DNA of 64,000 nt from Octadecabacter algicola. Its GTDB lineage: Bacteria > Pseudomonadota > Alphaproteobacteria > Rhodobacterales > Rhodobacteraceae. A model generated the notes under the pieces. The model did no database searches and was not told where the DNA came from. It saw only the letters and a list, made by a program, of their open reading frames with translations. The stretch spans positions 620,001 to 684,000 of the forward strand of contig NZ_JAKGAR010000002.1 of the NCBI RefSeq assembly GCF_021532625.1, in the 5' to 3' direction. Positions 1 through 64,000 of this stretch are shown one piece after another (the stretch's first letter is position 1; every line of letters starts with the position of its first letter). The position numbers and the translations under genes are program-made.

Positions 1-273
1 CGTGGCCGCGCTATGGTTGAGAAATTGAAAGAGCTGATCCCGCGCCACATGTTCAAAATTCCGATCCAAGCGGCCATCGGCGGCAAAGTCATCGCCCGCG
101 AAACCCTGTCCGCCATGCGCAAAGACGTGACGGCGAAGTGTTACGGCGGCGACGCGTCACGGAAACGCAAACTGTTGGACAAGCAGAAAGCGGGTAAGAA
201 GAAGATGCGCCAGTTCGGTAAGGTGGATATCCCGCAAGAGGCGTTTATTTCCGCACTTAAAATGGACAGCTAA
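1..273 (+). CDS. lepA: Elongation factor 4 (LepA), C-terminal end
   Basis: Only the last 90 residues of the ribosome back-translocating GTPase LepA are in the window; the reading frame is open from base 1. The stretch has the family's C-terminal signature: a [11 protein letters not shown] segment, then [13 protein letters not shown], and a lysine/arginine-rich tail ([19 protein letters not shown]) that contacts tRNA. The G domain and domains II-V lie upstream. The gene ends normally in ALKMDS followed by TAA. The 3' neighbour is an AT-rich orphan gene on the same strand with no obvious terminator between. Assignment is secure because this C-terminal domain is found only in LepA. Confidence 0.96.
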
Positions 274-320
274 GCTTTTTCCTTGAGTTGCACAAAGCTA
301 TTAGATTGGGGAGAAGTGGC

Positions 321-1208
321 ATGGGTTTTGATTTCGCAAGTATTGATACGAAGAAATCCCTTTTCGTAGCTTTAGCGATTTTAGCGATTATTCCCCTTCA
401 CTTAGCAGCCTTTGCAATTGGAATACCTTCACCATTTCGAAGTTTGTTAGATGCATCCTTTAAAGTATCCTTTTCCGGAAACTTTACAGTGGTAGCTGTC
501 TTGGTTGCTTTCGTAGCTAGGTATCTACCCCAGGCGATATTCGGACTGGCTGCTTGGTGGCACTCAATGTCGATTGAGGCGTCTTACTTTCAACGTGGAT
601 ATCGCCGCGCTTATGTTGGCTTTACTGGACTTGGAAAGAACGGGCGCAGCTTTAAGAACGACGGCAGCGTCGCGGAGCACTTTAGAAAAGCTTCAATATT
701 CGGAAGAAACGAAGCCCGTCTGGCGAACCTAAAAAAGAAGTTATTTCAAGCACGCAGTGGCGTTGTTTTCTATGAAGAAAATAGGGCAGCATTCACGGCT
801 TTTTCCGGGATTGCCCTTTTTTCAATCGCATATTTAGGTGTTTGGCGAGGCTTGATCGTTTGTCTCGCGACGTCAATTTTTGCCTTGGCGTCGATTAACT
901 ATTCTAACGTGAATACTAGGTTCCGCTTTGATTTATCCTGGGGCTTCTGGCGAAGCGATTCAAATGGATCAGTTAGCAAAGTCGATCTCGATGATGTCTT
1001 ACTTTTGGTTTCAAGTCTAGCAATTGCGTCTGCAACATCGGGCTATTTAAAGGTGGGACAATTGAAAAATGAACTAGTCCAAGAGGTCGGTTCGGTTAGT
1101 AGAGACGCATCTATTATCGCAGCAACTTCAAATGGAATTGTGTTCTACTCGAGCGAAACGGGTTTCTTTTTTCAATCTTGGCCACTTGTTTTGAATCAGA
1201 GTGAATAG
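321..1208 (+). CDS. Orphan AT-rich multi-pass membrane protein
   Basis: I do not recognise this 295-residue protein. Hydrophobic segments lie near residues 15-38, 55-85, 155-190 and 225-245, with a charged, Lys/Arg/Glu-rich middle (about residues 95-150), so it is probably an inner-membrane protein with a cytoplasmic loop. I start it at 321 because GGGGAG stands 7 bases upstream; an earlier in-frame ATG at 288 has no ribosome site. Base composition is clearly more AT-rich than in lepA before it or the genes after it, and codons such as TTA, AGA and ATA are common, which suggests acquisition by transfer. No mobile genes flank it. Function unknown. Confidence 0.7.
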   Translation: MGFDFASIDTKKSLFVALAILAIIPLHLAAFAIGIPSPFRSLLDASFKVSFSGNFTVVAVLVAFVARYLPQAIFGLAAWWHSMSIEASYFQRGYRRAYVGFTGLGKNGRSFKNDGSVAEHFRKASIFGRNEARLANLKKKLFQARSGVVFYEENRAAFTAFSGIALFSIAYLGVWRGLIVCLATSIFALASINYSNVNTRFRFDLSWGFWRSDSNGSVSKVDLDDVLLLVSSLAIASATSGYLKVGQLKNELVQEVGSVSRDASIIAATSNGIVFYSSETGFFFQSWPLVLNQSE

Positions 1209-1342
1209 CGTTTATTGAAGAAACGAAAGCGGCTGCTGCCAAATCTTCGATTTGTCAGCGCCCGATCCGCCTCCACGGGGCGGGCGCTTCGCACCGTCCC
1301 CTCGGCTCGGGCGCGACCTCGTCACAGACGCTCCCCCACCAC
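1209..1342. other. Non-coding stretch with GC hairpin
   Basis: No gene visible. A 7-bp stem (GCGCCCG at 1258-1264, CGGGCGC at 1281-1287) lies in a GC-rich patch about 50 bases after the orphan gene's stop and may end its transcript, although no T-run follows. The FNR-type box and DksA-like gene follow. Confidence 0.35.
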
Positions 1343-1356
1343 TTGACCCAAATCAA
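1343..1356. promoter_or_regulatory. FNR/FnrL-type box upstream of the DksA-like gene
   Basis: TTGACCCAAATCAA matches the FNR/FnrL dyad TTGAT-N4-ATCAA except for the C at position 5, a variant I recall in Rhodobacterales FnrL sites. Its centre is about 60 bases before the ATG. Placing it at -41.5 would start the transcript near 1391, just ahead of the ribosome site. The identical 14-mer recurs at 1737-1750. Confidence 0.65.
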
Positions 1357-1409
1357 AGCGCGTCCCAACACGCTGCGTCATGCTCGTCCCACCTAAAGGG
1401 AGAGCCGGA

Positions 1410-1724
1410 ATGAACGTCGATACTCAAAAGCAAATCCTTCTCGCGCAGCGCGCAGAGATCATGCAGCACCTCACGGAAGTCGAGGATCAGTTGGATGATA
1501 CGCCACCCGCCGATTGGGAGGACCGCGCGTCAGAGCGGCAGGGGGACGAGGTTCTTGAGGCTTTGGGCAACACCGAGGCTGCTGAGCTGAAGCGGATCGA
1601 TGCGGCCTTGGCACGGGTTGATGCGGGCACCTATGGCGAGTGCGCGAAATGCGGTGACCCGATTTCGGATGAGCGGCTTGAACTGTTGCCTGCTGCTCCG
1701 CTGTGTAAGAACTGTATGGCCTGA
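1410..1724 (+). CDS. Short DksA/TraR-family zinc-finger protein
   Basis: A 104-residue protein of the short DksA/TraR group: an N-terminal helical hairpin (residues 1-70), then a four-cysteine zinc finger (C78, C81, C99, C102) in the family context TYGECAKCG and LCKNC. Relatives bind the RNA polymerase secondary channel and modulate transcription in stress or with ppGpp. The acidic DxxDxA coil tip of true DksA is not evident, so it may be a paralogue with another role. Start chosen at 1410 because AAGGGAG precedes it by 7 bases; an in-frame ATG 30 bases earlier lacks one. The upstream FNR-type box suggests induction at low oxygen. Confidence 0.85.
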   Translation: MNVDTQKQILLAQRAEIMQHLTEVEDQLDDTPPADWEDRASERQGDEVLEALGNTEAAELKRIDAALARVDAGTYGECAKCGDPISDERLELLPAAPLCKNCMA

Positions 1725-1736
1725 TCGCGCGGTGGT

Positions 1737-1750
1737 TTGACCCAAATCAA
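1737..1750. promoter_or_regulatory. Second FNR/FnrL-type box
   Basis: Exact repeat of the TTGACCCAAATCAA found at 1343-1356. It lies 13 bases after the DksA-like stop, with its centre about 63 bases before the first small membrane gene. A -41.5 placement gives a transcript start near 1785, which fits the GGAG ribosome site at 1797-1800. Confidence 0.65.
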
Positions 1751-1806
1751 CGCATGAGGGATCGACTCATGGCAATCTCGGATCATTCACATTTCCGGAG
1801 GCCCCA

Positions 1807-1992
1807 ATGGCACGACTCGCAGGCATTCTTTTCTTCGTTATCGGCACCACACTTGCCGGCACATTCATGATCGCATCACTGGTCATGGGTTATGACACCG
1901 CGCAGCCGATCGTTATCGCAGTGACCCTTGGGTTCCTCGTGTCCATTCCGGCGTCGTGGTTCATCGCCAAGGCCATCGTGGAGCGCGGGTGA
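1807..1992 (+). CDS. Small two-helix membrane protein A
   Basis: A 61-residue protein made almost entirely of two hydrophobic segments (about residues 4-26 and 33-55), with a TTLAGTFMIASLVMGYD core and a basic end. CCGGAGG precedes the ATG. It resembles the next gene in length, in the TLAGTF motif and in the PA-WFI-(A/S)-(K/R)-A ending, so the two look like a tandem duplication. They overlap by four bases (GTGA), so translation is probably coupled. Function unknown; the FNR-type box suggests a membrane role at low oxygen. Confidence 0.75.
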   Translation: MARLAGILFFVIGTTLAGTFMIASLVMGYDTAQPIVIAVTLGFLVSIPASWFIAKAIVERG

Positions 1993-2168
1993 ACCCCGTT
2001 GCTTTGGCGCTGTTTGGCGTCATTGCGTCGACCCTTGCAGGCACCTTCGTGGTCGTCGCACTTGTAAGCGGCGTCTCTGGGCTTTGGCCGCTTTTGGGCG
2101 TTGCGGCTTTCGGGGCGGTGTTGGCGCTGCCCGCCGTCTGGTTCATCAGCCGCGCGATGGGGCGTTAG
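1989..2168 (+). CDS. Small two-helix membrane protein B
   Basis: A 59-residue hydrophobic protein with two predicted helices (about residues 4-27 and 31-53). It begins with GTG overlapping the stop of protein A (GTGA), the usual arrangement for coupled translation. The shared STLAGTFVVVALVSG stretch and the PAVWFISRAM ending mark it as a paralogue of A. A partly overlapping reading frame that starts earlier and lacks this junction was not preferred. Function unknown; the pair may form a heteromeric membrane complex. Confidence 0.7.
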   Translation: MNPVALALFGVIASTLAGTFVVVALVSGVSGLWPLLGVAAFGAVLALPAVWFISRAMGR

Positions 2169-2220
2169 GCTAAATGATTTCTAGTGAGAGCGACGGAATG
2201 TCCGTGCTCGTGCGTATCAC

Positions 2221-2241
2221 CCTTAGAAACTCATTCTAAGG
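2221..2241 (+). promoter_or_regulatory. Inverted repeat covering a ribosome site
   Basis: CCTTAGAA and TTCTAAGG form a perfect 8-bp inverted repeat with a 5-base loop. The right arm contains most of the TAAGGA ribosome site of the 26-codon frame that starts 9 bases later. No T-run follows, so translation control is as likely as termination. Confidence 0.4.
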
Positions 2242-2249
2242 ACTGTGAC

Positions 2250-2330
2250 ATGGCCTATCTTCCGCACATCTTTCTGGCGCTCGTCGGTGGCGCGAGCTTG
2301 TTGGTCTTTCTCACGTCTTCGATGAATTAG
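2250..2330 (+). CDS. Possible 26-residue membrane peptide
   Basis: A tiny frame encoding MAYLPHIFLALVGGASLLVF followed by six residues: a single hydrophobic helix of the kind seen in small membrane subunits. A TAAGGA ribosome site stands 8 bases upstream inside a hairpin. It follows the two FNR-linked small membrane genes on the same strand and overlaps the stop of the opposing esterase gene by four bases. Too short to be certain; the ribosome site and pure membrane-helix composition are the only support. Confidence 0.4.
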   Translation: MAYLPHIFLALVGGASLLVFLTSSMN

Positions 2331-3055
2331 ACGCAGAACGCCCGCACCGCGGCTTCGAATTCGCGCGGTTTTTGTGCGTGCAACCAGTGGCCCGCGTCGC
2401 GCAGTTTGGCGAAATGGGCGTTCGGGAACAGGTTTTTGATGGCGGGGCGGTGTTCGGGCTGCACGTAATCGCTGTCAGCCCCGGACAGGAAGAGCGCCGG
2501 ACCGTCATAGCTGCCGCTTACTTCTGGGAAACTCAGGATCTTGGGCATCTCTGCCTCAAGGGTATCCAAGTTCAACAGCCAGCGTTTTTCTTTGACATCA
2601 AGGGATTGCAATAGAAAGTCTCGCACCTCTGGGTCTAGGTTTTTGCCAGCCTCAGAACGCCGTTCTATCGCGCTCAGGTCCACAGAGCGCATGGCATTGA
2701 TGTGCTGGGATTGCGTGTGTCTGTAAGTTACCGGCGCGATGTCAGCGACGATCAGGCGTTTCACCAGTTCTGGATGGCGCAGCGCTAACACCATTGCCGC
2801 CTTGCCGCCCATGGAATGACCAACAACATAGGACGGACCGTCCAACAGTTCCGCAAGATCATCGGCCATATCGAAATAGCTGTGCGTGTCGAACCGTGGG
2901 CTGGACCCGTGGTTTCGCATGTCTGGACACACCACAAAGTATTGGTCTGACAGTCTTTTGGCGATCACGTTCCAGTTCCGACCAGACCCAAAAAGCCCAT
3001 GAGCGATGAGAAGTTTTGGTGCCGCAGGGTCACCGTGAGTGAGGATATTCAGCAT
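2327..3055 (-). CDS. Alpha/beta-fold hydrolase (YbfF/ABHD11-like esterase)
   Basis: A 242-residue serine hydrolase. It shows an oxyanion-hole HGLFG (residues 19-23), the nucleophile elbow GHSMGG with Ser81, an acidic residue in GADSDY (about 194-196) and the catalytic His223 in DAGHWLH. Length, motifs and the PDMRNHGSSP segment fit the YbfF/ABHD11 esterases that cleave short acyl esters or thioesters; the native substrate is unknown. It is divergent from the small membrane-protein gene that follows and has no strong ribosome site before its ATG. Confidence 0.85.
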   Translation of the reverse strand: MLNILTHGDPAAPKLLIAHGLFGSGRNWNVIAKRLSDQYFVVCPDMRNHGSSPRFDTHSYFDMADDLAELLDGPSYVVGHSMGGKAAMVLALRHPELVKRLIVADIAPVTYRHTQSQHINAMRSVDLSAIERRSEAGKNLDPEVRDFLLQSLDVKEKRWLLNLDTLEAEMPKILSFPEVSGSYDGPALFLSGADSDYVQPEHRPAIKNLFPNAHFAKLRDAGHWLHAQKPREFEAAVRAFCV

Positions 3056-3120
3056 CGTTTTTGACTAGACCACCCAAAGGAGAATTGAAAGCCAGATCGG
3101 CTCGCGCTACTACATGTAGT

Positions 3121-3492
3121 ATGACGAGTGCTACGATACATAGGCAAAGCGATGAAGTCCGCACCCTTATCGAGGAACGCCTCAGGGTTAAAGGGCGAAC
3201 CTTGGAAAAGGCATTGGCCAAGGCAGGGCGGTTGTTGCCGAAATGGGCGCAACGTGAAGGCACCTATCTGGTCCACGCAGAACAATATTTGGGCCACCCA
3301 AAGCTGCGTTTGATGATCGATGAGGCAAAGGTCGCTAAAGCACATCAAACATTAGTGGAACACCTAAAATCTATTGATCCAAAGGAACGCCGCAAAACGC
3401 GACTTCTTCAATTGGCTGGCGCGGTGAGCTTCAATCTGATTATCGTTCTTGGCGCGTTTATTTTTTATATGTGGTATCGTGGCTATCTTTGA
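3121..3492 (+). CDS. Conserved small protein with one C-terminal membrane helix
   Basis: A 123-residue protein of a family I recall only as hypothetical in Roseobacters. It has an arginine/lysine-rich helical N-terminal part (VRTLIEERLRVKGRTLEKAL), the segment HPKLRLMIDEAK, and one membrane helix at about residues 97-118 (SFNLIIVLGAFIFYMW). The start is uncertain: ATG at 3121 keeps the conserved part, while AAAGGAG at 3076-3082 would favour a TTG at 3085, two bases away and too close. Its last 35 bases overlap the end of the DUF817 gene on the other strand. Confidence 0.7.
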   Translation: MTSATIHRQSDEVRTLIEERLRVKGRTLEKALAKAGRLLPKWAQREGTYLVHAEQYLGHPKLRLMIDEAKVAKAHQTLVEHLKSIDPKERRKTRLLQLAGAVSFNLIIVLGAFIFYMWYRGYL

Positions 3493-4306
3493 TGTCCAGC
3501 GGCGCGCGTATGACCAGTGTTACCGTAACGAAGGCCACGTAGATCAACAGATACCAGCTTCCCATTTTTGAAATTGGCGTCCAGTCGAACTCGGCTCCGC
3601 CCGCGTAGACCCATGTGCCCGTTAGTGTGCCGATGTTCTCAGCGATCCAGAGTGCGAAGCTCGCGCAAAGCGCGGCCAAAGGCAATCGTACAGACAGTCT
3701 GCGCCCCACGGTAAAACGGACCTGAGTGCGCCAGAATAAGACCAACGTGGCCGCGAATAGGACCAGCCGGATATCGTACCAGTAGTGGTGCAAAAAGAAG
3801 TTCACATAGATCGCCACGGCCAGAACCACTGTGGTCCAGTAGGGTGGATAGGGCGTAAACCGTAAATCAAACAGGCGGATCACCCGCGCGATGTAACTGC
3901 CCACAGAGGCATACATGAATCCGCTAAACAGCGGTACATTGAAGACCATGAAAACAGCATCTTCGGGGTAGCCCCATGATCCGGCGTTCACCTTGAACCA
4001 TTCCATGCAGGTGCCGGTGAGGTGGAACAGCAGGATGACCTTGGCCTCGTCCCATGTTTCCAGCTTAAAGAACAGCATGGCGACCTGCGTTAACACGGCG
4101 ATGGCAAACAGTGCGTCATATCGGGCCACGGGCCACGCATCGTTCCAGATTGCATTTGTGAAAATCACTGAGCCAAGTATGAGCACCGCAAACAATGCTG
4201 CCCAAAGGTGTTTGAGTACAAACAGCACCACGCCTGACAAAGGTGCGGGCAGAGCGCGCTGCACGATAGGGGCAAAGGATGTCTCGAAGCTTGGTGTGCT
4301 GGTCAT
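3458..4306 (-). CDS. DUF817 integral membrane protein
   Basis: A 282-residue protein with about eight hydrophobic segments and the DUF817 family's signature residues: FKLETWDEAKVILLFHLTGT, MEWFKV..GSWGYPE, FSGFMYASVGSYIAR and a C-terminal AENIGTLTGTWVY. Function of the family is unknown. I start it at MTSTPS because the upstream in-frame extension of 33 residues looks unlike membrane-protein N-termini, though neither start has a clear ribosome site. The glyA terminator upstream implies it has its own promoter. Confidence 0.8.
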   Translation of the reverse strand: MTSTPSFETSFAPIVQRALPAPLSGVVLFVLKHLWAALFAVLILGSVIFTNAIWNDAWPVARYDALFAIAVLTQVAMLFFKLETWDEAKVILLFHLTGTCMEWFKVNAGSWGYPEDAVFMVFNVPLFSGFMYASVGSYIARVIRLFDLRFTPYPPYWTTVVLAVAIYVNFFLHHYWYDIRLVLFAATLVLFWRTQVRFTVGRRLSVRLPLAALCASFALWIAENIGTLTGTWVYAGGAEFDWTPISKMGSWYLLIYVAFVTVTLVIRAPLDIKDSHDTTYKK

Positions 4307-4373
4307 GGGGCTAAATGCGCCAAATGCGGCTGCAAAGTCCACTGCAGGTTTGTGCAGGACATTTGCAAACGCA

Positions 4374-4401
4374 AAAGGGCGCACCAAATGGCACGCCCTT
4401 T
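4374..4401 (-). terminator. Intrinsic terminator of glyA
   Basis: AAAGGGCG and CGCCCTTT form an 8-bp stem, extended inside by CCA/TGG. Read on the minus strand it is followed by TTTTGCGTTT. It lies 20 bases after the glyA stop. Confidence 0.75.
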
Positions 4402-4420
4402 GCAAAGAATTCGACCTGAC

Positions 4421-5716
4421 TTACAGGTTCGGATACATCGGGAACCTGTCGCAGAAGGCTTCAACTTCGCCGCGCACTTTGGCTTCGACTTCGTCGTTGC
4501 CGTCAGGGCCATTTGCCGCAAGGCCGTCTACGACCTCAACGATCCAATCGGCAATCTGGCGGAAGTCGTCTTCACCAAACCCGCGTGTCGTGCCTGCTGG
4601 TGTGCCAAGGCGAATGCCTGACGTCACAGTTGGCTTTTCTGGGTCAAACGGGATGCCGTTTTTGTTGGTGGTGATATGCGCGCGGCCAAGGGCAGCGTCT
4701 GTGATGTTGCCTGTTACACCTTTAGGGCGCAGATCAACCAGCATCACGTGCGTATCAGTCCCGCCCGTCACGATATCCAAGCCACCTTTGATCAGCTGAT
4801 CGGCTAATGCGTCCGCATTGGCCCGCACCTGACGCATGTAGGTTTTGAACTCGGGACGCAGGGCTTCGCCAAAGGCTACAGCCTTACCGGCGATCACATG
4901 CATCAATGGGCCGCCCTGAATACCGGGGAAGATAGCCGAGTTAACCTTCTTGGCGATGGCTTCATCGTTGGTCAGGATCATGCCGCCACGTGGGCCGCGC
5001 AATGTTTTATGTGTTGTCGTTGTTGCAACATGGGCGTGTGGGAACGGTGAAGGGTGTTCCCCAGCAGCAACCAGACCAGCAAAGTGAGCCATATCAACGT
5101 GCAGGATTGCGCCAACGCTGTCCGCGATTTCGCGCATTTTCGCAAAATCGATGACACGTGGGATGGCGGATCCGCCTGCGATGATCATTTTTGGCTTATG
5201 TTCTGTCGCGAGCGCTTGCACTTCGTCATAATCAAGCAGGTTGTCCTGACGGCGCACTCCATACTGAACAGCGTTGAACCACTTGCCGGATTGGTTTGGC
5301 GGGGCACCGTGTGTCAGGTGACCACCGGACGCAAGGTTCATGCCCAAGATTGAATCACCAGGCTGCAACAGCGCTTGGAACACACCTTGGTTGGCCTGAG
5401 AACCAGAGTTCGGCTGCACGTTGGCAAAGCCGCAATCGAACAACTGTTTTGCGCGATCAATGGCAAGGTTTTCTGCAACATCAACGTGTTGGCACCCGCC
5501 GTAGTAGCGGCGACCTGGATAACCTTCGGCGTATTTGTTTGTCATGACGCTGCCTTGCGCTTCCATGACGGCGGCGCTGACAATGTTTTCGGACGCGATC
5601 AGTTCGATTTCTTTGCGTTGGCGACCCAATTCAGCATCAATCGCGGCTGCAATTTCAGGGTCACGCGTGGACAGGCTTTCGGTGAAGAAACCTGTGTCTT
5701 TGGTTGCATCAGTCAT
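4421..5716 (-). CDS. glyA: Serine hydroxymethyltransferase
   Basis: A 431-residue PLP enzyme that converts serine plus tetrahydrofolate to glycine plus 5,10-methylene-THF, the main one-carbon source. Family signatures are present: [35 protein letters not shown], the [10 protein letters not shown] segment and the PLP lysine K237 in [14 protein letters not shown]. Length matches bacterial GlyA. The ATG at 5716 is preceded by AAAGGAAG, and the protein starts as expected ([11 protein letters not shown]); a longer in-frame extension is not conserved-looking. It is divergent from nadK and has its own terminator downstream. Confidence 0.97.
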
Positions 5717-5889
5717 GGGTCTTCCTTTGGTCGCAGACTTTGGGCGATACATAGGCCCTCGATTGCGGCTCATAAAGCCCAAAAGCGTCATGTTCTTTAT
5801 GTGTTGCGGCTCATGACGTCGGTGGTGCGTTTTGCTTGCCTTTTGGTGGGGCGCAGTGGACATTGGGTCGATTGAATAAGGGATGCGCC

Positions 5890-6657
5890 ATGGCCGCCGA
5901 AACCAAGCTAGCTTTTGTGGCCAGTGATGCGCCAATTGCACAAGACGCCAAGACAGCGCTGGTCGCTCAATATGGTGACGTGGGCATAGAAGATGCCGAC
6001 ATTATCGTGGCCTTGGGCGGGGACGGGTTTATGTTACATACATTGCACGGCACCCAGCATTTGCCTGCACCCGTTTATGGAATGAACCGAGGCACGGTTG
6101 GTTTCTTGATGAACGAATACTCAGAAAATGGTTTGCGGGATCGCTTGGCTGCGGCAGAAGAAGAAACCATAAATCCGCTGCATATGCTGGCAACCTGCAT
6201 GGATGGTTCCGAACATAAGGCGCTGGCCATCAACGAAGTGTCTTTGCTGCGCGCTGGGCCACAGGCGGCCAAACTTCGTATCCACGTAGATGGGCGTTTG
6301 CGGATGGAAGAACTCGTGTGTGACGGTGCGTTGCTGTCAACCCCAGCGGGGTCCACGGCCTATAACTACTCTGCTCACGGGCCGATTGTTCCGATTGGGT
6401 CTGATGTTTTGGCGCTGACGGCTGTGGCGCCGTTCCGGCCCCGCCGATGGCGCGGAGCGTTATTACCTAAAGCTGCCCGCGTGACGTTTGAAGTCACCAA
6501 TCCCGAAAAGCGCCCCGTGAACGCGGACGCCGATGGGGTGTCGGTCAAAAACGTGGCATCGGTTGATGTCTGGTCCGCCCCCGAGATCGAACACCGTATC
6601 CTTTTCGACCCCGGTCACGGGTTAGAGGAAAGACTGATCCGCGAACAATTCGCGTAA
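5890..6657 (+). CDS. nadK: NAD kinase
   Basis: A 255-residue ATP-NAD kinase producing NADP. Seen: the GGDGFML motif (residues 43-49), INEVS (114-118) and [15 protein letters not shown] (151-165), which together form the nucleotide site. It is shorter than the E. coli enzyme, as is usual in alphaproteobacteria. AAGGGA lies 7 bases before the chosen ATG; an upstream in-frame start adds 18 unlikely residues. A second, decayed copy of the last 37 codons is found 560 bases further on, beyond a lipoprotein gene, which points to insertion or duplication at this 3' end. Confidence 0.95.
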
Positions 6658-6690
6658 CTTAGAATTCACTCCCTTTAGAAAGTAAATGTA

Positions 6691-7215
6691 ATGAAGTTCG
6701 TTTTTCCAATTATCGGCCTGACAGCACTGACTGCCTGTATGACGCCCCTGCCGTCCCCAGAGGAAGTTATCCCGTTTTCGCAAGTCTTGGCGGAAACGGA
6801 AGGGCGTCCCTATGAGTGTTCCGAATATGACGCCGCGACTGATACTTGCGATGCGATCACGACAACCCAGATAACTGGCCCAGGGCGTTATTTTTCACGC
6901 ACGACGTTTTTTGTGGATCCATCGCTTCCGGCCTTGGAAGGGGCGCTTGCGCTATATGATCGTGGCGACGCTGTGTGCGGGAATATGGCAAACAGCGAAC
7001 TCTCATTCTCCGGCGATGTAGGCTTTGCGCAGGAACTCATGCTCGCGTCTATTGAGAGCGAGTTTGCAACTTTGGGTGAGATTTGTGTCGTCTACACGAA
7101 GACCGAAAACGGCTATCGGACACAGGTGATAAGTGGGCCGGATTTAGCCTTTGAAGACCCGATTGATGACTACCAGTTCTTCGCATCACCAAAACCTTTG
7201 CGCATCGGGCAGTAA
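6691..7215 (+). CDS. Putative lipoprotein, unknown function
   Basis: A 174-residue protein with a lipoprotein signal: a short hydrophobic N-terminus ending in the lipobox LTAC, where Cys16 would be acylated. The rest is acidic with several cysteines (C43, C53 and two further on) that could form disulfides in the periplasm. I do not recognise the domain. It lies between nadK and a decayed duplicate of the nadK tail, whose first base follows this gene's TAA directly, so the gene probably came with the event that duplicated that tail. No strong ribosome site is visible (AAAGTAAATGTA context). Confidence 0.7.
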   Translation: MKFVFPIIGLTALTACMTPLPSPEEVIPFSQVLAETEGRPYECSEYDAATDTCDAITTTQITGPGRYFSRTTFFVDPSLPALEGALALYDRGDAVCGNMANSELSFSGDVGFAQELMLASIESEFATLGEICVVYTKTENGYRTQVISGPDLAFEDPIDDYQFFASPKPLRIGQ

Positions 7216-7331
7216 CGGTCAAAAACGTGGCATCGGTTGATGTGAGGTCCGCCCCCGAGATCGAACACTTTATTCCATTTGATCCCGGTCAGGAGCTTGA
7301 AAGGCGGCTAATCTGCGCGCAATTTGCATGA
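7216..7331 (+). pseudogene. Decayed duplicate of the nadK 3' end
   Basis: This segment repeats the last 116 bases of nadK (6542-6657). The first 28 bases are identical, and the frame translates as [17 protein letters not shown] and so on to QFA plus stop, with 29 of 37 codons encoding the same residue as nadK. There is no start, so it is a remnant. Most differences are amino-acid changing, as expected for a copy no longer under selection. Confidence 0.9.
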
Positions 7332-7521
7332 TTCGCACGCATAAGGGGTAGTTTTTTCACATACACACGCTTGGGTGGCGCTCCTAGTGAACTGAAGAGA
7401 GACAGTGCCTCTACGTAATGGGCATTGTAGCCTGTTATGCGGTAATCGAGAGCGATTTCCCCCTTAAAATTGACGGAAAAGTACCTTCATCTTATGTGTA
7501 AGACCAGAAGAGGTAAGTTTT
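7332..7521. other. Intergenic region before the VPLPA-CTERM gene
   Basis: No gene seen. A possible sigma70-type promoter lies near its end: TTGACG at 7470-7475, 17 bases, then TATGTG at 7493-7498. The transcript would begin just ahead of the AAGAGG ribosome site. The rest holds nothing I can identify. Confidence 0.35.
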
Positions 7522-8169
7522 ATGTTAAATTCTATGAAGAAATTTTTTGCTGCGACCGCGACCGCTGTTGTGCTGCCAATGACAGTATCTGCGTCGCCCA
7601 TCGCGCTGGACAAGACCTACACAAATGTTTTTGGTGATCCTGCACTGTACAGCAATGTTCGAATTCAGAACGGCGCTGACACATTGAATGTTGCAGCGGG
7701 CGGTTTTCACGTCACGTCGGAATTTGGTGTTGATTTCATCGCTTGGTGTATCGACCTTGCCGAGAACTTAACCCTGCCTTTTACTTATGATGAAACGGCC
7801 ACGCCGTTTTCGGCATCTGTAACGGATAACCTTTCGCGTCTATTCACTGGCTTTGTTGCTGATATTGACACTGGCGTTGAAGCCGCTGCATTCCAGGTTT
7901 CGATCTGGGAAGTCATTACGGACAGCGACTTGGACCTTGATGCCGGTACTTTTCAACTGCTGAACAATGCAGCGGTTGAGGCCGAAGCAAGTTCATACCT
8001 GACGAGCTTGTCGAATTTTGATCCTGCTTACGATCTGTCGTTTTATCTTGCAGACGGATCGCAGGATCTTGTCACGGGCCAACCATCGCCAGTACCGCTT
8101 CCAGCTTCTGGGCTGCTGTTGATTGCTGGACTTGGCGCACTTGGCATGCGGGCGCGCAAACGCGCGTAA
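7522..8169 (+). CDS. VPLPA-CTERM sorting-domain protein
   Basis: A 215-residue exported protein. It has an N-terminal signal peptide (MKKFFAATATAVVLPMTVSA, cleaved near SAS-P), a secreted middle, and a C-terminal sorting tail VPLPASGLLLIAGLGALGM followed by RARKRA: the motif, hydrophobic helix and basic end of VPLPA-CTERM proteins, which are processed by exosortase-type enzymes in Rhodobacterales. The middle contains WCIDLAENL and EAAAFQVSIWEVI, features I recall from PEP-CTERM-type surface proteins. No exosortase gene is in the window. ATG at 7522 follows AAGAGG; an internal ATG four codons later is also possible. Confidence 0.88.
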   Translation: MLNSMKKFFAATATAVVLPMTVSASPIALDKTYTNVFGDPALYSNVRIQNGADTLNVAAGGFHVTSEFGVDFIAWCIDLAENLTLPFTYDETATPFSASVTDNLSRLFTGFVADIDTGVEAAAFQVSIWEVITDSDLDLDAGTFQLLNNAAVEAEASSYLTSLSNFDPAYDLSFYLADGSQDLVTGQPSPVPLPASGLLLIAGLGALGMRARKRA

Positions 8170-8194
8170 CGCCAATCAGATCGGTAACTTTGTA

Positions 8195-8220
8195 ATTGGC
8201 TACCCCTTTGGGTAGCCAAT
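8195..8220. terminator. Bidirectional terminator between VPLPA-CTERM gene and prpE
   Basis: An 11-bp perfect stem, ATTGGCTACCC and GGGTAGCCAAT, with a 4-base loop and TTT after it on the plus strand. It can end transcripts from both sides. Its right half encodes the last residues of PrpE, whose stop codon lies inside the left arm, so the hairpin is partly coding. Confidence 0.8.
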
Positions 8221-10092
8221 TTTCGTTAGCGCTTCGCGAATTTCATCCAGAATGACGGGATCATCGATCGTGGCGGGCATTTTGTAATCTTCGCCATCTG
8301 CGATCTTTACCATAGTCCCACGAAGGATCTTTCCTGAACGCGTTTTCGGCAAGCGATCTACCACGGTGCACATTTTGAATGCTGCAACAGGGCCAATCTT
8401 CTCGCGCACGAGCTGAACGCATTCCTTTGTGACATCGTCATCGCTGATCGTCGCACCATTGTTCAAACAGACGAAGCCCATAGGCAGTTGCCCTTTAAGC
8501 TGGTCGGTGACACCGATCACTGCGCATTCAGCGACGTCCGGGTGCGCGGCGAGAACTTCTTCCATAGCGCCAGTGCTTAAACGATGACCCGCTACGTTAA
8601 TCACGTCATCGGTGCGTGCCATGATATAAAGATAGCCGTCATCATCGATCATGCCCGCATCACCTGTCTCGTAGTAGCCGGGGAAGGTTTTCAGGTAACT
8701 CGATTTGAACCGGTCTTCGGCGTTCCACAATGTCGGCAGCGTACCCGGAGGCAAAGGCAGTTTGATCGCAATTGCGCCTAACTCACCTGCGGGCATCTTG
8801 TGGCCCTCATCGTCCAAGATATCGATATCGAAGCCGGGCAGTGGAACTGATGGGCTGCCAAGTTTGACGTCCATCAGTTCGATGCCGACCGGATTACACA
8901 CACCGGGGTAGCCGAGCTCGGTCTGCCACCAATGATCGATGATCGGCTTCTTCAAATGGTCTTGCGCCCAGATGATCGTGTCAGGGTCGGCTCGTTCTCC
9001 GGCCAAGAACACTTGCCCAAGGCAACTGAGGTCGTATTTCTTGACGAACTCGCCTGTTGGGTCTTCGCGTTTTACAGCGCGGAATGCGGTAGGCGCGGTG
9101 AAGAAGCTTTTGACGTTGTGTTCTTCGATCACGCGCCAGAACGTGCCTGCGTCCGGCGTGCCAACGGGCTTGCCTTCAAAAACCACGGTGGTGTTGCCAT
9201 GGACCAATGGGCCGTAACAAATATAGCTGTGGCCCACGACCCAACCGACATCCGATGCGGCCCACCACACGTCACCGGGGTCGACGTTGTAGATGTTTTT
9301 CATGGTCCAATTCAGCGCTACCAAATGGCCGGCGGTGTGACGCACAACGCCTTTGGGTGCGCCAGTGGTACCCGATGTGTAAAGGATATAGGCAGGGTGG
9401 TTGCCTTCTACCGGAACGCATTCCGCTGGTTCAACACCGTATTGGAAGCCGTGCCAGTTGTAGTCACGCCCTTCGATCAGTTCGGCGACTTCTTGTTCGC
9501 GCTGCAAGATGACGCAGAAATCAGGCTTATGGGTCGCCAGTTCAATGGCACCGTCCAGCAGCGGCTTGTAGTGCACCACGCGGCCTGGCTCTAATCCGCA
9601 GGACGCGGCGATAATTGCTTTTGGGGTGGCATCATCTATCCGCACAGCCAATTCATTCGCAGCAAAGCCGCCAAAGACAACCGAATGCACCGCACCGAGG
9701 CGGGCACAGGCCAACATAGCCTCGATCGCTTCGGGTACCATTGGCATATAGATAATGACGCGGTCGCCTTTTTCGACACCCTTGGCGCGCAATGCCCCAG
9801 CAAGGTTTGCCACGCGATTGCGCAGTTCAACGTATGAGATTTCGCGCTTGGTGTGGGTGATCGGGCTGTCAAAGATAATAGCAGTCTGTTCACCGCGCCC
9901 GTTTTCAACGTGGCGGTCCACAGCGTTGTAGCAAGCGTTTACCTTGGCATCAGCATACCATTCATAAAGAGGGGCGTTTTCGTCGAACAAGGCTTTGCTC
10001 GGAGGCTTTACCCAGTCAATCGCTTCGGCGGCGTTCATCCAAAACGCTTCCGGATCATCCTGCCAGTTCTTGTAGACTTCTTCGTATGACAT
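8200..10092 (-). CDS. prpE: Propionyl-CoA synthetase
   Basis: A 630-residue acyl-adenylate-forming ligase of the PrpE type, making propionyl-CoA from propionate, ATP and CoA. Seen: the acetyl-CoA-synthetase-like N-terminus (SYEEVYKNWQDDPEAFW), the P-loop YTSGTTGAPKG, the GWVVGHSYICYGPL segment, YYETGDAGMIDDDGY and the catalytic lysine in KTRSGKILRG. Length and the WWQTELGYP motif favour PrpE over Acs. Start ATG follows GGGGAGG. A RamB/ScfR-type site lies about 115 bases upstream, fitting control by short-chain acyl-CoA status. It is a single-gene unit ended by the hairpin at its stop. Confidence 0.94.
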   Translation of the reverse strand: MSYEEVYKNWQDDPEAFWMNAAEAIDWVKPPSKALFDENAPLYEWYADAKVNACYNAVDRHVENGRGEQTAIIFDSPITHTKREISYVELRNRVANLAGALRAKGVEKGDRVIIYMPMVPEAIEAMLACARLGAVHSVVFGGFAANELAVRIDDATPKAIIAASCGLEPGRVVHYKPLLDGAIELATHKPDFCVILQREQEVAELIEGRDYNWHGFQYGVEPAECVPVEGNHPAYILYTSGTTGAPKGVVRHTAGHLVALNWTMKNIYNVDPGDVWWAASDVGWVVGHSYICYGPLVHGNTTVVFEGKPVGTPDAGTFWRVIEEHNVKSFFTAPTAFRAVKREDPTGEFVKKYDLSCLGQVFLAGERADPDTIIWAQDHLKKPIIDHWWQTELGYPGVCNPVGIELMDVKLGSPSVPLPGFDIDILDDEGHKMPAGELGAIAIKLPLPPGTLPTLWNAEDRFKSSYLKTFPGYYETGDAGMIDDDGYLYIMARTDDVINVAGHRLSTGAMEEVLAAHPDVAECAVIGVTDQLKGQLPMGFVCLNNGATISDDDVTKECVQLVREKIGPVAAFKMCTVVDRLPKTRSGKILRGTMVKIADGEDYKMPATIDDPVILDEIREALTKIGYPKG

Positions 10093-10201
10093 AGTGTGCC
10101 TCCCCTTACTTTACATAGGGATAGGCCGCGCGGGGGGGATGGGGCAAGCCTGTTAGCGCCGCCAATGAGGGTGGGTTAGCAAAATGTCGCAGCTGCTTGA
10201 G

Positions 10202-10265
10202 TGCAAAGTTTGCAAAGTCGATTGTTTAGCGGTGAATTGCTAAGTTGCTCAGGCTTGCTTGCAAA
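10202..10265 (-). promoter_or_regulatory. Candidate RamB/ScfR-type operator of prpE
   Basis: AAAGTTTGCAAA at 10205-10216 contains the palindrome TTTGCAAA and matches the RamB-type motif; a half-site TGCAAA abuts it, and CTTGCAAA lies at 10258-10265. The ScfR family (RamB, PccR and relatives) controls propionate and acetate assimilation through such sites. No ScfR gene is present in the window, so the link is by motif and position only. Confidence 0.5.
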
Positions 10266-10307
10266 GTTGCGAATAAACCCACGTTGCCGCCGCGACTCGC
10301 TCTAGGT

Positions 10308-10703
10308 CTATAGCGGCGAGAGCGTTCCCCTCGCGAGAATTTGCGTGCCGAAGCGGGTATCGTAGATTGAGAACTGGTTGCTCGATGTAACAACGATATT
10401 GCGACAGGAGTACCTGTTCGGGTCCGAACGGTATGGAAAACATAATCCTTGGGTTTCGACCCTCCAGAGAAGGTTGGCGACCTCGCCGTCCGCATAGGAA
10501 AGCACCACAGTGCCATCAGAGTTCAGCTCTGCACGTGTTGGCATACCCAACGACGGATCAATGGGGCGGATCGTCATGACCTGATCGCTTAGCCGAGCCT
10601 CAAGCGCGGCACCAGTTAAAGGAGCGCCTCCACTTGCGGGTTCCATACAGGCTGTGAGGGACATCGTTGTGACGGCTGCAAGTGCAAGTGCGATACGGGG
10701 CAT
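10308..10703 (-). CDS. Putative lipoprotein, unknown function
   Basis: A 131-residue protein with a lipoprotein signal peptide (MPRIALALAAVTTMSLTAC; Cys19 acylated). The mature part contains two further cysteines (in GLCFP and YSCRN) and a beta-rich C-terminus ending RGTLSPL. GGAG precedes the chosen ATG by 6 bases; upstream in-frame codons would destroy the signal. A shortened, frame-broken relative is encoded on the opposite strand just beyond. Function unknown. Confidence 0.78.
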   Translation of the reverse strand: MPRIALALAAVTTMSLTACMEPASGGAPLTGAALEARLSDQVMTIRPIDPSLGMPTRAELNSDGTVVLSYADGEVANLLWRVETQGLCFPYRSDPNRYSCRNIVVTSSNQFSIYDTRFGTQILARGTLSPL

Positions 10704-10862
10704 AAATTCTCCAACTGGTTGTTTTGCAACCTTAGCGACACATCTCCTGCCTGCAAGGGTAGCCGGTTCGAAGTATCCGAGAAAGAAGATGTGATGACCT
10801 AGCTGTGTGGGCGTTCTTTCGTCAGGCTTATAGGGTATCAAATTCGAAAGAAGGCCGTCCTA

Positions 10863-11092
10863 ATGTTTCGTTCTACTTTGTTCGCAACTCTAATTCTAAG
10901 TCTCGCTGGTTGCGTGGCCCTCAGTGCAAGCGAGGTTGGAACTGATCTGGTAAACACACGCGCAGTTTTCCCACCAACTGACCCTTTCAGTGGGCCTTTC
11001 AGATGATTGTCCCCCGATGACACTACAGGGCAATAGAATTACCCTGCAGGCCGGATCGACAACTTTGCGAGGAACGATAACCCCTCTTTAAA
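10863..11092 (+). pseudogene. Broken lipoprotein gene related to its inverted neighbour
   Basis: The first part encodes a 47-residue product, with the lipobox LAGC after MFRSTLFATLILS, ending at TGA 11004-11006. A second frame running to TAA at 11090-11092 ends with RITLQAGSTTLRGTITPL, resembling the C-terminus of the neighbouring lipoprotein (TQILARGTLSPL). The first part also parallels that protein's start (SASEVGTDLVNTRAV..PTDP versus GAALEARLSDQVMTI..IDPS). I read this as a paralogue that lost its middle and its frame. The 47-residue lipoprotein could still be made, as AGAAGG precedes it. Confidence 0.5.
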
Positions 11093-11094
11093 GC

Positions 11095-13389
11095 CTAGCC
11101 ATAGTGTTTGACGGGCGTACCCGCGATGGCAGCCATGTTCAGTAATCCGCGTGCGGTGATTGACGGCGTCACGATGTGTGCGCGGTTGCCCATGCCCATC
11201 AGGATTGGCCCGACTTCTAGGCCGCCGCCTTTCATCTTAAGAATGTTACGTACGCCGCCGGCGGCATCAGCATGGCCAAAAATCAGAACGTTTGCCGCGC
11301 CTTTCATGCGACCGTTCGGCAGCAAGCGGTCACGCAGTTCTGGGTCTAGGGCCGCGTCGACGTTCATTTCACCCTCATAGGTGAAATCTACTTTCTGGGC
11401 GTCGAGGATTTTCATCGCGGATCGTATACGAGTCCCCGTATCGCAGTTCAGGTTGCCAAATTGCGACTGCGCACAAAACGCGACCTTTGGTTCTAGCCCA
11501 AACCGTTTCACGTGGCGTGCAGCACCGATTGCTGTCTGCGCGATCTGTTCACCCGAAGGTTCGGAATGCACGTGGGTGTCGGCGATGAACAGGGGGCCGT
11601 CCTCAAGGATCATCATGCTGAGCGCACCCTGAACCTTATGGTTCTCGCCCAAAACCTGTTTCACATAATCCAGATGCCAGCGGAATTGGCCGAAAGTCCC
11701 GCAAATCAGGCTGTCCGCCTCTCCGCGTTGAACCATCACGGCGCCAATCGCAGTGGTATTGGTGCGCATTACGGCGCGAGCAATATCAGGGGTGACCCCG
11801 TTGCGGGACCGTAAGCTGTGATAGGTTTCCCAGTAGTCGCGGTACCGCGGGTCGTTTTCCGGGTTCACGATGTCGAGGCTGTTAATATCAATCTCAAGCC
11901 CAGCGCGTTCAGCGCGGGCTGCGATCACATCAGGACGGCCAATCAAGATCGGCGTTTCTGTGGTCTCTTCCAAGATTGCTTGGCTTGCCCGCAGAACACG
12001 TTCGTCTTCGCCTTCGGCAAATACAATCCGACGGGCTTCTTTGGCGGCAGCCTCAAATACGGGGCGCATTAACATTGCGGATTTGAATACCGAGGCATCC
12101 AGCTTTGCTTTGTAGTCATCCAGATCGACGGGGCGCGCTGCAACACCGGTTTCCATCGCTGCCTTTGCCACCGCGGAGGCGACAACCCCCATGAGGCGCG
12201 GATCGAACGGTTTCGGGATCAGATATTCAGGCCCGAACGTCATCTGTTCGCCTTGATAGGCAGCTGCCGCCTCAGCCGAGGTTGTCGCGCGGGCCAGCGC
12301 TGCAATGCCTTCTACGCAACCGATTTGCATGGCGTCGTTAATCTCGGTCGCGCCGACGTCCAATGCCCCGCGAAAGATAAACGGGAAGCACAGCACGTTG
12401 TTAACTTGGTTAGGGAAATCGCTGCGTCCTGTGGCCATAATCGCATCTGGTGCAACGCTACGCGCATCTTCGGGTGTAATTTCTGGATTTGGATTGGCCA
12501 GCGCAAAAATGATCGGCGCTTTGGCCATCTTAGCGACCATGTCGGGTTTCAGAACGCCGGGGCCGGACAGGCCAAGGAACATGTCCGCGCCCTCAATTAC
12601 ATCACCCAACGTTGCGGGTGTTTTGCCTTGGGCGTACTCCGCTTTTTGCGGTGTCATGTCTTTCGCGCGGCCCTCATAGACCAGCCCTTCGATGTCACAC
12701 AGCCAGACATTCTCGCGCTTTACGCCAAGTTTTAGGAGCATGTTGAGGCAGGCAATGCCCGCAGCGCCGCCGCCTGTGCTGACGATTTTGATGTCTTCAA
12801 ATTTCTTACCCGACACTTGCAAAGCATTGGTCGCAGCAGCCCCGACAACAATTGCAGTACCGTGCTGATCGTCATGAAATACGGGGATGTTCATCCGCTC
12901 GCGACACAGTTTCTCAACGATAAAACAGTCAGGTGCTTTGATATCTTCAAGGTTGATCGCGCCAAACGTTGGTTCTAGTGCGCAAACGATATCTGCCAGT
13001 TTTTCAGGGTCTGGTTCGTTTACCTCAATGTCAAAGCAGTCGATGTTCGCGAACTTCTTGAATAGGACTGCTTTGCCTTCCATAACGGGTTTACTTGCCA
13101 GCGCCCCGATGTTGCCAAGCCCCAGAACTGCCGTACCGTTGGTGACAACAGCCACCAGATTGCCGCGCGCGGTGTAGTCGCCTGCTGTGGCGGCATCTTC
13201 TTTGATCTCAAGGCAGGCCTCAGCCACGCCAGGGGAGTAGGCGCGCGCCAGGTCCCGACCATTGGCCATCGGTTTGGTTGCGCGGATCTCCAGTTTCCCG
13301 GGTTTTGGGTATTTATGATATTCCAATGCCGCGTGTCGCAAGGCTTCTTTTTGGGCGTCTTTAGGCGGAGTTTTGGGTGTATCAGTCAT
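11095..13389 (-). CDS. maeB: NADP-dependent malic enzyme (MaeB type, with phosphotransacetylase-like domain)
   Basis: A 764-residue fusion typical of Rhodobacterales and rhizobia. The N-terminal 430 residues are malic enzyme: [24 protein letters not shown], the ED of [20 protein letters not shown] and the dinucleotide fold GGGAAGIA. The C-terminal 320 residues resemble phosphotransacetylase ([21 protein letters not shown]) but in this family serve regulation rather than catalysis. It decarboxylates malate to pyruvate with NADP. I start at MTDTPK because GGGAAA precedes its ATG; the longer frame begins with TTG and no ribosome site. A perfect palindrome lies 35 bases upstream. Confidence 0.94.
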
Positions 13390-13423
13390 CGGTTTCCCGT
13401 TCGATTGAGGGGTATTCAAAAAT

Positions 13424-13441
13424 TAGTTTAACGTTAAACTA
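13424..13441. promoter_or_regulatory. Perfect 18-bp palindrome between maeB and the cupin gene
   Basis: TAGTTTAACGTTAAACTA is a perfect dyad, far longer than expected by chance, in the divergent promoter region 35 bases before maeB and 90 before the cupin gene. This is the usual size and place for a dimeric repressor site (MarR, TetR or GntR class). I cannot name the regulator; none is encoded next to it. Confidence 0.55.
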
Positions 13442-13530
13442 TCTTGCTGACGTTAAGGAAGCTCTATTTCCCCTATAGTCCGAAGGCGCACTCTCTTGCA
13501 AATCGGAAAGCGGGGCCGCAAATTGACCAA

Positions 13531-14619
13531 ATGATAAATAATCCTGACATCCGTGCTGAGGTTTGCCTGCCAACGAAGGCATTGACCGCTGACATTGGTT
13601 TTTTCACCAAAACCTTAAAGATGCGCATGGATAGTATTTATCCCGCCGACGATCCATCTATCGCTGTATTTTCCGGTCATGGATTACGTGTGCGTTTGGA
13701 TGCGTCGCAAACTGGCGAGGCGGGGCGCTTACGTATCTTGACAGATGATGTCGGGTTTGCGGACAGCCGGTCCCTCACATCCCCCGGTGGTACGACAGTT
13801 GAAATCGACGGACTCAACCCGCCGCTTCATTTGCCGCAAACAGACCACGCCTTTGTGGTGCGCCGTTTGGCAGATCAGGCGCCTTGGGTGATAGGTCGCG
13901 CAGGCATGCATTACCGAGACTTGATTCCGTCTCGTTTGGGTGGGTCGATCATCGCCAGCCACATTCGCATTCCCGACGGCGGCCCGGTGCCTGACATGGT
14001 GCACTACCATAAGGTCGGGTTTCAGTTGATCTACTGCTATCGAGGTTGGGTCGATGTGATTTACGAAGATCAGGGCGGCCCAATCCGGCTTCATGCGGGA
14101 GACTGCTTTATCCAGCCACCGGAAATTCGCCACCGCGTCCTTGAGGCATCAGATGGCATTGAGGTGATTGAAATTGGCGTGCCCGCAGAGCATATCACTG
14201 AAATTGAGCATGAAATGACGCTGCCGACGCCGCAGTTGCGCCCCGATCGCGAATGGCAGGGGCAAAAATTCGTGCACAACGTCGGTAAAGATGCACACTG
14301 GCAGCCCTTCCGACTTCCCGGGTTTATAGCGCGGGATACTACGATCAATGAGGCTACAAAGTCCGTTGCAGGCGTACAGGTCGTGCGCCGCGGGGACGGG
14401 TTCCCCCAATGGGCCACACACGACGCGGACATCCATTTCACCTTTGTCATGGAGGGTTCGATGACCCTAGAAGGTGAGGGCAAGGATCCATACCGCCTTG
14501 AGGCTGGCGATGCGTTCGTCATCCCGCCTGGCATGGCGACCCGATATAGTGATGCGACCGAGGACCTTGAACTGCTTGAGGTGTCGCTTGCCGGAAAATT
14601 CACAACGACTTTGGCTTGA
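13531..14619 (+). CDS. Glyoxalase/cupin fusion protein
   Basis: A 362-residue protein. Residues 1-80 resemble a half glyoxalase (VOC) unit (ADIGFFTKTLKMRMD, IAVFSGHGLRVRL). Two cupin domains follow: the first with VHYHKVGFQLIYCYRGWVDV, HAGDCFIQPP and IRHRVL, the second with ATHDADIHFTFVMEGS, EAGDAFVIPP. Histidines in both could hold metal. I recall Roseobacter homologues starting MI-NPD-RAEV, hence the start; no good ribosome site is visible. The product is probably an oxygenase or isomerase-like enzyme of unknown substrate. It is directly followed by the nucleoside operon but reads as a separate unit. Confidence 0.75.
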   Translation: MINNPDIRAEVCLPTKALTADIGFFTKTLKMRMDSIYPADDPSIAVFSGHGLRVRLDASQTGEAGRLRILTDDVGFADSRSLTSPGGTTVEIDGLNPPLHLPQTDHAFVVRRLADQAPWVIGRAGMHYRDLIPSRLGGSIIASHIRIPDGGPVPDMVHYHKVGFQLIYCYRGWVDVIYEDQGGPIRLHAGDCFIQPPEIRHRVLEASDGIEVIEIGVPAEHITEIEHEMTLPTPQLRPDREWQGQKFVHNVGKDAHWQPFRLPGFIARDTTINEATKSVAGVQVVRRGDGFPQWATHDADIHFTFVMEGSMTLEGEGKDPYRLEAGDAFVIPPGMATRYSDATEDLELLEVSLAGKFTTTLA

Positions 14620-14666
14620 AACTGGACCGCAACAGGCTCACGCTGCATAAAAAAGGAGCTGCCAAA

Positions 14667-15059
14667 ATGTCCCTTATAGATGATGCCCGTAAGGTGCGTG
14701 AAAACGCCTATGCCCCATATTCGAACTTTGCCGTTGGGGCCGCGATCAAAACAATAGATGGTAATGTTTACAAAGGCATAAATGTTGAAAACGTGGCCTA
14801 TCCGGAAGGCACCTGCGCCGAAGCGGGGGCCATTGCCGCCATGTGTGCAGCGGGTGAGCGCCAGATTTCAGAAGTGGCCGTGATCGCCGATGCGCCCGCA
14901 CCTGTGCCGCCTTGTGGCGGGTGCCGACAGAAAATCGCTGAATTTGCAGGGCCTGATGTGGTTGTGACCATGGCGACGATGGATGGAAAAACATTGCAGA
15001 TGACGGTGGCCGATCTATTGCCGGGACGCTTTACCGCAGATCACATGGCAAATTCCTAA
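14667..15059 (+). CDS. cdd: Cytidine deaminase
   Basis: A 130-residue homotetrameric-type zinc enzyme that deaminates cytidine and deoxycytidine to uridine forms. The zinc and catalytic residues are visible: C50-A-E52 in GTCAEAGAIAA and C83/C86 in PPCGGCRQ, with YAPYSNFAVGAA near the N-terminus. AAAAGGAG precedes the ATG. It is the first gene of a five-gene salvage operon whose members follow without gaps; the next ATG begins one base after this stop. Confidence 0.95.
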   Translation: MSLIDDARKVRENAYAPYSNFAVGAAIKTIDGNVYKGINVENVAYPEGTCAEAGAIAAMCAAGERQISEVAVIADAPAPVPPCGGCRQKIAEFAGPDVVVTMATMDGKTLQMTVADLLPGRFTADHMANS

Positions 15060-15060
15060 G

Positions 15061-16365
15061 ATGGATGCGCGCGCCATCATTGCCAAAGTGCGGAGGGGCA
15101 TCGCCCCCAACACCGAAGAGATCACATGGTTCGCCAATGGTCTTGCCACGCGGGCCGTTTCGGATGCGCAGGCGGGGGCATTTGCGATGGCCGTTTGCCT
15201 AAAGGGGTTGAGCGAAGAAGGTCGTGTTGCGCTGACATGTGGGATGCGCGACAGCGGCGACGTGATGAAATGGGATTTGCAGGGGCCGGTGCTTGATAAG
15301 CATTCCACAGGCGGAGTTGGGGACCCTGTTTCTCTGATCCTTGCGCCAGCTTTGGCAGCCTGTGATGTCTTTGTGCCAATGGTTTCTGGGCGCGGCCTCG
15401 GCCATACTGGCGGTACGCTGGACAAGCTCGAAAGCATCCCCGGCCTCAACACGGCACTCACGCCTGCGGAGTTTCGCCAGGTGACCCGTGACGTTGGCTG
15501 TGCAATCGTCAGCGCGACCCGGACAATCGCGCCGGCAGATAAACGTTTATATGCCATTCGGGATGTTACTGCTACCGTAGAGAGTGTTGATTTGATCTGT
15601 GCGTCGATCCTGTCCAAGAAACTGGCGGCTGGTCTTGACGGGCTTGTTCTGGATGTCAAAGCGGGCAGCGGCGCCTTTATGAAGACACCTGAGGAGGCCG
15701 CGGTTCTTGCTCGGGCGTTGGTTTCAACGGCGAATGGTGCGGGCACACCGACGGCGGCGTTCATCACTGACATGTCGCAGCCCCTCGCGCCTAGCCTTGG
15801 TAACGCACTTGAGGTTGCAACCTGTCTTGAGGTCCTTTCAGGCAATCGCGCGGCGGCACCGCGGCTACATGATCTGACGGTTGCACTCTGCGCGCGCGTC
15901 TTGGCGCTGTCAGGTCATTCCGAGGGTGAGGCCGAAGAACGTGTGACGGCGGCAATTTCTTCGGGCCACGCGATGGTGTGTTTTGCCGCTATGATACGCG
16001 CTATGGGCGGCCCGCCAGATATCGCCGAAGACTGGCACACACATTTGCCCAAAGCCCCTGTTGTCGGGGATGTGCCTGCGCCGACGTCGGGGACGATCAC
16101 GGCCATTGATGGCGAAGCGCTTGGTTTGGCTGTCGTACAAATGGGTGGTGGACGGCAGGTCGAAAGTGATCGTATTGATCCGCGCGTCGGGCTTTCCGAT
16201 GTGTTGCCCTTGGGAACTAAGGTGAGCCGTGGCGACCCTCTGGTAACGATCCACGCCGCCGACGAAGACAGTGCCGAGGCCGCCGCGCGGACTGTTCAGA
16301 ACGCCATCACAATCGGGCAAGCCGTTGAAACGCCTGACCTTATACTTGAAAGGATCGAAGAATGA
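15061..16365 (+). CDS. deoA: Thymidine phosphorylase
   Basis: A 434-residue enzyme that splits thymidine with phosphate into thymine and 2-deoxyribose-1-phosphate. Recognised by DKHSTGGVGDPVSLIL (phosphate site), SGRGLGHTGGTLDKLESIPG and LDVKAGSGAFMKT. The length matches bacterial DeoA. It begins one base after cdd and overlaps deoB by four bases (ATGA), so the block is translationally coupled. Together with DeoB it feeds deoxyribose phosphate into central metabolism; no deoC is in the window. Confidence 0.96.
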   Translation: MDARAIIAKVRRGIAPNTEEITWFANGLATRAVSDAQAGAFAMAVCLKGLSEEGRVALTCGMRDSGDVMKWDLQGPVLDKHSTGGVGDPVSLILAPALAACDVFVPMVSGRGLGHTGGTLDKLESIPGLNTALTPAEFRQVTRDVGCAIVSATRTIAPADKRLYAIRDVTATVESVDLICASILSKKLAAGLDGLVLDVKAGSGAFMKTPEEAAVLARALVSTANGAGTPTAAFITDMSQPLAPSLGNALEVATCLEVLSGNRAAAPRLHDLTVALCARVLALSGHSEGEAEERVTAAISSGHAMVCFAAMIRAMGGPPDIAEDWHTHLPKAPVVGDVPAPTSGTITAIDGEALGLAVVQMGGGRQVESDRIDPRVGLSDVLPLGTKVSRGDPLVTIHAADEDSAEAAARTVQNAITIGQAVETPDLILERIEE

Positions 16366-17564
16366 CGCGCGCCTTTTTGATCGTAATTGACAGCGTTGGT
16401 ATCGGCGGCGCGCCAGATGCTGCGCAGTTCTTTAACGGCGACGTTCCCGATACAGGCGCCAACACTCTTGGCCACATCGCGCAGGCCTGCGCCGCAGGGC
16501 AGGCCGAAGACGGGCGCAGCGGACCGCTCCATATCCCAAACCTCAACGCACTGGGGGCGGGGGCGGCGATCAAGAATGCCACAGGGTTGGACCTTGGATG
16601 GCCTGCGCCCACCGGTGCCTATGCCAACGCGGTAGAAATAAGCATGGGCAAGGACACGCCGTCAGGCCATTGGGAATTGGCGGGCGTGCCGGTGCCGTGG
16701 GATTGGCATACATTTCCAAATCAAACGCCAGCTTTTCCACAAGCCGTGAGCGACCGCATCAGCGAACTTGCTGGAACCGACGGCATTCTTGCCAATTGCC
16801 ACGCCTCTGGCACGCAAGTGATTGAAGACTTCGGCGATGAACATGTCCGAACAGGCAAGCCTATTTGCTATACGTCGGTGGACAGCGTCCTTCAGATCGC
16901 GGCCCATGAAGACCACTTCGGGCTAGATCGCCTTTTGCAGCTTTGCGAGGATCTGTCGCCCATGCTGCACGAGATGAAAGTTGGTCGCGTGATCGCCCGC
17001 CCGTTTGTAGGTGATAGCGGCGATTATCAACGCACTTTGAACCGACATGACTATGCCATCTCACCGCCGTCACCTACGTTGTGTGATTGGGTGCGTGAGG
17101 CAGGGCATTCCGTGCAAGCGATTGGTAAGATTGGAGATATCTTCTCCATGCGTGGCATTGACGAGGTCCGTAAAGGCGCTGACGCGACATTGATGGATCA
17201 CTTGTTTGATATGGTTGACGATGCGCCCGATGGCGGGTTTGTCTTTGCAAACCTCGTGGAGTTCGACAGCCTTTATGGCCATCGCCGTGATGTGTCTGGC
17301 TATGCGCGCCATCTTGAATGGTTTGATGCAGAACTCGGTAAGCTGCTTCCTAAATTGCGGGACGGAGACCTGCTGTGTGTCACGGCCGATCATGGCAACG
17401 ATCCGACATGGGGTGGCACAGATCACACCCGCGAACAGGTGCCCGTTTTGATCCACGGGGCAGGGTCCCGCGACCTTGGCCAGATCGCATTCGTTGATGT
17501 CGCCGCGAGCATTGCCACTCACCTTGGTGTGCCGCCTCAAGGCACCGGAAAGAGCTTCTTATGA
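16362..17564 (+). CDS. deoB: Phosphopentomutase
   Basis: A 400-residue alkaline-phosphatase-superfamily enzyme that interconverts (deoxy)ribose 1- and 5-phosphate. Seen: the metal-binding start FLIVIDSVGIGGAPDA with Asp10, MGKDTPSGHWE with the catalytic Thr, FANLVEFDSLYGHRRD and the C-terminal TADHGNDPTWGGTDHTRE metal ligands. It overlaps both deoA and add by ATGA, so it sits in the middle of the salvage operon and processes the sugar phosphates released by DeoA. Confidence 0.96.
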   Translation: MTRAFLIVIDSVGIGGAPDAAQFFNGDVPDTGANTLGHIAQACAAGQAEDGRSGPLHIPNLNALGAGAAIKNATGLDLGWPAPTGAYANAVEISMGKDTPSGHWELAGVPVPWDWHTFPNQTPAFPQAVSDRISELAGTDGILANCHASGTQVIEDFGDEHVRTGKPICYTSVDSVLQIAAHEDHFGLDRLLQLCEDLSPMLHEMKVGRVIARPFVGDSGDYQRTLNRHDYAISPPSPTLCDWVREAGHSVQAIGKIGDIFSMRGIDEVRKGADATLMDHLFDMVDDAPDGGFVFANLVEFDSLYGHRRDVSGYARHLEWFDAELGKLLPKLRDGDLLCVTADHGNDPTWGGTDHTREQVPVLIHGAGSRDLGQIAFVDVAASIATHLGVPPQGTGKSFL

Positions 17565-18547
17565 CCTACAAATCTATGCCGAAAGTAGAACTACATACGC
17601 ACATCGAAGGCTGCGCACCTCCTGCGTTTATCCGAGGGCTCGCCAAGGAAAAGTCTATTGATATCAGTGGTATATTTAACCCTGATGGCACCTATGCATA
17701 TCGTGATTTCAATCATTTTCTTGAAGTCTACGAGGCCGCGTGCACGACCCTGCAAGGCCCACAGGATTTTTATCGTCTGACGAAAGCCATCCTCGAAGAA
17801 AGCGCTTCGCACGGTGTTGTCTATCAAGAGACGTTTATCTCACCGGACTTCTGCGGCGGTGGTGATGTGTCCGCATGGCGCGAATACCTTGATGCCATCC
17901 AAATGGCGGCTGATGAATCTGACCGCGATCTGGGCATTACATTGAAATGCGTGGCGACCTGCGTACGCCACTTTGGATCGGACAAGGCCAATGCTGCCGC
18001 CAAATGTGCGGCAGAAACCAAGGGTGACTTTGTGACCGGGTTTGGGATGGGCGGCGCAGAAACCTTCGGGACACCAGCCGACTTTGCTTATGCCTATGAT
18101 ATGGCGCGCGAGGCGGGGTTGGAATTGACATGCCATGCAGGCGAATGGGGCGGCCCAGAAATGATCGCAGCCACTTTGCGCGATCTCAAGGTCACGCGCA
18201 TTGGCCACGGTGTAGACGCCATCAAAGACCTCGCATTGATGAAGCAGATCATCGACACCGATGTCGTGCTTGAGGTTTGCCCCGGATCAAACGTGTTCTT
18301 GCAAGCCACAGGTGGTTGGTCAGAACATCCTATCCAGCGGTTACGCGATGCGGGGGTTAAGGTCACTGTTTCCACAGATGATCCGCCCTTTTTCGGCACA
18401 ACAATGACCAACGAATTCGACATGCTTTCCCAGACGTTCGGTTGGGGTGAGGATGATTTCAAAGCCGTCAACGAAACCGCCCTCGCGGCGGCATTCTGTG
18501 ACGATGACACGCGTTCTAAAATTGCCAAACGATTGGAAATCGCATGA
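17561..18547 (+). CDS. add: Adenosine deaminase
   Basis: A 328-residue zinc hydrolase converting adenosine to inosine. Zinc ligands and catalytic residues are visible: [11 protein letters not shown] (H12, H14), the [10 protein letters not shown] segment, GHGVDAIKD and [11 protein letters not shown]. It lacks the extended C-terminus of eukaryotic enzymes. Adenine deaminase (Ade) is a less likely alternative because the Add-type GEW segment is present. ATGA junctions link it to deoB upstream and upp downstream. Confidence 0.92.
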
Positions 18548-19182
18548 CTGACCTGCCGCACCTTACCCATGTCAAACACCCGCTGGTGCAGCACAAGCTG
18601 ACCCTGATGCGCGACAAAGACACGTCAACCGCGGTGTTCCGTCAGTTGTTGCGTGAGATTTCTCAACTGCTCGCCTATGAGGTGACGCGCGAATTGCCGA
18701 TGACAACCAAGCGTATCGATACCCCTATGGAGCCGATGGATGCGCCAACCCTTGAGGGCCGCAAACTTGCACTCATTTCGATTTTGCGAGCAGGCAATGG
18801 GTTGTTGGACGGGATGTTAGAGCTCATCCCATCGGCGCGTGTCGGCTTTGTTGGGCTTTACCGCGACGAAGAGACACTGCAGCCCGTGCAGTACTATTTT
18901 AAGGTGCCGGAGAAAATGGACGAGCGTATGGTTATCGCCGTTGATCCGATGTTGGCGACTGGAAATTCATCTATCGCTGCGATTGATTTGCTAAAGAAAT
19001 CAGGCGCGAAAAACATTCGGTTCCTGTGTTTGTTGGCCTCTCCTGAAGGGATTGCTGCAATGAAGGCTGCACATCCAGACGTGCCAATTGTGACGGCGTC
19101 GGTAGATAGTCACTTGAATGACAATGGATATATTGTGCCAGGGCTAGGGGATGCGGGTGACCGCATGTTTGGCACAAAATAA
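18544..19182 (+). CDS. upp: Uracil phosphoribosyltransferase
   Basis: A 212-residue enzyme that makes UMP from uracil and PRPP, completing pyrimidine salvage after Cdd and DeoA. Family motifs: [20 protein letters not shown] at the start, [13 protein letters not shown], the PRPP loop [11 protein letters not shown] and the C-terminal [22 protein letters not shown] uracil-binding part. It is the last gene of the operon, overlapping add by ATGA. No clear terminator follows in the 67 bases before the next gene. Confidence 0.96.
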
Positions 19183-19225
19183 AGGGGACAATCTATTTAC
19201 AAATTAGGCATTGTTGGGCATTCTT

Positions 19226-19241
19226 CCACAATATATTGTGG
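19226..19241. promoter_or_regulatory. NrdR-box-like palindrome before the SPOR gene
   Basis: CCACAATATATTGTGG is a perfect 16-bp dyad whose core ACAATATATTGT matches the NrdR box consensus. It ends 9 bases before the start codon, so binding would block transcription or the hairpin could affect translation. NrdR boxes usually come in pairs about 31 bases apart; I see no second copy here. Confidence 0.4.
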
Positions 19242-19249
19242 GGGCATCA

Positions 19250-20851
19250 ATGTTTAATATTCGCCAGCAGTTTGGTTTGCTTACGTCAGTCGCGGTTACC
19301 GCGACACTCTTAATGGGCACCGCGAGTGCGCAATCATTGCGCAATTCACAGCCACCAGCTGAGCTGCCACCATCATCATATGCAGCTAATCAATACGTCG
19401 ACAGTCGAGGGTGCGTGTTTGTACGCGCTGGCATTGGCGGAACGACACAGTGGGTTCCTCGAGTCTCTCGTTCGCGCGAACAGCTTTGTGGCTTCCAGCC
19501 GTCCCAATCGAGCGGGACGACAACAGCCGCTGCGCCGCAAACGGCGCCAGCGCCAACCCCTGAACCGGCACAAGTTGCCAGCGCCCCCGCAGCGGCTCCG
19601 GCCCCTACACCTGCACCTACCACAGCGCCAGAACCCGTAGCTGCCCCAGCACCAGTTGTTCAGGCTGCTCCGGCACCGATCGCGCGTGTAACGCCGACGG
19701 TCAGCACGACACCGCAGCAACCTGCCGCAGCAACGAGCCCGTCACCGCGGGTCATTACAGCGCCGGCTCCAGCGCCTCAGCCTCGCATCCTGACAAAGGC
19801 CGAAGCTTGCGAGGGTTTGACGGGAATCCAGCAAAACATGATCAGCCAACGCACCGGTCAGCCAATCGATTGCGGGGGCGCGCCTGCCGCTCCGCAGGTT
19901 GCCTCTGCTGTAACGCCAGTCGTCCGGCCGACCGATCTAACGGCAACGCAAGCCGAAGCCCCATCGCGGCTGACACGTCAAGAAGCCTGTGCCGACATGG
20001 CCGCCACTGGCCGGAGTTATGTGAGCGCGATGACCGGTCTTCCGATCAACTGTGCCACCACAACAACGACAGGCAACAGATTGGCCCAGCTGCGCGCAGA
20101 TCTGTCACTGCCTCAGCAACCCTATTCGAACCCGCTAGACGCAGCGCCTGGATCGACATTCGTCGGTATGACGCGTCCTGTCGCGACAGCTCGTACAAAC
20201 ACACGTTCCTATTCGAACCCACTCGATTCAGCTCCTGGGTCCACGACCTTTGTACCGGGTGCAAACACACAGCTTTCATCGCAGACCACGACAACTCATG
20301 TCGCGACCGTGTCACGGGCACAGTCATCGCAGGGATTCTTGGCAGGGCTTTTAGGGCAGACCCCTCCACCTTATTCTAACCCGTCCAACACCTATGCGCT
20401 TCCAACTCCGACTGTGCCAGACGGTTTTGAACGTGTTTGGAATGATGGTCGCATGAACACTCAACGTGGCATCCCTGTTAACCAGATGACGCGTAGCCCG
20501 TCTGATTACACCAATCACGAGCGTTACGCTCAGGTGCCAGCAACGCAGCCGACTGCGACCACACAACAGCGCACCACAACACGCGCCGTTGCACCACAGC
20601 CGCAGCGGGCTGAACAGATTAGCGGCCACCGTTATGTCCAAGTCGGCACTTTTGGGACACGAAACGAAGCACAGGCGATTGCAAGGTCCTTGCGATCACG
20701 TGGGTTGCCAATGCGGGTTGGCGTGTTCAATCAGAATGGTCGCGAGATGCGTATCGTACTGGCGGGACCGTTCGCGAATGACAGTCAGCTAAATAACGCA
20801 CTTGGAACGGCACGCAGCGCCGGTTTCTCCAGCGCATTCACTCGCCGCTAA
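19250..20851 (+). CDS. Secreted SPOR-domain protein with proline/alanine-rich linker
   Basis: A 533-residue periplasmic or outer-membrane-associated protein. A signal peptide (cleavage after ASA, residue 27) leads to a cysteine-containing segment, a long Ala/Pro/Thr linker (about 85-190), two related EAC....(T/S)G.PI(D/N)C units (about 195-270), three YSNP repeats (two as YSNPLD-APGST), and a C-terminal SPOR domain (about 455-533; RYVQVGTFGTRNEAQAIARS). SPOR domains bind denuded peptidoglycan at division sites. I start it at the ATG after GGGGGC, which gives the signal peptide. Its role in division or wall remodelling is inferred. Confidence 0.85.
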   Translation: MFNIRQQFGLLTSVAVTATLLMGTASAQSLRNSQPPAELPPSSYAANQYVDSRGCVFVRAGIGGTTQWVPRVSRSREQLCGFQPSQSSGTTTAAAPQTAPAPTPEPAQVASAPAAAPAPTPAPTTAPEPVAAPAPVVQAAPAPIARVTPTVSTTPQQPAAATSPSPRVITAPAPAPQPRILTKAEACEGLTGIQQNMISQRTGQPIDCGGAPAAPQVASAVTPVVRPTDLTATQAEAPSRLTRQEACADMAATGRSYVSAMTGLPINCATTTTTGNRLAQLRADLSLPQQPYSNPLDAAPGSTFVGMTRPVATARTNTRSYSNPLDSAPGSTTFVPGANTQLSSQTTTTHVATVSRAQSSQGFLAGLLGQTPPPYSNPSNTYALPTPTVPDGFERVWNDGRMNTQRGIPVNQMTRSPSDYTNHERYAQVPATQPTATTQQRTTTRAVAPQPQRAEQISGHRYVQVGTFGTRNEAQAIARSLRSRGLPMRVGVFNQNGREMRIVLAGPFANDSQLNNALGTARSAGFSSAFTRR

Positions 20852-20872
20852 GAACCAGTTCTCCCGAGGAGG

Positions 20873-20896
20873 GGCCCCGCAATCGAGCGCGGGGTC
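20873..20896 (+). terminator. Terminator-like hairpin after the SPOR gene
   Basis: CCCCGC and GCGGGG form a 6-bp GC stem, extended by G-U pairs, with an 8-base loop and the T-rich tail TCTCTTCTTG. It lies between convergent genes. Confidence 0.6.
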
Positions 20897-20915
20897 TCTT
20901 CTTGTTCGGGTTTTG

Positions 20916-21935
20916 TTAGCCGCATATCCCTTGCAAACTGATCCACTCAGCATCAGTGAGTAGCGTCTCATCGCTGCGCCCTTGCATCGGGTCTGCTTCG
21001 ATAAGGCCAAGTGTGCTTTCACCAGTCACGTCGAGACTATAGGCGAAAGGCGTGCTTGGGATCTGGGCCGCTTCAAACAGGTTCAGCAGCTCCGCATCGT
21101 CCGCTCGTTGCGGAGGATTGGTAAACAGGGTTTCGGCATAGGTCTTTAGGGTCTCGCCATCGATTTCGCCCGTTGTCAGTAAGGTGAAAGTCGTCCCGAT
21201 GCCGCTTTCTTTCAAGAGCGCCGCCAGCGGATCAACTGCGCGGGCCTGCGAGGTCGCGGCGAAAATATGCCCCGCCACAACTGCGGGGTCCTCGGTGTCT
21301 TCAATTAAGTCGCGGTTCATAACGATCAAACCACCCGGCAAATAAACCGCGGAATCTGGTCCAGACGGCACGACAAGCGCTTGGCCGCCTGCATCTGGTC
21401 CTAAGGCACGGGTATAAAGCTTGCTCATTGCTTGCGTGCCTAACGTGCTGCGGCAGGTTTGCCCCGTGACACGTTGAATATGACCTAGCAAAGTCGCTCC
21501 AATTTCGCTGCGTTGTACTGGGGGGACCACGCTTTGTGCTTGGCGGATCAATGCATCTGGCAACCAAAAGATCGCCAATGCGCCTAGCCCACAAACCGTC
21601 ATCAGAAGACCGATATTGCGCAGCCGTCCTGGTTTGCTACGGCGTTTTTTAACGGTGGTGCGGACCTTTTCCATGGCATCGATCATGAAATCGTCGCTGA
21701 TTTCCAAGGTCTCCGTGGCATCGATTGCTGGTGTGAATAGCGCCGGTCGTTCGCCTGCATTAAGGCGTTCGACTGCCGGAAGGGACCAATGGGCCAATGC
21801 ACGGCCGGCAGTATCTGAAATCACAAGCGTAGCTTTGCCGAAGGATACAGTCACCTCGCGACGCTGCGCATTAGGGTCAGGACGCCAAAGTCCGCCACTT
21901 TCTAACCGTTCGAAATCTGTCAGTGCCGTTGTCAT
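20916..21935 (-). CDS. Membrane protein with degenerate M48-like domain
   Basis: A 339-residue protein. The N-terminal 105 residues are soluble, a basic patch (KKRRSKPGRLR) precedes one membrane helix (about 107-128), and a C-terminal domain has features of M48 metallopeptidases: LPGGLIVMNRDLIED then VVAGHIFAATSQARAVDPLAALL, where the usual HExxH is reduced to HIFAA. Cysteine pairs near the middle and end suggest a disulfide outside the cell membrane. I infer an inactive peptidase-like protein, perhaps a chaperone or adaptor. It has no strong ribosome site and is divergent from the BCCT gene. Confidence 0.7.
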   Translation of the reverse strand: MTTALTDFERLESGGLWRPDPNAQRREVTVSFGKATLVISDTAGRALAHWSLPAVERLNAGERPALFTPAIDATETLEISDDFMIDAMEKVRTTVKKRRSKPGRLRNIGLLMTVCGLGALAIFWLPDALIRQAQSVVPPVQRSEIGATLLGHIQRVTGQTCRSTLGTQAMSKLYTRALGPDAGGQALVVPSGPDSAVYLPGGLIVMNRDLIEDTEDPAVVAGHIFAATSQARAVDPLAALLKESGIGTTFTLLTTGEIDGETLKTYAETLFTNPPQRADDAELLNLFEAAQIPSTPFAYSLDVTGESTLGLIEADPMQGRSDETLLTDAEWISLQGICG

Positions 21936-22125
21936 TCTGGGGCCTGCTCTGCCTCCGCTTTCTGCAATTCTAACGCGAAGCCGGAAAAATTAACAGCCGT
22001 TTATGGGCTATCAAGTGACGCTGTTTGTTTTTGAGATGGGTTATGGCTGTGCTAAAATGTCGCAGGCGCAGACGTTTAAGCGCCATCAATGGAAGGGCGA
22101 GAAGCGCCCGAAAGAGAGGGACAAA

Positions 22126-23940
22126 ATGGCACCTAAGGCACCATTCACGGATCTTGAGATCCCCAAACAAGACGGGGGATTTTATCATGGATACAGTCTT
22201 CCGATCGCACTGATATCAAAAGGCCTTATGGTCGCGCTTGTGCTCTGGGCGTTGTTCTGGCCAGTGACAGCTGGCAATACGCTAGACAGTTGGAACTGGT
22301 CGCTGCTGCTCGGATTTAACACATTCTACATCATTTCAGTTGGTGCGTTTGCCTTCTTTCTAATCGTTCTGGCGATATTGCCGATTGGTAAAAAGAAACT
22401 CGGCGCGCCGGGCGAAGCCCCCGAGTTTTCCAACTTCTCGTGGTTCTCGATGATGTTTGGTGCTGGTTTGGGTGTTGGTTTGATGGTCTTCGCGACCGCC
22501 GAACCCTTGGGCCTGTGGGGGTCAAACCCATTGACAGTCTCAGGAGAGGTTACTGCGAATTCACCCGAAGCAGTGCAAAGTGCATATCGTTACACCTTTT
22601 TGCACTATGGGTTACACGCATGGGCGATCTACGTGGTGACTGGGCTGTCGTTGGCCTACTACGCCTATACGCGTGATATGCCACTAACGATCCGATCTGC
22701 TTTGACGCCACTACTCGGACGTGCCGCAAATGGGTTCATCGGACATGTTGTTGATGTGCTTGGGGTTGTTGCGACGATCCTTGGTGTTTCTGTCACCATT
22801 GGGTTTGGCGTGAGCCAGTTCATTGACGGGGTATACGCAGTCACTGGAATGGAATGGCTGATGGGGGCCGCTGAAGGTGACGCGCCGCCAGCGCCTTCAA
22901 CCGTTGGCCTGTTGGCTGGTTTGCTTGTCATCATGTGCTTGTCAATTCTGTCGGCGGTGTCGGGTGTTGGCCGAGGCATCAAATACCTGTCCAACTTGAA
23001 CCTTGTGCTGTCCGTCATCCTACTTTTGACATTTGTGATCTTCGGGTCGTTCATGTTTGCGATGACGACATATGGAACGGCGTTGGTAGACTATATCCTG
23101 CACTTCTTTAATTTGTCGTTTGGTGCATCGGGGGCATTGTCAGCCGATGCGTTCGCCGCTGCACTTCCAGCCGAGGCCGCAGGCCAAGCCGAAGCGCTTT
23201 ATGGCGGTGCGACCAACGCATGGGGGTCGTTCGACGGGTTCGTCGGCGGGCTCGAAGGAGAGGCAGCAGCGCTTCCACAAGAGACCCTTGCCGCAGCTTA
23301 CGAGGCGGGCAATCAAGGACGTCAGTTCGGTTGGCAGTCCGGTTGGACTACGTTCTACTGGGCATGGTGGATTGCGTTTTCGCCATTCGTCGGCTTGTTC
23401 CTTGCGCGTATTTCACGCGGGCGCACCGTGCGTGAATTCATCCTTGGCTGTGTAATTGCACCGTCTCTGGTGTGTTTCGCTTGGATGACCATATTGGGTG
23501 GCACGGCCATCGATCTGGAACTGGCAGGCGCCGCAGAAGGTGCGATTATCGGGGCTTCCAATACGAACAAACTGTTCGTTACGCTTAGCTATATGATCTC
23601 TGGCGGGTTCCTGACGGCCATTACCATTATGTGTGTGGTTCTGATTATGACCTTCCTCGTGACTTCGGCGGATTCGGGTATCTTAGTGATGAACACGATC
23701 ATGTCTGGTGGCGAACAGGAGACAGGCATCAAGCACCGTATCATCTGGGGCATCATCCTGACGTTGGTGATTGGCTCTTTGCTGGTCGCAGGTGGGCTCA
23801 GTACCACAGGCAACCCGTTTGATGCGCTTCAAGATGCGATGATCATCGGGGCGTTGCCCTTTACGATTGTCATGGTCTTGATGGTAATCGCGTTAATCAA
23901 AGCGATGTACAATGACACGCGCCGAGCCAAGGCCGACTAA
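22126..23940 (+). CDS. BCCT-family transporter
   Basis: A 604-residue betaine/carnitine/choline-type secondary carrier with about 12 membrane helices. Family motifs: FSNFSWFSMMFGAGLGVGLM, the aromatic substrate-box region WWIAFSPFVGLFLARISRGRTVREF and TSADSGILVMNTI. An Ala/Glu-rich extramembrane insert (about residues 340-410) is unusual. The chosen ATG follows GAGAGGGA; longer starts are not supported. In Roseobacters BCCT carriers import glycine betaine, choline or DMSP. The DmdB-like ligase 900 bases downstream makes DMSP or a related compound a reasonable guess. Confidence 0.92.
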   Translation: MAPKAPFTDLEIPKQDGGFYHGYSLPIALISKGLMVALVLWALFWPVTAGNTLDSWNWSLLLGFNTFYIISVGAFAFFLIVLAILPIGKKKLGAPGEAPEFSNFSWFSMMFGAGLGVGLMVFATAEPLGLWGSNPLTVSGEVTANSPEAVQSAYRYTFLHYGLHAWAIYVVTGLSLAYYAYTRDMPLTIRSALTPLLGRAANGFIGHVVDVLGVVATILGVSVTIGFGVSQFIDGVYAVTGMEWLMGAAEGDAPPAPSTVGLLAGLLVIMCLSILSAVSGVGRGIKYLSNLNLVLSVILLLTFVIFGSFMFAMTTYGTALVDYILHFFNLSFGASGALSADAFAAALPAEAAGQAEALYGGATNAWGSFDGFVGGLEGEAAALPQETLAAAYEAGNQGRQFGWQSGWTTFYWAWWIAFSPFVGLFLARISRGRTVREFILGCVIAPSLVCFAWMTILGGTAIDLELAGAAEGAIIGASNTNKLFVTLSYMISGGFLTAITIMCVVLIMTFLVTSADSGILVMNTIMSGGEQETGIKHRIIWGIILTLVIGSLLVAGGLSTTGNPFDALQDAMIIGALPFTIVMVLMVIALIKAMYNDTRRAKAD

Positions 23941-23955
23941 CTGCTGAGCTACGGT

Positions 23956-23988
23956 GTTGGGCGGCGCATTGCCTATGTGCCGCCCAAC
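23956..23988 (+). terminator. Strong hairpin after the BCCT gene
   Basis: GTTGGGCGGC and GCCGCCCAAC form a perfect 10-bp stem 15 bases after the stop codon. The tail (TTGCATCCTT) is only weakly T-rich, so it may end transcription or protect the mRNA end. Confidence 0.6.
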
Positions 23989-24044
23989 TTGCATCCTTCG
24001 CGACGCGGAGTCATGGTCCAGTGACATTCTCATAGGACTTCCGC

Positions 24045-24821
24045 ATGCACCTTTCTGATATCGTCGCCCTAGATCAATACCCGCTAGACGAAGCGTTTGG
24101 CGCTCGTTGCGCTGAAATTCTGAACCGCGACGGAGTTCTGGTTTTACCTGATTTCATTAACTCGGCTGCACTTGTGACGTTGCAAGACGAAAGCCGCTTG
24201 GGACAGAAAGACGCTTATTTCTGCGCTCAAGATCATTCGGTCTATCTGACGCCAATAAATGATGCCTTTGCGCCGGATCACCCCGCAAATTTGCAGGTTG
24301 TGTCATCCAAGGGCTGCATCTGTGACGACAAGATTGCCGAAAAATCCCCGCTGCGGGTCCTGTATGACAGTGAAATTTTCCGTAGCTTCGTCAAGCGCAC
24401 GACTGGTCAGCCAGAACTTCATTCGTATGCCGACCCGCTGTCATCGATCAATATCCACTATGCGAACCGAGGACAGGAACTGGGCTGGCATTTCGACAAC
24501 TCGTCGTTCGCCATAACCCTGCTGATCGAAAAGCCCGACGCCGGAAGCCGCTTTGAATACATTAAAGACCTACGCGATGCAGATGCGGGTGACATGAATT
24601 ACGACGCTGTGGGCGATCTTCTCGCTGGCCGCACGCAGCCAGACGTGCTGGAGATGGAACCAGGCGCGCTGGTGTTATTTCGCGGCCGTAACTCAATCCA
24701 TCGCGTGTCTCCGAACGAAAGCGATAAGACCCGCATGTTGGCTGTGTTGGCCTATAACGACACCGCAGGCGTCGAGCTTTCAGAAAGTGCGCGCATGACG
24801 TTTTATGGGCGCTTGTCCTAA
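24045..24821 (+). CDS. Fe(II)/2-oxoglutarate oxygenase of the BesD/HalD-like group (HxD type)
   Basis: A 258-residue non-heme iron oxygenase. The iron triad is visible: H149-F-D151 in ELGWHFDNSSF and H219 in SIHRVSP, with R230 placed to bind 2-oxoglutarate. The fold context (SSINIHYANRGQ, ITLLIEKPDAGSRFEY, ALVLFRGRNS) recalls the amino-acid halogenases BesD/HalD, but those have Gly in place of the Asp, so this should hydroxylate rather than chlorinate. The substrate is unknown, possibly a free amino acid or quaternary amine given the BCCT neighbour. AGGA precedes the ATG. It converges on the ligase gene with only 5 bases between. Confidence 0.82.
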   Translation: MHLSDIVALDQYPLDEAFGARCAEILNRDGVLVLPDFINSAALVTLQDESRLGQKDAYFCAQDHSVYLTPINDAFAPDHPANLQVVSSKGCICDDKIAEKSPLRVLYDSEIFRSFVKRTTGQPELHSYADPLSSINIHYANRGQELGWHFDNSSFAITLLIEKPDAGSRFEYIKDLRDADAGDMNYDAVGDLLAGRTQPDVLEMEPGALVLFRGRNSIHRVSPNESDKTRMLAVLAYNDTAGVELSESARMTFYGRLS

Positions 24822-24826
24822 TCGAG

Positions 24827-26446
24827 CTACTTGAACGTCTTGCGCAGTTCGAACTTCTGGATCTTGCCAGTCGAAGTCTTGGGCAACTCGCCAAACACCA
24901 CTTTCTTAGGGCATTTGAACCCCGCCAAGCGTTCGCGCGTAAACGCGATCAGGGTCGCTTCGTCGTTGGTGTGTCCTTCCTTGAGCTCAACGAATGCGCA
25001 AGGCACTTCGCCCCATTTGTCGTCGGGCATGGCCACGACAGCACAGAGCATCACATCAGGGTGCCCCATCAACGCGCCTTCGACTTCAACGGACGAGATG
25101 TTTTCGCCGCCAGAAATAATAATGTCTTTGGCGCGGTCTGAAATTTGCATCCAGCCATCGGGATGCTGGACCGCTATGTCTTCGGAATGGAAATAGCCGC
25201 CCTTGAATGCCTTTGCAGTGGCGTCAGGGTTCTTCAGGTATCCCTTCATGACCGAATTGCCGCGTATCATTATTTGGCCTTGGGTCTTCCCGTCCATAGG
25301 AACCTGCTGCATGTCGTCATCCAGAACGGTAATGTCTTCCATCTGAGGCAGGGCAACGCCTTGGCGCGCCTTGATTGCGGCCTGTTCATCCTCAGGCAAA
25401 GCATCCCAGTCTTCGTTCCAAAGGCATTCGGTGACATGGCCGTAGGTCTCGGTCAGTCCGTACACTTGCTGCACGTTGAAACCCAGTTTCCCGATTGCAT
25501 CTAACGTCGACGGGGCAGGTGGGGCGCCAGCGGTGAAGACCTCGACGGTGTGGTCGAACTCGCGAACGTCCTCAGGTTTGGCGTTGACCAACAGGTTCAG
25601 CACAATGGGCGCGCCGCCGAAATGTGTGATCCCTTCATCAGCAATCGCGTCATAAATTGCAGCAGCTGTAATATCGCGACAGCACACGACTGTGCCGCCG
25701 ATCATCGGCATCATCCATGTGTGGTTCCATCCATTGCAATGGAACAGCGGCACGATGGTCAGGTAGCGTGGATGCAGGGTCATGCGCCATGTGATCGGCG
25801 TTCCCGTTGTCATCAAGTAAGCACCACGGTGATGGCACACGACCCCTTTAGGGCGGCCAGTGGTGCCGCTTGTGTAATTCAGTGAAATGCTTTCCCATTC
25901 ATCCTCTGGCAGCATCCATTCGAAATTCGGATCACCTGCATCCAGAAAGGTTTCGTAATCGATTTGCTCGCCAATCTCGGGCACCCCAGCGACGGGGTCG
26001 GGAACTTCGACGACCAAGGGCGCGTCGCCATCCATCAGTTCAATGGCCTGCATACACACAGGAAGGAATTGGCTGTCGCACAAGACAACCTTGGCTTCGC
26101 CGTGATCGAAAATGTAGGCGATGGTGTCGACATCCAGCCGGATATTGATGGTGTTCAGAACCGCGCCGCAGGCAGGCACACCAAAGTGCGCTTCGGCTTG
26201 GGCGGGGATGTTGGGGAGCAAAGTCGCTACCACATCACCGGGTTGAACGCCGGCCATCGAGAGGGCGGATGCCAGTTGACTAACACGGGCATGATATTGG
26301 ACGTAAGTCCGGCGGATGTCGCCGTAGACTAATGCCTCATGGTCTGTGAAAACCTTGGCGGCACGTGCCAAATGGCTAAGCGGTGTCAGCGGCACATAAT
26401 TGGCCGCACATTTGTCCAGCCCGGTTTCGTCTCTCATCCATCCCAT
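24827..26446 (-). CDS. dmdB: Acyl-CoA synthetase, DmdB-like (methylmercaptopropionate-CoA ligase candidate)
   Basis: A 539-residue AMP-forming ligase. Motifs: YTSGTTGRPKGVV, VPLFHCNGWNHTWMMP, QVYGLTETYGHVTE, the ISDRAKDIIISGGENIS hinge region and the catalytic lysine in KTSTGKIQKFELRK. Start (MGWMRDETGLDKCAANY, after GGGAGG) and length agree with Roseobacter DmdB as I remember it, the enzyme that activates 3-methylmercaptopropionate in DMSP demethylation. Medium-chain fatty acids are an alternative substrate class. dmdA and dmdD are not in the window; a DmdC-like dehydrogenase lies 10 kb away. Confidence 0.8.
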   Translation of the reverse strand: MGWMRDETGLDKCAANYVPLTPLSHLARAAKVFTDHEALVYGDIRRTYVQYHARVSQLASALSMAGVQPGDVVATLLPNIPAQAEAHFGVPACGAVLNTINIRLDVDTIAYIFDHGEAKVVLCDSQFLPVCMQAIELMDGDAPLVVEVPDPVAGVPEIGEQIDYETFLDAGDPNFEWMLPEDEWESISLNYTSGTTGRPKGVVCHHRGAYLMTTGTPITWRMTLHPRYLTIVPLFHCNGWNHTWMMPMIGGTVVCCRDITAAAIYDAIADEGITHFGGAPIVLNLLVNAKPEDVREFDHTVEVFTAGAPPAPSTLDAIGKLGFNVQQVYGLTETYGHVTECLWNEDWDALPEDEQAAIKARQGVALPQMEDITVLDDDMQQVPMDGKTQGQIMIRGNSVMKGYLKNPDATAKAFKGGYFHSEDIAVQHPDGWMQISDRAKDIIISGGENISSVEVEGALMGHPDVMLCAVVAMPDDKWGEVPCAFVELKEGHTNDEATLIAFTRERLAGFKCPKKVVFGELPKTSTGKIQKFELRKTFK

Positions 26447-26514
26447 TCGCTGAACCTCCCAGAAGCGATTGGCCCGTAGGATGTCGCAGATTTTTGAAAT
26501 GATAAACACCTTAA

Positions 26515-26541
26515 CAGTCCAAAGGGTCGTTTTTTGGACTG
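26515..26541. promoter_or_regulatory. Inverted repeat in the DmdB-like/EamA divergent promoter
   Basis: CAGTCCAAA and TTTGGACTG form a perfect 9-bp inverted repeat with a 9-base spacer, midway between two divergent start codons. It could be an operator for either gene. A TTGACG lies just downstream at 26547-26552 as a possible -35 element of the exporter gene. Confidence 0.4.
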
Positions 26542-26574
26542 ACAGTTGACGAAGGTTCTGGCAAAGCTTGCCCA

Positions 26575-27474
26575 ATGCAACAGACTTTCCCAAAACTGTC
26601 GATGATATTCACCCTGTCGGGGATGTTCACGCTGGCTCTGACTGACAACCTGATTGTGCTGGTGTCACAGACGTCATCATTGTGGTTGTTCCAAACGCTA
26701 CGCGGGATCATCGCGGTTGGGGTGATCCTGTCGTTGGCGTTGATTGGTGCTGTCAGCCTGCGAGCACAGCGGCCCTTTTGGGTGATCCTGCGCAACGTTT
26801 TCAACGCAACGGCGTTGCTGATCTATTTTGCCTGCCTCGCGTTCCTTCCTATCGGTATCGTTGCGGCGGGTTTTCTTACAGCCCCGATCTTTGTGTTAGT
26901 CCTTTCGATCCTGTTTCGCGGTGAAAAGGCAGGCGTTTGGCGCTGGGGGGCCGTAACACTTGGATTTGTCGGCGCGCTTATGCTGGTTTGGCCAGAAGAC
27001 GGAAATCTGGAATGGTATTCGGCGCTGCCAGTTTTGGCGGGCCTGTTTTACGCCATCTCTGCCATCGGAACGCGCCAGTGGTGCGAAGGCGAATCTGTTT
27101 GGGTGATGACCTTTGCCTATATCGTGATCCTTGGCCTTTGGGGGGCAATCGGCTTGGCTGTGCTTACGATTTGGCCGGTCACAAACGTATCGCCCGAAAA
27201 CGGGTGGGTGCTGCGCGGTTATGTGCCACCGGATCAGACGATGATGTGGGTGACAATCGCTCAGGCGCTGGGGTCGGTTTTCGGGGTGTTGTTCCTGACC
27301 AAAGGCTATCAACTCGGCGAAGCATCCTATGTCGCCATCAATGAATATTCGATGATCGTTTTCGCCGCGTTCTTTGCATGGTTGCTCTGGGGGCAAACGC
27401 TTGGCACGGTCGCGTTGGTGGGAATGGGTTTGATCATCCTATCCGGTTCTATCATCGCCGTGAGGTCAAAATGA
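26575..27474 (+). CDS. EamA/DMT-family transporter
   Basis: A 299-residue inner-membrane protein with about ten hydrophobic helices in two EamA repeats (roughly residues 8-138 and 150-295). It has RGIIAVGVILSLAL and the internal FLTKGYQLGEASYVAINEYSMIVF segment typical of drug/metabolite exporters. The substrate is unknown. The ribosome site is weak (AAGG 20 bases upstream); an internal ATG at residue 10 is an alternative start. Its stop overlaps the next ATG (ATGA), so the sulfotransferase-like gene is translated with it. Confidence 0.85.
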   Translation: MQQTFPKLSMIFTLSGMFTLALTDNLIVLVSQTSSLWLFQTLRGIIAVGVILSLALIGAVSLRAQRPFWVILRNVFNATALLIYFACLAFLPIGIVAAGFLTAPIFVLVLSILFRGEKAGVWRWGAVTLGFVGALMLVWPEDGNLEWYSALPVLAGLFYAISAIGTRQWCEGESVWVMTFAYIVILGLWGAIGLAVLTIWPVTNVSPENGWVLRGYVPPDQTMMWVTIAQALGSVFGVLFLTKGYQLGEASYVAINEYSMIVFAAFFAWLLWGQTLGTVALVGMGLIILSGSIIAVRSK

Positions 27475-28136
27475 TTATTTCACGAGGGCGCGGTTATATC
27501 TTTGTGCACATCCCCAAAACGGGCGGCACGGCGATGGCCTTGGCGCTGGAAAACCGTGCTAAGGCCGATGACATCATGATCGGCGATACGCCAAAGGCCG
27601 TGAAGCGACGCGGCAAGGTGAAAGGCGTGCAAACTGCAGGGCGGCTTTGGAAACATTCCACTCTCGCGGACGCCGAAGGGCTTATTAGTCGCGACGATAT
27701 GAAGGACTTGTTTACCTTTACGCTGGTGCGAAATCCGTGGGACCGTATGGTCAGTTATTACCATTGGCTGCAAACGCAAACCTTTGACCATCCTGCCGTG
27801 ACCTTGGCAAAAGCCAAGGGGTTTTCCGGCTTTCTAAACGCCCCACTGACACAAGCGACATTTCGTAAGGCGCCCTATGCGTCCTACATGACGGATGGCG
27901 CCGGGGTCGAACATGCGGACCTGTATATCAGGCTGGAACACCTGAAACAGGACAGCGCACCGCTGGCCGAACACTTGGGTTTCGATCTTGAGGTTCCGGT
28001 TGCTAATGCCAGCGCACGCCCCCGCGATTGGCGCGGATTCTATACAGAGTCTGATGCGGAGCTTCTGGCCGAACTGTGTTCTGAGGACATAAAATTGCAC
28101 AGCTATTCCTTCGATCCTGAAGGAACCGGCGGCTAA
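27471..28136 (+). CDS. Sulfotransferase-family protein
   Basis: A 221-residue protein with the PAPS-binding motifs of bacterial sulfotransferases: the 5'-phosphosulfate loop FVHIPKTGGTA (residues 11-21) and the 3'-phosphate motif LVRNPWDRMVSYY (85-97). Small stand-alone members of this family are common in Roseobacters and may sulfate cell-surface glycans or small metabolites; the acceptor is unknown. It overlaps the DMT transporter by ATGA, which ties its product or substrate to transport. Confidence 0.82.
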   Translation: MIISRGRGYIFVHIPKTGGTAMALALENRAKADDIMIGDTPKAVKRRGKVKGVQTAGRLWKHSTLADAEGLISRDDMKDLFTFTLVRNPWDRMVSYYHWLQTQTFDHPAVTLAKAKGFSGFLNAPLTQATFRKAPYASYMTDGAGVEHADLYIRLEHLKQDSAPLAEHLGFDLEVPVANASARPRDWRGFYTESDAELLAELCSEDIKLHSYSFDPEGTGG

Positions 28137-28325
28137 TTGTTTCCGGTTTGATGGTTAATCGTTCGTTAACCAAAACATTTCCCGCTGATTTTATTCAATG
28201 CCCCAAACATGCCCTTTTCTAAGCCAAGGTCCGCCTTGGGAATCATTCCAAATGATCTTGTTGCTAAGGACCAAGTCGCTGCCGACTGGCCCGAAAAAAT
28301 AAGAACAAGACATGGGGATGTCACA

Positions 28326-28979
28326 ATGTTTGCTTGGAAAACTACAACTTGGGAAAAAGCTGCTCGTTCAAATGGGGGGACATCTGCCGCACTGCCAAAA
28401 TTGGACACTCACACAACTGGAATGGTCTCTGGAACCAAGGTTGCGACTAACACTGGATGGGCCAAGGTCGAAACTATTCGCGAAGGACAGCAGGTCCTGA
28501 CGTTTGATGGTGGACTGCAAACAATCATCGCGGTTACCCGCCACGTCCTGATGGCAGACACAAACAATATCGCCAGCTGGCCAATGGCCGTTCCTGCTGG
28601 TGCCATTGGCAACCACGAAGGCATGTCACTGCTGCCGCATCAGTCTGTCATGATTGAAAGCGACGCTGCCGAAGACATGACAGGCGATCCTTTCGCTATA
28701 ATCCCAGTCGCAGCCTTGGAAGGCTACCGTGGCATTACACAGTCACGCCCGTCAGAATGGATCGAAGTGATCCAGCTGCACTTTGCACAGGACGAAATTG
28801 CATTCGCAAATATTGGCGCTTTGTTCTTGTGCTACGCTCAGACCGATCTGATCTCGGACGCGGCACAATCTGATTATGCAGTCCTACCGATGGACGTTGC
28901 TGAAGATTTGGTTGATTGCCTGATGTTCGAAGACGAAGCACACGCATCTGTCGGCGCCGCTCAATTCGCATCCGCCTAG
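28326..28979 (+). CDS. Hint-domain (hedgehog/intein-like) protein
   Basis: A 217-residue protein with a Hint domain starting near residue 33: SGTKVATNTGWAKVETIREG, QQVLTFDGGLQTI, then LLPHQSVMIESD and a C-terminal YAVLPMDVAEDL. In self-cleaving Hint domains a Cys or Ser begins the module; here that place holds Met-Val-Ser (GMVSGTKV), so autoprocessing is doubtful. No repeats or secretion signals are seen, unlike the long Roseobacter surface proteins with terminal Hint domains. I start at 28326, after a GGGGATG stretch; an upstream ATG at 28209 has no ribosome site. Confidence 0.7.
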   Translation: MFAWKTTTWEKAARSNGGTSAALPKLDTHTTGMVSGTKVATNTGWAKVETIREGQQVLTFDGGLQTIIAVTRHVLMADTNNIASWPMAVPAGAIGNHEGMSLLPHQSVMIESDAAEDMTGDPFAIIPVAALEGYRGITQSRPSEWIEVIQLHFAQDEIAFANIGALFLCYAQTDLISDAAQSDYAVLPMDVAEDLVDCLMFEDEAHASVGAAQFASA

Positions 28980-29065
28980 TACGGTGTAACCAGTTACAAA
29001 CGGGGGCTGACCTCGCTTGTGACCGGTTGGTTCGGGACATCCCCCAGATTGAACGGATCAATCGG

Positions 29066-29093
29066 GCCCCGTCGTTGGTAACAGCGGCGGGGC
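29066..29093 (+). terminator. Terminator after the Hint gene
   Basis: GCCCCG and CGGGGC enclose an imperfectly pairing middle and are followed by ATTTATTT. Confidence 0.6.
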
Positions 29094-29133
29094 ATTTATT
29101 TGGCGGGGCAGACACCCAGTCCGACCGCGCAAA

Positions 29134-29151
29134 TTTTCATTAAACTGCAAT
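29134..29151 (+). promoter_or_regulatory. Weak Pho-box-like element before phoX
   Basis: TTTTCAT, four bases, CTGCAAT: two 7-mers with the correct 11-bp period, each matching CTGTCAT at 5 of 7 positions. It lies about 83 bases before a phosphatase gene of the kind usually controlled by PhoB. Weak alone; position and the gene's function raise its credibility. Confidence 0.4.
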
Positions 29152-29233
29152 ATCACGATTACAAAACTGTGAACTTCCTCTTTCAGACATGCGCCAGTCA
29201 GGACCCGCGTCGGGTCCCAGCAGGAGCACAAGA

Positions 29234-31159
29234 ATGTCCCAGATTAACTACGATGAACTGTCCTTTGACGACGAAGACGAACTGAAATTCCCGCGCCCAA
29301 CCACGCAAGGCTTTGACGATGTGGTCGAAAAGGCGATCTCGCGTCGCGGCTTCCTTGGCGGCGCACTTGCATTCGGCTCTGGCGCAGCGGTGATGGGCAC
29401 CGGTCTGCTATCAGGCACTTCAGCGCAGGCGCAACAGACCTCGCGCTTTGCTTTCACCCAACTTGCGCCGCAAACCGACGGTACCGTGCACGTGCCGGAA
29501 GGCTACACATGGGACATCCTAGCACGCTGGGGCGATCCGTTGTTCTCGGATGCGCCTGCCTTTGATCAAGCCACTGGCATTCCGACCGAAGGGTCTGACC
29601 GGGTGTTTGGTGAAAACACCGACGGGATGGAACTGTTCCTTGTGGGTGACAAAGAACTGCTTGTTGTGAACTCTGAATATGTGAATGGCGGCATCAACTT
29701 GCCCGCTGAACAAGAGGGCAAACCTGTTTCGACAGATGACGTCATCCGCTTGCAGAATTTTCAAGGCGTTACCGTTATGGAAGTCGCTGAGACGGATGCA
29801 GGTTGGGATGTTGTCGTTGATAGCCCCTACAACCGCCGCATCCACCACCGCACGCCAATGCAGATCGACGGTCCGGCTGCGGGTCATGACCTGATGAAAA
29901 CCAGCGCTGACCCAACTGGAGCTACGTCGCTCGGTACGTTCAACAACTGCGGATCTGGCCGCACACCTTGGGGCACTTACCTAACATGCGAAGAGAACTT
30001 TAACGGTTACTTCGGAACCACCGAAGAATTGTCCCTTGAGGAAACAACCGCCGCTGGATTTGCCCGCTACGGTGTGAATACTGATGTTGATGCTGGCCGC
30101 TACAACTACCACGGCTTTGATGCGCGTTTCGATCTCTCAAAAGAACCTAACGAGCCACACCGCGCAGGTTACATCGTCGAAATCGATCCTGCCGATCCAA
30201 CATCCACTCCTGTGAAACGTACCGCACTTGGCCGTTTCAAACACGAAAACGCAGCATCGGTTGTAGCACCGGATGGACGCGTGGTTGTCTACATGGGCGA
30301 CGATGAGCGCGGAGAATACATGTACAAATGGGTCAGCCGTCACGTCTACACGCCGGGCGGCGATACATCGACATTGCTCACCGAAGGTCAGCTTTATGTT
30401 GCTAAATTCAATGACGACATGACAGGCACATGGATCGCCCTGACGCCAGAAGACACAGGTATGTCAGAAGCGGAAATCGCTATCTTCACACGTATCGCAG
30501 CGACTCAGGTCAGCGCTACCACCATGGATCGTCCTGAATGGATTGCCGTGAACCCTACCGCGATTGAGGCCTACTGCTGCCTCACCAATAACTCCCGCCG
30601 TGGCGCAACTAACGACGATGGGTCCTTGCGCACAAACGCAGCCGGGGAGCCGATGACGACAAATGCGCCCAACCCGCGTGAGCTGAACAAATACGGTCAA
30701 ATCCTGCGCTGGCGTCCGCACAATGGTGACCACGCTGCGGCGACGTTTGAGTGGGATCTATATGTGATGGCGGGTAACCCGGACGTCTACTCTGATGGGC
30801 TTTATGCGGGAACGGCCAACATCAACGCGGGCAATATGTTCAACTCGCCTGATGGTATGGTGATCGACAGCACTGGTTTGATCTGGATCCAGACAGACGG
30901 GGATGACGACAACGAAGGCGATTTCCTTGGCATGGGGAACAACCAGATGCTTGCGGGTGACCCTGTCACTGGTGAAATCCGTCGCTTTCTGACGGGGCCG
31001 AATGGGTCAGAGGTTACGGGTCTAACGTGGTCGGCTGATCGTCGCACCATGTTCGTCGGCATACAACACCCCGCAGCGCCGTTCCCGGATGGCGAAGGCA
31101 CATTGCCGCGCTCCTCCATTGTGACGGTGAAGCGTGCGGATAACGCATTGGTCGGGTAA
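29234..31159 (+). CDS. phoX: PhoX-family alkaline phosphatase (DUF839)
   Basis: A 641-residue secreted phosphatase that releases phosphate from organic esters and needs calcium and iron. A Tat signal is visible: SRRGFLGGALAFGSG (residues 37-51), cleaved after AQA at about 66. PhoX family motifs include NNCGSGRTPWGTYLTCEENFNGYF, KHENAASVVAPDGRVVVYMGDDERGEYMYK (in parts) and SPDGMVIDSTGLIWIQTDGD. AGGAG precedes the start. A weak Pho box upstream and a strong terminator downstream make it a single-gene unit. It is probably the main route to organic phosphate here, with the 5'-nucleotidase at 43-45 kb. Confidence 0.92.
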   Translation: MSQINYDELSFDDEDELKFPRPTTQGFDDVVEKAISRRGFLGGALAFGSGAAVMGTGLLSGTSAQAQQTSRFAFTQLAPQTDGTVHVPEGYTWDILARWGDPLFSDAPAFDQATGIPTEGSDRVFGENTDGMELFLVGDKELLVVNSEYVNGGINLPAEQEGKPVSTDDVIRLQNFQGVTVMEVAETDAGWDVVVDSPYNRRIHHRTPMQIDGPAAGHDLMKTSADPTGATSLGTFNNCGSGRTPWGTYLTCEENFNGYFGTTEELSLEETTAAGFARYGVNTDVDAGRYNYHGFDARFDLSKEPNEPHRAGYIVEIDPADPTSTPVKRTALGRFKHENAASVVAPDGRVVVYMGDDERGEYMYKWVSRHVYTPGGDTSTLLTEGQLYVAKFNDDMTGTWIALTPEDTGMSEAEIAIFTRIAATQVSATTMDRPEWIAVNPTAIEAYCCLTNNSRRGATNDDGSLRTNAAGEPMTTNAPNPRELNKYGQILRWRPHNGDHAAATFEWDLYVMAGNPDVYSDGLYAGTANINAGNMFNSPDGMVIDSTGLIWIQTDGDDDNEGDFLGMGNNQMLAGDPVTGEIRRFLTGPNGSEVTGLTWSADRRTMFVGIQHPAAPFPDGEGTLPRSSIVTVKRADNALVG

Positions 31160-31177
31160 GGCCTCCTTACAAATGCG

Positions 31178-31211
31178 AACGGCCGCCCCATATCGGGGCG
31201 GCCGTTTTTTT
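31178..31211 (+). terminator. Intrinsic terminator of phoX
   Basis: A perfect 12-bp stem (AACGGCCGCCCC with its complement), a 5-base loop and seven consecutive T. It separates phoX from the convergent fatty-acid oxidation operon. Confidence 0.92.
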
Positions 31212-31228
31212 GTTTGGTATCGAGTTTC

Positions 31229-33430
31229 TTAGGCTGCTTTGCTGTCAACGCCTGTGCCGAACCGTCCGTAGAACGACTGGCCCTTGTCGGCCATCTCGCG
31301 CAGCAGGGTCGGGCAGGCAAACCGTGGGCCAAATTTCTCGGCCATCTGGTCACAACGATCCGCCGCGTAAGGCGCGCCGAGAATGTCGAGCCAGCTGAAC
31401 GGGCCACCGGACCACGGTGCAAAGCCCCAACCAAGGATCGCGCCAACATCGCCTTCGCGAATGTCCATCAGTACGCCTTCTTCCAACGCACGAACGGCTT
31501 CGAGGACCTGAGAGAACAACAAGCGGTGCTGAACTTCGATCAGCTCAGGCTGTTCATCTGCTTGCTTGTAGCGTTCGCCCAGCCCTGACCACAGCCCTTC
31601 GCGGCGGCCCTTTTCGTTGTAGTCGTAGAAACCTGCGTTGGATTTACGACCCAAACGGCCTTCGTCGGCCATCCAGAAGATCAGCTCATCAGCACTGTCA
31701 TCATATGCATCGCCCATGGCTGCCTTCGTTGCCTTGGCGATCTTGACGCCCAGATCAATCGACGTTTCATCCGTCAGTTGCAGTGGGCCCAGCGGCATAC
31801 CAACCAGCTTGGCGGCATTTTCGATCAGGGCAGGGGCGACGCCTTCTTGCAACATACGCACGCCTTCGTTGACGTATGGCAGAATGCAGCGGTTTGCGTA
31901 GAAGAAGCGTTCGTCGTTCACAACAATCGGTGTCTTGCGGATCTGGCGTACGAAATCGAGAGATTTCGCAACAGCCACATCGCCAGTTTCTTTACCGCGG
32001 ATGATTTCCACCAGCAGCATTTTGTCGACCGGGGAGAAGAAGTGAATGCCGATGAACTGATCTGGACGCACGGATGCTTTGGCCAGTTCAGTGATTGGCA
32101 GGGTGGATGTGTTGGTCGCAAAGATCGCATCGTCACCAATGATCGCTTCGACCTTCTTGGTCATCTCAGCTTTAACGCCGACATCTTCGAACACGGCCTC
32201 AACGATCAGATCACAGTCTTTCAATGCATTCAGATCGGTCGTAGCATTGATCAGGCTAAGCACTTTTTCTTTCTTCTCTTCGGTCGCTTTTTTGCGGGAA
32301 ATCCCTTTGTCCATGTAAGCGGTGGTGTAGGATTTACCCTTGTCGGCGGCGTCTTGGTCACGGTCGATCAGAACGACTTTGATGCCGGCCAATGCAGACA
32401 CAAGGCTGATCCCTGCACCCATCATGCCCGCGCCCAAAACCCCGACCTTTTTAACGGTCTGGTCAGCTACATCAGGGCGGTTCGCACCCTTTTCCAACGC
32501 TTCTTTGTTGATGAACAAGCTGCGGATCATCGCTTCGGAGCTCGGGTTCAACAAGACGTTCGTAAACCAACGCGCTTCGATCTTGATGGCAGTGTCAAAC
32601 GGGACCATCGCGCCCTCATAGGCCGCTGAAAGCAACGCCTTGGCAGCAGGATAAACCCCTTGGGTCTTGCCGTTGATCATCGCAGATGCGCCAACATAGG
32701 TCATGAAGCCGGCAGGGTGATATGGTTCACCGCCAGGCATTTTGTAGCCCTTTTCATCCCATGGCTTAACGATCTTGGGCTCTGAGAGAACCCATGCTTT
32801 GGCGGCGGAAAGCAATTCATCAGCTGGCACGACTTCGTCCACCAAGCCGGCGGATTTGGCTTTGTTCGGGTCCAGCAGTTTACCTTCAAGAAGGTACGGG
32901 GATGCCGCCATCGCGCCCATCTTGCGCACAAGACGCGTTGTGCCGCCCATACCCGGGAAAATGCCAACCATGATTTCTGGCAGGCCGATCTTGGCCTTTG
33001 GATTGTCGGCGACAAAGATGCGGTGACACGACAGCGGGATTTCAAAACCGATGCCAAGACCAGTGCCCTGCATAGCGCAAGCAATGGGTTTGCCGCCTTT
33101 GTTTGTCTTTGGGTCCATGCCTGCACGTTCAATCTTACGTAGGATCGCGTGGCTCGCCATGAGGCCTTCCATCAAACCCTGCGCTGGATTGTCGCCCGCG
33201 CTTTCTTTCATCTTCGCGATGATGTTGAGGTCCATGCCCCCAGCAAAGGACCCTTCTTTGCCGGACGTGATGATCACGCCTTTTACGGCATCATCCGCAA
33301 GCGCCTGATCGATCAGCGCATCAAGGTCCATGAACCCCTGCTGGTTCATCACGTTCATGGATTTACCAACGGTGTCCCATGTGATCGTGGCGACGCCGTC
33401 GGCGTCTGTTTTCATTGTAAAATCAGTCAT
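31229..33430 (-). CDS. fadJ: Fatty-acid oxidation enzyme: enoyl-CoA hydratase/3-hydroxyacyl-CoA dehydrogenase (FadJ/FadB type)
   Basis: A 733-residue bifunctional beta-oxidation enzyme. The N-terminal crotonase half carries the two catalytic glutamates, E130 (GIGFE) and E152 (LPE), and the SFAGGMDL oxyanion loop. The dehydrogenase half has the NAD fold VGVLGAGMMGAG (329-340), the catalytic pair in GIHFFSPVDKM and a C-terminal helical domain. It hydrates trans-enoyl-CoA and oxidises the 3-hydroxyacyl-CoA. Its ATG overlaps the stop of the small gene upstream (ATGA), so it is translated together with it; the thiolase is two genes upstream. Confidence 0.94.
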   Translation of the reverse strand: MTDFTMKTDADGVATITWDTVGKSMNVMNQQGFMDLDALIDQALADDAVKGVIITSGKEGSFAGGMDLNIIAKMKESAGDNPAQGLMEGLMASHAILRKIERAGMDPKTNKGGKPIACAMQGTGLGIGFEIPLSCHRIFVADNPKAKIGLPEIMVGIFPGMGGTTRLVRKMGAMAASPYLLEGKLLDPNKAKSAGLVDEVVPADELLSAAKAWVLSEPKIVKPWDEKGYKMPGGEPYHPAGFMTYVGASAMINGKTQGVYPAAKALLSAAYEGAMVPFDTAIKIEARWFTNVLLNPSSEAMIRSLFINKEALEKGANRPDVADQTVKKVGVLGAGMMGAGISLVSALAGIKVVLIDRDQDAADKGKSYTTAYMDKGISRKKATEEKKEKVLSLINATTDLNALKDCDLIVEAVFEDVGVKAEMTKKVEAIIGDDAIFATNTSTLPITELAKASVRPDQFIGIHFFSPVDKMLLVEIIRGKETGDVAVAKSLDFVRQIRKTPIVVNDERFFYANRCILPYVNEGVRMLQEGVAPALIENAAKLVGMPLGPLQLTDETSIDLGVKIAKATKAAMGDAYDDSADELIFWMADEGRLGRKSNAGFYDYNEKGRREGLWSGLGERYKQADEQPELIEVQHRLLFSQVLEAVRALEEGVLMDIREGDVGAILGWGFAPWSGGPFSWLDILGAPYAADRCDQMAEKFGPRFACPTLLREMADKGQSFYGRFGTGVDSKAA

Positions 33431-33879
33431 GTGTCGTCTCCCAATTGAGAACCCCCAAGTAGGGCCTCATTGTGTTTTTCTGAATCGGGGATGGTGATGA
33501 GCATTGAGCTACATTTCCATTCGCCATCGATTATTTTGAGATTGGTCAGGGTGTTGTACGGCGCCTGCACCAAGATGTTTCCGGACAAAAGTCGGCTTTG
33601 ATACATCGTGTGTATGGTCTTTTCATCATGCCAATCACACTCAATGATATTGCGCACGATTTCCGTAACACCAAGGGAGCGATGATGGGCGCGAACATCA
33701 GCAAAACGCGCGGCAAGTTCTTGCACGGTTTTGATGATGACCTCGCCTTCAAAGGTCCCGAAAAGCGCCGGAAGCGCGAAAGTCTTCTCAATAGCAGCAA
33801 ATTCCCCTGACATGATGGCCGCGCCAGTCTCGTCGAGAGCTCTTTGAGCGATTGTTAAGGCTTCCGCGTGCAACTGCAT
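33427..33879 (-). CDS. Small SnoaL-like protein in the beta-oxidation operon
   Basis: A 150-residue soluble protein with no motif I can name. Its composition and pattern ([24 protein letters not shown] near the start, then strands with [18 protein letters not shown] and a C-terminal [11 protein letters not shown]) recall the cone-shaped NTF2/SnoaL fold used for binding hydrophobic ligands. It starts 5 bases after the thiolase stop and overlaps fadJ by ATGA, so it is an integral operon member. It may bind an acyl intermediate or help complex assembly; this is inference. Confidence 0.7.
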
Positions 33880-33884
33880 GTCGC

Positions 33885-35096
33885 TTACACCCGCTCGATG
33901 ATGGTTGCTGCACCCATGCCGGATGCAATGCACAACGTCGCAAGGCCGACTTCTTTGTCAGAGCGTTCCAGTTCGTCCAGCAGCGTGCCGATGATGATAG
34001 CGCCGGTCGCACCCAACGGGTGACCCATCGCGATCGATCCGCCGTTTACGTTGACCTTGGAGTGGTCGACATCAAACGCTTGCATGAAACGCAGAACAAC
34101 GGATGAGAAGGCTTCGTTGACTTCGAACAAATCGATGTCACCAATGCTCATTCCACTATCAGCCAGGATCTTATGAGTGACAGGAACAGGCCCTGTCAGC
34201 ATGATCGTTGGATCGGTGCCGATCTTGGCCGTCTGGCGGATTCGCGCGCGGGGTTTTAAGCCCATCTTCTCGCCGTATTCCTTAGACCCGATCAGAACGC
34301 CAGCTGCGCCGTCCACGATGCCGGAGCTGTTGCCCGCTGTGTGGATGTGGTTAATCGCCTCAAGGTGCGGGTATTTCATCAACGCGACCTTATCAAAGCC
34401 AGGCATCGTAGTTCCCATGGCTTCGAACGCGGCATTCAATGCGCCCAAAGACTGCATGTCCGTTTGTGGGCGCATGTATTCGTCAGTGTCCAGAATGGTC
34501 AGGCCGTTCTGATCTTTGACAGGTACGATGGATTTGGCAAAACGATTGTCTTTCCACGCCGCATCCGCGCGCTGTTGGGACGCAACGGCCAATTGGTCCG
34601 CGTCATCGCGCGAAAACCCGTATTCCGTCGCGATGATGTCGGCGGAAATGCCCTGTGGGACGAAATAGGTTTCCATGGCGATAGAGGGATCAACTGCAAT
34701 CGCAGCGCCATCGCTACCCATTGGCACGCGGCCCATCATTTCAACGCCACCAGCAATGTAGGCTTCACCCGCGCCGCCACGAACTTGGTTGGCGGCAAGG
34801 TTTACGGCTTCCATGCCAGAGGCACAGAACCGGTTGATCGCAAGACCCGGGATAGATTGGTCAAGGTCAGACGCCAGAACGGCTGTGCGGGCCAAGCAAC
34901 CGCCAGCCTCTTTCACTTGGGTCACATTGCCCCAAATCACGTCCTCAACCGCGTGGCCTTCAAGGTTGTTGCGTTCTTTCAAAGCGTTCAACACGCCCGC
35001 AGAAAGCTTCGCAGATGTCACCTCGTGCAAGGAACCGTCTTTGCGGCCCTTGCCACGTGGCGTTCGGATTGCGTCGTAGATATAAGCGTCTGTCAT
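33885..35096 (-). CDS. fadI: Acetyl-CoA C-acyltransferase (3-ketoacyl-CoA thiolase)
   Basis: A 403-residue thiolase that cleaves 3-ketoacyl-CoA with CoA. The nucleophile C91 is in [10 protein letters not shown], the catalytic His in [18 protein letters not shown] and the second Cys in [13 protein letters not shown]. FadA and FadI are not separable by motif here; fadI is used because the partner is FadJ-like. AAGGAGAG precedes its ATG. It follows the GST gene by 9 bases and precedes the SnoaL-like and fadJ genes in one transcription unit. Confidence 0.92.
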
Positions 35097-35105
35097 GGTC
35101 TCTCC

Positions 35106-35738
35106 TTAAGCGCGATCTGCCGGCGAACCCGGCATCAGATCGTAGGGGTGTTTCCAACCCTTGGTGCCCTCGATGCGGGTCATCCAAGCGTCAATGTGTG
35201 GGAAATCGTTACGGTCAAACCCGAATGGTTCGGGGTAAAACAGGTAGCCAACACAAGCGATGTCAGCGATGGTGAGGCTATCGCCCGTCAGGTAGGGCGT
35301 CTCTTCCAATTGGGTTTCCATGATCTTGAGCGAACCAAGTAGACGCGCGGTTTGAAACGCGATCACATCTGCGTTGCGCTTCTCTTCTGGTAGGAAATTC
35401 ATCAGGAATCGCAACGGTCCTGCGACTGCGCTGACTTTGCTGTTGTCAAAGAACATCCAACGCAGAACGTCACGGCGTTCAGCCGCCGAACGGCCACCCA
35501 GTTTGCCAGTTTTAGAGGAGATGTAATCTTGAATGACCGCGGACTGCGTTAGCACTAGATCACCGTCTTCCATCACGGGCGCTTCACCCATGACGTTCAA
35601 TTCGCGGAACTCTGGTGTGCGGGTCTCACCGTTGAAAAAATCAATGTAGACGGGCTCCCATTCGGTCTCCGTCAATTCGAGTGTTAGCGCAGCTTTGTAA
35701 GAATGCCCGCTTTCTCCGAAGCAATGTAGCTTAATCAT
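35106..35738 (-). CDS. Glutathione S-transferase
   Basis: A 210-residue two-domain GST. The N-terminal thioredoxin-like part has CFGESGHSYKA, where Ser10 or a nearby Ser would activate glutathione, and the cis-proline/GSH site GEAPVMEDGDLVLTQSAVI. The all-helical C-terminal domain has DSLTIADIACVGYL, the N-capping box of the family. Its place between the acyl-CoA dehydrogenase and thiolase genes suggests detoxification of electrophiles from lipid oxidation, or a thioether step; substrate unknown. The start follows GGGGAGGGGA. Confidence 0.88.
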   Translation of the reverse strand: MIKLHCFGESGHSYKAALTLELTETEWEPVYIDFFNGETRTPEFRELNVMGEAPVMEDGDLVLTQSAVIQDYISSKTGKLGGRSAAERRDVLRWMFFDNSKVSAVAGPLRFLMNFLPEEKRNADVIAFQTARLLGSLKIMETQLEETPYLTGDSLTIADIACVGYLFYPEPFGFDRNDFPHIDAWMTRIEGTKGWKHPYDLMPGSPADRA

Positions 35739-35780
35739 GGTGTTTCCCCTCCCTAGGGATGTGCCATTTGCTGGCTTTGG

Positions 35781-35993
35781 CTATTTTTTGCGAGCATCGA
35801 GTTCAGAATTGAACAGACGCAAACGGTGGCCGAATGTGTCTTCGTCGATGACGGAATCAAAGTTCTCAAACAAAAACGATAGTGCCTCTCCCTCATCCAG
35901 TCCGGCTTCTTTGGCGAAGCGTTTCAGGCGGCGATAACCGTCTTCGGTCATGGCACAGGGAAAACGGCGGGTTAGGCGAAAGCGTTTGGGCAT
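35781..35993 (-). CDS. Conserved 70-residue basic protein
   Basis: A small charged protein beginning MPKRFRLTRRFPCAMTEDGY, then a helical part (RRLKRFAKEAGLDEGEALSF) and FGHRLRLFNSELDARKK. I remember near-identical short proteins beside beta-oxidation genes in Roseobacters, always unnamed. The short strand followed by two helices is compatible with a ribbon-helix-helix DNA-binding fold, but this is a guess. AGAGGT precedes the ATG. It sits between the acyl-CoA dehydrogenase and GST genes on the same strand. Confidence 0.65.
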   Translation of the reverse strand: MPKRFRLTRRFPCAMTEDGYRRLKRFAKEAGLDEGEALSFLFENFDSVIDEDTFGHRLRLFNSELDARKK

Positions 35994-36046
35994 GAGACCT
36001 CTAATATAGGAATTGAAAGGGGCGGATTTAACCCGCCCCCCAAATC

Positions 36047-37825
36047 TTAGAAGCTAGCAGCATCCAATGCCATCACCGTTTCGGATCCGGTGTTGATACG
36101 TGCAAGGTGCATCGCAGTCGCTGGCAGTTGGCGCGCCATGTAGTAGCGGCCAGTTGCGATCTTGGTCTCATGGAATTCAGTATCCGTATCGCCCGCAGCC
36201 AGTGCATCCATGGAGGCTTTCGCCATCCGTGCCCACATCAAGCCAAAGCAAACGTGACCCATCATGTGCATGAAGTCATATGATCCAGCCAAAGCGTCGT
36301 TCGGATTCTTCATTCCGTTCTGCATAAAGAACATGCCTGCGGCTTGGAGATCCTTGGAGGCAGCTTTCAATGGCTCAAGGAAGTCACGATCAAAGGCTTC
36401 GTCGCCCTTGTTTTCGCTGATGTAGTCTTTGATCATCGCAAAGAAGGCCATTACGTGTTTGCCGCCATCTTGCGCCAGTTTACGGCCCACAAGGTCAAGC
36501 GCCTGAACACCGTTGGCGCCTTCGTAGATCATCGCGATACGGGCGTCGCGTGCATACTGAGACATGCCGGATTCTTCGATGTAGCCGTGACCACCCCAGA
36601 CTTGCTGTGCGGCGACGGCGTATTCGAAGCCTTTGTCGGTCAGGAACCCTTTGATGACAGGTGTCATCAAGGAAATCAGGCCTTCAGCGGCTTCGTCATC
36701 CAGTTTCACCGAACGGTCAATCAGATTGGTGCCCCAATAGGTCAGCGCGCGCGCGCCTTCTACGAAGGACTTTTGATCCATCAGATTGCGGCGGATGTCC
36801 GGATGCACGATCAGCGGATCAGCAGGGCCATCAGGGTTTTCAGCACCAGTTACGGCGCGCCCTTGCAGGCGGTCGTTCGCGTAGGCCACAGCGTTTTGAT
36901 AAGCGATTTCAGCCTGCGCATAGCCTTGAAGGCCAACGCCCATCCGTGCTTCGTTCATCATAACGAACATCGCGCGCATACCTTTGTGCATCTCACCAAT
37001 GAGATACCCTTCGGCATTGTCGTAATTCATGATGCAGGTCGAATTGCCGTGGATGCCCATCTTTTCTTCGATCTTGCCGACTTCTACGCCATTGCGATCA
37101 CCCAAAGAGCCGTCGTCGTTGACGATGAACTTTGGTACGATGAACAGGCTGACACCTTTAATGCCATCAGGGCCGCCCGGGATTTTCGCCAGAACAAGGT
37201 GGATGATGTTGTCAGCTAGGTCGTGGTCGCCAGCCGAGATAAAGATCTTCGTGCCGGAAATCTTGTAAGAACCGTCGTCTTGCGGCTCCGCTTTGGTGCG
37301 CATCAGACCCAAATCCGTCCCACAGTGAGGTTCGGTCAGGTTCATGGTGCCCGTCCATTCACAGGTCACCATTTTAGGCAGGAATTTAGCCTTTTGTTCA
37401 TCCGAGCCGTGAACGTGGATCGCTGAATATGCGCCGTGCGTCAGGCCTTGGTACATATTGAACGCCATATTGGCTGAAACAAACGCTTCTTGGCCTGCGG
37501 TGTGCATGATGTAGGGCAGGCCTTGGCCGCCGTACTCAGGGTCACAGTCCATGGCTGTCCAGCCGCCGTCTTTCATTTGTTGAAACGCTTCTTGAAAACC
37601 TTTTGGGGTGCGAACCACACCGTTTTCGAGAACACATCCAGTTGTGTCACCGATTTCGTTTAAAGGAAGGAGAACCTCTGTCGCCACTTTGCCGGCCTCT
37701 TCCAGCACTGCGCTGGTAAAATCGCGGTCAAGATCCTCATATCCCGGGATATCTTGCTCAGACACGTTCAGCACGTTGTGCAGGATGAATTGCATGTCCT
37801 TAGTGGGCGCATTGTAGATAGGCAT
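36047..37825 (-). CDS. dmdC: Acyl-CoA dehydrogenase, DmdC-like
   Basis: A 592-residue FAD enzyme, longer than short-chain dehydrogenases by a C-terminal helical extension. Seen: [21 protein letters not shown] (FAD/substrate loop, in part), [12 protein letters not shown], and the catalytic glutamate E435 in [11 protein letters not shown]. Length, start ([15 protein letters not shown]) and the position of the glutamate agree with my memory of the Roseobacter 3-methylmercaptopropionyl-CoA dehydrogenase DmdC. Members of this family also oxidise ordinary acyl-CoAs, and its place with thiolase and fadJ makes a general fatty-acid role quite possible. GGGAGGAAA precedes the ATG. Confidence 0.82.
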
Positions 37826-37865
37826 AGTAGTGGTTTCCTCCCTTGGTGTCCTCAGAAGAGGGGCG

Positions 37866-38267
37866 TCAGCCCGTCAACTTCTGAGGTTGGTCTAGTTTAG
37901 CAAGCCGAGCGGCTCCCCAATCCATTTGTGTTTTAAGTTCTTCGATAGCTTCGACGAGCTCGGAACGCTGAGCTTCCATGTCGGCGAGGTGTTTTTGTGC
38001 CAATAGATATGTTTCGCGCAGTTGCGTCTCTTGGCTGTCGTCCATGTAGTACAGATCGAGAAGTTGACGAATTTCTTCGAGGCTGAATCCGAAACGCTTG
38101 CCGCGCATGATCAGCTTCAACCGTGCACGATCGCGTTTAGAATAAAGTCGCTTCTGGCCCTCACGGACAGGAAACAACAATTCCTTGGCTTCGTAGAACC
38201 GAAGCGTTCGCGGTGTCACATCAAATTCATCGCACATCTGACGAATGGTCATTGTCTCTTCTAACAT
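37866..38267 (-). CDS. MerR-family transcriptional regulator 1
   Basis: A 133-residue regulator: a winged helix-turn-helix (residues 7-75, [21 protein letters not shown], basic wing [15 protein letters not shown]) and a C-terminal coiled coil (about 90-125) for dimerisation. No metal-binding cysteines, so it should sense a metabolite or act without ligand. Start at 38267 follows AAGGGA; an ATG five codons on is possible. It directly follows the acyl-CoA dehydrogenase unit and is closely similar to the second MerR gene. LiuR-like regulators of this type control fatty-acid and branched-chain amino-acid breakdown, which fits the neighbours. Confidence 0.87.
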
Positions 38268-38734
38268 TTGTTTATCCCTTATTGCGGCGTAGCTGCCGCG
38301 ACATGGGGGGCTTTCACCCACCCTACAATCATTATTGACGCGAACGTAAACGTAACGCCGCGTCATGAGTTCACCTGACGAAAGGTTAAGTACTTTTGTA
38401 CAACCCAGAAGGGTTTCCTAAGAGGGAAGAAGTCCGATGGTTTCCCCCTAAGCACCGCTTTTAAGAGGTTTTGGGCAAGAAAATCCGGCTTTCAACCCAA
38501 GGGAAAAGCGTTCCTTAGGGGCAAGTGATTGTGCAACCATGAGTTTAGTTCGTTGCAAGTATTGAAAAAAATTCGTGTCGTTGCGTCGCCCGATTTGTGT
38601 TTTTAAGGGGTGCGCACAGCAGCTGGGGGTGAAATTGTTACCCTACGTCACTTTCGTTAGCGCAAACAGCTAACCCAGTGCAACGCTACGCATCTTATCT
38701 GTTTGAGCAGGCGTAATACTGATTCTCGCTAGGA
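38268..38734. other. 467-base gap between the two MerR genes
   Basis: No gene longer than a few dozen codons is credible. Near the left end is a repeated ACGTAAACGTAA element (38335-38355). A central part (38400-38520) is rich in short purine/pyrimidine runs such as GGGTTTCCTAAGAGGGAAGAAG and AACCCAAGGGAAAAGCG, split here by unpaired bases, with no hairpin I trust. The rest holds nothing identifiable. Confidence 0.4.
38335..38355 (-). promoter_or_regulatory. Candidate MerR/LiuR-type operator
   Basis: TTGACGCGAACGTAAACGTAA, read on the minus strand as TTACGTTTACGTTCGCGTCAA, contains repeated ACGTwwACGT-like units as in LiuR-type sites, 68-88 bases before the first MerR start. TAATGAT follows on the minus strand as a possible -10. 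Autoregulation is likely if the motif is real. Confidence 0.4.
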
Positions 38735-39103
38735 TTATACGAAGGTTTTGCTGGTTTCTTCGCGCAGTTTCACAAGCTCGTTGATCGTGTCATCTAGTTG
38801 TTCGCGTTGTTCGCGCAGCTCTACCAATTGGCGGTCAGCCAGTTCGCACCATGTCCGCATTTGCGCTTCGTTGCCTTCGTGTTCGTAGATCATCAGCCAT
38901 TGACGGATGTCTTCCAAAGGAAAGCCAAACTTGCGCCCCCTCATGATCAGCGTCATTCGCGCAAGCTCCTTGGCCCCATAGAACCGTGACCGGCCTTCGC
39001 GTTCTGGCGACAGCAGTTCAATGTATTCATAATAGCGCAACGTGCGCGGTGTTACATCGAACTTTGCACACATTTCTTTGAACGTCAGACGGGGCTCTGT
39101 CAT
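38735..39103 (-). CDS. MerR-family transcriptional regulator 2
   Basis: A 122-residue paralogue of the MerR gene at 37866: same [12 protein letters not shown] recognition part, RSRFYGAKELARMTLIMRG wing and (K/R)FGFPLEDIRQ, then a coiled coil rich in Glu and Arg. No effector cysteines. AAAGGAG precedes the ATG. A good sigma70-type promoter lies just upstream. The pair probably arose by duplication and may act on overlapping targets in the surrounding fatty-acid genes, possibly as heterodimers. Confidence 0.87.
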   Translation of the reverse strand: MTEPRLTFKEMCAKFDVTPRTLRYYEYIELLSPEREGRSRFYGAKELARMTLIMRGRKFGFPLEDIRQWLMIYEHEGNEAQMRTWCELADRQLVELREQREQLDDTINELVKLREETSKTFV

Positions 39104-39125
39104 CGGGTGCTCCTTTAGTACGCCA

Positions 39126-39154
39126 ATTATACGACGCCCTAGCCGACAGGGCAA
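39126..39154 (-). promoter_or_regulatory. Sigma70-type promoter of MerR gene 2
   Basis: On the minus strand TTGCCC (39149-39154), 17 bases, then a perfect TATAAT (39126-39131). The spacer TGTCGGCTAGGGCGTCG contains no clear MerR dyad. The ATG is 23 bases beyond the -10. Confidence 0.6.
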
Positions 39155-39240
39155 CGATTTGCACGCAGTGTGATTGAGGAATGCAAGGCGCCGTTGATTT
39201 CCCCCTTGTGTCGCAAGGCAAGGCGGGGTTCAAAAGAGCT

Positions 39241-39681
39241 ATGAGCATTGAACGTAAAACCAAAATCGCGGCCCAATTCATTGGCGCGATTCCTTATTCT
39301 CAAATTCTTGGGATGACTCTGACCGAAATCGGGGAAGGGCGCGCCACGATTACAATGCCTTATGATGAACGTTTCGTAGGTGACCCGGAAACAGGCGTTA
39401 TCGCAGGCGGAGCGGTTTCAGCTTTGATGGATAGCTGTGCCGGTGCGGCGGTTATGGTTCACGATAGCCAGCCGATCGGGACTGCGACCTTGGACCTTCG
39501 GATTGACTACATGCGCCCTGCAAAACCAGGAGATATGATCACGGCCGTTGCAGAGTGTTACCACATGACGCGCTCCGTGGCGTTTGTGCGCGTAACGGCG
39601 ACGGACGCCGACGCAAGCCGCCCCGTGGCAACGGCTACAGGCACCTTTACAATCCAGACGGCAAAGGCGGCCAAGCCATGA
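39241..39681 (+). CDS. PaaI-type hotdog thioesterase 1
   Basis: A 146-residue hotdog-fold acyl-CoA thioesterase. The family core GVIAGGAVSALMDSCAGAAV has the Asp at the catalytic position, followed by TLDLRIDYMRPAKPGDMI and FVRVTATD strands. It hydrolyses acyl- or aryl-CoA esters; the specific substrate is unknown. The ATG at MSIERK was chosen over an earlier in-frame ATG (39181) because AAAAGAG precedes it. It overlaps the next thioesterase gene by ATGA, and MATE follows, so the three form one unit. Confidence 0.87.
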   Translation: MSIERKTKIAAQFIGAIPYSQILGMTLTEIGEGRATITMPYDERFVGDPETGVIAGGAVSALMDSCAGAAVMVHDSQPIGTATLDLRIDYMRPAKPGDMITAVAECYHMTRSVAFVRVTATDADASRPVATATGTFTIQTAKAAKP

Positions 39682-40160
39682 AGCGCCCAGAACCAGTTCA
39701 AGCGATTAAACAACGCCGCGATGCCGCACTACAGTCCCTGCTAGACGGGGTACCTTACATCCAGTTTATGGGGTTTCGGTTCGATCGCCGTGGCGACGAG
39801 TTGACTGGTGTAATGCCCTATCAAGATATGCTGATCGGCAACCCGATGCTGCCCGCCTTGCATGGGGGTGCAACGGCGGCATTCTTGGAAACGACCGCGA
39901 TTGTGGAACTCAGTTGGGCGATGATGTGGGATCGCATGGAAGCAGGAGAAAATGTGACCGGCCTGCGCCTGCCAAAGACAATCGACTTTACTGTTGATTA
40001 CCTGCGTTCGGGCTTACCAAGAGACGCCTATGCTCGTGCAAAAATTAATAGATCCGGTCGTCGCTATGCCAGTGTTCATGTCGAAGCTTGGCAAGACAAC
40101 CGGACGCGCCTGTTTGCCCAAGCAACGGGGCACTTTTTAATGCCCCCCAAAGATGACTGA
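39678..40160 (+). CDS. PaaI-type hotdog thioesterase 2
   Basis: A 160-residue hotdog-fold thioesterase, distantly similar to the preceding one: PALHGGATAAFLETTAIVEL with the HGG turn and a Glu at the catalytic position, then TIDFTVDYLRSGLPRD and YASVHVEAWQ. Differences in the catalytic residue (Glu for Asp) suggest different acyl specificity; the two could form a heteromer. It is coupled by ATGA to thioesterase 1 and overlaps the MATE gene by 8 bases. Confidence 0.85.
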   Translation: MKRPEPVQAIKQRRDAALQSLLDGVPYIQFMGFRFDRRGDELTGVMPYQDMLIGNPMLPALHGGATAAFLETTAIVELSWAMMWDRMEAGENVTGLRLPKTIDFTVDYLRSGLPRDAYARAKINRSGRRYASVHVEAWQDNRTRLFAQATGHFLMPPKDD

Positions 40161-41475
40161 GCAACCGCAGTCTCTGACCCATCAGCGCATTCTCAATATT
40201 GCGGTTCCGGTCGTGCTGGCCAACTTGACTGTACCAATCCTCGGGCTGGTGGACACAGGCGTCGTTGGTCAAATGGGCGAAGCAGCCCCAATCGCTGCCG
40301 TGGGGATTGGCGCGCTGATCCTGACTGGATTTTATTGGATCTTTGGTTTCCTGCGGATGGGCACGACGGGGTTTGCCGCCCAAGCGATTGGGGCAGGGGA
40401 CGCTGTTGAAAACGCGACCATCCTGATCCGCGCCTTAGCGATTGCAGCTTTGGGCGGTTTGGCAATTTTCGCGCTGCAATGGCCGTTGTTTGCGTTTGGA
40501 TTTTGGCTGTCCCCTGCGAGTGGCGAGGTCGAGAACCTCGCGCGCACGTATATGACTGTCCGGGTTTGGTCAGCTCCGTTCCTGATCGCAACTTATGCGA
40601 TCACAGGCTGGTTGGTCGCCGCTGAACGCACCCGCGATGTGCTGGTTATTCAACTGGTGATGAATGGAGTGAACATCGGCTTGGACTTGCTGTTCGTGCT
40701 GGGCTGGGGATGGGGTGTTGAAGGTGTGGCTGTCGCAACAGTCATCGCCGAGATCGCAGGCTGCGGACTGGGCCTGTGGTATTGTCGAACTGCGTTTCAA
40801 GGCGCCCCGTGGCAGGACCGCGCGCGCTTGCTTGATCCGGTGAAACTGCGACGATTTGCGTCCGTAAATGCAGACATCCTGATCAGGTCCCTGTTCTTGC
40901 AAGCGATCTTCATGTCGTTTCTGTTTTTCGCGGCTCGTTACGGGGATGTGCGGTTGGCCGCGACACATATTTTACTGCAGTTCCTGACGTTGACGGCCTA
41001 CGCCATGGATGGCTTTGCCTTTGCGGCTGAAACTTTGGTCGGGCAGGCGATGGGGGCCGGTCGGAGGGCGATATTCCGACGTGCGTCTGTGATGGTGTCG
41101 ATCTGGTGTTTTAGCACAGGCGTTGCCTTGGCGTTGGTGTTCGGGTTGTTTGGCGGCCAGATCATTGACTGGATGACAAACGCCTCCGACGTGCGTCTTG
41201 TTGCACGCGAGTTTTTGTTTTTCATGGCGTTGACGCCCCTGATTTCGGCGGCACCATTTATGATGGATGGCATATTCATCGGCGCGACCCGCACACGCGA
41301 CATGCGTAATATGATGGCGCTGTCGACGTTGATCTATTTCGCGGCGGCGCTGGTCTTGATGCCATTGTTTGAAAGCCACGGGCTGTGGATTGCGTTGCTG
41401 ATCAGCTTTGCAGCACGCGGTGCGACGCTGGCGTGGAAATACCCTGCCTTGGAACGCTCTATCGGAACGGCCTAA
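40153..41475 (+). CDS. MATE-family efflux transporter (DinF-like)
   Basis: A 440-residue inner-membrane antiporter with 12 predicted helices in two halves. Family features: NIAVPVVLANLTVPILGLVD, VVGQMGEAAPIAAVGIGALI and AAETLVGQAMGAGRR at the start of the second half. It fits the DinF subgroup, which exports organic cations or bile-salt-like compounds using H+ or Na+. It starts inside the end of thioesterase 2 (ATGACTGA) and ends with 4 bases overlapping arsC from the other strand. Confidence 0.92.
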   Translation: MTEQPQSLTHQRILNIAVPVVLANLTVPILGLVDTGVVGQMGEAAPIAAVGIGALILTGFYWIFGFLRMGTTGFAAQAIGAGDAVENATILIRALAIAALGGLAIFALQWPLFAFGFWLSPASGEVENLARTYMTVRVWSAPFLIATYAITGWLVAAERTRDVLVIQLVMNGVNIGLDLLFVLGWGWGVEGVAVATVIAEIAGCGLGLWYCRTAFQGAPWQDRARLLDPVKLRRFASVNADILIRSLFLQAIFMSFLFFAARYGDVRLAATHILLQFLTLTAYAMDGFAFAAETLVGQAMGAGRRAIFRRASVMVSIWCFSTGVALALVFGLFGGQIIDWMTNASDVRLVAREFLFFMALTPLISAAPFMMDGIFIGATRTRDMRNMMALSTLIYFAAALVLMPLFESHGLWIALLISFAARGATLAWKYPALERSIGTA

Positions 41476-41807
41476 ATAATCTTTAGAACGGATTCGGGCG
41501 GGCGACCAATCGCAGCCTTGTCGTCGTTAACTAAAACGGGGCGTTCGATGAGGATCGGGTTGGCAGCCATGGCTGCGATCAAAGTGTCCTCATCCGCTGA
41601 GGCTAGGCCCAGTTCCTTGTACAGTTTTTCACCTTTGCGCATCATTGCATCCGCCGTCACACCAAGGGCGTTTCGCAGGGCAATGATTTCGGCCGTTGTT
41701 GGCACATCTTTGAGATAAAGGCGCACGGCAGGCTGGTGGCCTGCGTCTTGCAGCAGTTTCAGTGTCTCGCGGGATTTGGTGCAGCGGGGATTGTGCCAAA
41801 GGATCAT
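41472..41807 (-). CDS. arsC: Arsenate reductase-family protein (glutaredoxin type)
   Basis: A 111-residue ArsC/Spx-fold protein with the catalytic C9 in [11 protein letters not shown], near-standard for glutaredoxin-dependent arsenate reductases, and the anion-site arginine in IERPVLVND. It would reduce arsenate to arsenite; some relatives (YffB) do not. Start chosen at 41807, where ATG overlaps the pyrD stop (ATGA); a GTG three codons earlier is possible. No other ars genes are near, so it may serve general detoxification. Confidence 0.88.
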
Positions 41808-42850
41808 GACAGCCACTCTTCTTTTGCAGTGCCCACCGCGTCCGCGACATTGGCAAACCCGTCACGCGCCAAAAGGTCATCCAACTCTTGCGCGATTTCG
41901 CCCGCCAGTGAGATGCCGCCATAAACCAGAGCGGTGTAGAACTGCACAGCAGAAGCACCTGCTCGGATTTTAGTATAGGCTTGTTCAGCGGACCCGATGC
42001 CGCCAACGCCAATCAAAGGAACGTCCGTTAGGGTGCTGAGCTTTGCCAATATTCGCGTGGATTTTTCAAACAAAGGCTGACCAGACAGCCCGCCGCCCTC
42101 GCTTTTATGGGCGTTGGTTAGACCGTCCCGGGACAGGGTCGTGTTTGTCGTGATGACGGCGGAAATGCCGGAGGTGTTAGCCACCTCCGCGACATCGGCC
42201 AAATCTGCGTCCGTCAGGTCAGGTGCGATTTTCAGGAATATCGGGATTCCTGTCGTATTAGCCGCCATAACCCCCGCCAACAACGCAGCAAGCGCGTCTT
42301 TGCCCTGCAAATCGCGCAGTTTTTCAGTGTTGGGCGACGAAACGTTAACTGTCGCGAAATCGACATGCGGGCCGCAATGGGTCAATACCTTGGCGAAATC
42401 CGCTGCGCGGTCTTCGCTGGTTTTGTTCGCCCCAAGGTTAAGCCCAACGATTCGACCCGTAGGGCGGGCCGCTAGTCGTTTTGCAATCGGCTCCATCCCT
42501 TGGTTGTTAAACCCGAAACGGTTGATCGCGGCTTCGTCTTCGGTCAGGCGGAACAGGCGCGGGCGCGGGTTGCCTTCTTGCGGCATCGGCGTCGCGGCCC
42601 CGACCTCAAGAAAACCGAAGCCGGTGCGCCCAAGGGCGGTCAATGCGGTGGCGTTTTTGTCAAACCCTGCGGCCAGACCAACGGGGTTAGGCAGATCGAG
42701 GCCCGCCACAGTGCAGCGCAAGCGATCCGATGTTACAGGGCCGCCGCGTGGACCAAGCCCTGTGTTAAGCGCCTTGAGCGCCAGACCATGTGCGGTTTCT
42801 GGGTCAAAGGCACGAAGGGCCCGCAGCCCAATTTGTTCTAACGCGTTCAT
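41804..42850 (-). CDS. pyrD: Dihydroorotate dehydrogenase (quinone), class 2
   Basis: A 348-residue FMN enzyme at the inner membrane that oxidises dihydroorotate with quinone in pyrimidine synthesis. The N-terminal amphipathic helices ([19 protein letters not shown]) mark class 2. Motifs: [34 protein letters not shown] with the catalytic Ser, [18 protein letters not shown] and GVGGI. It is coupled by ATGA to DUF952 upstream and to arsC downstream, giving a three-gene unit. Confidence 0.95.
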
Positions 42851-43182
42851 GAGAAATCCAGACTGTGCTTACCATCCACAAGCGGCATTGGACGGGCCCA
42901 AATAACCTCATCGCGCAGCATTGGGCGATTGTAGATATGGGGGAATTCAGCACCGCCGCGCGAGATTTCCCAGACCAGATCATCGCCATAGGTGGCAACG
43001 TCTAGCGCGGCGAGCATCAGCCCCTCGGCACCTGCAAAATGTTTGTCAGCAGTCTCTTGGGCTTGATCGGCTGTTGAGGTGTGGATGTAGCCATCGGCCA
43101 GATCAATCGGTGCGCCTTGGAACGTGCCGGATTGGTCGAGCACGGCCCATTGTTCAGCGGTAAGTATTTTATAGATCAACAT
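42847..43182 (-). CDS. DUF952 family protein
   Basis: A 111-residue protein of the DUF952 family, related to ADP-ribosyltransferase-like folds but of unknown function. Recognised by [30 protein letters not shown] and the C-terminal FPHIYNRPM. The ATG at MLIYK is preferred to an upstream in-frame start. Its stop overlaps the pyrD ATG. It is divergent from the 5'-nucleotidase, and its upstream region contains that gene's Pho box. Confidence 0.88.
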
Positions 43183-43217
43183 GGTTCCGAAGTGCCGCTC
43201 AATTGTGCAAACGTCAA

Positions 43218-43235
43218 GTGTCATGGCTTTGTCAT
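43218..43235 (+). promoter_or_regulatory. Pho box before the 5'-nucleotidase gene
   Basis: GTGTCAT, GGCT, TTGTCAT: two 7-mers with a 4-base spacer, each matching CTGTCAT at 6 of 7 positions, the standard PhoB-binding arrangement. It is 95 bases before a secreted nucleotide phosphatase gene, a typical Pho-regulon member. Confidence 0.75.
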
Positions 43236-43329
43236 CAGGCGACGCTACGCCAACTTTGTCGCTTGTGCTTTGACTCTTGGACCCGACTCAACCCAAGCTG
43301 GCGCCAGAAACAAACAGGGGGCTATTATT

Positions 43330-44901
43330 ATGCTTACAAAACTTCTTTCAACGACGGCCGCATTCACAGTGATCGCAGGTTCCGCTGCGGCGGATTACAC
43401 GCTGCACATTGTTCACATCAACGATTTGCACAGCCGGATTGAGCCGATCAGCAAATACGACGGCACATGTAGCTCCGAAGACAATGCTGCAGGCGAGTGT
43501 TTTGGTGGCGTTGCGCGTGTGTCGACAATGATCGACCAACTGCGTGAAGAGCTTGCAGGCGAGAACGTGATCGTTCTGGATGCAGGCGATCAGTACCAAG
43601 GGTCTCTGATGTACACCACGTACAAAGGCGACGTCGAAATCGAAATGATGAACGAGATTGGCTTTGACGTCATGGCCGTGGGCAACCACGAGTTTGACGA
43701 TGGCGACGAAGGTCTCGCGAAATTGGCTAGCGGTGTCGATTTTCCTGTCATCTCTGGCAACATCGACGTGAGCCAATCCAACGTGCTAGCGGGCCTCGTG
43801 GACAACCATGTTGTTCTTGAAGTTGGCGGTGAGCGTATCGGTATTGTGTCCGCACTGGCTGTTGATACAGCTGAAACGGCTTCCCCGTCGGATGCCGTAA
43901 TCTTCACGGACGAAATCGAAAGCCTGTCAGCTGACGTAGCGGCGTTGACCGACGCAGGTGTGACGAAGATCATCGCGTTGAACCACGTCGGTGTAACGCA
44001 TGATATGGCGATCGCAGAAGCGGTTGAAGGTATTGACGCTGTTGTGGGTGGTCACTCGCACACATTGTTCTCCAACACCGAAGAAGGCGCATATGCTTAT
44101 CCGACAATGGTTGGTGACGTGCCTGTTGTGCAGGCCTACGCCTATTCCAAATACGTCGGCCACCTGACGCTGACGTTTGACGATGACGGCAACGTAACCG
44201 AAGCAACTGGCGATACCATCTTGTTGGATGCCTCTGTTGCCGAAGACGAAGCCATCGTTGCGCGGGTCGCAGAACTTGCCGGTCCTGTTGAGGAAATGAA
44301 GAACGAGATCGTCGCTGAAACGACTGCAGTCGTTGAAGGATCACGCGAAGTTTGTCGTGCCGTTGAATGTGCAATGGGCAACCTTGTTGCGGATGCGATG
44401 CTTGACCGTGTTGCCGATCAGGGCGCAGTTGCTGCTATCCAGAATGGTGGTGGTTTGCGTGCGTCTATCGATGATGGCGAAGTGACAATGGGCGAAGTCC
44501 TGACAGTGCTTCCGTTCCAAAACACTTTGGCGACATTTGAAACAACAGGTGCCAACTTGATTGCTGCACTTGAGAATGGTGTTGGTCAAATCGAAGAAGG
44601 CGCAGGTCGTTTCCCACAAGTTGCCGGGATCACGTTCACGATCGATTTGGGTGCAGAACCTGGCAGCCGCGTGAGCGAAGTCATGATCGCGGGCGCACCT
44701 GTTGATGAAGCCGAAACATACCTGATGGTTACAAACAACTACGTGCGTAACGGTGGTGACGGCTACTCTATGTTCGAGGATGCGCCAAATGCCTACGACT
44801 TTGGCCCAGGTCTGGAACGTGTTGTTGCAGATTACCTGAGCGCGCAAGGTCCATACACGCCTTACACAGACGGTCGTATTACTGTGAAAGCCGCCGAATA
44901 A
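43330..44901 (+). CDS. Secreted 5'-nucleotidase/UshA-like metallophosphatase
   Basis: A 523-residue periplasmic enzyme with a signal peptide (cleavage near AAA-D, residue 21), an N-terminal metallophosphoesterase domain (HINDLHSR, LDAGDQYQGS, AVGNHEFDDG, IALNHVG, VGGHSHT: all metal-ligand motifs present) and a C-terminal 5'-nucleotidase substrate domain (IQNGGGLRASIDDGEV, VTNNYVRNGGDGYSMF). It dephosphorylates nucleotides or nucleotide sugars to recover phosphate and nucleosides, which the cdd-deoA-deoB-add-upp products could then salvage. GGGGGG precedes the ATG; the upstream Pho box implies induction by phosphate limitation. Confidence 0.92.
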   Translation: MLTKLLSTTAAFTVIAGSAAADYTLHIVHINDLHSRIEPISKYDGTCSSEDNAAGECFGGVARVSTMIDQLREELAGENVIVLDAGDQYQGSLMYTTYKGDVEIEMMNEIGFDVMAVGNHEFDDGDEGLAKLASGVDFPVISGNIDVSQSNVLAGLVDNHVVLEVGGERIGIVSALAVDTAETASPSDAVIFTDEIESLSADVAALTDAGVTKIIALNHVGVTHDMAIAEAVEGIDAVVGGHSHTLFSNTEEGAYAYPTMVGDVPVVQAYAYSKYVGHLTLTFDDDGNVTEATGDTILLDASVAEDEAIVARVAELAGPVEEMKNEIVAETTAVVEGSREVCRAVECAMGNLVADAMLDRVADQGAVAAIQNGGGLRASIDDGEVTMGEVLTVLPFQNTLATFETTGANLIAALENGVGQIEEGAGRFPQVAGITFTIDLGAEPGSRVSEVMIAGAPVDEAETYLMVTNNYVRNGGDGYSMFEDAPNAYDFGPGLERVVADYLSAQGPYTPYTDGRITVKAAE

Positions 44902-44938
44902 GGCACAAGCTATGGCGCGGGTTTGATCCCACGACTTT

Positions 44939-44973
44939 GGCCCCGCCGCGCGCAAGTGCGGCGGGGTCTTTCT
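44939..44973 (+). terminator. Terminator after the 5'-nucleotidase
   Basis: CCCCGCCGC and GCGGCGGGG form a 9-bp stem with an 8-base loop, followed by TCTTTCTATT, 40 bases after the stop. Confidence 0.75.
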
Positions 44974-45057
44974 ATTCTGGCTTTGGATAATTCCGGTTTG
45001 GAACACGATAAGGTAAGACGCCTTGTCAAACGCAACGACCTTGGTAGGTTTGGACCC

Positions 45058-45912
45058 ATGCGAATTCTCCTAATTCTTCTTTTCCTCTGGGCGAGCGGGT
45101 CGATGGCCCAAACCTTTCCTTTGTATGAACAGATCACGGTAAATGATTATGCCGACCTTCTGCCCGTCGACGAGGAGGCCGCGCTGTCCGCGCAGCTAAA
45201 GACGCTGCGCGAGGAAACGGGTGTCGAGATGACGGTGTTGACGCTCGACAGTCAGCGCCCGTTTGCCCAAGGCCAAAGCCTAGAGGCCTTTTCAACGGCA
45301 CTGTTCAACCATTGGGGCATTGGCGACGCGCAGCGCAATGACGGGGTGCTTGTCATGGTGCTGCGGGCGGATCGGGCTATGCGTGTAGAACTGGGCGCAG
45401 GCTACGGGCAGGATTGGAACCGAGAGGCCCAGTATATTGTAGACAATGATTTTCTACCGGCCTTTCGCAGCGACGATTACGCTGGCGGGATTACGCGCGG
45501 CGTCGATGCGGTGATCGAAGACATCGTTATGCCTTTTAACGAAGGCGCCCCGCGCCCCGCGCGTCAGGCCGAAAACAGCCGAGGCGTGAAGTTTCTGTTC
45601 GGGATTGTAGGCGGCGCGTTCGCTGCTTTTGCTGCACTGTTCGTTTTCGCCAAACGCATGATCAAGCGACTGCGCAAATGTCCCAACTGCGGGCGGGGCG
45701 GCATGAACAAAGACCGGATTGTCGATTTCAAGCCCAGCTTTTCCACGACGGGTTCCGGGCGGCACCATTTTCATTGTGATCATTGCGACCACTCCTATGA
45801 CCAAGGCTTTATCATAGCGATGCGCAGCCATAGCACATCATCAGGTTCTTCTTCGGGGTCAAGCTTTGGGGGCGGTAGCTCTGGTGGCGGCGGCGCGTCG
45901 GGGCGTTGGTAG
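45058..45912 (+). CDS. TPM-domain membrane protein with zinc ribbon and Gly/Ser tail
   Basis: A 284-residue protein: signal peptide (MRILLILLFLWASGSMA), a TPM domain (about 22-165; NDYADLLPVDEEAALS, NDGVLVMVLRADRAMRVELG), one membrane helix (about 181-203), a cytoplasmic or membrane-proximal zinc ribbon (CPNCGRGG ... HCDHCDHSYDQG) and a low-complexity Ser/Gly end (SSGSSSGSSFGGGSSGGGG). TPM proteins are linked to photosystem repair and to envelope quality control; function here unknown. It runs directly into the DUF1992 gene with one base between. Confidence 0.88.
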   Translation: MRILLILLFLWASGSMAQTFPLYEQITVNDYADLLPVDEEAALSAQLKTLREETGVEMTVLTLDSQRPFAQGQSLEAFSTALFNHWGIGDAQRNDGVLVMVLRADRAMRVELGAGYGQDWNREAQYIVDNDFLPAFRSDDYAGGITRGVDAVIEDIVMPFNEGAPRPARQAENSRGVKFLFGIVGGAFAAFAALFVFAKRMIKRLRKCPNCGRGGMNKDRIVDFKPSFSTTGSGRHHFHCDHCDHSYDQGFIIAMRSHSTSSGSSSGSSFGGGSSGGGGASGRW

Positions 45913-45913
45913 G

Positions 45914-46222
45914 ATGGCGCACCCGTTAGAAGACCTAATCGATGCACGCATTCGCGCCGCCCAGCAGGACGGTGCGTTTGATGATCTGGCAGGGCAGGGC
46001 AAACCGCTTGCGCCAGAAGACGACCCCGAGAATGCATTGCTGAACCGTTTGATGCGCGAGAATGGAGCGGTGCCTGAATTCGTGAGCCTTAGCCGAGAGT
46101 TGGAACGCCTTCGGGCGGAGTTGCTCGACACGGATGATCGCACGAAACGCGCGGATATCTTGAAAGAGATGTCGATGATGGACGCGAAAATTGATTTGGC
46201 GCGAAAGGCTTACGGACGGTAA
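45914..46222 (+). CDS. DUF1992 protein (DnaJC28 conserved-domain type)
   Basis: A 102-residue protein with the DUF1992 signature LEDLIDARIRAAQQDGAFDDLAGQGKPL, followed by DPENALLNRLMRENGAVPEF and a helical end. The family occurs alone in bacteria and fused to J-domains in eukaryotes; a chaperone-related role has been supposed. GGTAGG in the stop region of the TPM gene is its only ribosome site, so it is translated with that gene. The SRAP gene follows 20 bases later. Confidence 0.88.
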   Translation: MAHPLEDLIDARIRAAQQDGAFDDLAGQGKPLAPEDDPENALLNRLMRENGAVPEFVSLSRELERLRAELLDTDDRTKRADILKEMSMMDAKIDLARKAYGR

Positions 46223-46242
46223 AGATCTAAAAGGAACGCGCG

Positions 46243-46899
46243 ATGTGTGGACGAATGGCGATGACGCTGCCTCATGATGCGATGGCGCAGTTGTTTAACG
46301 CGGCCCCTGCCAATGACCTACCGGAGGTGCCGAACTACAATGTCTGTCCCACGGTTCCCGTGGCGGCGGTGACATCCGGCGAAGAAGGGCGCAGGTATCG
46401 GCCTGTGCGTTGGGGGTTCATTCCGCATTGGTACACAAAGCCTAATGGCGGACCGTTGTTGATCAATGCCCGCGCTGAGACGATTGCCGAAAAACCAGCA
46501 TTCAAAGCAGCTTGCCGCGAACGGCGTTGTATTATTCCGGCAGCAGGTTTTTACGAATGGGAACGCCCAGAGGATGGGTCAAAGCTGCCATGGTTTGTGC
46601 AGCGCAGCGACGGCGCGCCACTGGCGATGGCCGCGATCTGGCAAGATTGGGGTGAGCTGGGAAGTACTGCAGTAATAGTTACCACATCGGCTAACAATGC
46701 GATGGGTAAGATCCACCACCGAATTCCAGTTATCTTAGAAGCCGATCAATGGGCAAAGTGGTTAGGTGAGGAGGGCAAGGGTGCTGCGACATTGATGACG
46801 GCCACAGGCGAAGACACGCTGACGTTTCACCGTGTCGATACCGCCGTAAATTCCAATCGCGCCCAAGGGCCGGAGTTGATCGACCCGCTTGATGTTTAG
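46243..46899 (+). CDS. SRAP-family DNA-protein crosslink protein (YedK/HMCES-like)
   Basis: A 218-residue SOS-response-associated protein. The conserved residues are in place: Cys2 (MCGR), which bonds abasic sites in single-stranded DNA, N75 (LLINARAET), E105 (GFYEWER) and a His at 158 or 159 (KIHHRIP). It shields abasic sites during replication. AAGGA precedes the ATG. Its last bases overlap the stop of the pentonate dehydratase gene on the other strand. I see no LexA box upstream. Confidence 0.93.
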
Positions 46900-48692
46900 T
46901 GGCTGTCGCGCGGCATACCCTTGCGGGCGGTGTCGCGATAGCTTGGGGCGTCGCGCAGGGTCATGCCTGTGTCTAGCCCGCCAGTGAGTTCGCGGAAATA
47001 CTGCTGCCACGGTGTTTGGCTTTCGGGGACCTGATAACCGCCTGCTTCAGTGAGGGCGCGGGCACGTTCGGCGAGTTCCTCCAGCGGAACGAGCATATCA
47101 GCCGTGCCCTTGCCTAGGTCGAACCGCACGGTGTCGCCCGTTTTCAACAAAGCCAAACCGCCACCAGCGGCTGCCTCCGGGGACGCATTTAGGATCGACG
47201 GAGAACCCGAGGTCCCCGACTGGCGACCATCGCCGATGCAGGGCAGCGCGTCGATGCCCTGTTTGAGCAAATAGGACGGCGCGCGCATGTTCACGACTTC
47301 GGCGCCACCGGGGTAGCCTTTTGGGCCAGCGCCGCGCATGAACAGAACGCAGGAATCGTCAATGTTTTCGGCGGGATCATCGATGCGCGCGTGGTAGTCT
47401 TCGGGACCATCAAAGACGATTGCGCGTCCCTCAAACGCCATCGGGTCCTTTGGGCTGGACAGATAACGGGCATGGAACGCGTCCGAGATTACGCTGGTTT
47501 TCATGATCGCGCTGTCAAACAGGTTGCCCTTGAGGTTCAGGAATCCTGCTTCCTGCACAAGTGGATTTTCGAGCGTGCGAATGACGTCGGTGTTTGTGGC
47601 CGCGCAGGTCTTACAATTTTCGCCCATGCTGGTGCCGTTGGCTGTGATCGCCTTGGGATGTGGCAGCAAGCCGCCGTTCATCAATTCGGCCACGACTGCA
47701 GGGACGCCGCCGGCGCGGTGGTAATCTTCGCCTAGATATTTGCCCGCCGGTTGCAGGTTTACCAACAGCGGGACGTGGTGGCCAAGGGCCTGCCAGTCGT
47801 CGTTGTTCAGTGGCACGCCGAGATGGGCGGCAATTGCATTCAGGTGGATCGGTGCGTTTGTTGACCCGCCAATCGCTGAATTGATTACAATCGCGTTTTC
47901 AAAGGCTTCACGGGTCATGATGTCAGACGGGCGTAGGTCGTCCCACACCATGTCGACAATGCGCTTTCCGGTCTCATAACTGATCTGCCCGCGTTCACGG
48001 TATGGCGCGGGGATCGCGGCGGCACCAGGAAGCTGCATGCCCAAGGCTTCGGCTAAGGAATTCATCGTCGTCGCCGTGCCCATGGTGTTGCAATACCCCA
48101 CGGACGGGGCGCTGGACGCGGCGATGTCCATGAATTCTTCGCCGTCGATTTCGCCCTTCGCCATCAGTTCACGGGCTTTCCAGATCACAGTGCCAGATCC
48201 GGCGCGTTCACCATTCCAATAACCGTTTAGCATTGGACCGACGGACAGGGCGATTGCGGGGATGTTGACGGTCGCGGCGGCCATCAAAAGCGCCGGCGTA
48301 GTCTTGTCACAGCCAATGTTCAGCACAACGCCGTCGATAGGATAGCCGTTCAGCGTTTCTACCAAGGACAGGTAGGCGAGGTTGCGATCAAGATTCGCGG
48401 TCGGTCGTTTGCCGGTTTCTTGGATCGGGTGAACGGGCACTTCAATACAGGTGCCGCCAGCCGCAATAATACCGTCACGCACCCGCTTGGTGAGTTCGAT
48501 ATGGTGGCGATTGCAGGGGCTCAGGTCGCTGCCCGTTTGTGCAATGGCGATGATCGGTTTCTCGCCCTGTAGTTCTTCGCGGGTGAGCCCGTAGTTCAGA
48601 TAGCGTTCAAGGTAGAGCGCCGACATTTCCGGATCTCCAGCGCGGTTAAACCAATCACGGGACCGCAGGTTTTCTTTGGTCATCTTTGTCAT
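46896..48692 (-). CDS. IlvD/Edd-family pentonate dehydratase
   Basis: A 598-residue Fe-S dehydratase closer to D-xylonate/L-arabinonate dehydratases than to Ilv[26 protein letters not shown]-type start (seen in segments), [64 protein letters not shown] and a C-terminal MPRDSH. The cluster-binding cysteines (SPC, IGCD) and the serine in the SGTSGSPS loop are present. It would convert a sugar acid to its 2-keto-3-deoxy form. The start is one of two close ATGs. Divergent from the KduD-like gene, with which it probably forms a sugar-acid pathway. Confidence 0.88.
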
Positions 48693-48894
48693 CGTCGGGC
48701 CTGTTCTGATTGGGGCTGGAAAGTGGTGTTCGTTGCGGACTTTAGGCGGGTGGACGGGAATTTGAAAGCGCACATCGTCAGCTGTGCTTTGCTAAGGTTA
48801 CTGGTGTGGATGCCGAGTGTGGCTTATGAGGCAGGAGTGCGCCGAGACCCAGCGCACGAACCACGACATTTCGACCCCAATCGGAGGAACCCAG

Positions 48895-49656
48895 ATGACG
48901 CTTTTCGACCTAAGCGGTAAGACCGCCCTTGTGACCGGATGCAAACGTGGCATCGGGCGCGGCATGGCCGAAGCATTGGCAGATGCCGGGGCAGATATCG
49001 TAGGTGTCAGCGCCAGTTTAGAACCAACCGGTAGTGCGGTTGAATTGGCGATTACTGCCAAGGGACGGAAATTCACAAGCTATCAATGCGATTTTTCTGA
49101 CCGTGCGGCCGTTCGGGCGTTTGCAGACCAATTGGAACGTGACGGCGTGGCACCGGACATTTTGGTGAACAACGCAGGCACCATCAAGCGTAAGCCGGCA
49201 GCAGAGCATGATGATGATCTATGGGACGAAGTGATCGACGTTAACTTGTCGTCCCAGTTTGTCCTGTCCCGTGAAGTCGGACGAGGGATGATCGAACGTG
49301 GCCACGGAAAGATTATCTTTACGGCCTCTCTGCTGACGTTTCAGGGCGGCATCACCGTGCCTGGGTATGCCGCGTCAAAGGGCGGGATTGGTCAATTGAC
49401 CAAAGCCTTGGCCAATGAATGGGCGCCTTTGGGGCTGAATGTGAATGCCATTGCTCCGGGGTATATCGCGACGGACAATACGCGGGCGCTACAAGATGAC
49501 GAAGAACGCTCAGACGCGATCCTCGGGCGTATTCCGCAGGGGCGATGGGGGACACCCGCTGACTTTGCGGGGCCCGTGGTGTTCTTGGCGTCTGCCGCGT
49601 CGGATTATGTGAACGGTGAAATTCTGGTCGTTGACGGCGGTTGGATGGGACGCTGA
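48895..49656 (+). CDS. kduD: KduD-like short-chain dehydrogenase
   Basis: A 253-residue SDR whose length and motifs fit 2-deoxy-D-gluconate 3-dehydrogenase (KduD). NAD site TGCKRGIGRGM (14-24), NNAGT (92-96), catalytic S145, Y158 and K162 (PGYAASKGG). Family-specific: the N-terminus FDLSGKTALVTG and the end GEILVVDGGWMGR. CGGAGGAAC precedes the ATG. It probably reduces or oxidises a 2-keto-3-deoxy sugar acid next to the divergent dehydratase. Other polyol or sugar-acid dehydrogenases of the family cannot be excluded. Confidence 0.88.
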   Translation: MTLFDLSGKTALVTGCKRGIGRGMAEALADAGADIVGVSASLEPTGSAVELAITAKGRKFTSYQCDFSDRAAVRAFADQLERDGVAPDILVNNAGTIKRKPAAEHDDDLWDEVIDVNLSSQFVLSREVGRGMIERGHGKIIFTASLLTFQGGITVPGYAASKGGIGQLTKALANEWAPLGLNVNAIAPGYIATDNTRALQDDEERSDAILGRIPQGRWGTPADFAGPVVFLASAASDYVNGEILVVDGGWMGR

Positions 49657-49895
49657 GACAATGACGCAGGCAGTGACGCATTTGGATCAAGGCTCACACA
49701 AACAATCAAGTTTGCGACGACGCGGGAAATAGCTATACGCAGTGCAGAAGATATGGCCATAGATGCTGGCCGCATCATGTCGTGCCCTCGGAAAACAGAC
49801 GCCTTAGGGCATCGCGACACATGCCAAGCACAAAGCCTTGGACAGAATTGATTTCACGCCACCCTAAAATGGCGCAGTGATATAGGAGACGACCA
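49657..49895. other. Gap with possible coding remnant
   Basis: No intact gene. One frame around 49725-49810 reads EIAIRSAEDMAIDAGRIMS, reminiscent of an inositol-phosphatase-family N-terminus, but it has no start and the frame is not sustained, so a decayed gene is only a possibility. The last 40 bases carry the ribosome site (TAGGAG) of the next gene. Confidence 0.3.
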
Positions 49896-50783
49896 ATGAG
49901 TAAACCAACAATCGGCTTTATGGGGCTTGGGCTCATGGGGGGGGCAATGGTGTCCCGTTTGCAGGATCAGGGATATTCCGTGACTGTGCTGGGCAACCGT
50001 GACCGCACCGAACTGGACAAAGCGATTGCCCGTGGCGCGACCGAGGCCAAGAGCGCCCGCGAAGTTGCACAAGCAAGCGATGTCGTGATGCTGTGCATGG
50101 GTACGTCCGAACATGTCGAAGGCCGGATGCTTGGTAATGACGGTGTGTTGGCTGGATTGAATTCCGGCGCCGTTGTCATCGATTTCGGGACGTCCTTACC
50201 GGCATCCACAAAGAAAATGGGCGAAGCAACAGCAGCGGCTGGCGGAACTTATTTGGACGCTCCGTTGGGTCGCACGCCGACACACGCGCTTGTCGGTGAG
50301 CTGAACATCATGTGTTCGGGCGACGAAGCCGCATTCAAGAAAGTCGAACCTGTCTTGAACGACCTTGCTGAAAACGTGTTCCATTTGGGCGCGCTGGGCA
50401 ATGGACACACGATCAAGCTGCTCAACAACTTCTTTGGTCAGACTGTGGCCAATGCTTTGGCAGAAGTTTTCGCGCAAGCCGACATTGCGGGCATCGAACG
50501 CAAGCAAGTGTTCGACGTTATGCATTCGGGACCTCTTGGGTCTCCGTTCATGGCCTTCATGGCCGAATATGCGCTCAACGGTGATCCGAGCAAGCTGGCG
50601 TTCTCGATCAAGAACGCAACAAAAGATGTTGGTTACTACGACCAGATGACACGTGATGCTGGTGCGCCATCCATAATGGCGGCCGCTCCTCTGCAGATCA
50701 TGAAGGACGCAATCGAGGCAGGTTACGGCGAAAACCTCGTGCCTGAGTTCACTGATTACTATGTCGAACGCCTGAAGAAATAG
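49896..50783 (+). CDS. Beta-hydroxyacid dehydrogenase (3-hydroxyisobutyrate/tartronate-semialdehyde type)
   Basis: A 295-residue NAD(P) oxidoreductase: Rossmann motif IGFMGLGLMGGAM (6-18), substrate loop DAPLGRTPTHALVGEL (121-136, G-R-T in place of the usual SGG-type) and catalytic K174 in GNGHTIKLLNN. The altered substrate loop argues for a subgroup with different specificity from MmsB or GarR. The start follows TAGGAG. It lies after the KduD-like gene on the same strand, so it may act on a semialdehyde from sugar-acid breakdown. Confidence 0.85.
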   Translation: MSKPTIGFMGLGLMGGAMVSRLQDQGYSVTVLGNRDRTELDKAIARGATEAKSAREVAQASDVVMLCMGTSEHVEGRMLGNDGVLAGLNSGAVVIDFGTSLPASTKKMGEATAAAGGTYLDAPLGRTPTHALVGELNIMCSGDEAAFKKVEPVLNDLAENVFHLGALGNGHTIKLLNNFFGQTVANALAEVFAQADIAGIERKQVFDVMHSGPLGSPFMAFMAEYALNGDPSKLAFSIKNATKDVGYYDQMTRDAGAPSIMAAAPLQIMKDAIEAGYGENLVPEFTDYYVERLKK

Positions 50784-50792
50784 AACTTATCG

Positions 50793-50818
50793 GCCCCTTG
50801 CGCGTTGGTGCAGGGGGC
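50793..50818 (+). terminator. Hairpin between the dehydrogenase and MYG1 genes
   Basis: GCCCCTTGC and GCAGGGGGC pair over 9 bp around an 8-base loop, 10 bases after the stop. No T-run follows, so it may stabilise the upstream mRNA instead of ending it. Confidence 0.4.
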
Positions 50819-50834
50819 ATCGGAGCCCCCTCAA

Positions 50835-51764
50835 ATGACCATCACACACCTCGTCACCCATTCCGGTGGCTTTCATGCGGATGAACTGCTGTCTTCCGTG
50901 ATCCTGACACTACTGTTCCCTGAAGCGCAGCTTGTGCGTACGCGGGATAAGCAAATGATCACGCCGGGTGCGGGCAAGATCATATATGATGTGGGTGGCG
51001 CCTATGACGCGGATGCGCAGATTTTTGATCACCACCAGAAACCAGGTCCGCTGCGCGAAGATGATCAACCTTATAGTTCGTTCGGTTTGGTCTGGAACCA
51101 ATATGGGCGGGCCTATCTGGCGGCGATGGACGTGCCCGAAGATCACATCGAATACATTCATGGCAAGTTTGATACTAAGTTCGTCTTGCCGATCGATTTG
51201 CTGGATAACGGCGCGATAGAGCCGTCGGTCGCAGGACCTTTGTCCATTCTGACGTTGCCGTCTTTGTTAGGCAGCTTAAAGCCTGTCTTTGATGACCCAT
51301 CACCGACAGCGGATGACGACGCGTTTATGTCTGCCTTACCGATTGCGCGCCGTTTTGTTGAAGCGCAGATACTGAACCTCGCAGCCAAAAAGCGTGCTGA
51401 AAGCCTTGTCGAAGATGCGATCGATCAAGCGGGAACATCGCCCATTCTAGAACTACCGATGGGGATGCCGTACCGCTCTGTTTTGGATAAAAAAGAAGCG
51501 GATCACATCCTGTTCGTTGTGATTCCGCGCGGGGATGATTGGACACTTGGCGGCGTTAAGCTGTCTGGTGATACGTTTGAACAACGTGCCGATTTGCCCG
51601 TTTCATGGGCGGGGCTGACGGATGCAGCCCTTGAAGCGGCGAGCGGCGTTAAAGGCGCAAAGTTCTGTCACAACGCTCGCTTTATTGCGGTCGCCAATTC
51701 GCGGGATGCGATTTTGGAAATGGCCGAGCTGGCCGTGCAAGAGGCGCAACAGGCAGAAGCCTGA
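50835..51764 (+). CDS. MYG1 family protein (DHH-like exonuclease fold)
   Basis: A 309-residue protein of the MYG1/UPF0160 family, related to DHH phosphoesterases. Metal-site motifs are visible: THSGGFHADELLSSVIL, YDVGGAYDADAQIFDHHQ, and a later RADLPVSWAGL. The eukaryotic member is a 3'-5' RNA exonuclease; bacterial function is undetermined. The start at MTITHL is chosen as it begins the conserved part. It is downstream of the beta-hydroxyacid dehydrogenase with a hairpin between and is convergent with the peptide transporter. Confidence 0.87.
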   Translation: MTITHLVTHSGGFHADELLSSVILTLLFPEAQLVRTRDKQMITPGAGKIIYDVGGAYDADAQIFDHHQKPGPLREDDQPYSSFGLVWNQYGRAYLAAMDVPEDHIEYIHGKFDTKFVLPIDLLDNGAIEPSVAGPLSILTLPSLLGSLKPVFDDPSPTADDDAFMSALPIARRFVEAQILNLAAKKRAESLVEDAIDQAGTSPILELPMGMPYRSVLDKKEADHILFVVIPRGDDWTLGGVKLSGDTFEQRADLPVSWAGLTDAALEAASGVKGAKFCHNARFIAVANSRDAILEMAELAVQEAQQAEA

Positions 51765-51790
51765 GTGCGCCTCAAATGTTGGAGACTTCG

Positions 51791-52717
51791 CTAGAGCCCG
51801 CGGATACGTGGGTCTAGCGCGTCGCGCAGCCCGTCACCCATGTAGTTCACCGCCAGAACCGTCAGGCTGATCGCAAGGCCGGGCCACATCACCCGTTGTG
51901 GGTGCTGCTGCATGAAGTCGGTCGCATCAAACAGCAGACGGCCCCACGTCGGAAAGTCCGGTGGAAAGCCGAGGCCGAGGAAGCTAAGCGCGGACTCTGT
52001 AATAATGGCCGTGGCAATCCCGAGGGTGGCAGACACCATGATCGGGGACATCACGTTTGGTAGCACGTGGCGCAGGATCATCCGTCCCGGACGCGTTCCG
52101 ATAGAACGTGCAGCAAGAACAAATTCCCGTTCCTTCAGGGCCAAAACATCGCCGCGCACGATGCGGGCGGTGGGCATCCATGACGTAATACCAATAGCAA
52201 TCACGATCAGGATGAAGATACCAGTTTCAGGCCCAAAAGACGCGGACAAAGGTTGGCGAAACAACATCACCATCACGAGGAGCAGCGGTAGTAACGGCAA
52301 GGCGAGGAACAGATCCGTCGTTCGCATCAGCAGCCCGTCGATGCGTTTGAAATATCCGGCCAGCACGCCAACAAGGGTCCCTAAGAACAAGGCAAGGCCC
52401 ATCGCCGTCAGCCCAACCGAAATTGAGGTCTGCCCACCGGCCATCATCCTCGCCAGCATGTCACGCCCCAATTGGTCCGTTCCAAAAGGATGCGCGAAAG
52501 ACGACCCTTGGTTGCGGGCACGTATGTCGATGTAGGTCGGATCGATCGACCAAATCCAAGGGCCCACGTAGACGGCCAATACGATGAAGATAAAGAAACA
52601 CGCGCCCATAACAGCGCCCTTGTGAGTCTTGAACTGGTCCCAAACGTCCCACCATTGATTGCGGGCAGGGGCCTCTGTGCGGGTGTCGAGGGACGGGGGT
52701 GTCGCTGCTTCAGTCAT
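51791..52717 (-). CDS. Peptide ABC transporter, permease (OppC/DppC type)
   Basis: A 308-residue inner-membrane permease with six helices, the first at about 36-58 after a soluble N-terminus. The cytoplasmic coupling loop that contacts the ATPases is seen as REFVLAARSIGTRPGRMILRHVLPN. The motif HPFGTDQLGRDMLARMMAGG before helix 2 is typical of OppC/DppC/NikC. It overlaps the partner permease gene by 8 bases (ATGACTGA). It is the last gene of a five-gene transport operon read towards lower coordinates. Confidence 0.93.
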   Translation of the reverse strand: MTEAATPPSLDTRTEAPARNQWWDVWDQFKTHKGAVMGACFFIFIVLAVYVGPWIWSIDPTYIDIRARNQGSSFAHPFGTDQLGRDMLARMMAGGQTSISVGLTAMGLALFLGTLVGVLAGYFKRIDGLLMRTTDLFLALPLLPLLLVMVMLFRQPLSASFGPETGIFILIVIAIGITSWMPTARIVRGDVLALKEREFVLAARSIGTRPGRMILRHVLPNVMSPIMVSATLGIATAIITESALSFLGLGFPPDFPTWGRLLFDATDFMQQHPQRVMWPGLAISLTVLAVNYMGDGLRDALDPRIRGL

Positions 52718-53732
52718 AGCGAATCCTCGGGTCTAGGATGCCGTAGAGAATATCGGCGATCAAATTGAATAACACGATCAGCACCGCAAAGATGAAGGTC
52801 AAGGTTTGCACCATTGGCACATCGCTGCCTTGGATCGATACGATCAGAAGTTGGCCGATGCCGTTCACTTTGAAGATTTGCTCTGTGATGATGGCACCGC
52901 CAAAGATTGCAGGTATGCCCAGTGCGATGACGGTGATCACGGGGATCATGGAATTGCGCAGCACGTGTTTTAAGACGACAACGCTTTCGGTCATGCCTTT
53001 GGCGCGGGCAGTGCGCACGTAGTCTTGGTTCAGGTTGTCCAGCATCGAGGCCCGCATAAAGCGGCTGATCTGCGCCGTGGTTTGCAGCGCAAGCACCATG
53101 ACGGGCAGCACCATCTGGCGCACTTGTTTGCCGAAGTTTTCCCATGAATCGACAATCAACGTAGTGTCGTAGATTGATGGGAACCACCAGAAACTGTCGT
53201 TAGGCATCATCACGGTGAACAGAATAATCATCAACACACCGCTAAAGAACGGCGGGATCGAGAACCCGATCATCGAAACAAACGTACCGGCCTGATCGAA
53301 TACGGAATACTGGCGATACGCAGAGATGATCCCGATCGGAAGTGCGATGAGGACGCCGACAACATAGGCCAGCCCGACCACCATGAGCGTCTGTGGAATA
53401 CGTTCAAAGACCGTATCCAGAACTGGCGCGCGTGTCTGCCATGAGATCAGGCGCGCAGCGTCTGGTGCGTCAATCCAACTGACGGATTGGGACAGGTAAA
53501 ACATGGGTTCCGACCAGACCATCTGTTTCAGCCAAAGAAAATAACGGATATGTACTGGTTCCCCCATTCCGAGGGACTGGCGGATTTGTTCGCGGACTTC
53601 TGGCGGGATCGTCAACGGCAGGCTCGCCGTCGGATCACCTGGGGCCATGTCTAGCAACAGGAAGATGATCAAAGAGATGAAGATCAACGTCGGAATAGCA
53701 GTGAAAAGGCGCCGGATTGTATAGGTCAGCAT
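52710..53732 (-). CDS. Peptide ABC transporter, permease (OppB/DppB type)
   Basis: A 340-residue permease with six helices. It begins MLTYTIRRLFTAIPTLIFISL, the usual DppB first helix, has the MAPGDPTASL segment and the coupling loop YVRTARAKGMTESVVVLKHVLRN. GAGG precedes the start. It follows the binding-protein gene after a 126-base space with a stem-loop and overlaps the OppC-type gene, so the permeases are made together as a heterodimer. Confidence 0.93.
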   Translation of the reverse strand: MLTYTIRRLFTAIPTLIFISLIIFLLLDMAPGDPTASLPLTIPPEVREQIRQSLGMGEPVHIRYFLWLKQMVWSEPMFYLSQSVSWIDAPDAARLISWQTRAPVLDTVFERIPQTLMVVGLAYVVGVLIALPIGIISAYRQYSVFDQAGTFVSMIGFSIPPFFSGVLMIILFTVMMPNDSFWWFPSIYDTTLIVDSWENFGKQVRQMVLPVMVLALQTTAQISRFMRASMLDNLNQDYVRTARAKGMTESVVVLKHVLRNSMIPVITVIALGIPAIFGGAIITEQIFKVNGIGQLLIVSIQGSDVPMVQTLTFIFAVLIVLFNLIADILYGILDPRIRYD

Positions 53733-53819
53733 AAGTGGGCCTCACGAGGCTTCGCCGATTGATCAGGGGCAAGAATGCAAGTCATACGTAATCCGGTCTG
53801 GGGAATGGCGTTTTGAATA

Positions 53820-53841
53820 GGGCGGGCATTGCTGCCCACCC
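53820..53841 (-). terminator. Stem-loop after the binding-protein gene
   Basis: GGGCGGGCA and TGCCCACCC pair over 9 bp (one G-U) with a 4-base loop, 18 bases after the binding-protein stop. The T-run lies on the plus strand, so in the operon's direction it is probably an mRNA-stabilising or partial-attenuation hairpin, letting the binding protein be made in excess. Confidence 0.5.
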
Positions 53842-53858
53842 CGTTTTTTAGGTCAGGC

Positions 53859-55580
53859 TTATTCGCCCATGCGGTACCAGCTGGCGATGTTCCACAGCTC
53901 GGAGTCCCAATCGGAGATCGCGATGCCGCCCAATGTGTTGGCATGTGCAGATACGCCGCCACGGTGAACGAGTGGGATAATGGAGTAAGATTCCATCAGC
54001 ATGTCGTTCATCTGCTTAACGATCTCAGCGCGTGCTTCGATGCCTGCAGTGGAGGCGAGTTCATCAATCAGCGCGTCATAGGCTGGATCGCAGAAACGCT
54101 GCATGTTGGAACCCTGCCACTGTGACTCTGGGCTTGGCCATTCTTTACAGGCCCAGTTCGCCATGTAGGCTTCTGGGTCAACGCCTGCGAAGTTGTTGGT
54201 GTACATTTCAACGTCTGCATAGAACTTCTGGAATGTATCAGGTGATGCTGGATCGCCGCCAAAGAACACGGACGCATCGATGTTGCGAAGGTCGGCTTGA
54301 ATGCCCAGCTCGCTCCACCACTGTTTGATCAGCGCTTGCGCATCCTGACGAACCGCGTTTGTGGATGTCTGGTAGGACACGACGAGTGGTGTGCCGTCGA
54401 GTTCACGAACACCGTCACCATCTGTGTCAACGATGCCTGCTTCATCAAGCAATGCAATGGCACCAGCCATGTCTTGCGTCAGGCAAGCATCATTTGCTGT
54501 GGATGCATAAACCGCAGGTGCAGGTAGCACGTTACATGTTGGCTGGCCGCCAGCACCGTAACCGATTTCAACCAGCAAGCCTCGGTCGATCGCCATGGAC
54601 ATGGCTTGTGCGATTGTGCGGTTGGTCAGGAACGGGTGCGCTCCGCCTTCGGCTGTTGCGCGCAGATCGCCCAGATCAGGGGATGGGTTTGTCTGGTTCA
54701 AGTGCAGACGCTCAACGGATGTACCGAACGCGGTTACAACTGTACCGATGCCGGCAGATTCCATGTCGGACAGAACTGTCGGGTCGATCTGAAGGTTCCA
54801 AGCGTAGTCGAACTCGCCTGTTTCCAGAACCGAACGTGCAGCCGCGGCTGCATCGCCACCACCTTTGAACAATACAGTTTCAAACGCTGGCTGGCCGTCG
54901 ACGCGGAAGTTTTCGTTGGCGGAGAACTGGATAACGTCGTTGGCTTTGAAGTCCGTTACAACAAACGGGCCAGTGCCAATCGGGCCAAAGTTTGCGTCAA
55001 CACATGTTGGCGCGGCCGCACCAAGACAGTCAGCAAACTGAGCGGCTTGAATGATTGGGCTCTCAGCACCGACAAGTGCTGTGTAGGGGAATGGTTTTGG
55101 TGCATCAAAAGTGATCTTGATGGTCATGTCATCCACAGCTTCGACGCTTTCAACGCCGTCAAAGTAGGATGCCTGTGCGCAACCGCCGCCTTCAGCGGTA
55201 CAGTACTGCCATGTGAACACAGCGTCATTTGCTGTCAGTGGCGTGCCATCTGACCACATAACGCCGTCTTGCAGTGTCCAAGTGATGCTTGTCAGGTCTT
55301 CGGAGATGCCGCCGTTTTCAACAGTCGGAATTTCAGCAGCAAGCCACGGAACCAATTCACCTGTGTTGGTGAAACGGCCAAGGGATTCCAGCACGAGAGA
55401 TGCGGATTCAACTTCTTTTGTGCCGCCCGACAGATACGGGTTCAACGTGGATGGCGCTTGCCAATAAATGATGTTGAGCTGGCCATCGCGTCCGCGTTCG
55501 CCTTCGTGACCGTCGGCAAAAGCCATTGGTGCGAAAGCCACCGCCGCGGTGGCGCCCATTAGGGCTGATCGTAGTTTCAT
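53859..55580 (-). CDS. Peptide ABC transporter, substrate-binding protein
   Basis: A 573-residue periplasmic solute-binding protein of family 5 (SBP_bac_5). Signal peptide cleaved near AFA-D (residue 22). Features: YWQAPSTLNPYLSGGTKE, ITWTLQDGVMWSDGTPLTANDAVFTW, NRTIAQAMSMAIDRGLLVE and a C-terminal IIPLVHRGGVSAHA. Eight or so cysteines, including CTAEGGGC and CDPAYDAL, are numerous for the family and probably form disulfides. It presents peptides or a related solute to the OppB/C pair. CTAGGAGAG precedes the start. Confidence 0.94.
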   Translation of the reverse strand: MKLRSALMGATAAVAFAPMAFADGHEGERGRDGQLNIIYWQAPSTLNPYLSGGTKEVESASLVLESLGRFTNTGELVPWLAAEIPTVENGGISEDLTSITWTLQDGVMWSDGTPLTANDAVFTWQYCTAEGGGCAQASYFDGVESVEAVDDMTIKITFDAPKPFPYTALVGAESPIIQAAQFADCLGAAAPTCVDANFGPIGTGPFVVTDFKANDVIQFSANENFRVDGQPAFETVLFKGGGDAAAAARSVLETGEFDYAWNLQIDPTVLSDMESAGIGTVVTAFGTSVERLHLNQTNPSPDLGDLRATAEGGAHPFLTNRTIAQAMSMAIDRGLLVEIGYGAGGQPTCNVLPAPAVYASTANDACLTQDMAGAIALLDEAGIVDTDGDGVRELDGTPLVVSYQTSTNAVRQDAQALIKQWWSELGIQADLRNIDASVFFGGDPASPDTFQKFYADVEMYTNNFAGVDPEAYMANWACKEWPSPESQWQGSNMQRFCDPAYDALIDELASTAGIEARAEIVKQMNDMLMESYSIIPLVHRGGVSAHANTLGGIAISDWDSELWNIASWYRMGE

Positions 55581-55590
55581 GACGTCTCTC

Positions 55591-56667
55591 CTAGTTGATT
55601 TGATCGTTTTTGGTATTGCTCAGGCTCTGTTGGTCTGATGCCTCGGAAGCGGCCGTTGAATCGGCGGCTGTTTGGACCTCGTTGTAGTGGTGGCAGGCAA
55701 CATAGCGGCCTGGCAGCACTTCGCGGTAGTCCGGTTCTTGTTGTTTGCAAATGTCCATCACCGCTGGGCATCGGGTGCAAAAATTGCATCCCTTTGGCGG
55801 GTTGGCGGGGGAGGGCACATCGCCCGTCAAGATCGTGCGCTCCATGGTGTCGTGCAGATCAGGGTCCGGTTCGGGAACCGCCGAAAGAAGCGCTTTAGTG
55901 TAAGGATGCAGTGGTTCAGCATAGAGCGCTTCGCGCGGGGCAAGTTCGACGATCTTACCCAGATACATCACCGCTACACGGGTCGCGATATGGCGCACCA
56001 TGGACAGATCGTGGCTGATGAACAGGTAGGTCAGTCCGAATTCCTTTTGCAGATCTTCGAGCAAGTTCACAACTTGTGCTTGGATCGACACATCAAGGGC
56101 GGCGATGGGTTCGTCACAGACAATGAATTTCGGATTGAGTGCCAAGGCGCGGGCAATGCCAATGCGCTGACGTTGGCCACCAGAAAACGCATGGGGATAG
56201 CGGCCTGCGAATTTGCGGTTCAACCCGACTTGATCCATCAACTCCAGAACTTTTTCGCGTTTTTCGGACGCTGAAAGGGACGTGTGTTCGTCCAGCGGTT
56301 CTTGAATGATCGCTTGCACGGTCATGCGCGGGTTAAGGCTGGCCTGTGGGTCCTGAAACACCATCTGCATTGTTGGGCGTTTGGTGCGCAGGTCCTTTTG
56401 GGACATGTCACCGATTTGGTCGCCATCAATCAGGATGGATCCATCGGTAATATCGTAAAGCCGCAGCGCAGCCCGCCCGCAGGTGGATTTGCCGCAGCCG
56501 GATTCACCGACCAGCCCCAGTGTTTCGCCCTCAAAGATATCAAAGGAGACACCATCCACGGCTTTCACATCGCCCGTGTGGCGGCGGAAAAGGCCCGTGT
56601 GGATCGGAAAGTGCATTTTGAGGTTGTCGATCTCGACCAGTTTTGTCGGCTTAGGATCATCAAGCAT
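55591..56667 (-). CDS. Peptide ABC transporter, ATP-binding protein (OppF type)
   Basis: A 358-residue ATPase: Walker A GESGCGKS, signature FSGGQRQR, Walker B FIVCDEP with the catalytic Glu, and H-loop FISHD. The C-terminal oligopeptide-transporter domain contains the Cys-rich GCNFCTRCPAVMDICK, which in relatives can hold an Fe-S cluster. Start chosen at MLDDPKP, overlapping the OppD stop by 8 bases; the longer frame would run back into OppD. It powers uptake with the OppD-type partner. Confidence 0.93.
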   Translation of the reverse strand: MLDDPKPTKLVEIDNLKMHFPIHTGLFRRHTGDVKAVDGVSFDIFEGETLGLVGESGCGKSTCGRAALRLYDITDGSILIDGDQIGDMSQKDLRTKRPTMQMVFQDPQASLNPRMTVQAIIQEPLDEHTSLSASEKREKVLELMDQVGLNRKFAGRYPHAFSGGQRQRIGIARALALNPKFIVCDEPIAALDVSIQAQVVNLLEDLQKEFGLTYLFISHDLSMVRHIATRVAVMYLGKIVELAPREALYAEPLHPYTKALLSAVPEPDPDLHDTMERTILTGDVPSPANPPKGCNFCTRCPAVMDICKQQEPDYREVLPGRYVACHHYNEVQTAADSTAASEASDQQSLSNTKNDQIN

Positions 56668-57664
56668 CGCGTGGCCCCCCTGTGCGGGCGTCATAAAAAC
56701 AAGCGGCGTCGTGGCCATTGCCCACGTCATATCGGGGCGGGTTCTGTTTCGCGCATAGCTCAAGCGCCACATCGCACCGATCCCTGAACGGGCAGGCAGA
56801 GGGATGTTCACCAAGGATCGGTGGTTGGCCTTCGATGATGGCCAGACGCTCTTCGCGATCGCCGGTGACCCGAGGCACGGTTTTTAGTAGCGCGCGGGTG
56901 TAAGGATGTTGTGGATCACGGAACAGTTCGCGGGTCGGGGCCTGTTCGACGATCTGGCCGCCATACATCACAAGAACACGGTCTGCGATTCCCGCAACAA
57001 CGCCAAGGTCATGTGTGATCCAGATAACGGCCATTCCAAGCCGTTCCTGAAGGTCTTTCATCAGTTCAAGAATTTGCGCTTGAATGGTCACGTCCAGCGC
57101 GGTTGTCGGTTCATCCGCGACCAAGACTTGTGGATCACAGGCCAGCGCAATTGCGATCATAACACGTTGGCGCATGCCGCCGGAAAACTGGTGTGGGTAG
57201 TCTTTCAGGCGGCGTTCAGCATCTGGAATGCCGACCAGCTCGAGAAGTTCTTTGGCCCGTACTGCCGCTTGCTTTTTGTTCATGCCCATATGCTTACGCA
57301 GGGGTTCCATGATCTGCATGCCGACATTGTAAACAGGATTGAGCGACGTCATCGGATCCTGAAACACGAAACCGATCTTTCCGCCGCGCACACCGCGCAG
57401 GGTTTCTGCATCGACTTTCAGAAGGTCCTGTCCTTGAAACGTCACTGTGCCGCCGCGCACATCGGCGGGGGGCGTCGGCAACAAGCCGAGCAGAGACATC
57501 ATGGTGACAGACTTGCCTGATCCGCTCTCTCCGACAACGCCAAGGAGTTCACCTGGGCGGAGATCAAAACTCACGTCGTTGACGGCGTGCACTTCGCCGC
57601 CGCGGATTTTGAATACAGTTTTCAGCCCCTGTACATCGAGTACAGGCTGCGCCCCATTGGGCAT
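56660..57664 (-). CDS. Peptide ABC transporter, ATP-binding protein (OppD type)
   Basis: A 334-residue ATPase and the first gene of the transport operon. Walker [10 protein letters not shown]-loop [14 protein letters not shown], signature FSGGMRQR, Walker [13 protein letters not shown] and H-loop ITHD. The C-terminal part has [14 protein letters not shown], the same cysteine pattern as in OppF. AGGGGGG precedes the ATG at MPNGAQP. Its promoter region is shared with the divergent acetylornithine deacetylase-like gene and contains a likely operator. Confidence 0.93.
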
Positions 57665-57782
57665 AGGCGACCCCCCTGTGGAAGTGGTCAAAGATTCATA
57701 TTTGCTGCAGGTTCGTCTTCGCGCCCCTTGCGTATTCATCGACGTTATCACCAAACTTTGATCCCGCAACCCCCGATAGCAT

Positions 57783-57798
57783 TTTACCGTATGGTAAA
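57783..57798. promoter_or_regulatory. Candidate operator between the peptide transporter and M20 genes
   Basis: TTTACC-GTAT-GGTAAA is a 6-bp inverted repeat with a 4-base centre, a layout common for GntR-type dimers. It lies between divergent start codons (119 and 93 bases away), well placed to co-regulate uptake and hydrolysis. The regulator gene is not adjacent. Confidence 0.5.
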
Positions 57799-57890
57799 TT
57801 TTTAAAAGCTGCGATTTAAGGCTCTTGACGGGCCTCAATGCCCGTTTCACGCTCGGAGTATGGCTGAGACGGCCATCTGAAAGGGATTTC

Positions 57891-59054
57891 ATGACAACGA
57901 CACTTGATGCGCGGGCATTGATGGAGCGCTTGATTTCGTTCCCGACTGTAAGCCGAGATAGTAATTTGGAACTTATTGATTTTGTTGAAGGTTACCTTGC
58001 GGGACATGGCATTGCGTCAACGCGCGTTCCCGATACGACGGGTATGAAGGCCGCACTTTACGCCCATGTTGGCCCGCAGGTTGAAGGGGCTGTCGTGCTC
58101 TCAGGCCATACCGACGTTGTACCCGTTGATGGACAGGCTTGGGATTCGAATCCCTTCGACGTGATCGAAAAAGACGGCAAGCTGTATGGGCGCGGCACCT
58201 GTGACATGAAGGGGTTTGATGCGCTCGCGATTTGGGCATTGGTCGAGGCAAAGAAGCGGGGCGTGACCCGTCCTTTGCAGCTTGCGTTGAGCTATGACGA
58301 AGAGGTTGGCTGTACGGGCGCGCCAGTGATGATTGATGCTATGGTCGCCAGTGGAATGCCACGTGGGGCCGCCGCGGTAATTGGTGAACCATCGATGATG
58401 AAGGTCGTTACAGGCCATAAGGGCGGCATCGGTTTTGAGGTGCACGTCCGTGGGTTCGAGGTCCATTCATCGCTGATCCACGAAGGGGTCAACGCAATCA
58501 TGTTCGGAGCCAAGTTGATTGACTGGTGCAATGAGATGAATGCCGAAAATGCGGCCAAGACACCGTTGGTAACGGATGCAGAATTTGTGCCGCCTTACAC
58601 CACGCTACATGTCGGAATGGTGAGTGGTGGCACAGCCCACAACATCACCGCCAAGGACTGCAATTTCGTGCTGACATTCCGCACAGTTCCGGGCGAATCG
58701 GGCCAGATGTGGGTTGAAGCGTTCGAGGCCAAAGTTGCCGAAATCGAAGCGCAAATGCAGGCCATCCATCCTGACACAGGGATCGATTACAGTCGTAAAT
58801 TCGATGTGCCCGGTTTGAAGCCAGAGATTGAAGGCAGCGCCGAAGAACTGGTGCGCCTCATTACGGGGGATAACGCCGTAAACGTGGTCAGTTACGGAAC
58901 CGAGGCAGGTCAGTTTCAAGAACGCGGCTATTCCGCCGTGATCTGCGGACCCGGCGATATCGCACAAGCTCACCAGCCAAACGAGTTCATCACAATTGAG
59001 CAGTTCCAAGCGGGCGAGAAATTTATGCAACAGCTGCTCGATAGCTTGAATTAA
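57891..59054 (+). CDS. M20 peptidase, acetylornithine deacetylase (ArgE)-like
   Basis: A 387-residue zinc-dependent amidohydrolase. Metal motifs: LSGHTDVVPVDG (H73, D75), GRGTCDMKGFDA (D105) and SYDEEVGCTGA (E137, E138), with a lid domain in between (HKGGIGFEVHVRGFEVHSS). The ArgE-like order of motifs is clear, but next to a peptide transporter the substrate may be an N-acyl amino acid or dipeptide and not acetylornithine. AAAGGGA precedes the ATG. A second M20 gene follows on the same strand. Confidence 0.9.
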   Translation: MTTTLDARALMERLISFPTVSRDSNLELIDFVEGYLAGHGIASTRVPDTTGMKAALYAHVGPQVEGAVVLSGHTDVVPVDGQAWDSNPFDVIEKDGKLYGRGTCDMKGFDALAIWALVEAKKRGVTRPLQLALSYDEEVGCTGAPVMIDAMVASGMPRGAAAVIGEPSMMKVVTGHKGGIGFEVHVRGFEVHSSLIHEGVNAIMFGAKLIDWCNEMNAENAAKTPLVTDAEFVPPYTTLHVGMVSGGTAHNITAKDCNFVLTFRTVPGESGQMWVEAFEAKVAEIEAQMQAIHPDTGIDYSRKFDVPGLKPEIEGSAEELVRLITGDNAVNVVSYGTEAGQFQERGYSAVICGPGDIAQAHQPNEFITIEQFQAGEKFMQQLLDSLN

Positions 59055-59141
59055 GGGCGGTCGTGAAGGGGGAGGGCTGCAAGGGCTTGTTGTCCCCCGT
59101 CGTGCGATCCAATTTACATCGAACCCATCAGGAGAATCCAA

Positions 59142-60305
59142 ATGCCAGTAAAGAACCGTTTTGCCGAGTTGCTGCCCGAGATTACAGAATGGCGGCGCGA
59201 CCTCCATGAGAACCCCGAGATCTTGTTTGAGACACACCGCACCAGTGCCATCGTTGCTGAAAAGCTAAAGGCGTTTGGGTGTGATGAGATCGTTACGGGC
59301 ATTGGCCGTACGGGTGTTGTGGGCGTGATCAAGGGTAAGGCCAACGGATCAGGTAAAGTCATCGGGCTTCGGGCGGATATGGATGCGCTCCCTATCCATG
59401 AACAAACGGGGCTGGACTATGCCTCCAAGACGGATGGCGCGATGCATGCTTGTGGTCATGATGGACACACAGCGATGTTGCTTGGCGCGGCAAAGTACCT
59501 GTCTGAAACTCGCAATTTTGACGGCACGGTTGTCGTGATCTTTCAGCCTGCCGAAGAAGGCGGCGGTGGCGGTAAGGAGATGTGCGACGATGGCATGATG
59601 GACCAGTTCGGCATTCAAGAGGTCTACGGGATGCACAATTGGCCCGGCAAACCTGTCGGGTCCTTCGCAATCCGTCCTGGAGCGTTCTTTGCCGCAACGG
59701 ATACATTTGACATTATTGTTGAAGGCAAGGGCGGCCACGCGGCAAAACCTCAAGAGGTGATCGACAGCACAGTTGTTGCCGCCCAATTGATCACAGCGCT
59801 GCAAACTATCGCCAGCCGAAACGCGGACCCTGTTGAACAGGTGGTAGTTTCAGTGACGTCCATCGAAAGTTCATCAACGGCCTACAACGTCATCCCACAA
59901 CGGGTTCATCTGAAAGGCACTGTTCGCACACTGGACAAAGACATCCGTGCTCTGGCTGAAAAACGCCTTGGCGAGATTGCGACAGGGATCGGCGCGACGT
60001 TCGGCGCGACGGTCGATGTCCAGTACCATCACGGCTATCCGGTCATGGTGAATTCTGACGAACAGACGGATTTCGCCGCCGAGGTTGCAGCGTCCGTTGC
60101 GGGGGATTGTGCAGACGCCCCATTGGTGATGGGCGGAGAGGACTTTGCCTATATGCTCGAAGAGCGGCCCGGTGCGTATATTTTGGTTGGCAACGGCGAC
60201 ACGGCGGCGGTTCACCATCCCGAATATAATTTCAACGACGAAGCGATCCCAGCTGGGTGCAGTTGGTGGGCCGAGATCGTCGAACAGCGGATGCCTGCGG
60301 CATAA
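59142..60305 (+). CDS. M20 amidohydrolase (hippurate hydrolase/AmhX-like)
   Basis: A 387-residue M20D-type enzyme. Motifs: RRDLHENPEILFETHRTS, LRADMDALPIHEQTGLDYAS in segments, MHACGHDGHTAMLLGAAK, IFQPAEEGGGGGKEM and the C-terminal MGGEDFAYMLEERPGAY. Such enzymes remove N-acyl groups from amino acids (hippurate, indoleacetyl amino acids). CAGGAGAA precedes the ATG. It follows the ArgE-like gene after 87 bases, so the pair is probably co-transcribed and processes what the divergent transporter imports. Confidence 0.92.
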   Translation: MPVKNRFAELLPEITEWRRDLHENPEILFETHRTSAIVAEKLKAFGCDEIVTGIGRTGVVGVIKGKANGSGKVIGLRADMDALPIHEQTGLDYASKTDGAMHACGHDGHTAMLLGAAKYLSETRNFDGTVVVIFQPAEEGGGGGKEMCDDGMMDQFGIQEVYGMHNWPGKPVGSFAIRPGAFFAATDTFDIIVEGKGGHAAKPQEVIDSTVVAAQLITALQTIASRNADPVEQVVVSVTSIESSSTAYNVIPQRVHLKGTVRTLDKDIRALAEKRLGEIATGIGATFGATVDVQYHHGYPVMVNSDEQTDFAAEVAASVAGDCADAPLVMGGEDFAYMLEERPGAYILVGNGDTAAVHHPEYNFNDEAIPAGCSWWAEIVEQRMPAA

Positions 60306-60445
60306 ACAACCCACGCTTCTTGTGCTGCCCGCTTTTTGAGCGCTCCGCCGCAATATCGTGCTTTTGCGGCGGAGTGCGACGCTTGCACTATTCATCTGCC
60401 CGATACCTATGGAGTCTCACTTTGGGTTGCGGGTAGCGATCCAAA

Positions 60446-61030
60446 GTGCAGACAGACCTGAAAATCCTTGTCGTCGAAGATGACCCCCAGAAGGCGCGCG
60501 ATATAATCGACGCGTTGACGGATGGCGGTTGGAAGAACCTATCGGTCATTGGCTCGGCGGGTGCGCTTGAGCGAACGATAACGACGCAGGACCCAGACAT
60601 TATCCTCATCGATCTTGCTAATCCGGATCGGGACACGCTTGAACACCTCGGTCTTGTGTCCAATGCCCGCAACCGCCCGGTCGCCATGTTCGTGGATCGC
60701 ACCGATGATGCGATGACGCAGGCGGCGATCTCTGCGGGGGTGAGTGCGTATGTTGTGAACGGACTTATGAAGGACCGCATCAAGCCCGTACTGGAAACCG
60801 CGATTGCCCGCTTTGGCATGTTCGCGAAAATGCAGTCTGAACTGGACGCGGCGAAACAGGCGCTGACGGATCGCAAAACCATTGATCGTGCCAAGGGGTT
60901 GTTGATCCGCGCGCGAAATATTTCTGAAGACGAAGCCTACAACTTGTTGCGCAAGACGGCGATGGATCAGGGACGAAAAGTCATTGATGTCGCGACGGCT
61001 TTGGTCACGGCGGCGGAGCTGCTGCAATGA
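60446..61030 (+). CDS. nasT: ANTAR-domain response regulator NasT
   Basis: A 194-residue RNA-binding antiterminator. Residues 1-120 form a receiver-like domain with Asp56 at the usual phospho-acceptor position (IILIDLANPD) and K109; a coiled linker leads to an ANTAR domain (about 135-192; IDRAKGLLIRARNISEDEAYNLL). In NasTS systems NasS holds NasT inactive until nitrate or nitrite is bound; free NasT then binds leader hairpins and prevents termination. GTG start, weak ribosome site (GGGTAGCG). It overlaps nasS by ATGA, and its predicted RNA target lies upstream of nrtA. Confidence 0.92.
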   Translation: MQTDLKILVVEDDPQKARDIIDALTDGGWKNLSVIGSAGALERTITTQDPDIILIDLANPDRDTLEHLGLVSNARNRPVAMFVDRTDDAMTQAAISAGVSAYVVNGLMKDRIKPVLETAIARFGMFAKMQSELDAAKQALTDRKTIDRAKGLLIRARNISEDEAYNLLRKTAMDQGRKVIDVATALVTAAELLQ

Positions 61031-62205
61031 AGTCTATTCAGGTACAGTGCGGATACCTCCCGTTGGTGGACAGCGCTCCTTTGATTATTGCTAAGGAGCT
61101 AAAGTTTGCCGCGCAGGAAGGGCTGGATCTAACGCTCCAAAAACAACCGTCTTGGTCGGCATTGCGGGACCGCCTGGCGTTTGGCCATATCGATTTTGCA
61201 CATATGTTGTCGCCGATGCCGATCGCCATGTCGCTGGGGTTAGGTGGGCTGCCCAACCGTATCGATGCGCTGATGGTCATGTCGGTGAATGGTACGGTTA
61301 TTGGCGTGTCATCCGCGCTGAACCAAAAGATGTTAGGCGCTGGGTGGGAAAATACGTTTGATGATCCGAAGGCCACATCAAAGGCGCTTTTGGCTGTGGC
61401 CGACCGCCCCCTGCGGATCGGGGTTCCGTTTCCATTTTCGATGCACCGCATGTTGCTGGAAACATGGTTAACCCAAGACCCCGCGTTTTCACCGGATCGA
61501 ATTGAGGTCGTGACGGTCCCGCCACCCCAAATGGCGCAGGCAGTCACGGATGGGGCGTTGGACGTGTTCTGCGTTGGTGAGCCGTGGGGCTCGGTCGCTT
61601 TACAGCAAAGCGACGCGTCGTTGATCCTACCGGGTTCGAGCATTTGGGAATTCGCACCCGAAAAAGTTCTTGGGGTGCGTCACGATTGGGCAGAGGCAAA
61701 TCCGACGGCTTGCCGTGCGATGATCCGCGCGCTTTATAAAGCTGCGCGTTGGCTGAACTTGCCAGAAAACACACCGCTTGCTGTTGAGATTTTGGCGCGC
61801 AGCCAGCACCTCGACCTGCCTGACCACGCAATTGACCCTGCTTTGACGGGCCGTATTGCCACTTATTCGGGGCAGGATGCCAAGCTTACGGCAGGCTTTT
61901 TGAACTTCCATAACAAAGCCGCCAATTTCCCATGGCGCAGTCAGGCAAGCTGGATCGCAGATGTGATTGCGCGTTGGCACGGATTTGATCGCGCCGCATC
62001 GCGAGAGACAGCGCGCGCGTGTTTTCGCAGTGATCTTTATCGTGAGGCGTTGGCCCCATTGGGGGTGAACCTGCCGGGCGCGTCAGAGAAGGTTGAGGGC
62101 GCGATGGCGACATCGGTGGCCGTTGCCTCAACCATGGGGCAGATGATTCTTGGGCCGGACAGATTTTTTAGCGGCGCGACTTTCGACTTTGAAGGAGAGG
62201 AATAG
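61027..62205 (+). CDS. nasS: Cytoplasmic nitrate sensor NasS
   Basis: A 392-residue NrtA-like ligand-binding protein without a signal peptide (starts MKSIQVQCGYLPLVDSAPL), hence cytoplasmic, as for NasS. It is homologous to NrtA at 62452 through VPPPQMAQA, FCVGEPWGS and the C-terminal part, so it derives from a periplasmic binding protein turned sensor. It is expected to bind nitrate or nitrite and release NasT. Coupled to nasT by ATGA. Confidence 0.9.
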   Translation: MKSIQVQCGYLPLVDSAPLIIAKELKFAAQEGLDLTLQKQPSWSALRDRLAFGHIDFAHMLSPMPIAMSLGLGGLPNRIDALMVMSVNGTVIGVSSALNQKMLGAGWENTFDDPKATSKALLAVADRPLRIGVPFPFSMHRMLLETWLTQDPAFSPDRIEVVTVPPPQMAQAVTDGALDVFCVGEPWGSVALQQSDASLILPGSSIWEFAPEKVLGVRHDWAEANPTACRAMIRALYKAARWLNLPENTPLAVEILARSQHLDLPDHAIDPALTGRIATYSGQDAKLTAGFLNFHNKAANFPWRSQASWIADVIARWHGFDRAASRETARACFRSDLYREALAPLGVNLPGASEKVEGAMATSVAVASTMGQMILGPDRFFSGATFDFEGEE

Positions 62206-62302
62206 GTCAAAAATTAAGCACTTTCTGCATTGCGGCAATTTGCGCTGCATATGCGAGGGTCGCGAGTCGTAATCAGGGCCTTAATTGGTCAATATCAAGT
62301 TA
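62206..62302. other. Non-coding start of the nrtA leader region
   Basis: No gene and no clear promoter. A GG-N11-GC pattern near 62234 resembles a sigma54 site but with the wrong spacing. The nrtA transcript may start here or read through from nasS. Confidence 0.4.
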
Positions 62303-62341
62303 GGGCAACGATGCCCGTTCCGGCCGACACTGATGTTGGCC
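62303..62341 (+). ncRNA. ANTAR-type leader RNA, two-hairpin NasT target
   Basis: First hairpin: GGGC/GCCC around the hexaloop AACGAT. Five bases on, second hairpin: GGCCGAC/GTTGGCC (7 bp, one G-U) around the hexaloop ACTGAT. Both loops have A at position 1 and G at position 4, the feature ANTAR proteins recognise. The pair is followed 14 bases later by an intrinsic terminator, and NasT is encoded upstream. Confidence 0.85.
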
Positions 62342-62355
62342 ACCGAAATATGAGC

Positions 62356-62418
62356 AAAGCCGCTCGATTGTGCATGCCTCCTCCCTTCCTCCCGCATGCG
62401 TCAATCGTGCGGCTTTTT
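62356..62418 (+). terminator. Regulated intrinsic terminator in the nrtA leader
   Basis: A long imperfect stem: AAAGCCGC, CGATTG and GCATGC pair with GCATGC, CAATCG and GCGGCTTT, with single-base bulges, a pyrimidine-rich 16-base loop (CCTCCTCCCTTCCTCC) and five T at the end. It would stop transcription ahead of nrtA unless NasT binds the two hairpins upstream. Confidence 0.88.
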
Positions 62419-62451
62419 GCGTTTCAAAAAAACAAACGGGGACGACTAAAT

Positions 62452-63819
62452 ATGAACACTTTCAAATGGCTCATCGCCACGACTGCTTTGTGTGCGAGCC
62501 CAGCGATGGCAGACATGCTGGACCTTGAGAAAGACGAGCTCACTTTTGGCTTCATTAAGTTGACAGACATGGCGCCGCTCGCTGTGGCGTATGAGAACGG
62601 TTACTTCGAAGACGAAGGTCTGTTTGTAACGCTCGAAGCGCAGGCGAACTGGAAAGTTCTGCTAGACGGCGTCATTGATGGTCAGCTTGACGGTGCACAC
62701 ATGCTCGCAGGTCAGCCTTTGGCTGCGACAATCGGCTACGGCACCGAGGCACATATCATCACACCATTCTCAATGGATTTGAATGGTAACGCGATCACAG
62801 TGTCCAACGACATCTGGGAGCAAATGCGCCCACACGTTCCTTTGATGGAAGATGGTCGTCCGCAGCACCCGATCAGCGCGAGCTCCCTTGCTCCGGTTGT
62901 TGAAGAATACCAAGACCAAGGTATCCCGTTCAACATGGGCATGGTTTTCCCTGTTTCTACACACAACTACGAACTGCGTTACTGGTTGGCTGCTGGCGGC
63001 ATCGAGCCTGGCTACTATTCACCTGACGACGTGACGGGCCAGATCGGCGCGGACGTTTTCCTCAGCGTGACGCCTCCTCCACAGATGCCATCCACAATGG
63101 AAGCCGGAACGATCTTCGGTTACTGCGTCGGTGAGCCATGGAACCAGCAAGCTGTGTTCAAAGGCATCGGTGTTCCAGTTGTTACCGACTACGAACTGTG
63201 GCGCAACAACCCTGAAAAGGTCTTTGGTATCTCTGCTGAATTCGCAGAAGAAAACCCAAACACCACGATCGCATTAACCAAAGCGCTGATCCGTGCGGCG
63301 ATCTGGTTGGATGAAAACGACAACGCCAACCGCGAAGAAGCCGTCGAGATCCTGTCACGTTCTGAATACGTTGGCGCAGACTACGACGTTATCGCGAACT
63401 CGATGACAGGTACGTTTGAGTACGAAAAAGGCGATGTTCGCGAAGTCCCAGACTTCAACGTCTTCTTCCGTTACAACGCGACTTACCCGTTCTATTCCGA
63501 TGCGATCTGGTATCTGAGCCAAATGCGCCGCTGGGGACAAATCGCCGAGCCGCAGACAGATGAATGGTTCATTGAAACTGCTCAGTCTGTTTACCGCCCA
63601 GACATCTACCTTGAGGCTGCACGCCTTCTCGTGGACGACGGTATGGCTAACGAAGCTGACTTCCCTTGGGATAGCGACGGTTTCAAAGACCCAACACCAG
63701 CAGAAGATGTGATCGACGGCATTCCATACGATGGCCGCGCACCAAACGCATACCTCGACAGCCTGCCGATCGGCTTGAAGGGTGACCAAGTCATCTCTGG
63801 GTCCGAAATCCAGAACTAA
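62452..63819 (+). CDS. nrtA: Nitrate ABC transporter, substrate-binding protein
   Basis: A 455-residue periplasmic nitrate-binding protein. Signal peptide [20 protein letters not shown], cleaved before D21. Family features: [68 protein letters not shown] in segments. A short internal frame upstream is leader sequence and not part of the protein. GGGGACG precedes the ATG. nrtB follows after a stem-loop. Expression is probably set by the leader's ANTAR hairpins and terminator, so it needs nitrate or nitrite. Confidence 0.95.
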
Positions 63820-63829
63820 AAACAGGGCT

Positions 63830-63850
63830 CGTCGCGCACTCCGCGCGGCG
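63830..63850 (+). terminator. Stem-loop between nrtA and nrtB
   Basis: CGTCGCGC and GCGCGGCG pair over 8 bp (one G-U) around a 5-base loop, 10 bases after the nrtA stop. No T-run directly follows, so it may protect the nrtA message or attenuate the permease genes, as at 53820-53841. Confidence 0.45.
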
Positions 63851-63893
63851 GGCGCCCCTCTTTACAACCCCTATTCAAAATACAGGTTCCGAC

Positions 63894-64000
63894 ATGACCG
63901 CCATTGACCCAGATACACTCCAGGCAGAAGCCCGCCGCGCCCGCCGCTTTACGCGGATCAACAAAGCCGACGCATGGTTTCAGGTTTTGGGGCTGGCGTG
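63894..64000 (+). CDS. nrtB: Nitrate ABC transporter permease, N-terminal fragment
   Basis: The first 35 residues (MTAIDPDTLQAEARRARRF, then TRINKADAWFQVLGLA) of a protein continuing beyond the window. The soluble N-terminus leading into a hydrophobic start, and its place directly after nrtA, fit the NrtB permease. AGG precedes the ATG by 8 bases. The assignment rests on context; the diagnostic membrane and coupling-loop motifs are not in the window. Confidence 0.7.
   Translation, partial: MTAIDPDTLQAEARRARRFTRINKADAWFQVLGLA

Follow-up and report, generated by a model that had tools for sequence, protein, structure and literature searches.

Three ANTAR-type loops in the leader between nasS and nrtA of Octadecabacter algicola and many related Rhodobacteraceae

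In Octadecabacter algicola a leader of 246 nt (62206-62451, forward strand; all coordinates are positions in the window, the 64,000-nt stretch of contig NZ_JAKGAR010000002.1 analysed here) lies between genes for a predicted nitrate sensor and a nitrate-binding protein. Upstream on the same strand, nasT (60446..61030) encodes a receiver followed by an ANTAR domain (Pfam Response_reg, 6.1e-9; ANTAR, 3.8e-20), and its product is the sole ANTAR match found in the whole genome. The adjacent gene (61027..62205) is predicted by homology and gene order to encode NasS, a nitrate/nitrite sensor with the fold of the nitrate-binding protein NrtA (Pfam NMT1_2, 1.2e-63). The first gene after the leader is nrtA (62452..63819, forward strand; NMT1_2, 6.9e-94), for the binding protein of a nitrate ABC transporter. 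It is followed on the same strand, partly past the window, by an nrtB-like gene (below the curated cut-off), nrtCD-like and nirB-like genes (both above it) and a gene for a nitrate-reductase-like molybdoenzyme (below cut-offs). The Pfam matches bear out the original prediction that NasT and NasS are encoded directly upstream, with sensor, RNA target and regulated gene side by side; the leader adjoins the gene of an ANTAR regulator. The reading frame of nrtA is open in-frame through the leader from 62230, which we take to be chance.

Three hairpins on the forward strand of the leader have a C-G-closed hexaloop of the form ANNGNN on a stem of 4 bp or more. P1, GGGC[AACGAT]GCCC (62303..62316; loop in brackets), has 4 bp and is separated by a 5-nt linker (62317-62321) from the middle hairpin Pm, GGCCGAC[ACTGAT]GTTGGCC (62322..62341), which has 7 bp. 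P2, TGAGC[AAAGCC]GCTCG (62351..62366), has a 4-bp core at 62352-62365; like P1 it is a hexaloop with A at position 1 (A1) and G at position 4 (G4) on at least 3 bp. The first two hairpins, their A1 and G4 and the linker between them had been described correctly in the original prediction, but it took the middle hairpin for the second ANTAR hairpin and concluded that this lay clear of the terminator; the true P2 had been overlooked. Chance is excluded as the source of the set: among 5000 dinucleotide shuffles of the leader, hairpins of this type average 0.057, with at least two in 10 shuffles and three or more in none. The leader as a whole folds 5.4 sd better than shuffles; folded alone, P1, Pm and P2 have energies of -6.1, -11.0 and -4.0 kcal/mol, respectively. 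The Rfam 15 covariance models, searched over 58000-64000, gave no match to the leader up to E 10, and the sole match in that region is an unrelated chance match inside nasS.

Downstream of P1 and Pm lies the long intrinsic terminator that had been foreseen ahead of nrtA (62358..62418, forward strand), with a core stem at about 62358-62414, a T5 tract at 62414-62418 and a local fold of -33.9 kcal/mol; the ATG of nrtA follows at 62452. The loop and 3' strand of P2 form part of the 5' arm of this terminator in the fold of the window, and the two structures are therefore predicted to be mutually exclusive. Enforcing P2 yields -60.5 kcal/mol, as against -72.1 kcal/mol for the unconstrained fold. 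P2 thus costs 11.6 kcal/mol, suggesting that termination is the default and that P2 needs help to form.

To place these features among relatives, we used loci recovered by a NasS protein search: 29 in named genomes, each assigned by its description to a Rhodobacterales genus, to Rhodobacteraceae or to Paracoccaceae, the nearest being Octadecabacter sp. B2R22 (NasS 95% identical). A GAGC[A..G..]GCTC hairpin is found 3' of nasS in 29 of 29 relatives as well as in the window. The 30 leaders (29 plus the window) were built into a covariance model, R1, with base pairs for P1 and P2 only; its middle region has no pairs but does have sequence columns. R1 scores the leader at 65.2 bits in its own genome, where it reveals no convincing further NasT target (next-best match 10.1 bits, E 4). 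Across 394 family genomes, 157 have an R1 match at E <=0.01 and 154 have NasS at E <=1e-60. We took 109 family matches (29 + 80) from among the matches listed, and 102 of these are flanked by NasS immediately upstream and by NrtA on the downstream side. The seven without NasS directly upstream (L073, L102, L104, L105, L117, L126, L146) were dropped, as were the duplicates L016, L054 and L070; the 102 matches and 30 seeds, minus duplicates, make up 129 distinct NasS-linked leaders.

Both outer hairpins are strongly conserved in this set. The P1 loop has A1 in 126, G4 in 129 and the closing C-G pair in 128 of the 129 leaders; for P2 the corresponding numbers are 128, 129 and 129. The covariation envisaged for related leaders is present in the P1 stem, where the third pair from the loop forms in all 129 leaders and takes six forms (70 GC, 21 CG, 19 AT, 8 GT, 6 TG, 5 TA). 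P2, the stem of which hardly varies, is better conserved than any other part of the leader. Its overlap with the terminator is likewise general: of the 10 nucleotides in the P2 loop and 3' strand, at least 6 find new partners downstream in 128/129 leaders, so that the classical competition between terminator and antiterminator is conserved, as in a canonical ANTAR leader, and a T-run of at least 4 lies within 95 nt in 127/129 relatives. In the minimum-energy fold of the full leader, the 5' strand of P1 pairs upstream and P1 does not form; we left this upstream stem out of the switch because local folds show such pairing in just 14/129 leaders, the window not among them.

The distance between the outer hairpins sets this leader apart from characterised ones. 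P1 and P2 are mostly 43-54 nt apart from loop to loop in the 129 leaders (mode 49; 49 in the window), and their 4-bp stem cores are 35 nt apart in the window, as against the 5-12 nt linkers described for eut genes, where 14 nt drastically cut induction in vivo (PMC3369931). In the same source, A29 and A53 place the two loops of eutP 24 nt apart. A linker lengthened by 20 nt is reported to have abolished EutV antitermination in vitro (PMC8934654). Linkers given for actinobacterial ANTAR RNAs span 2-25 nt (PMC8164766), and the published definition of the ANTAR motif leaves the linker variable. With Pm as an intermediate point, the long distance resolves into two steps, P1-Pm and Pm-P2, with loop-to-loop medians of 27 and 22 nt in relatives and values of 22 and 27 nt in the window.

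Pm was examined by folding each P1-P2 linker alone and taking its longest hairpin, the signature being a C-G-closed loop of 6-7 nt with a purine at position 1 and G at position 4. This signature is present in 83/129 linkers, whereas shuffled linkers average 1.9 and never exceed 6 in 100 rounds. A second procedure finds it in 84/129 (shuffle maximum 9) and a permissive one in 98/129, a figure without shuffle control; 46/129 leaders lack it in the strict test and 31/129 in the permissive one. Among the leaders outside the R1 seed the signature occurs in 58/100 (shuffle maximum 5), a count that is not wholly blind because the middle region also contributes sequence columns to R1. For the same reason we took a sample independent of the RNA model, consisting of 48 stretches that follow family NasS genes and whose leaders had not previously been taken. 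Our script rules parsed 31 of them, with a choice of P1 that favoured P1-P2 distances of 42-56, and left 17 unparsed (4 without P2, 13 without P1). The signature is found in 16 of the 26 parsed leaders with a P1-P2 distance of at least 40 (shuffles: mean 0.6, maximum 3) and is absent from the other 10. In another 5 of the 31 (L202, L212, L223, L227, L194) P1 and P2 are 20-28 apart, which leaves no space for a middle hairpin, and none is present; these short two-loop members of the family offer a natural control for what Pm does.

The middle loop differs from its neighbours in how it is conserved. Of the 100 C-G-closed middle loops of 6-7 nt yielded by the first procedure, 91 keep G4, and position 1 is occupied by A (58), G (30), T (9) or C (3); the expectation of A1 and G4 in homologous leaders therefore holds for P1, but for the middle loop it holds for G4 rather than for A1. 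Pm loops of 7 nt are common and G is frequent at position 1, unlike in the strict A1 hexaloop, and stem sequence and loop size vary among leaders. RNAalifold draws P1, Pm and P2 for 25 leaders hand-picked from one subtype. The sequences and their conservation show three loops with C-G closure and G4, the overlap of P2 with the terminator, the spacing of the hairpins and the order of the genes, and a majority of the related leaders we examined share this layout, with three loops versus the two described so far. A literature search that covered few subscription papers turned up no third ANTAR loop described in an operon leader.

We therefore favour, with a probability of roughly 0.8, a reading in which the leader belongs to the ANTAR hexaloop class, has a three-loop form and works by transcription attenuation under the control of NasT, with Pm most likely serving as a third NasT contact or relay. 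By analogy with the characterised NasT, EutV and NasR systems, from which control by NasS, binding by NasT and antitermination at this locus are extrapolated, NasS would hold NasT when nitrate is absent, and the terminator at 62358-62418 would form and stop transcription before nrtA. In the presence of nitrate or nitrite NasS would release NasT; free NasT would bind the loops of the nascent leader and stabilise P2 (62351-62366), and since P2 shares bases with the 5' arm of the terminator, the polymerase would carry on into nrtA and the genes that follow. P1, transcribed first, would recruit NasT, and Pm could be the third contact that bridges the long P1-P2 gap in steps of 22 and 27 nt, each resembling the step of a two-loop leader. 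Anatomy and analogy together give good support to the core of this scheme, NasT-aided formation of P2 in competition with the terminator. The contact of NasT with Pm is less well supported; it is suggested by the loop features of Pm, which are those that SELEX and structure have attributed to targets of ANTAR proteins. Such a switch would govern nitrate uptake, and probably assimilation too, in marine Rhodobacteraceae.

How Pm might act can be viewed in several ways. We tentatively suggest, at somewhat less than even odds, that it is a stepping stone, so that NasT or a NasT oligomer moves from P1 via Pm to P2 and so spans a gap too long for a two-loop EutV leader to work, which would make this a distinct architecture of Rhodobacteraceae nas leaders; if so, the loss of Pm together with the shortening of the linker in some family members would be its natural counterpart. 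Alternatively, Pm could be a structural spacer only, a stable hairpin that shortens the path from P1 to P2 and is untouched by NasT. The variable stem sequence and loop size of Pm fit such a role, as do three long-spacing alphaproteobacterial leaders (L165, L175, L182) without a purine-1/G4 loop between P1 and P2, two of which (L165, L175) carry by eye a stable, signature-free hairpin in the gap. A spacer nevertheless leaves unexplained why the middle loops retain G4 so widely along with the C-G closure, both being features that SELEX gave for NasR loops (PMC7496416), and we regard it as rather unlikely. A further option is that P1-Pm and Pm-P2 are redundant two-loop sites that share Pm, or that Pm buffers free NasT, with the third loop tuning the sensitivity of the switch. 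Both neighbour spacings resemble published two-loop spacing, and the short leaders of the family dispense with a middle hairpin; redundancy would not, however, predict that long spacing and middle loop are retained together in most of the family, and we consider this option unlikely as well.

The arrangement put forward originally, in which P1 and the middle hairpin are the ANTAR pair and act by a different mechanism without terminator competition, has in its favour that both of these loops have A1 and G4 in the window, that only 5 nt separate them and that the middle hairpin is outside the terminator stem. It is highly improbable given that the overlooked hairpin at 62351-62366 has A1 and G4, is the most conserved of all and overlaps the terminator, while A1 is not kept in the middle loop. 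The variant layout that had been proposed is real in respect of the third loop and the long P1-P2 distance, but it does not entail a loss of competition with the terminator. A search that demands two hexaloops and no more, joined by a short linker, can take the wrong hairpin for P2, as occurred with this leader, or overlook such leaders altogether. The three-loop reading also bears on the use of the two loops in ANTAR RNAs, which is debated between simultaneous binding by a dimer and successive contact, the latter argued from a EutV-RNA structure (PMC8934654); three conserved loops with two near-equal steps constitute a natural experiment for distinguishing the two.

The protein side is consistent with the analogy. 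The solved chains closest to NasT are EutV (6wsh), Rv1626 (1s8n) and NasR (4akk), aligned by phmmer along the length of NasT for the first two and over the ANTAR part only for NasR. In the phmmer alignment Tyr164, Arg168 and Met172 of EutV are kept as Tyr165, Arg169 and Met173 of NasT, and Arg142 and Lys143 as Arg143 and Lys144; Lys147, Asn173, Arg175 and Arg177 are changed to Arg148, Asp174, Gly176 and Lys178. The roles of the EutV residues are those named in PMC8934654, and we infer an offset of +2 between its EutV numbering and the solved chain.

Among known systems, EutV leaders of Enterococcus faecalis share the A1/G4 hexaloops, the C-G closure, the overlap of P2 with the terminator and an ANTAR response regulator (PMC3369931, PMC8934654), but as described they have two loops and a 5-12-nt linker (PMC3369931) in place of 35 nt with a third loop between. 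The NasR/nasF system of Klebsiella oxytoca is likewise a nitrate-responsive ANTAR antitermination of a nas operon, with A1, G4 and C-G closure, and is reported to differ in its one-component NIT-domain sensor and its two hairpins (PMC7496416). EutX/Rli55 resembles our leader in carrying an extra single G4 hexaloop and more than two ANTAR-type loops per RNA, although it is described as a trans-acting sequestering RNA rather than an operon leader (PMC8934654).

The closest functional parallel is Paracoccus denitrificans, which has the same regulator pair, the order nasT-nasS-leader-nas genes and a hairpin leader bound by NasT (PMC3795266, PMC5424462); NasT is reported to bind the nasA leader RNA, and nitrate to split NasS-NasT (PMC3795266). 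The leader of P. denitrificans HAMBI_2443 contains three hexaloops, GGCGC[AACGGC]GCGCC, TCGC[AATGAT]GCGG and CCGC[GACGAT]GCGG, the third beginning with G, whereas two hairpins are named in the published accounts, HI at -137 and HII at -91 (PMC3795266, PMC5424462). In our coordinates the loops are near -155, -130 and -107 and a terminator-like hairpin is at -86, so that the published HI would coincide with the middle and third loops, and HII with the terminator-like hairpin. Mutation of HI is reported to have severely lowered induction and its replacement to have prevented growth on nitrate, and mutation of HII not to have lowered induction (PMC5424462). The P. denitrificans leader differs from ours in having no T-tail, its third loop not overlapping a T-tailed terminator. 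After nitrate, P. denitrificans NasT is described as about six monomers (PMC3795266), a state that, speculatively, would suit three loops.

A class-wide search with R1 gave matches in 10 of 385 genomes, two of them being the genome of the window and that of another family member; the other eight have no NasS, NrtA or NasT match nearby and were not used. A wider set of 28 leaders was assembled from a class-wide NasS search (23) and plasmid records (5). Of these, 13 could be parsed; the 15 that could not include P. denitrificans and Rhodobacter sp. CZR27, in which three A1/G4 loops lie in a row. The parsable leaders comprise two-loop forms with a spacing of 18-21 (L163, L164, L189, L190), three-loop forms (L161, L162, L176, L183), the three long-spacing leaders L165, L175 and L182 cited above and two irregular ones (L159, L160). 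Rhizobium jaguaris and Methylocella tundrae resemble our locus in that nasS is followed by a P1 and a P2 with A1 and G4 and by an overlap of P2 with the terminator, but they have two loops, at spacings of 19 and 21, and no middle hairpin. The nas leaders L159 and L160, both alphaproteobacterial, contain at least four ANTAR-type loops in about 150 nt.

Three of the family matches dropped above place the three-loop module at other genes: ahead of open reading frames (ORFs) resembling siroheme synthase/uroporphyrinogen methyltransferase in L105 (1501-1556) and L117 (1501-1557) and, more weakly, ahead of a NirB-like oxidoreductase ORF in L126 (complement, 1501-1562). This location of the module suggests that NasT probably has trans targets in these genomes. 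In L073, translated frames place nasT and nasS apparently on the opposite strand, upstream of a three-loop nrtA leader.

No promoter-like site emerged from a simple sigma-70 scan of 62100-62500. By eye, a sequence resembling a sigma-54 promoter (consensus TGGCAC-N5-TTGC) stands shortly before P1 in several nas leaders from outside the family (L159, L161, L163, L189, L190 and others); none was seen in the window. A conserved palindrome, CTGC-N3-GCRG (62225..62235, forward strand), lies just after the nasS stop and some 80 nt before the P1 loop, and may be an operator or promoter element. We considered PhaR, presumably a possible binder of CTGC-N3-GCAG, and found no support for such binding in a literature search. 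In the relatives the palindrome often lies 81-86 nt ahead of the P1 loop, and 59/129 leaders have CTGC-N2-4-GCRG somewhere in the 200 nt that precede P1, compared to a mean of 4.8 and a maximum of 9 in shuffles.
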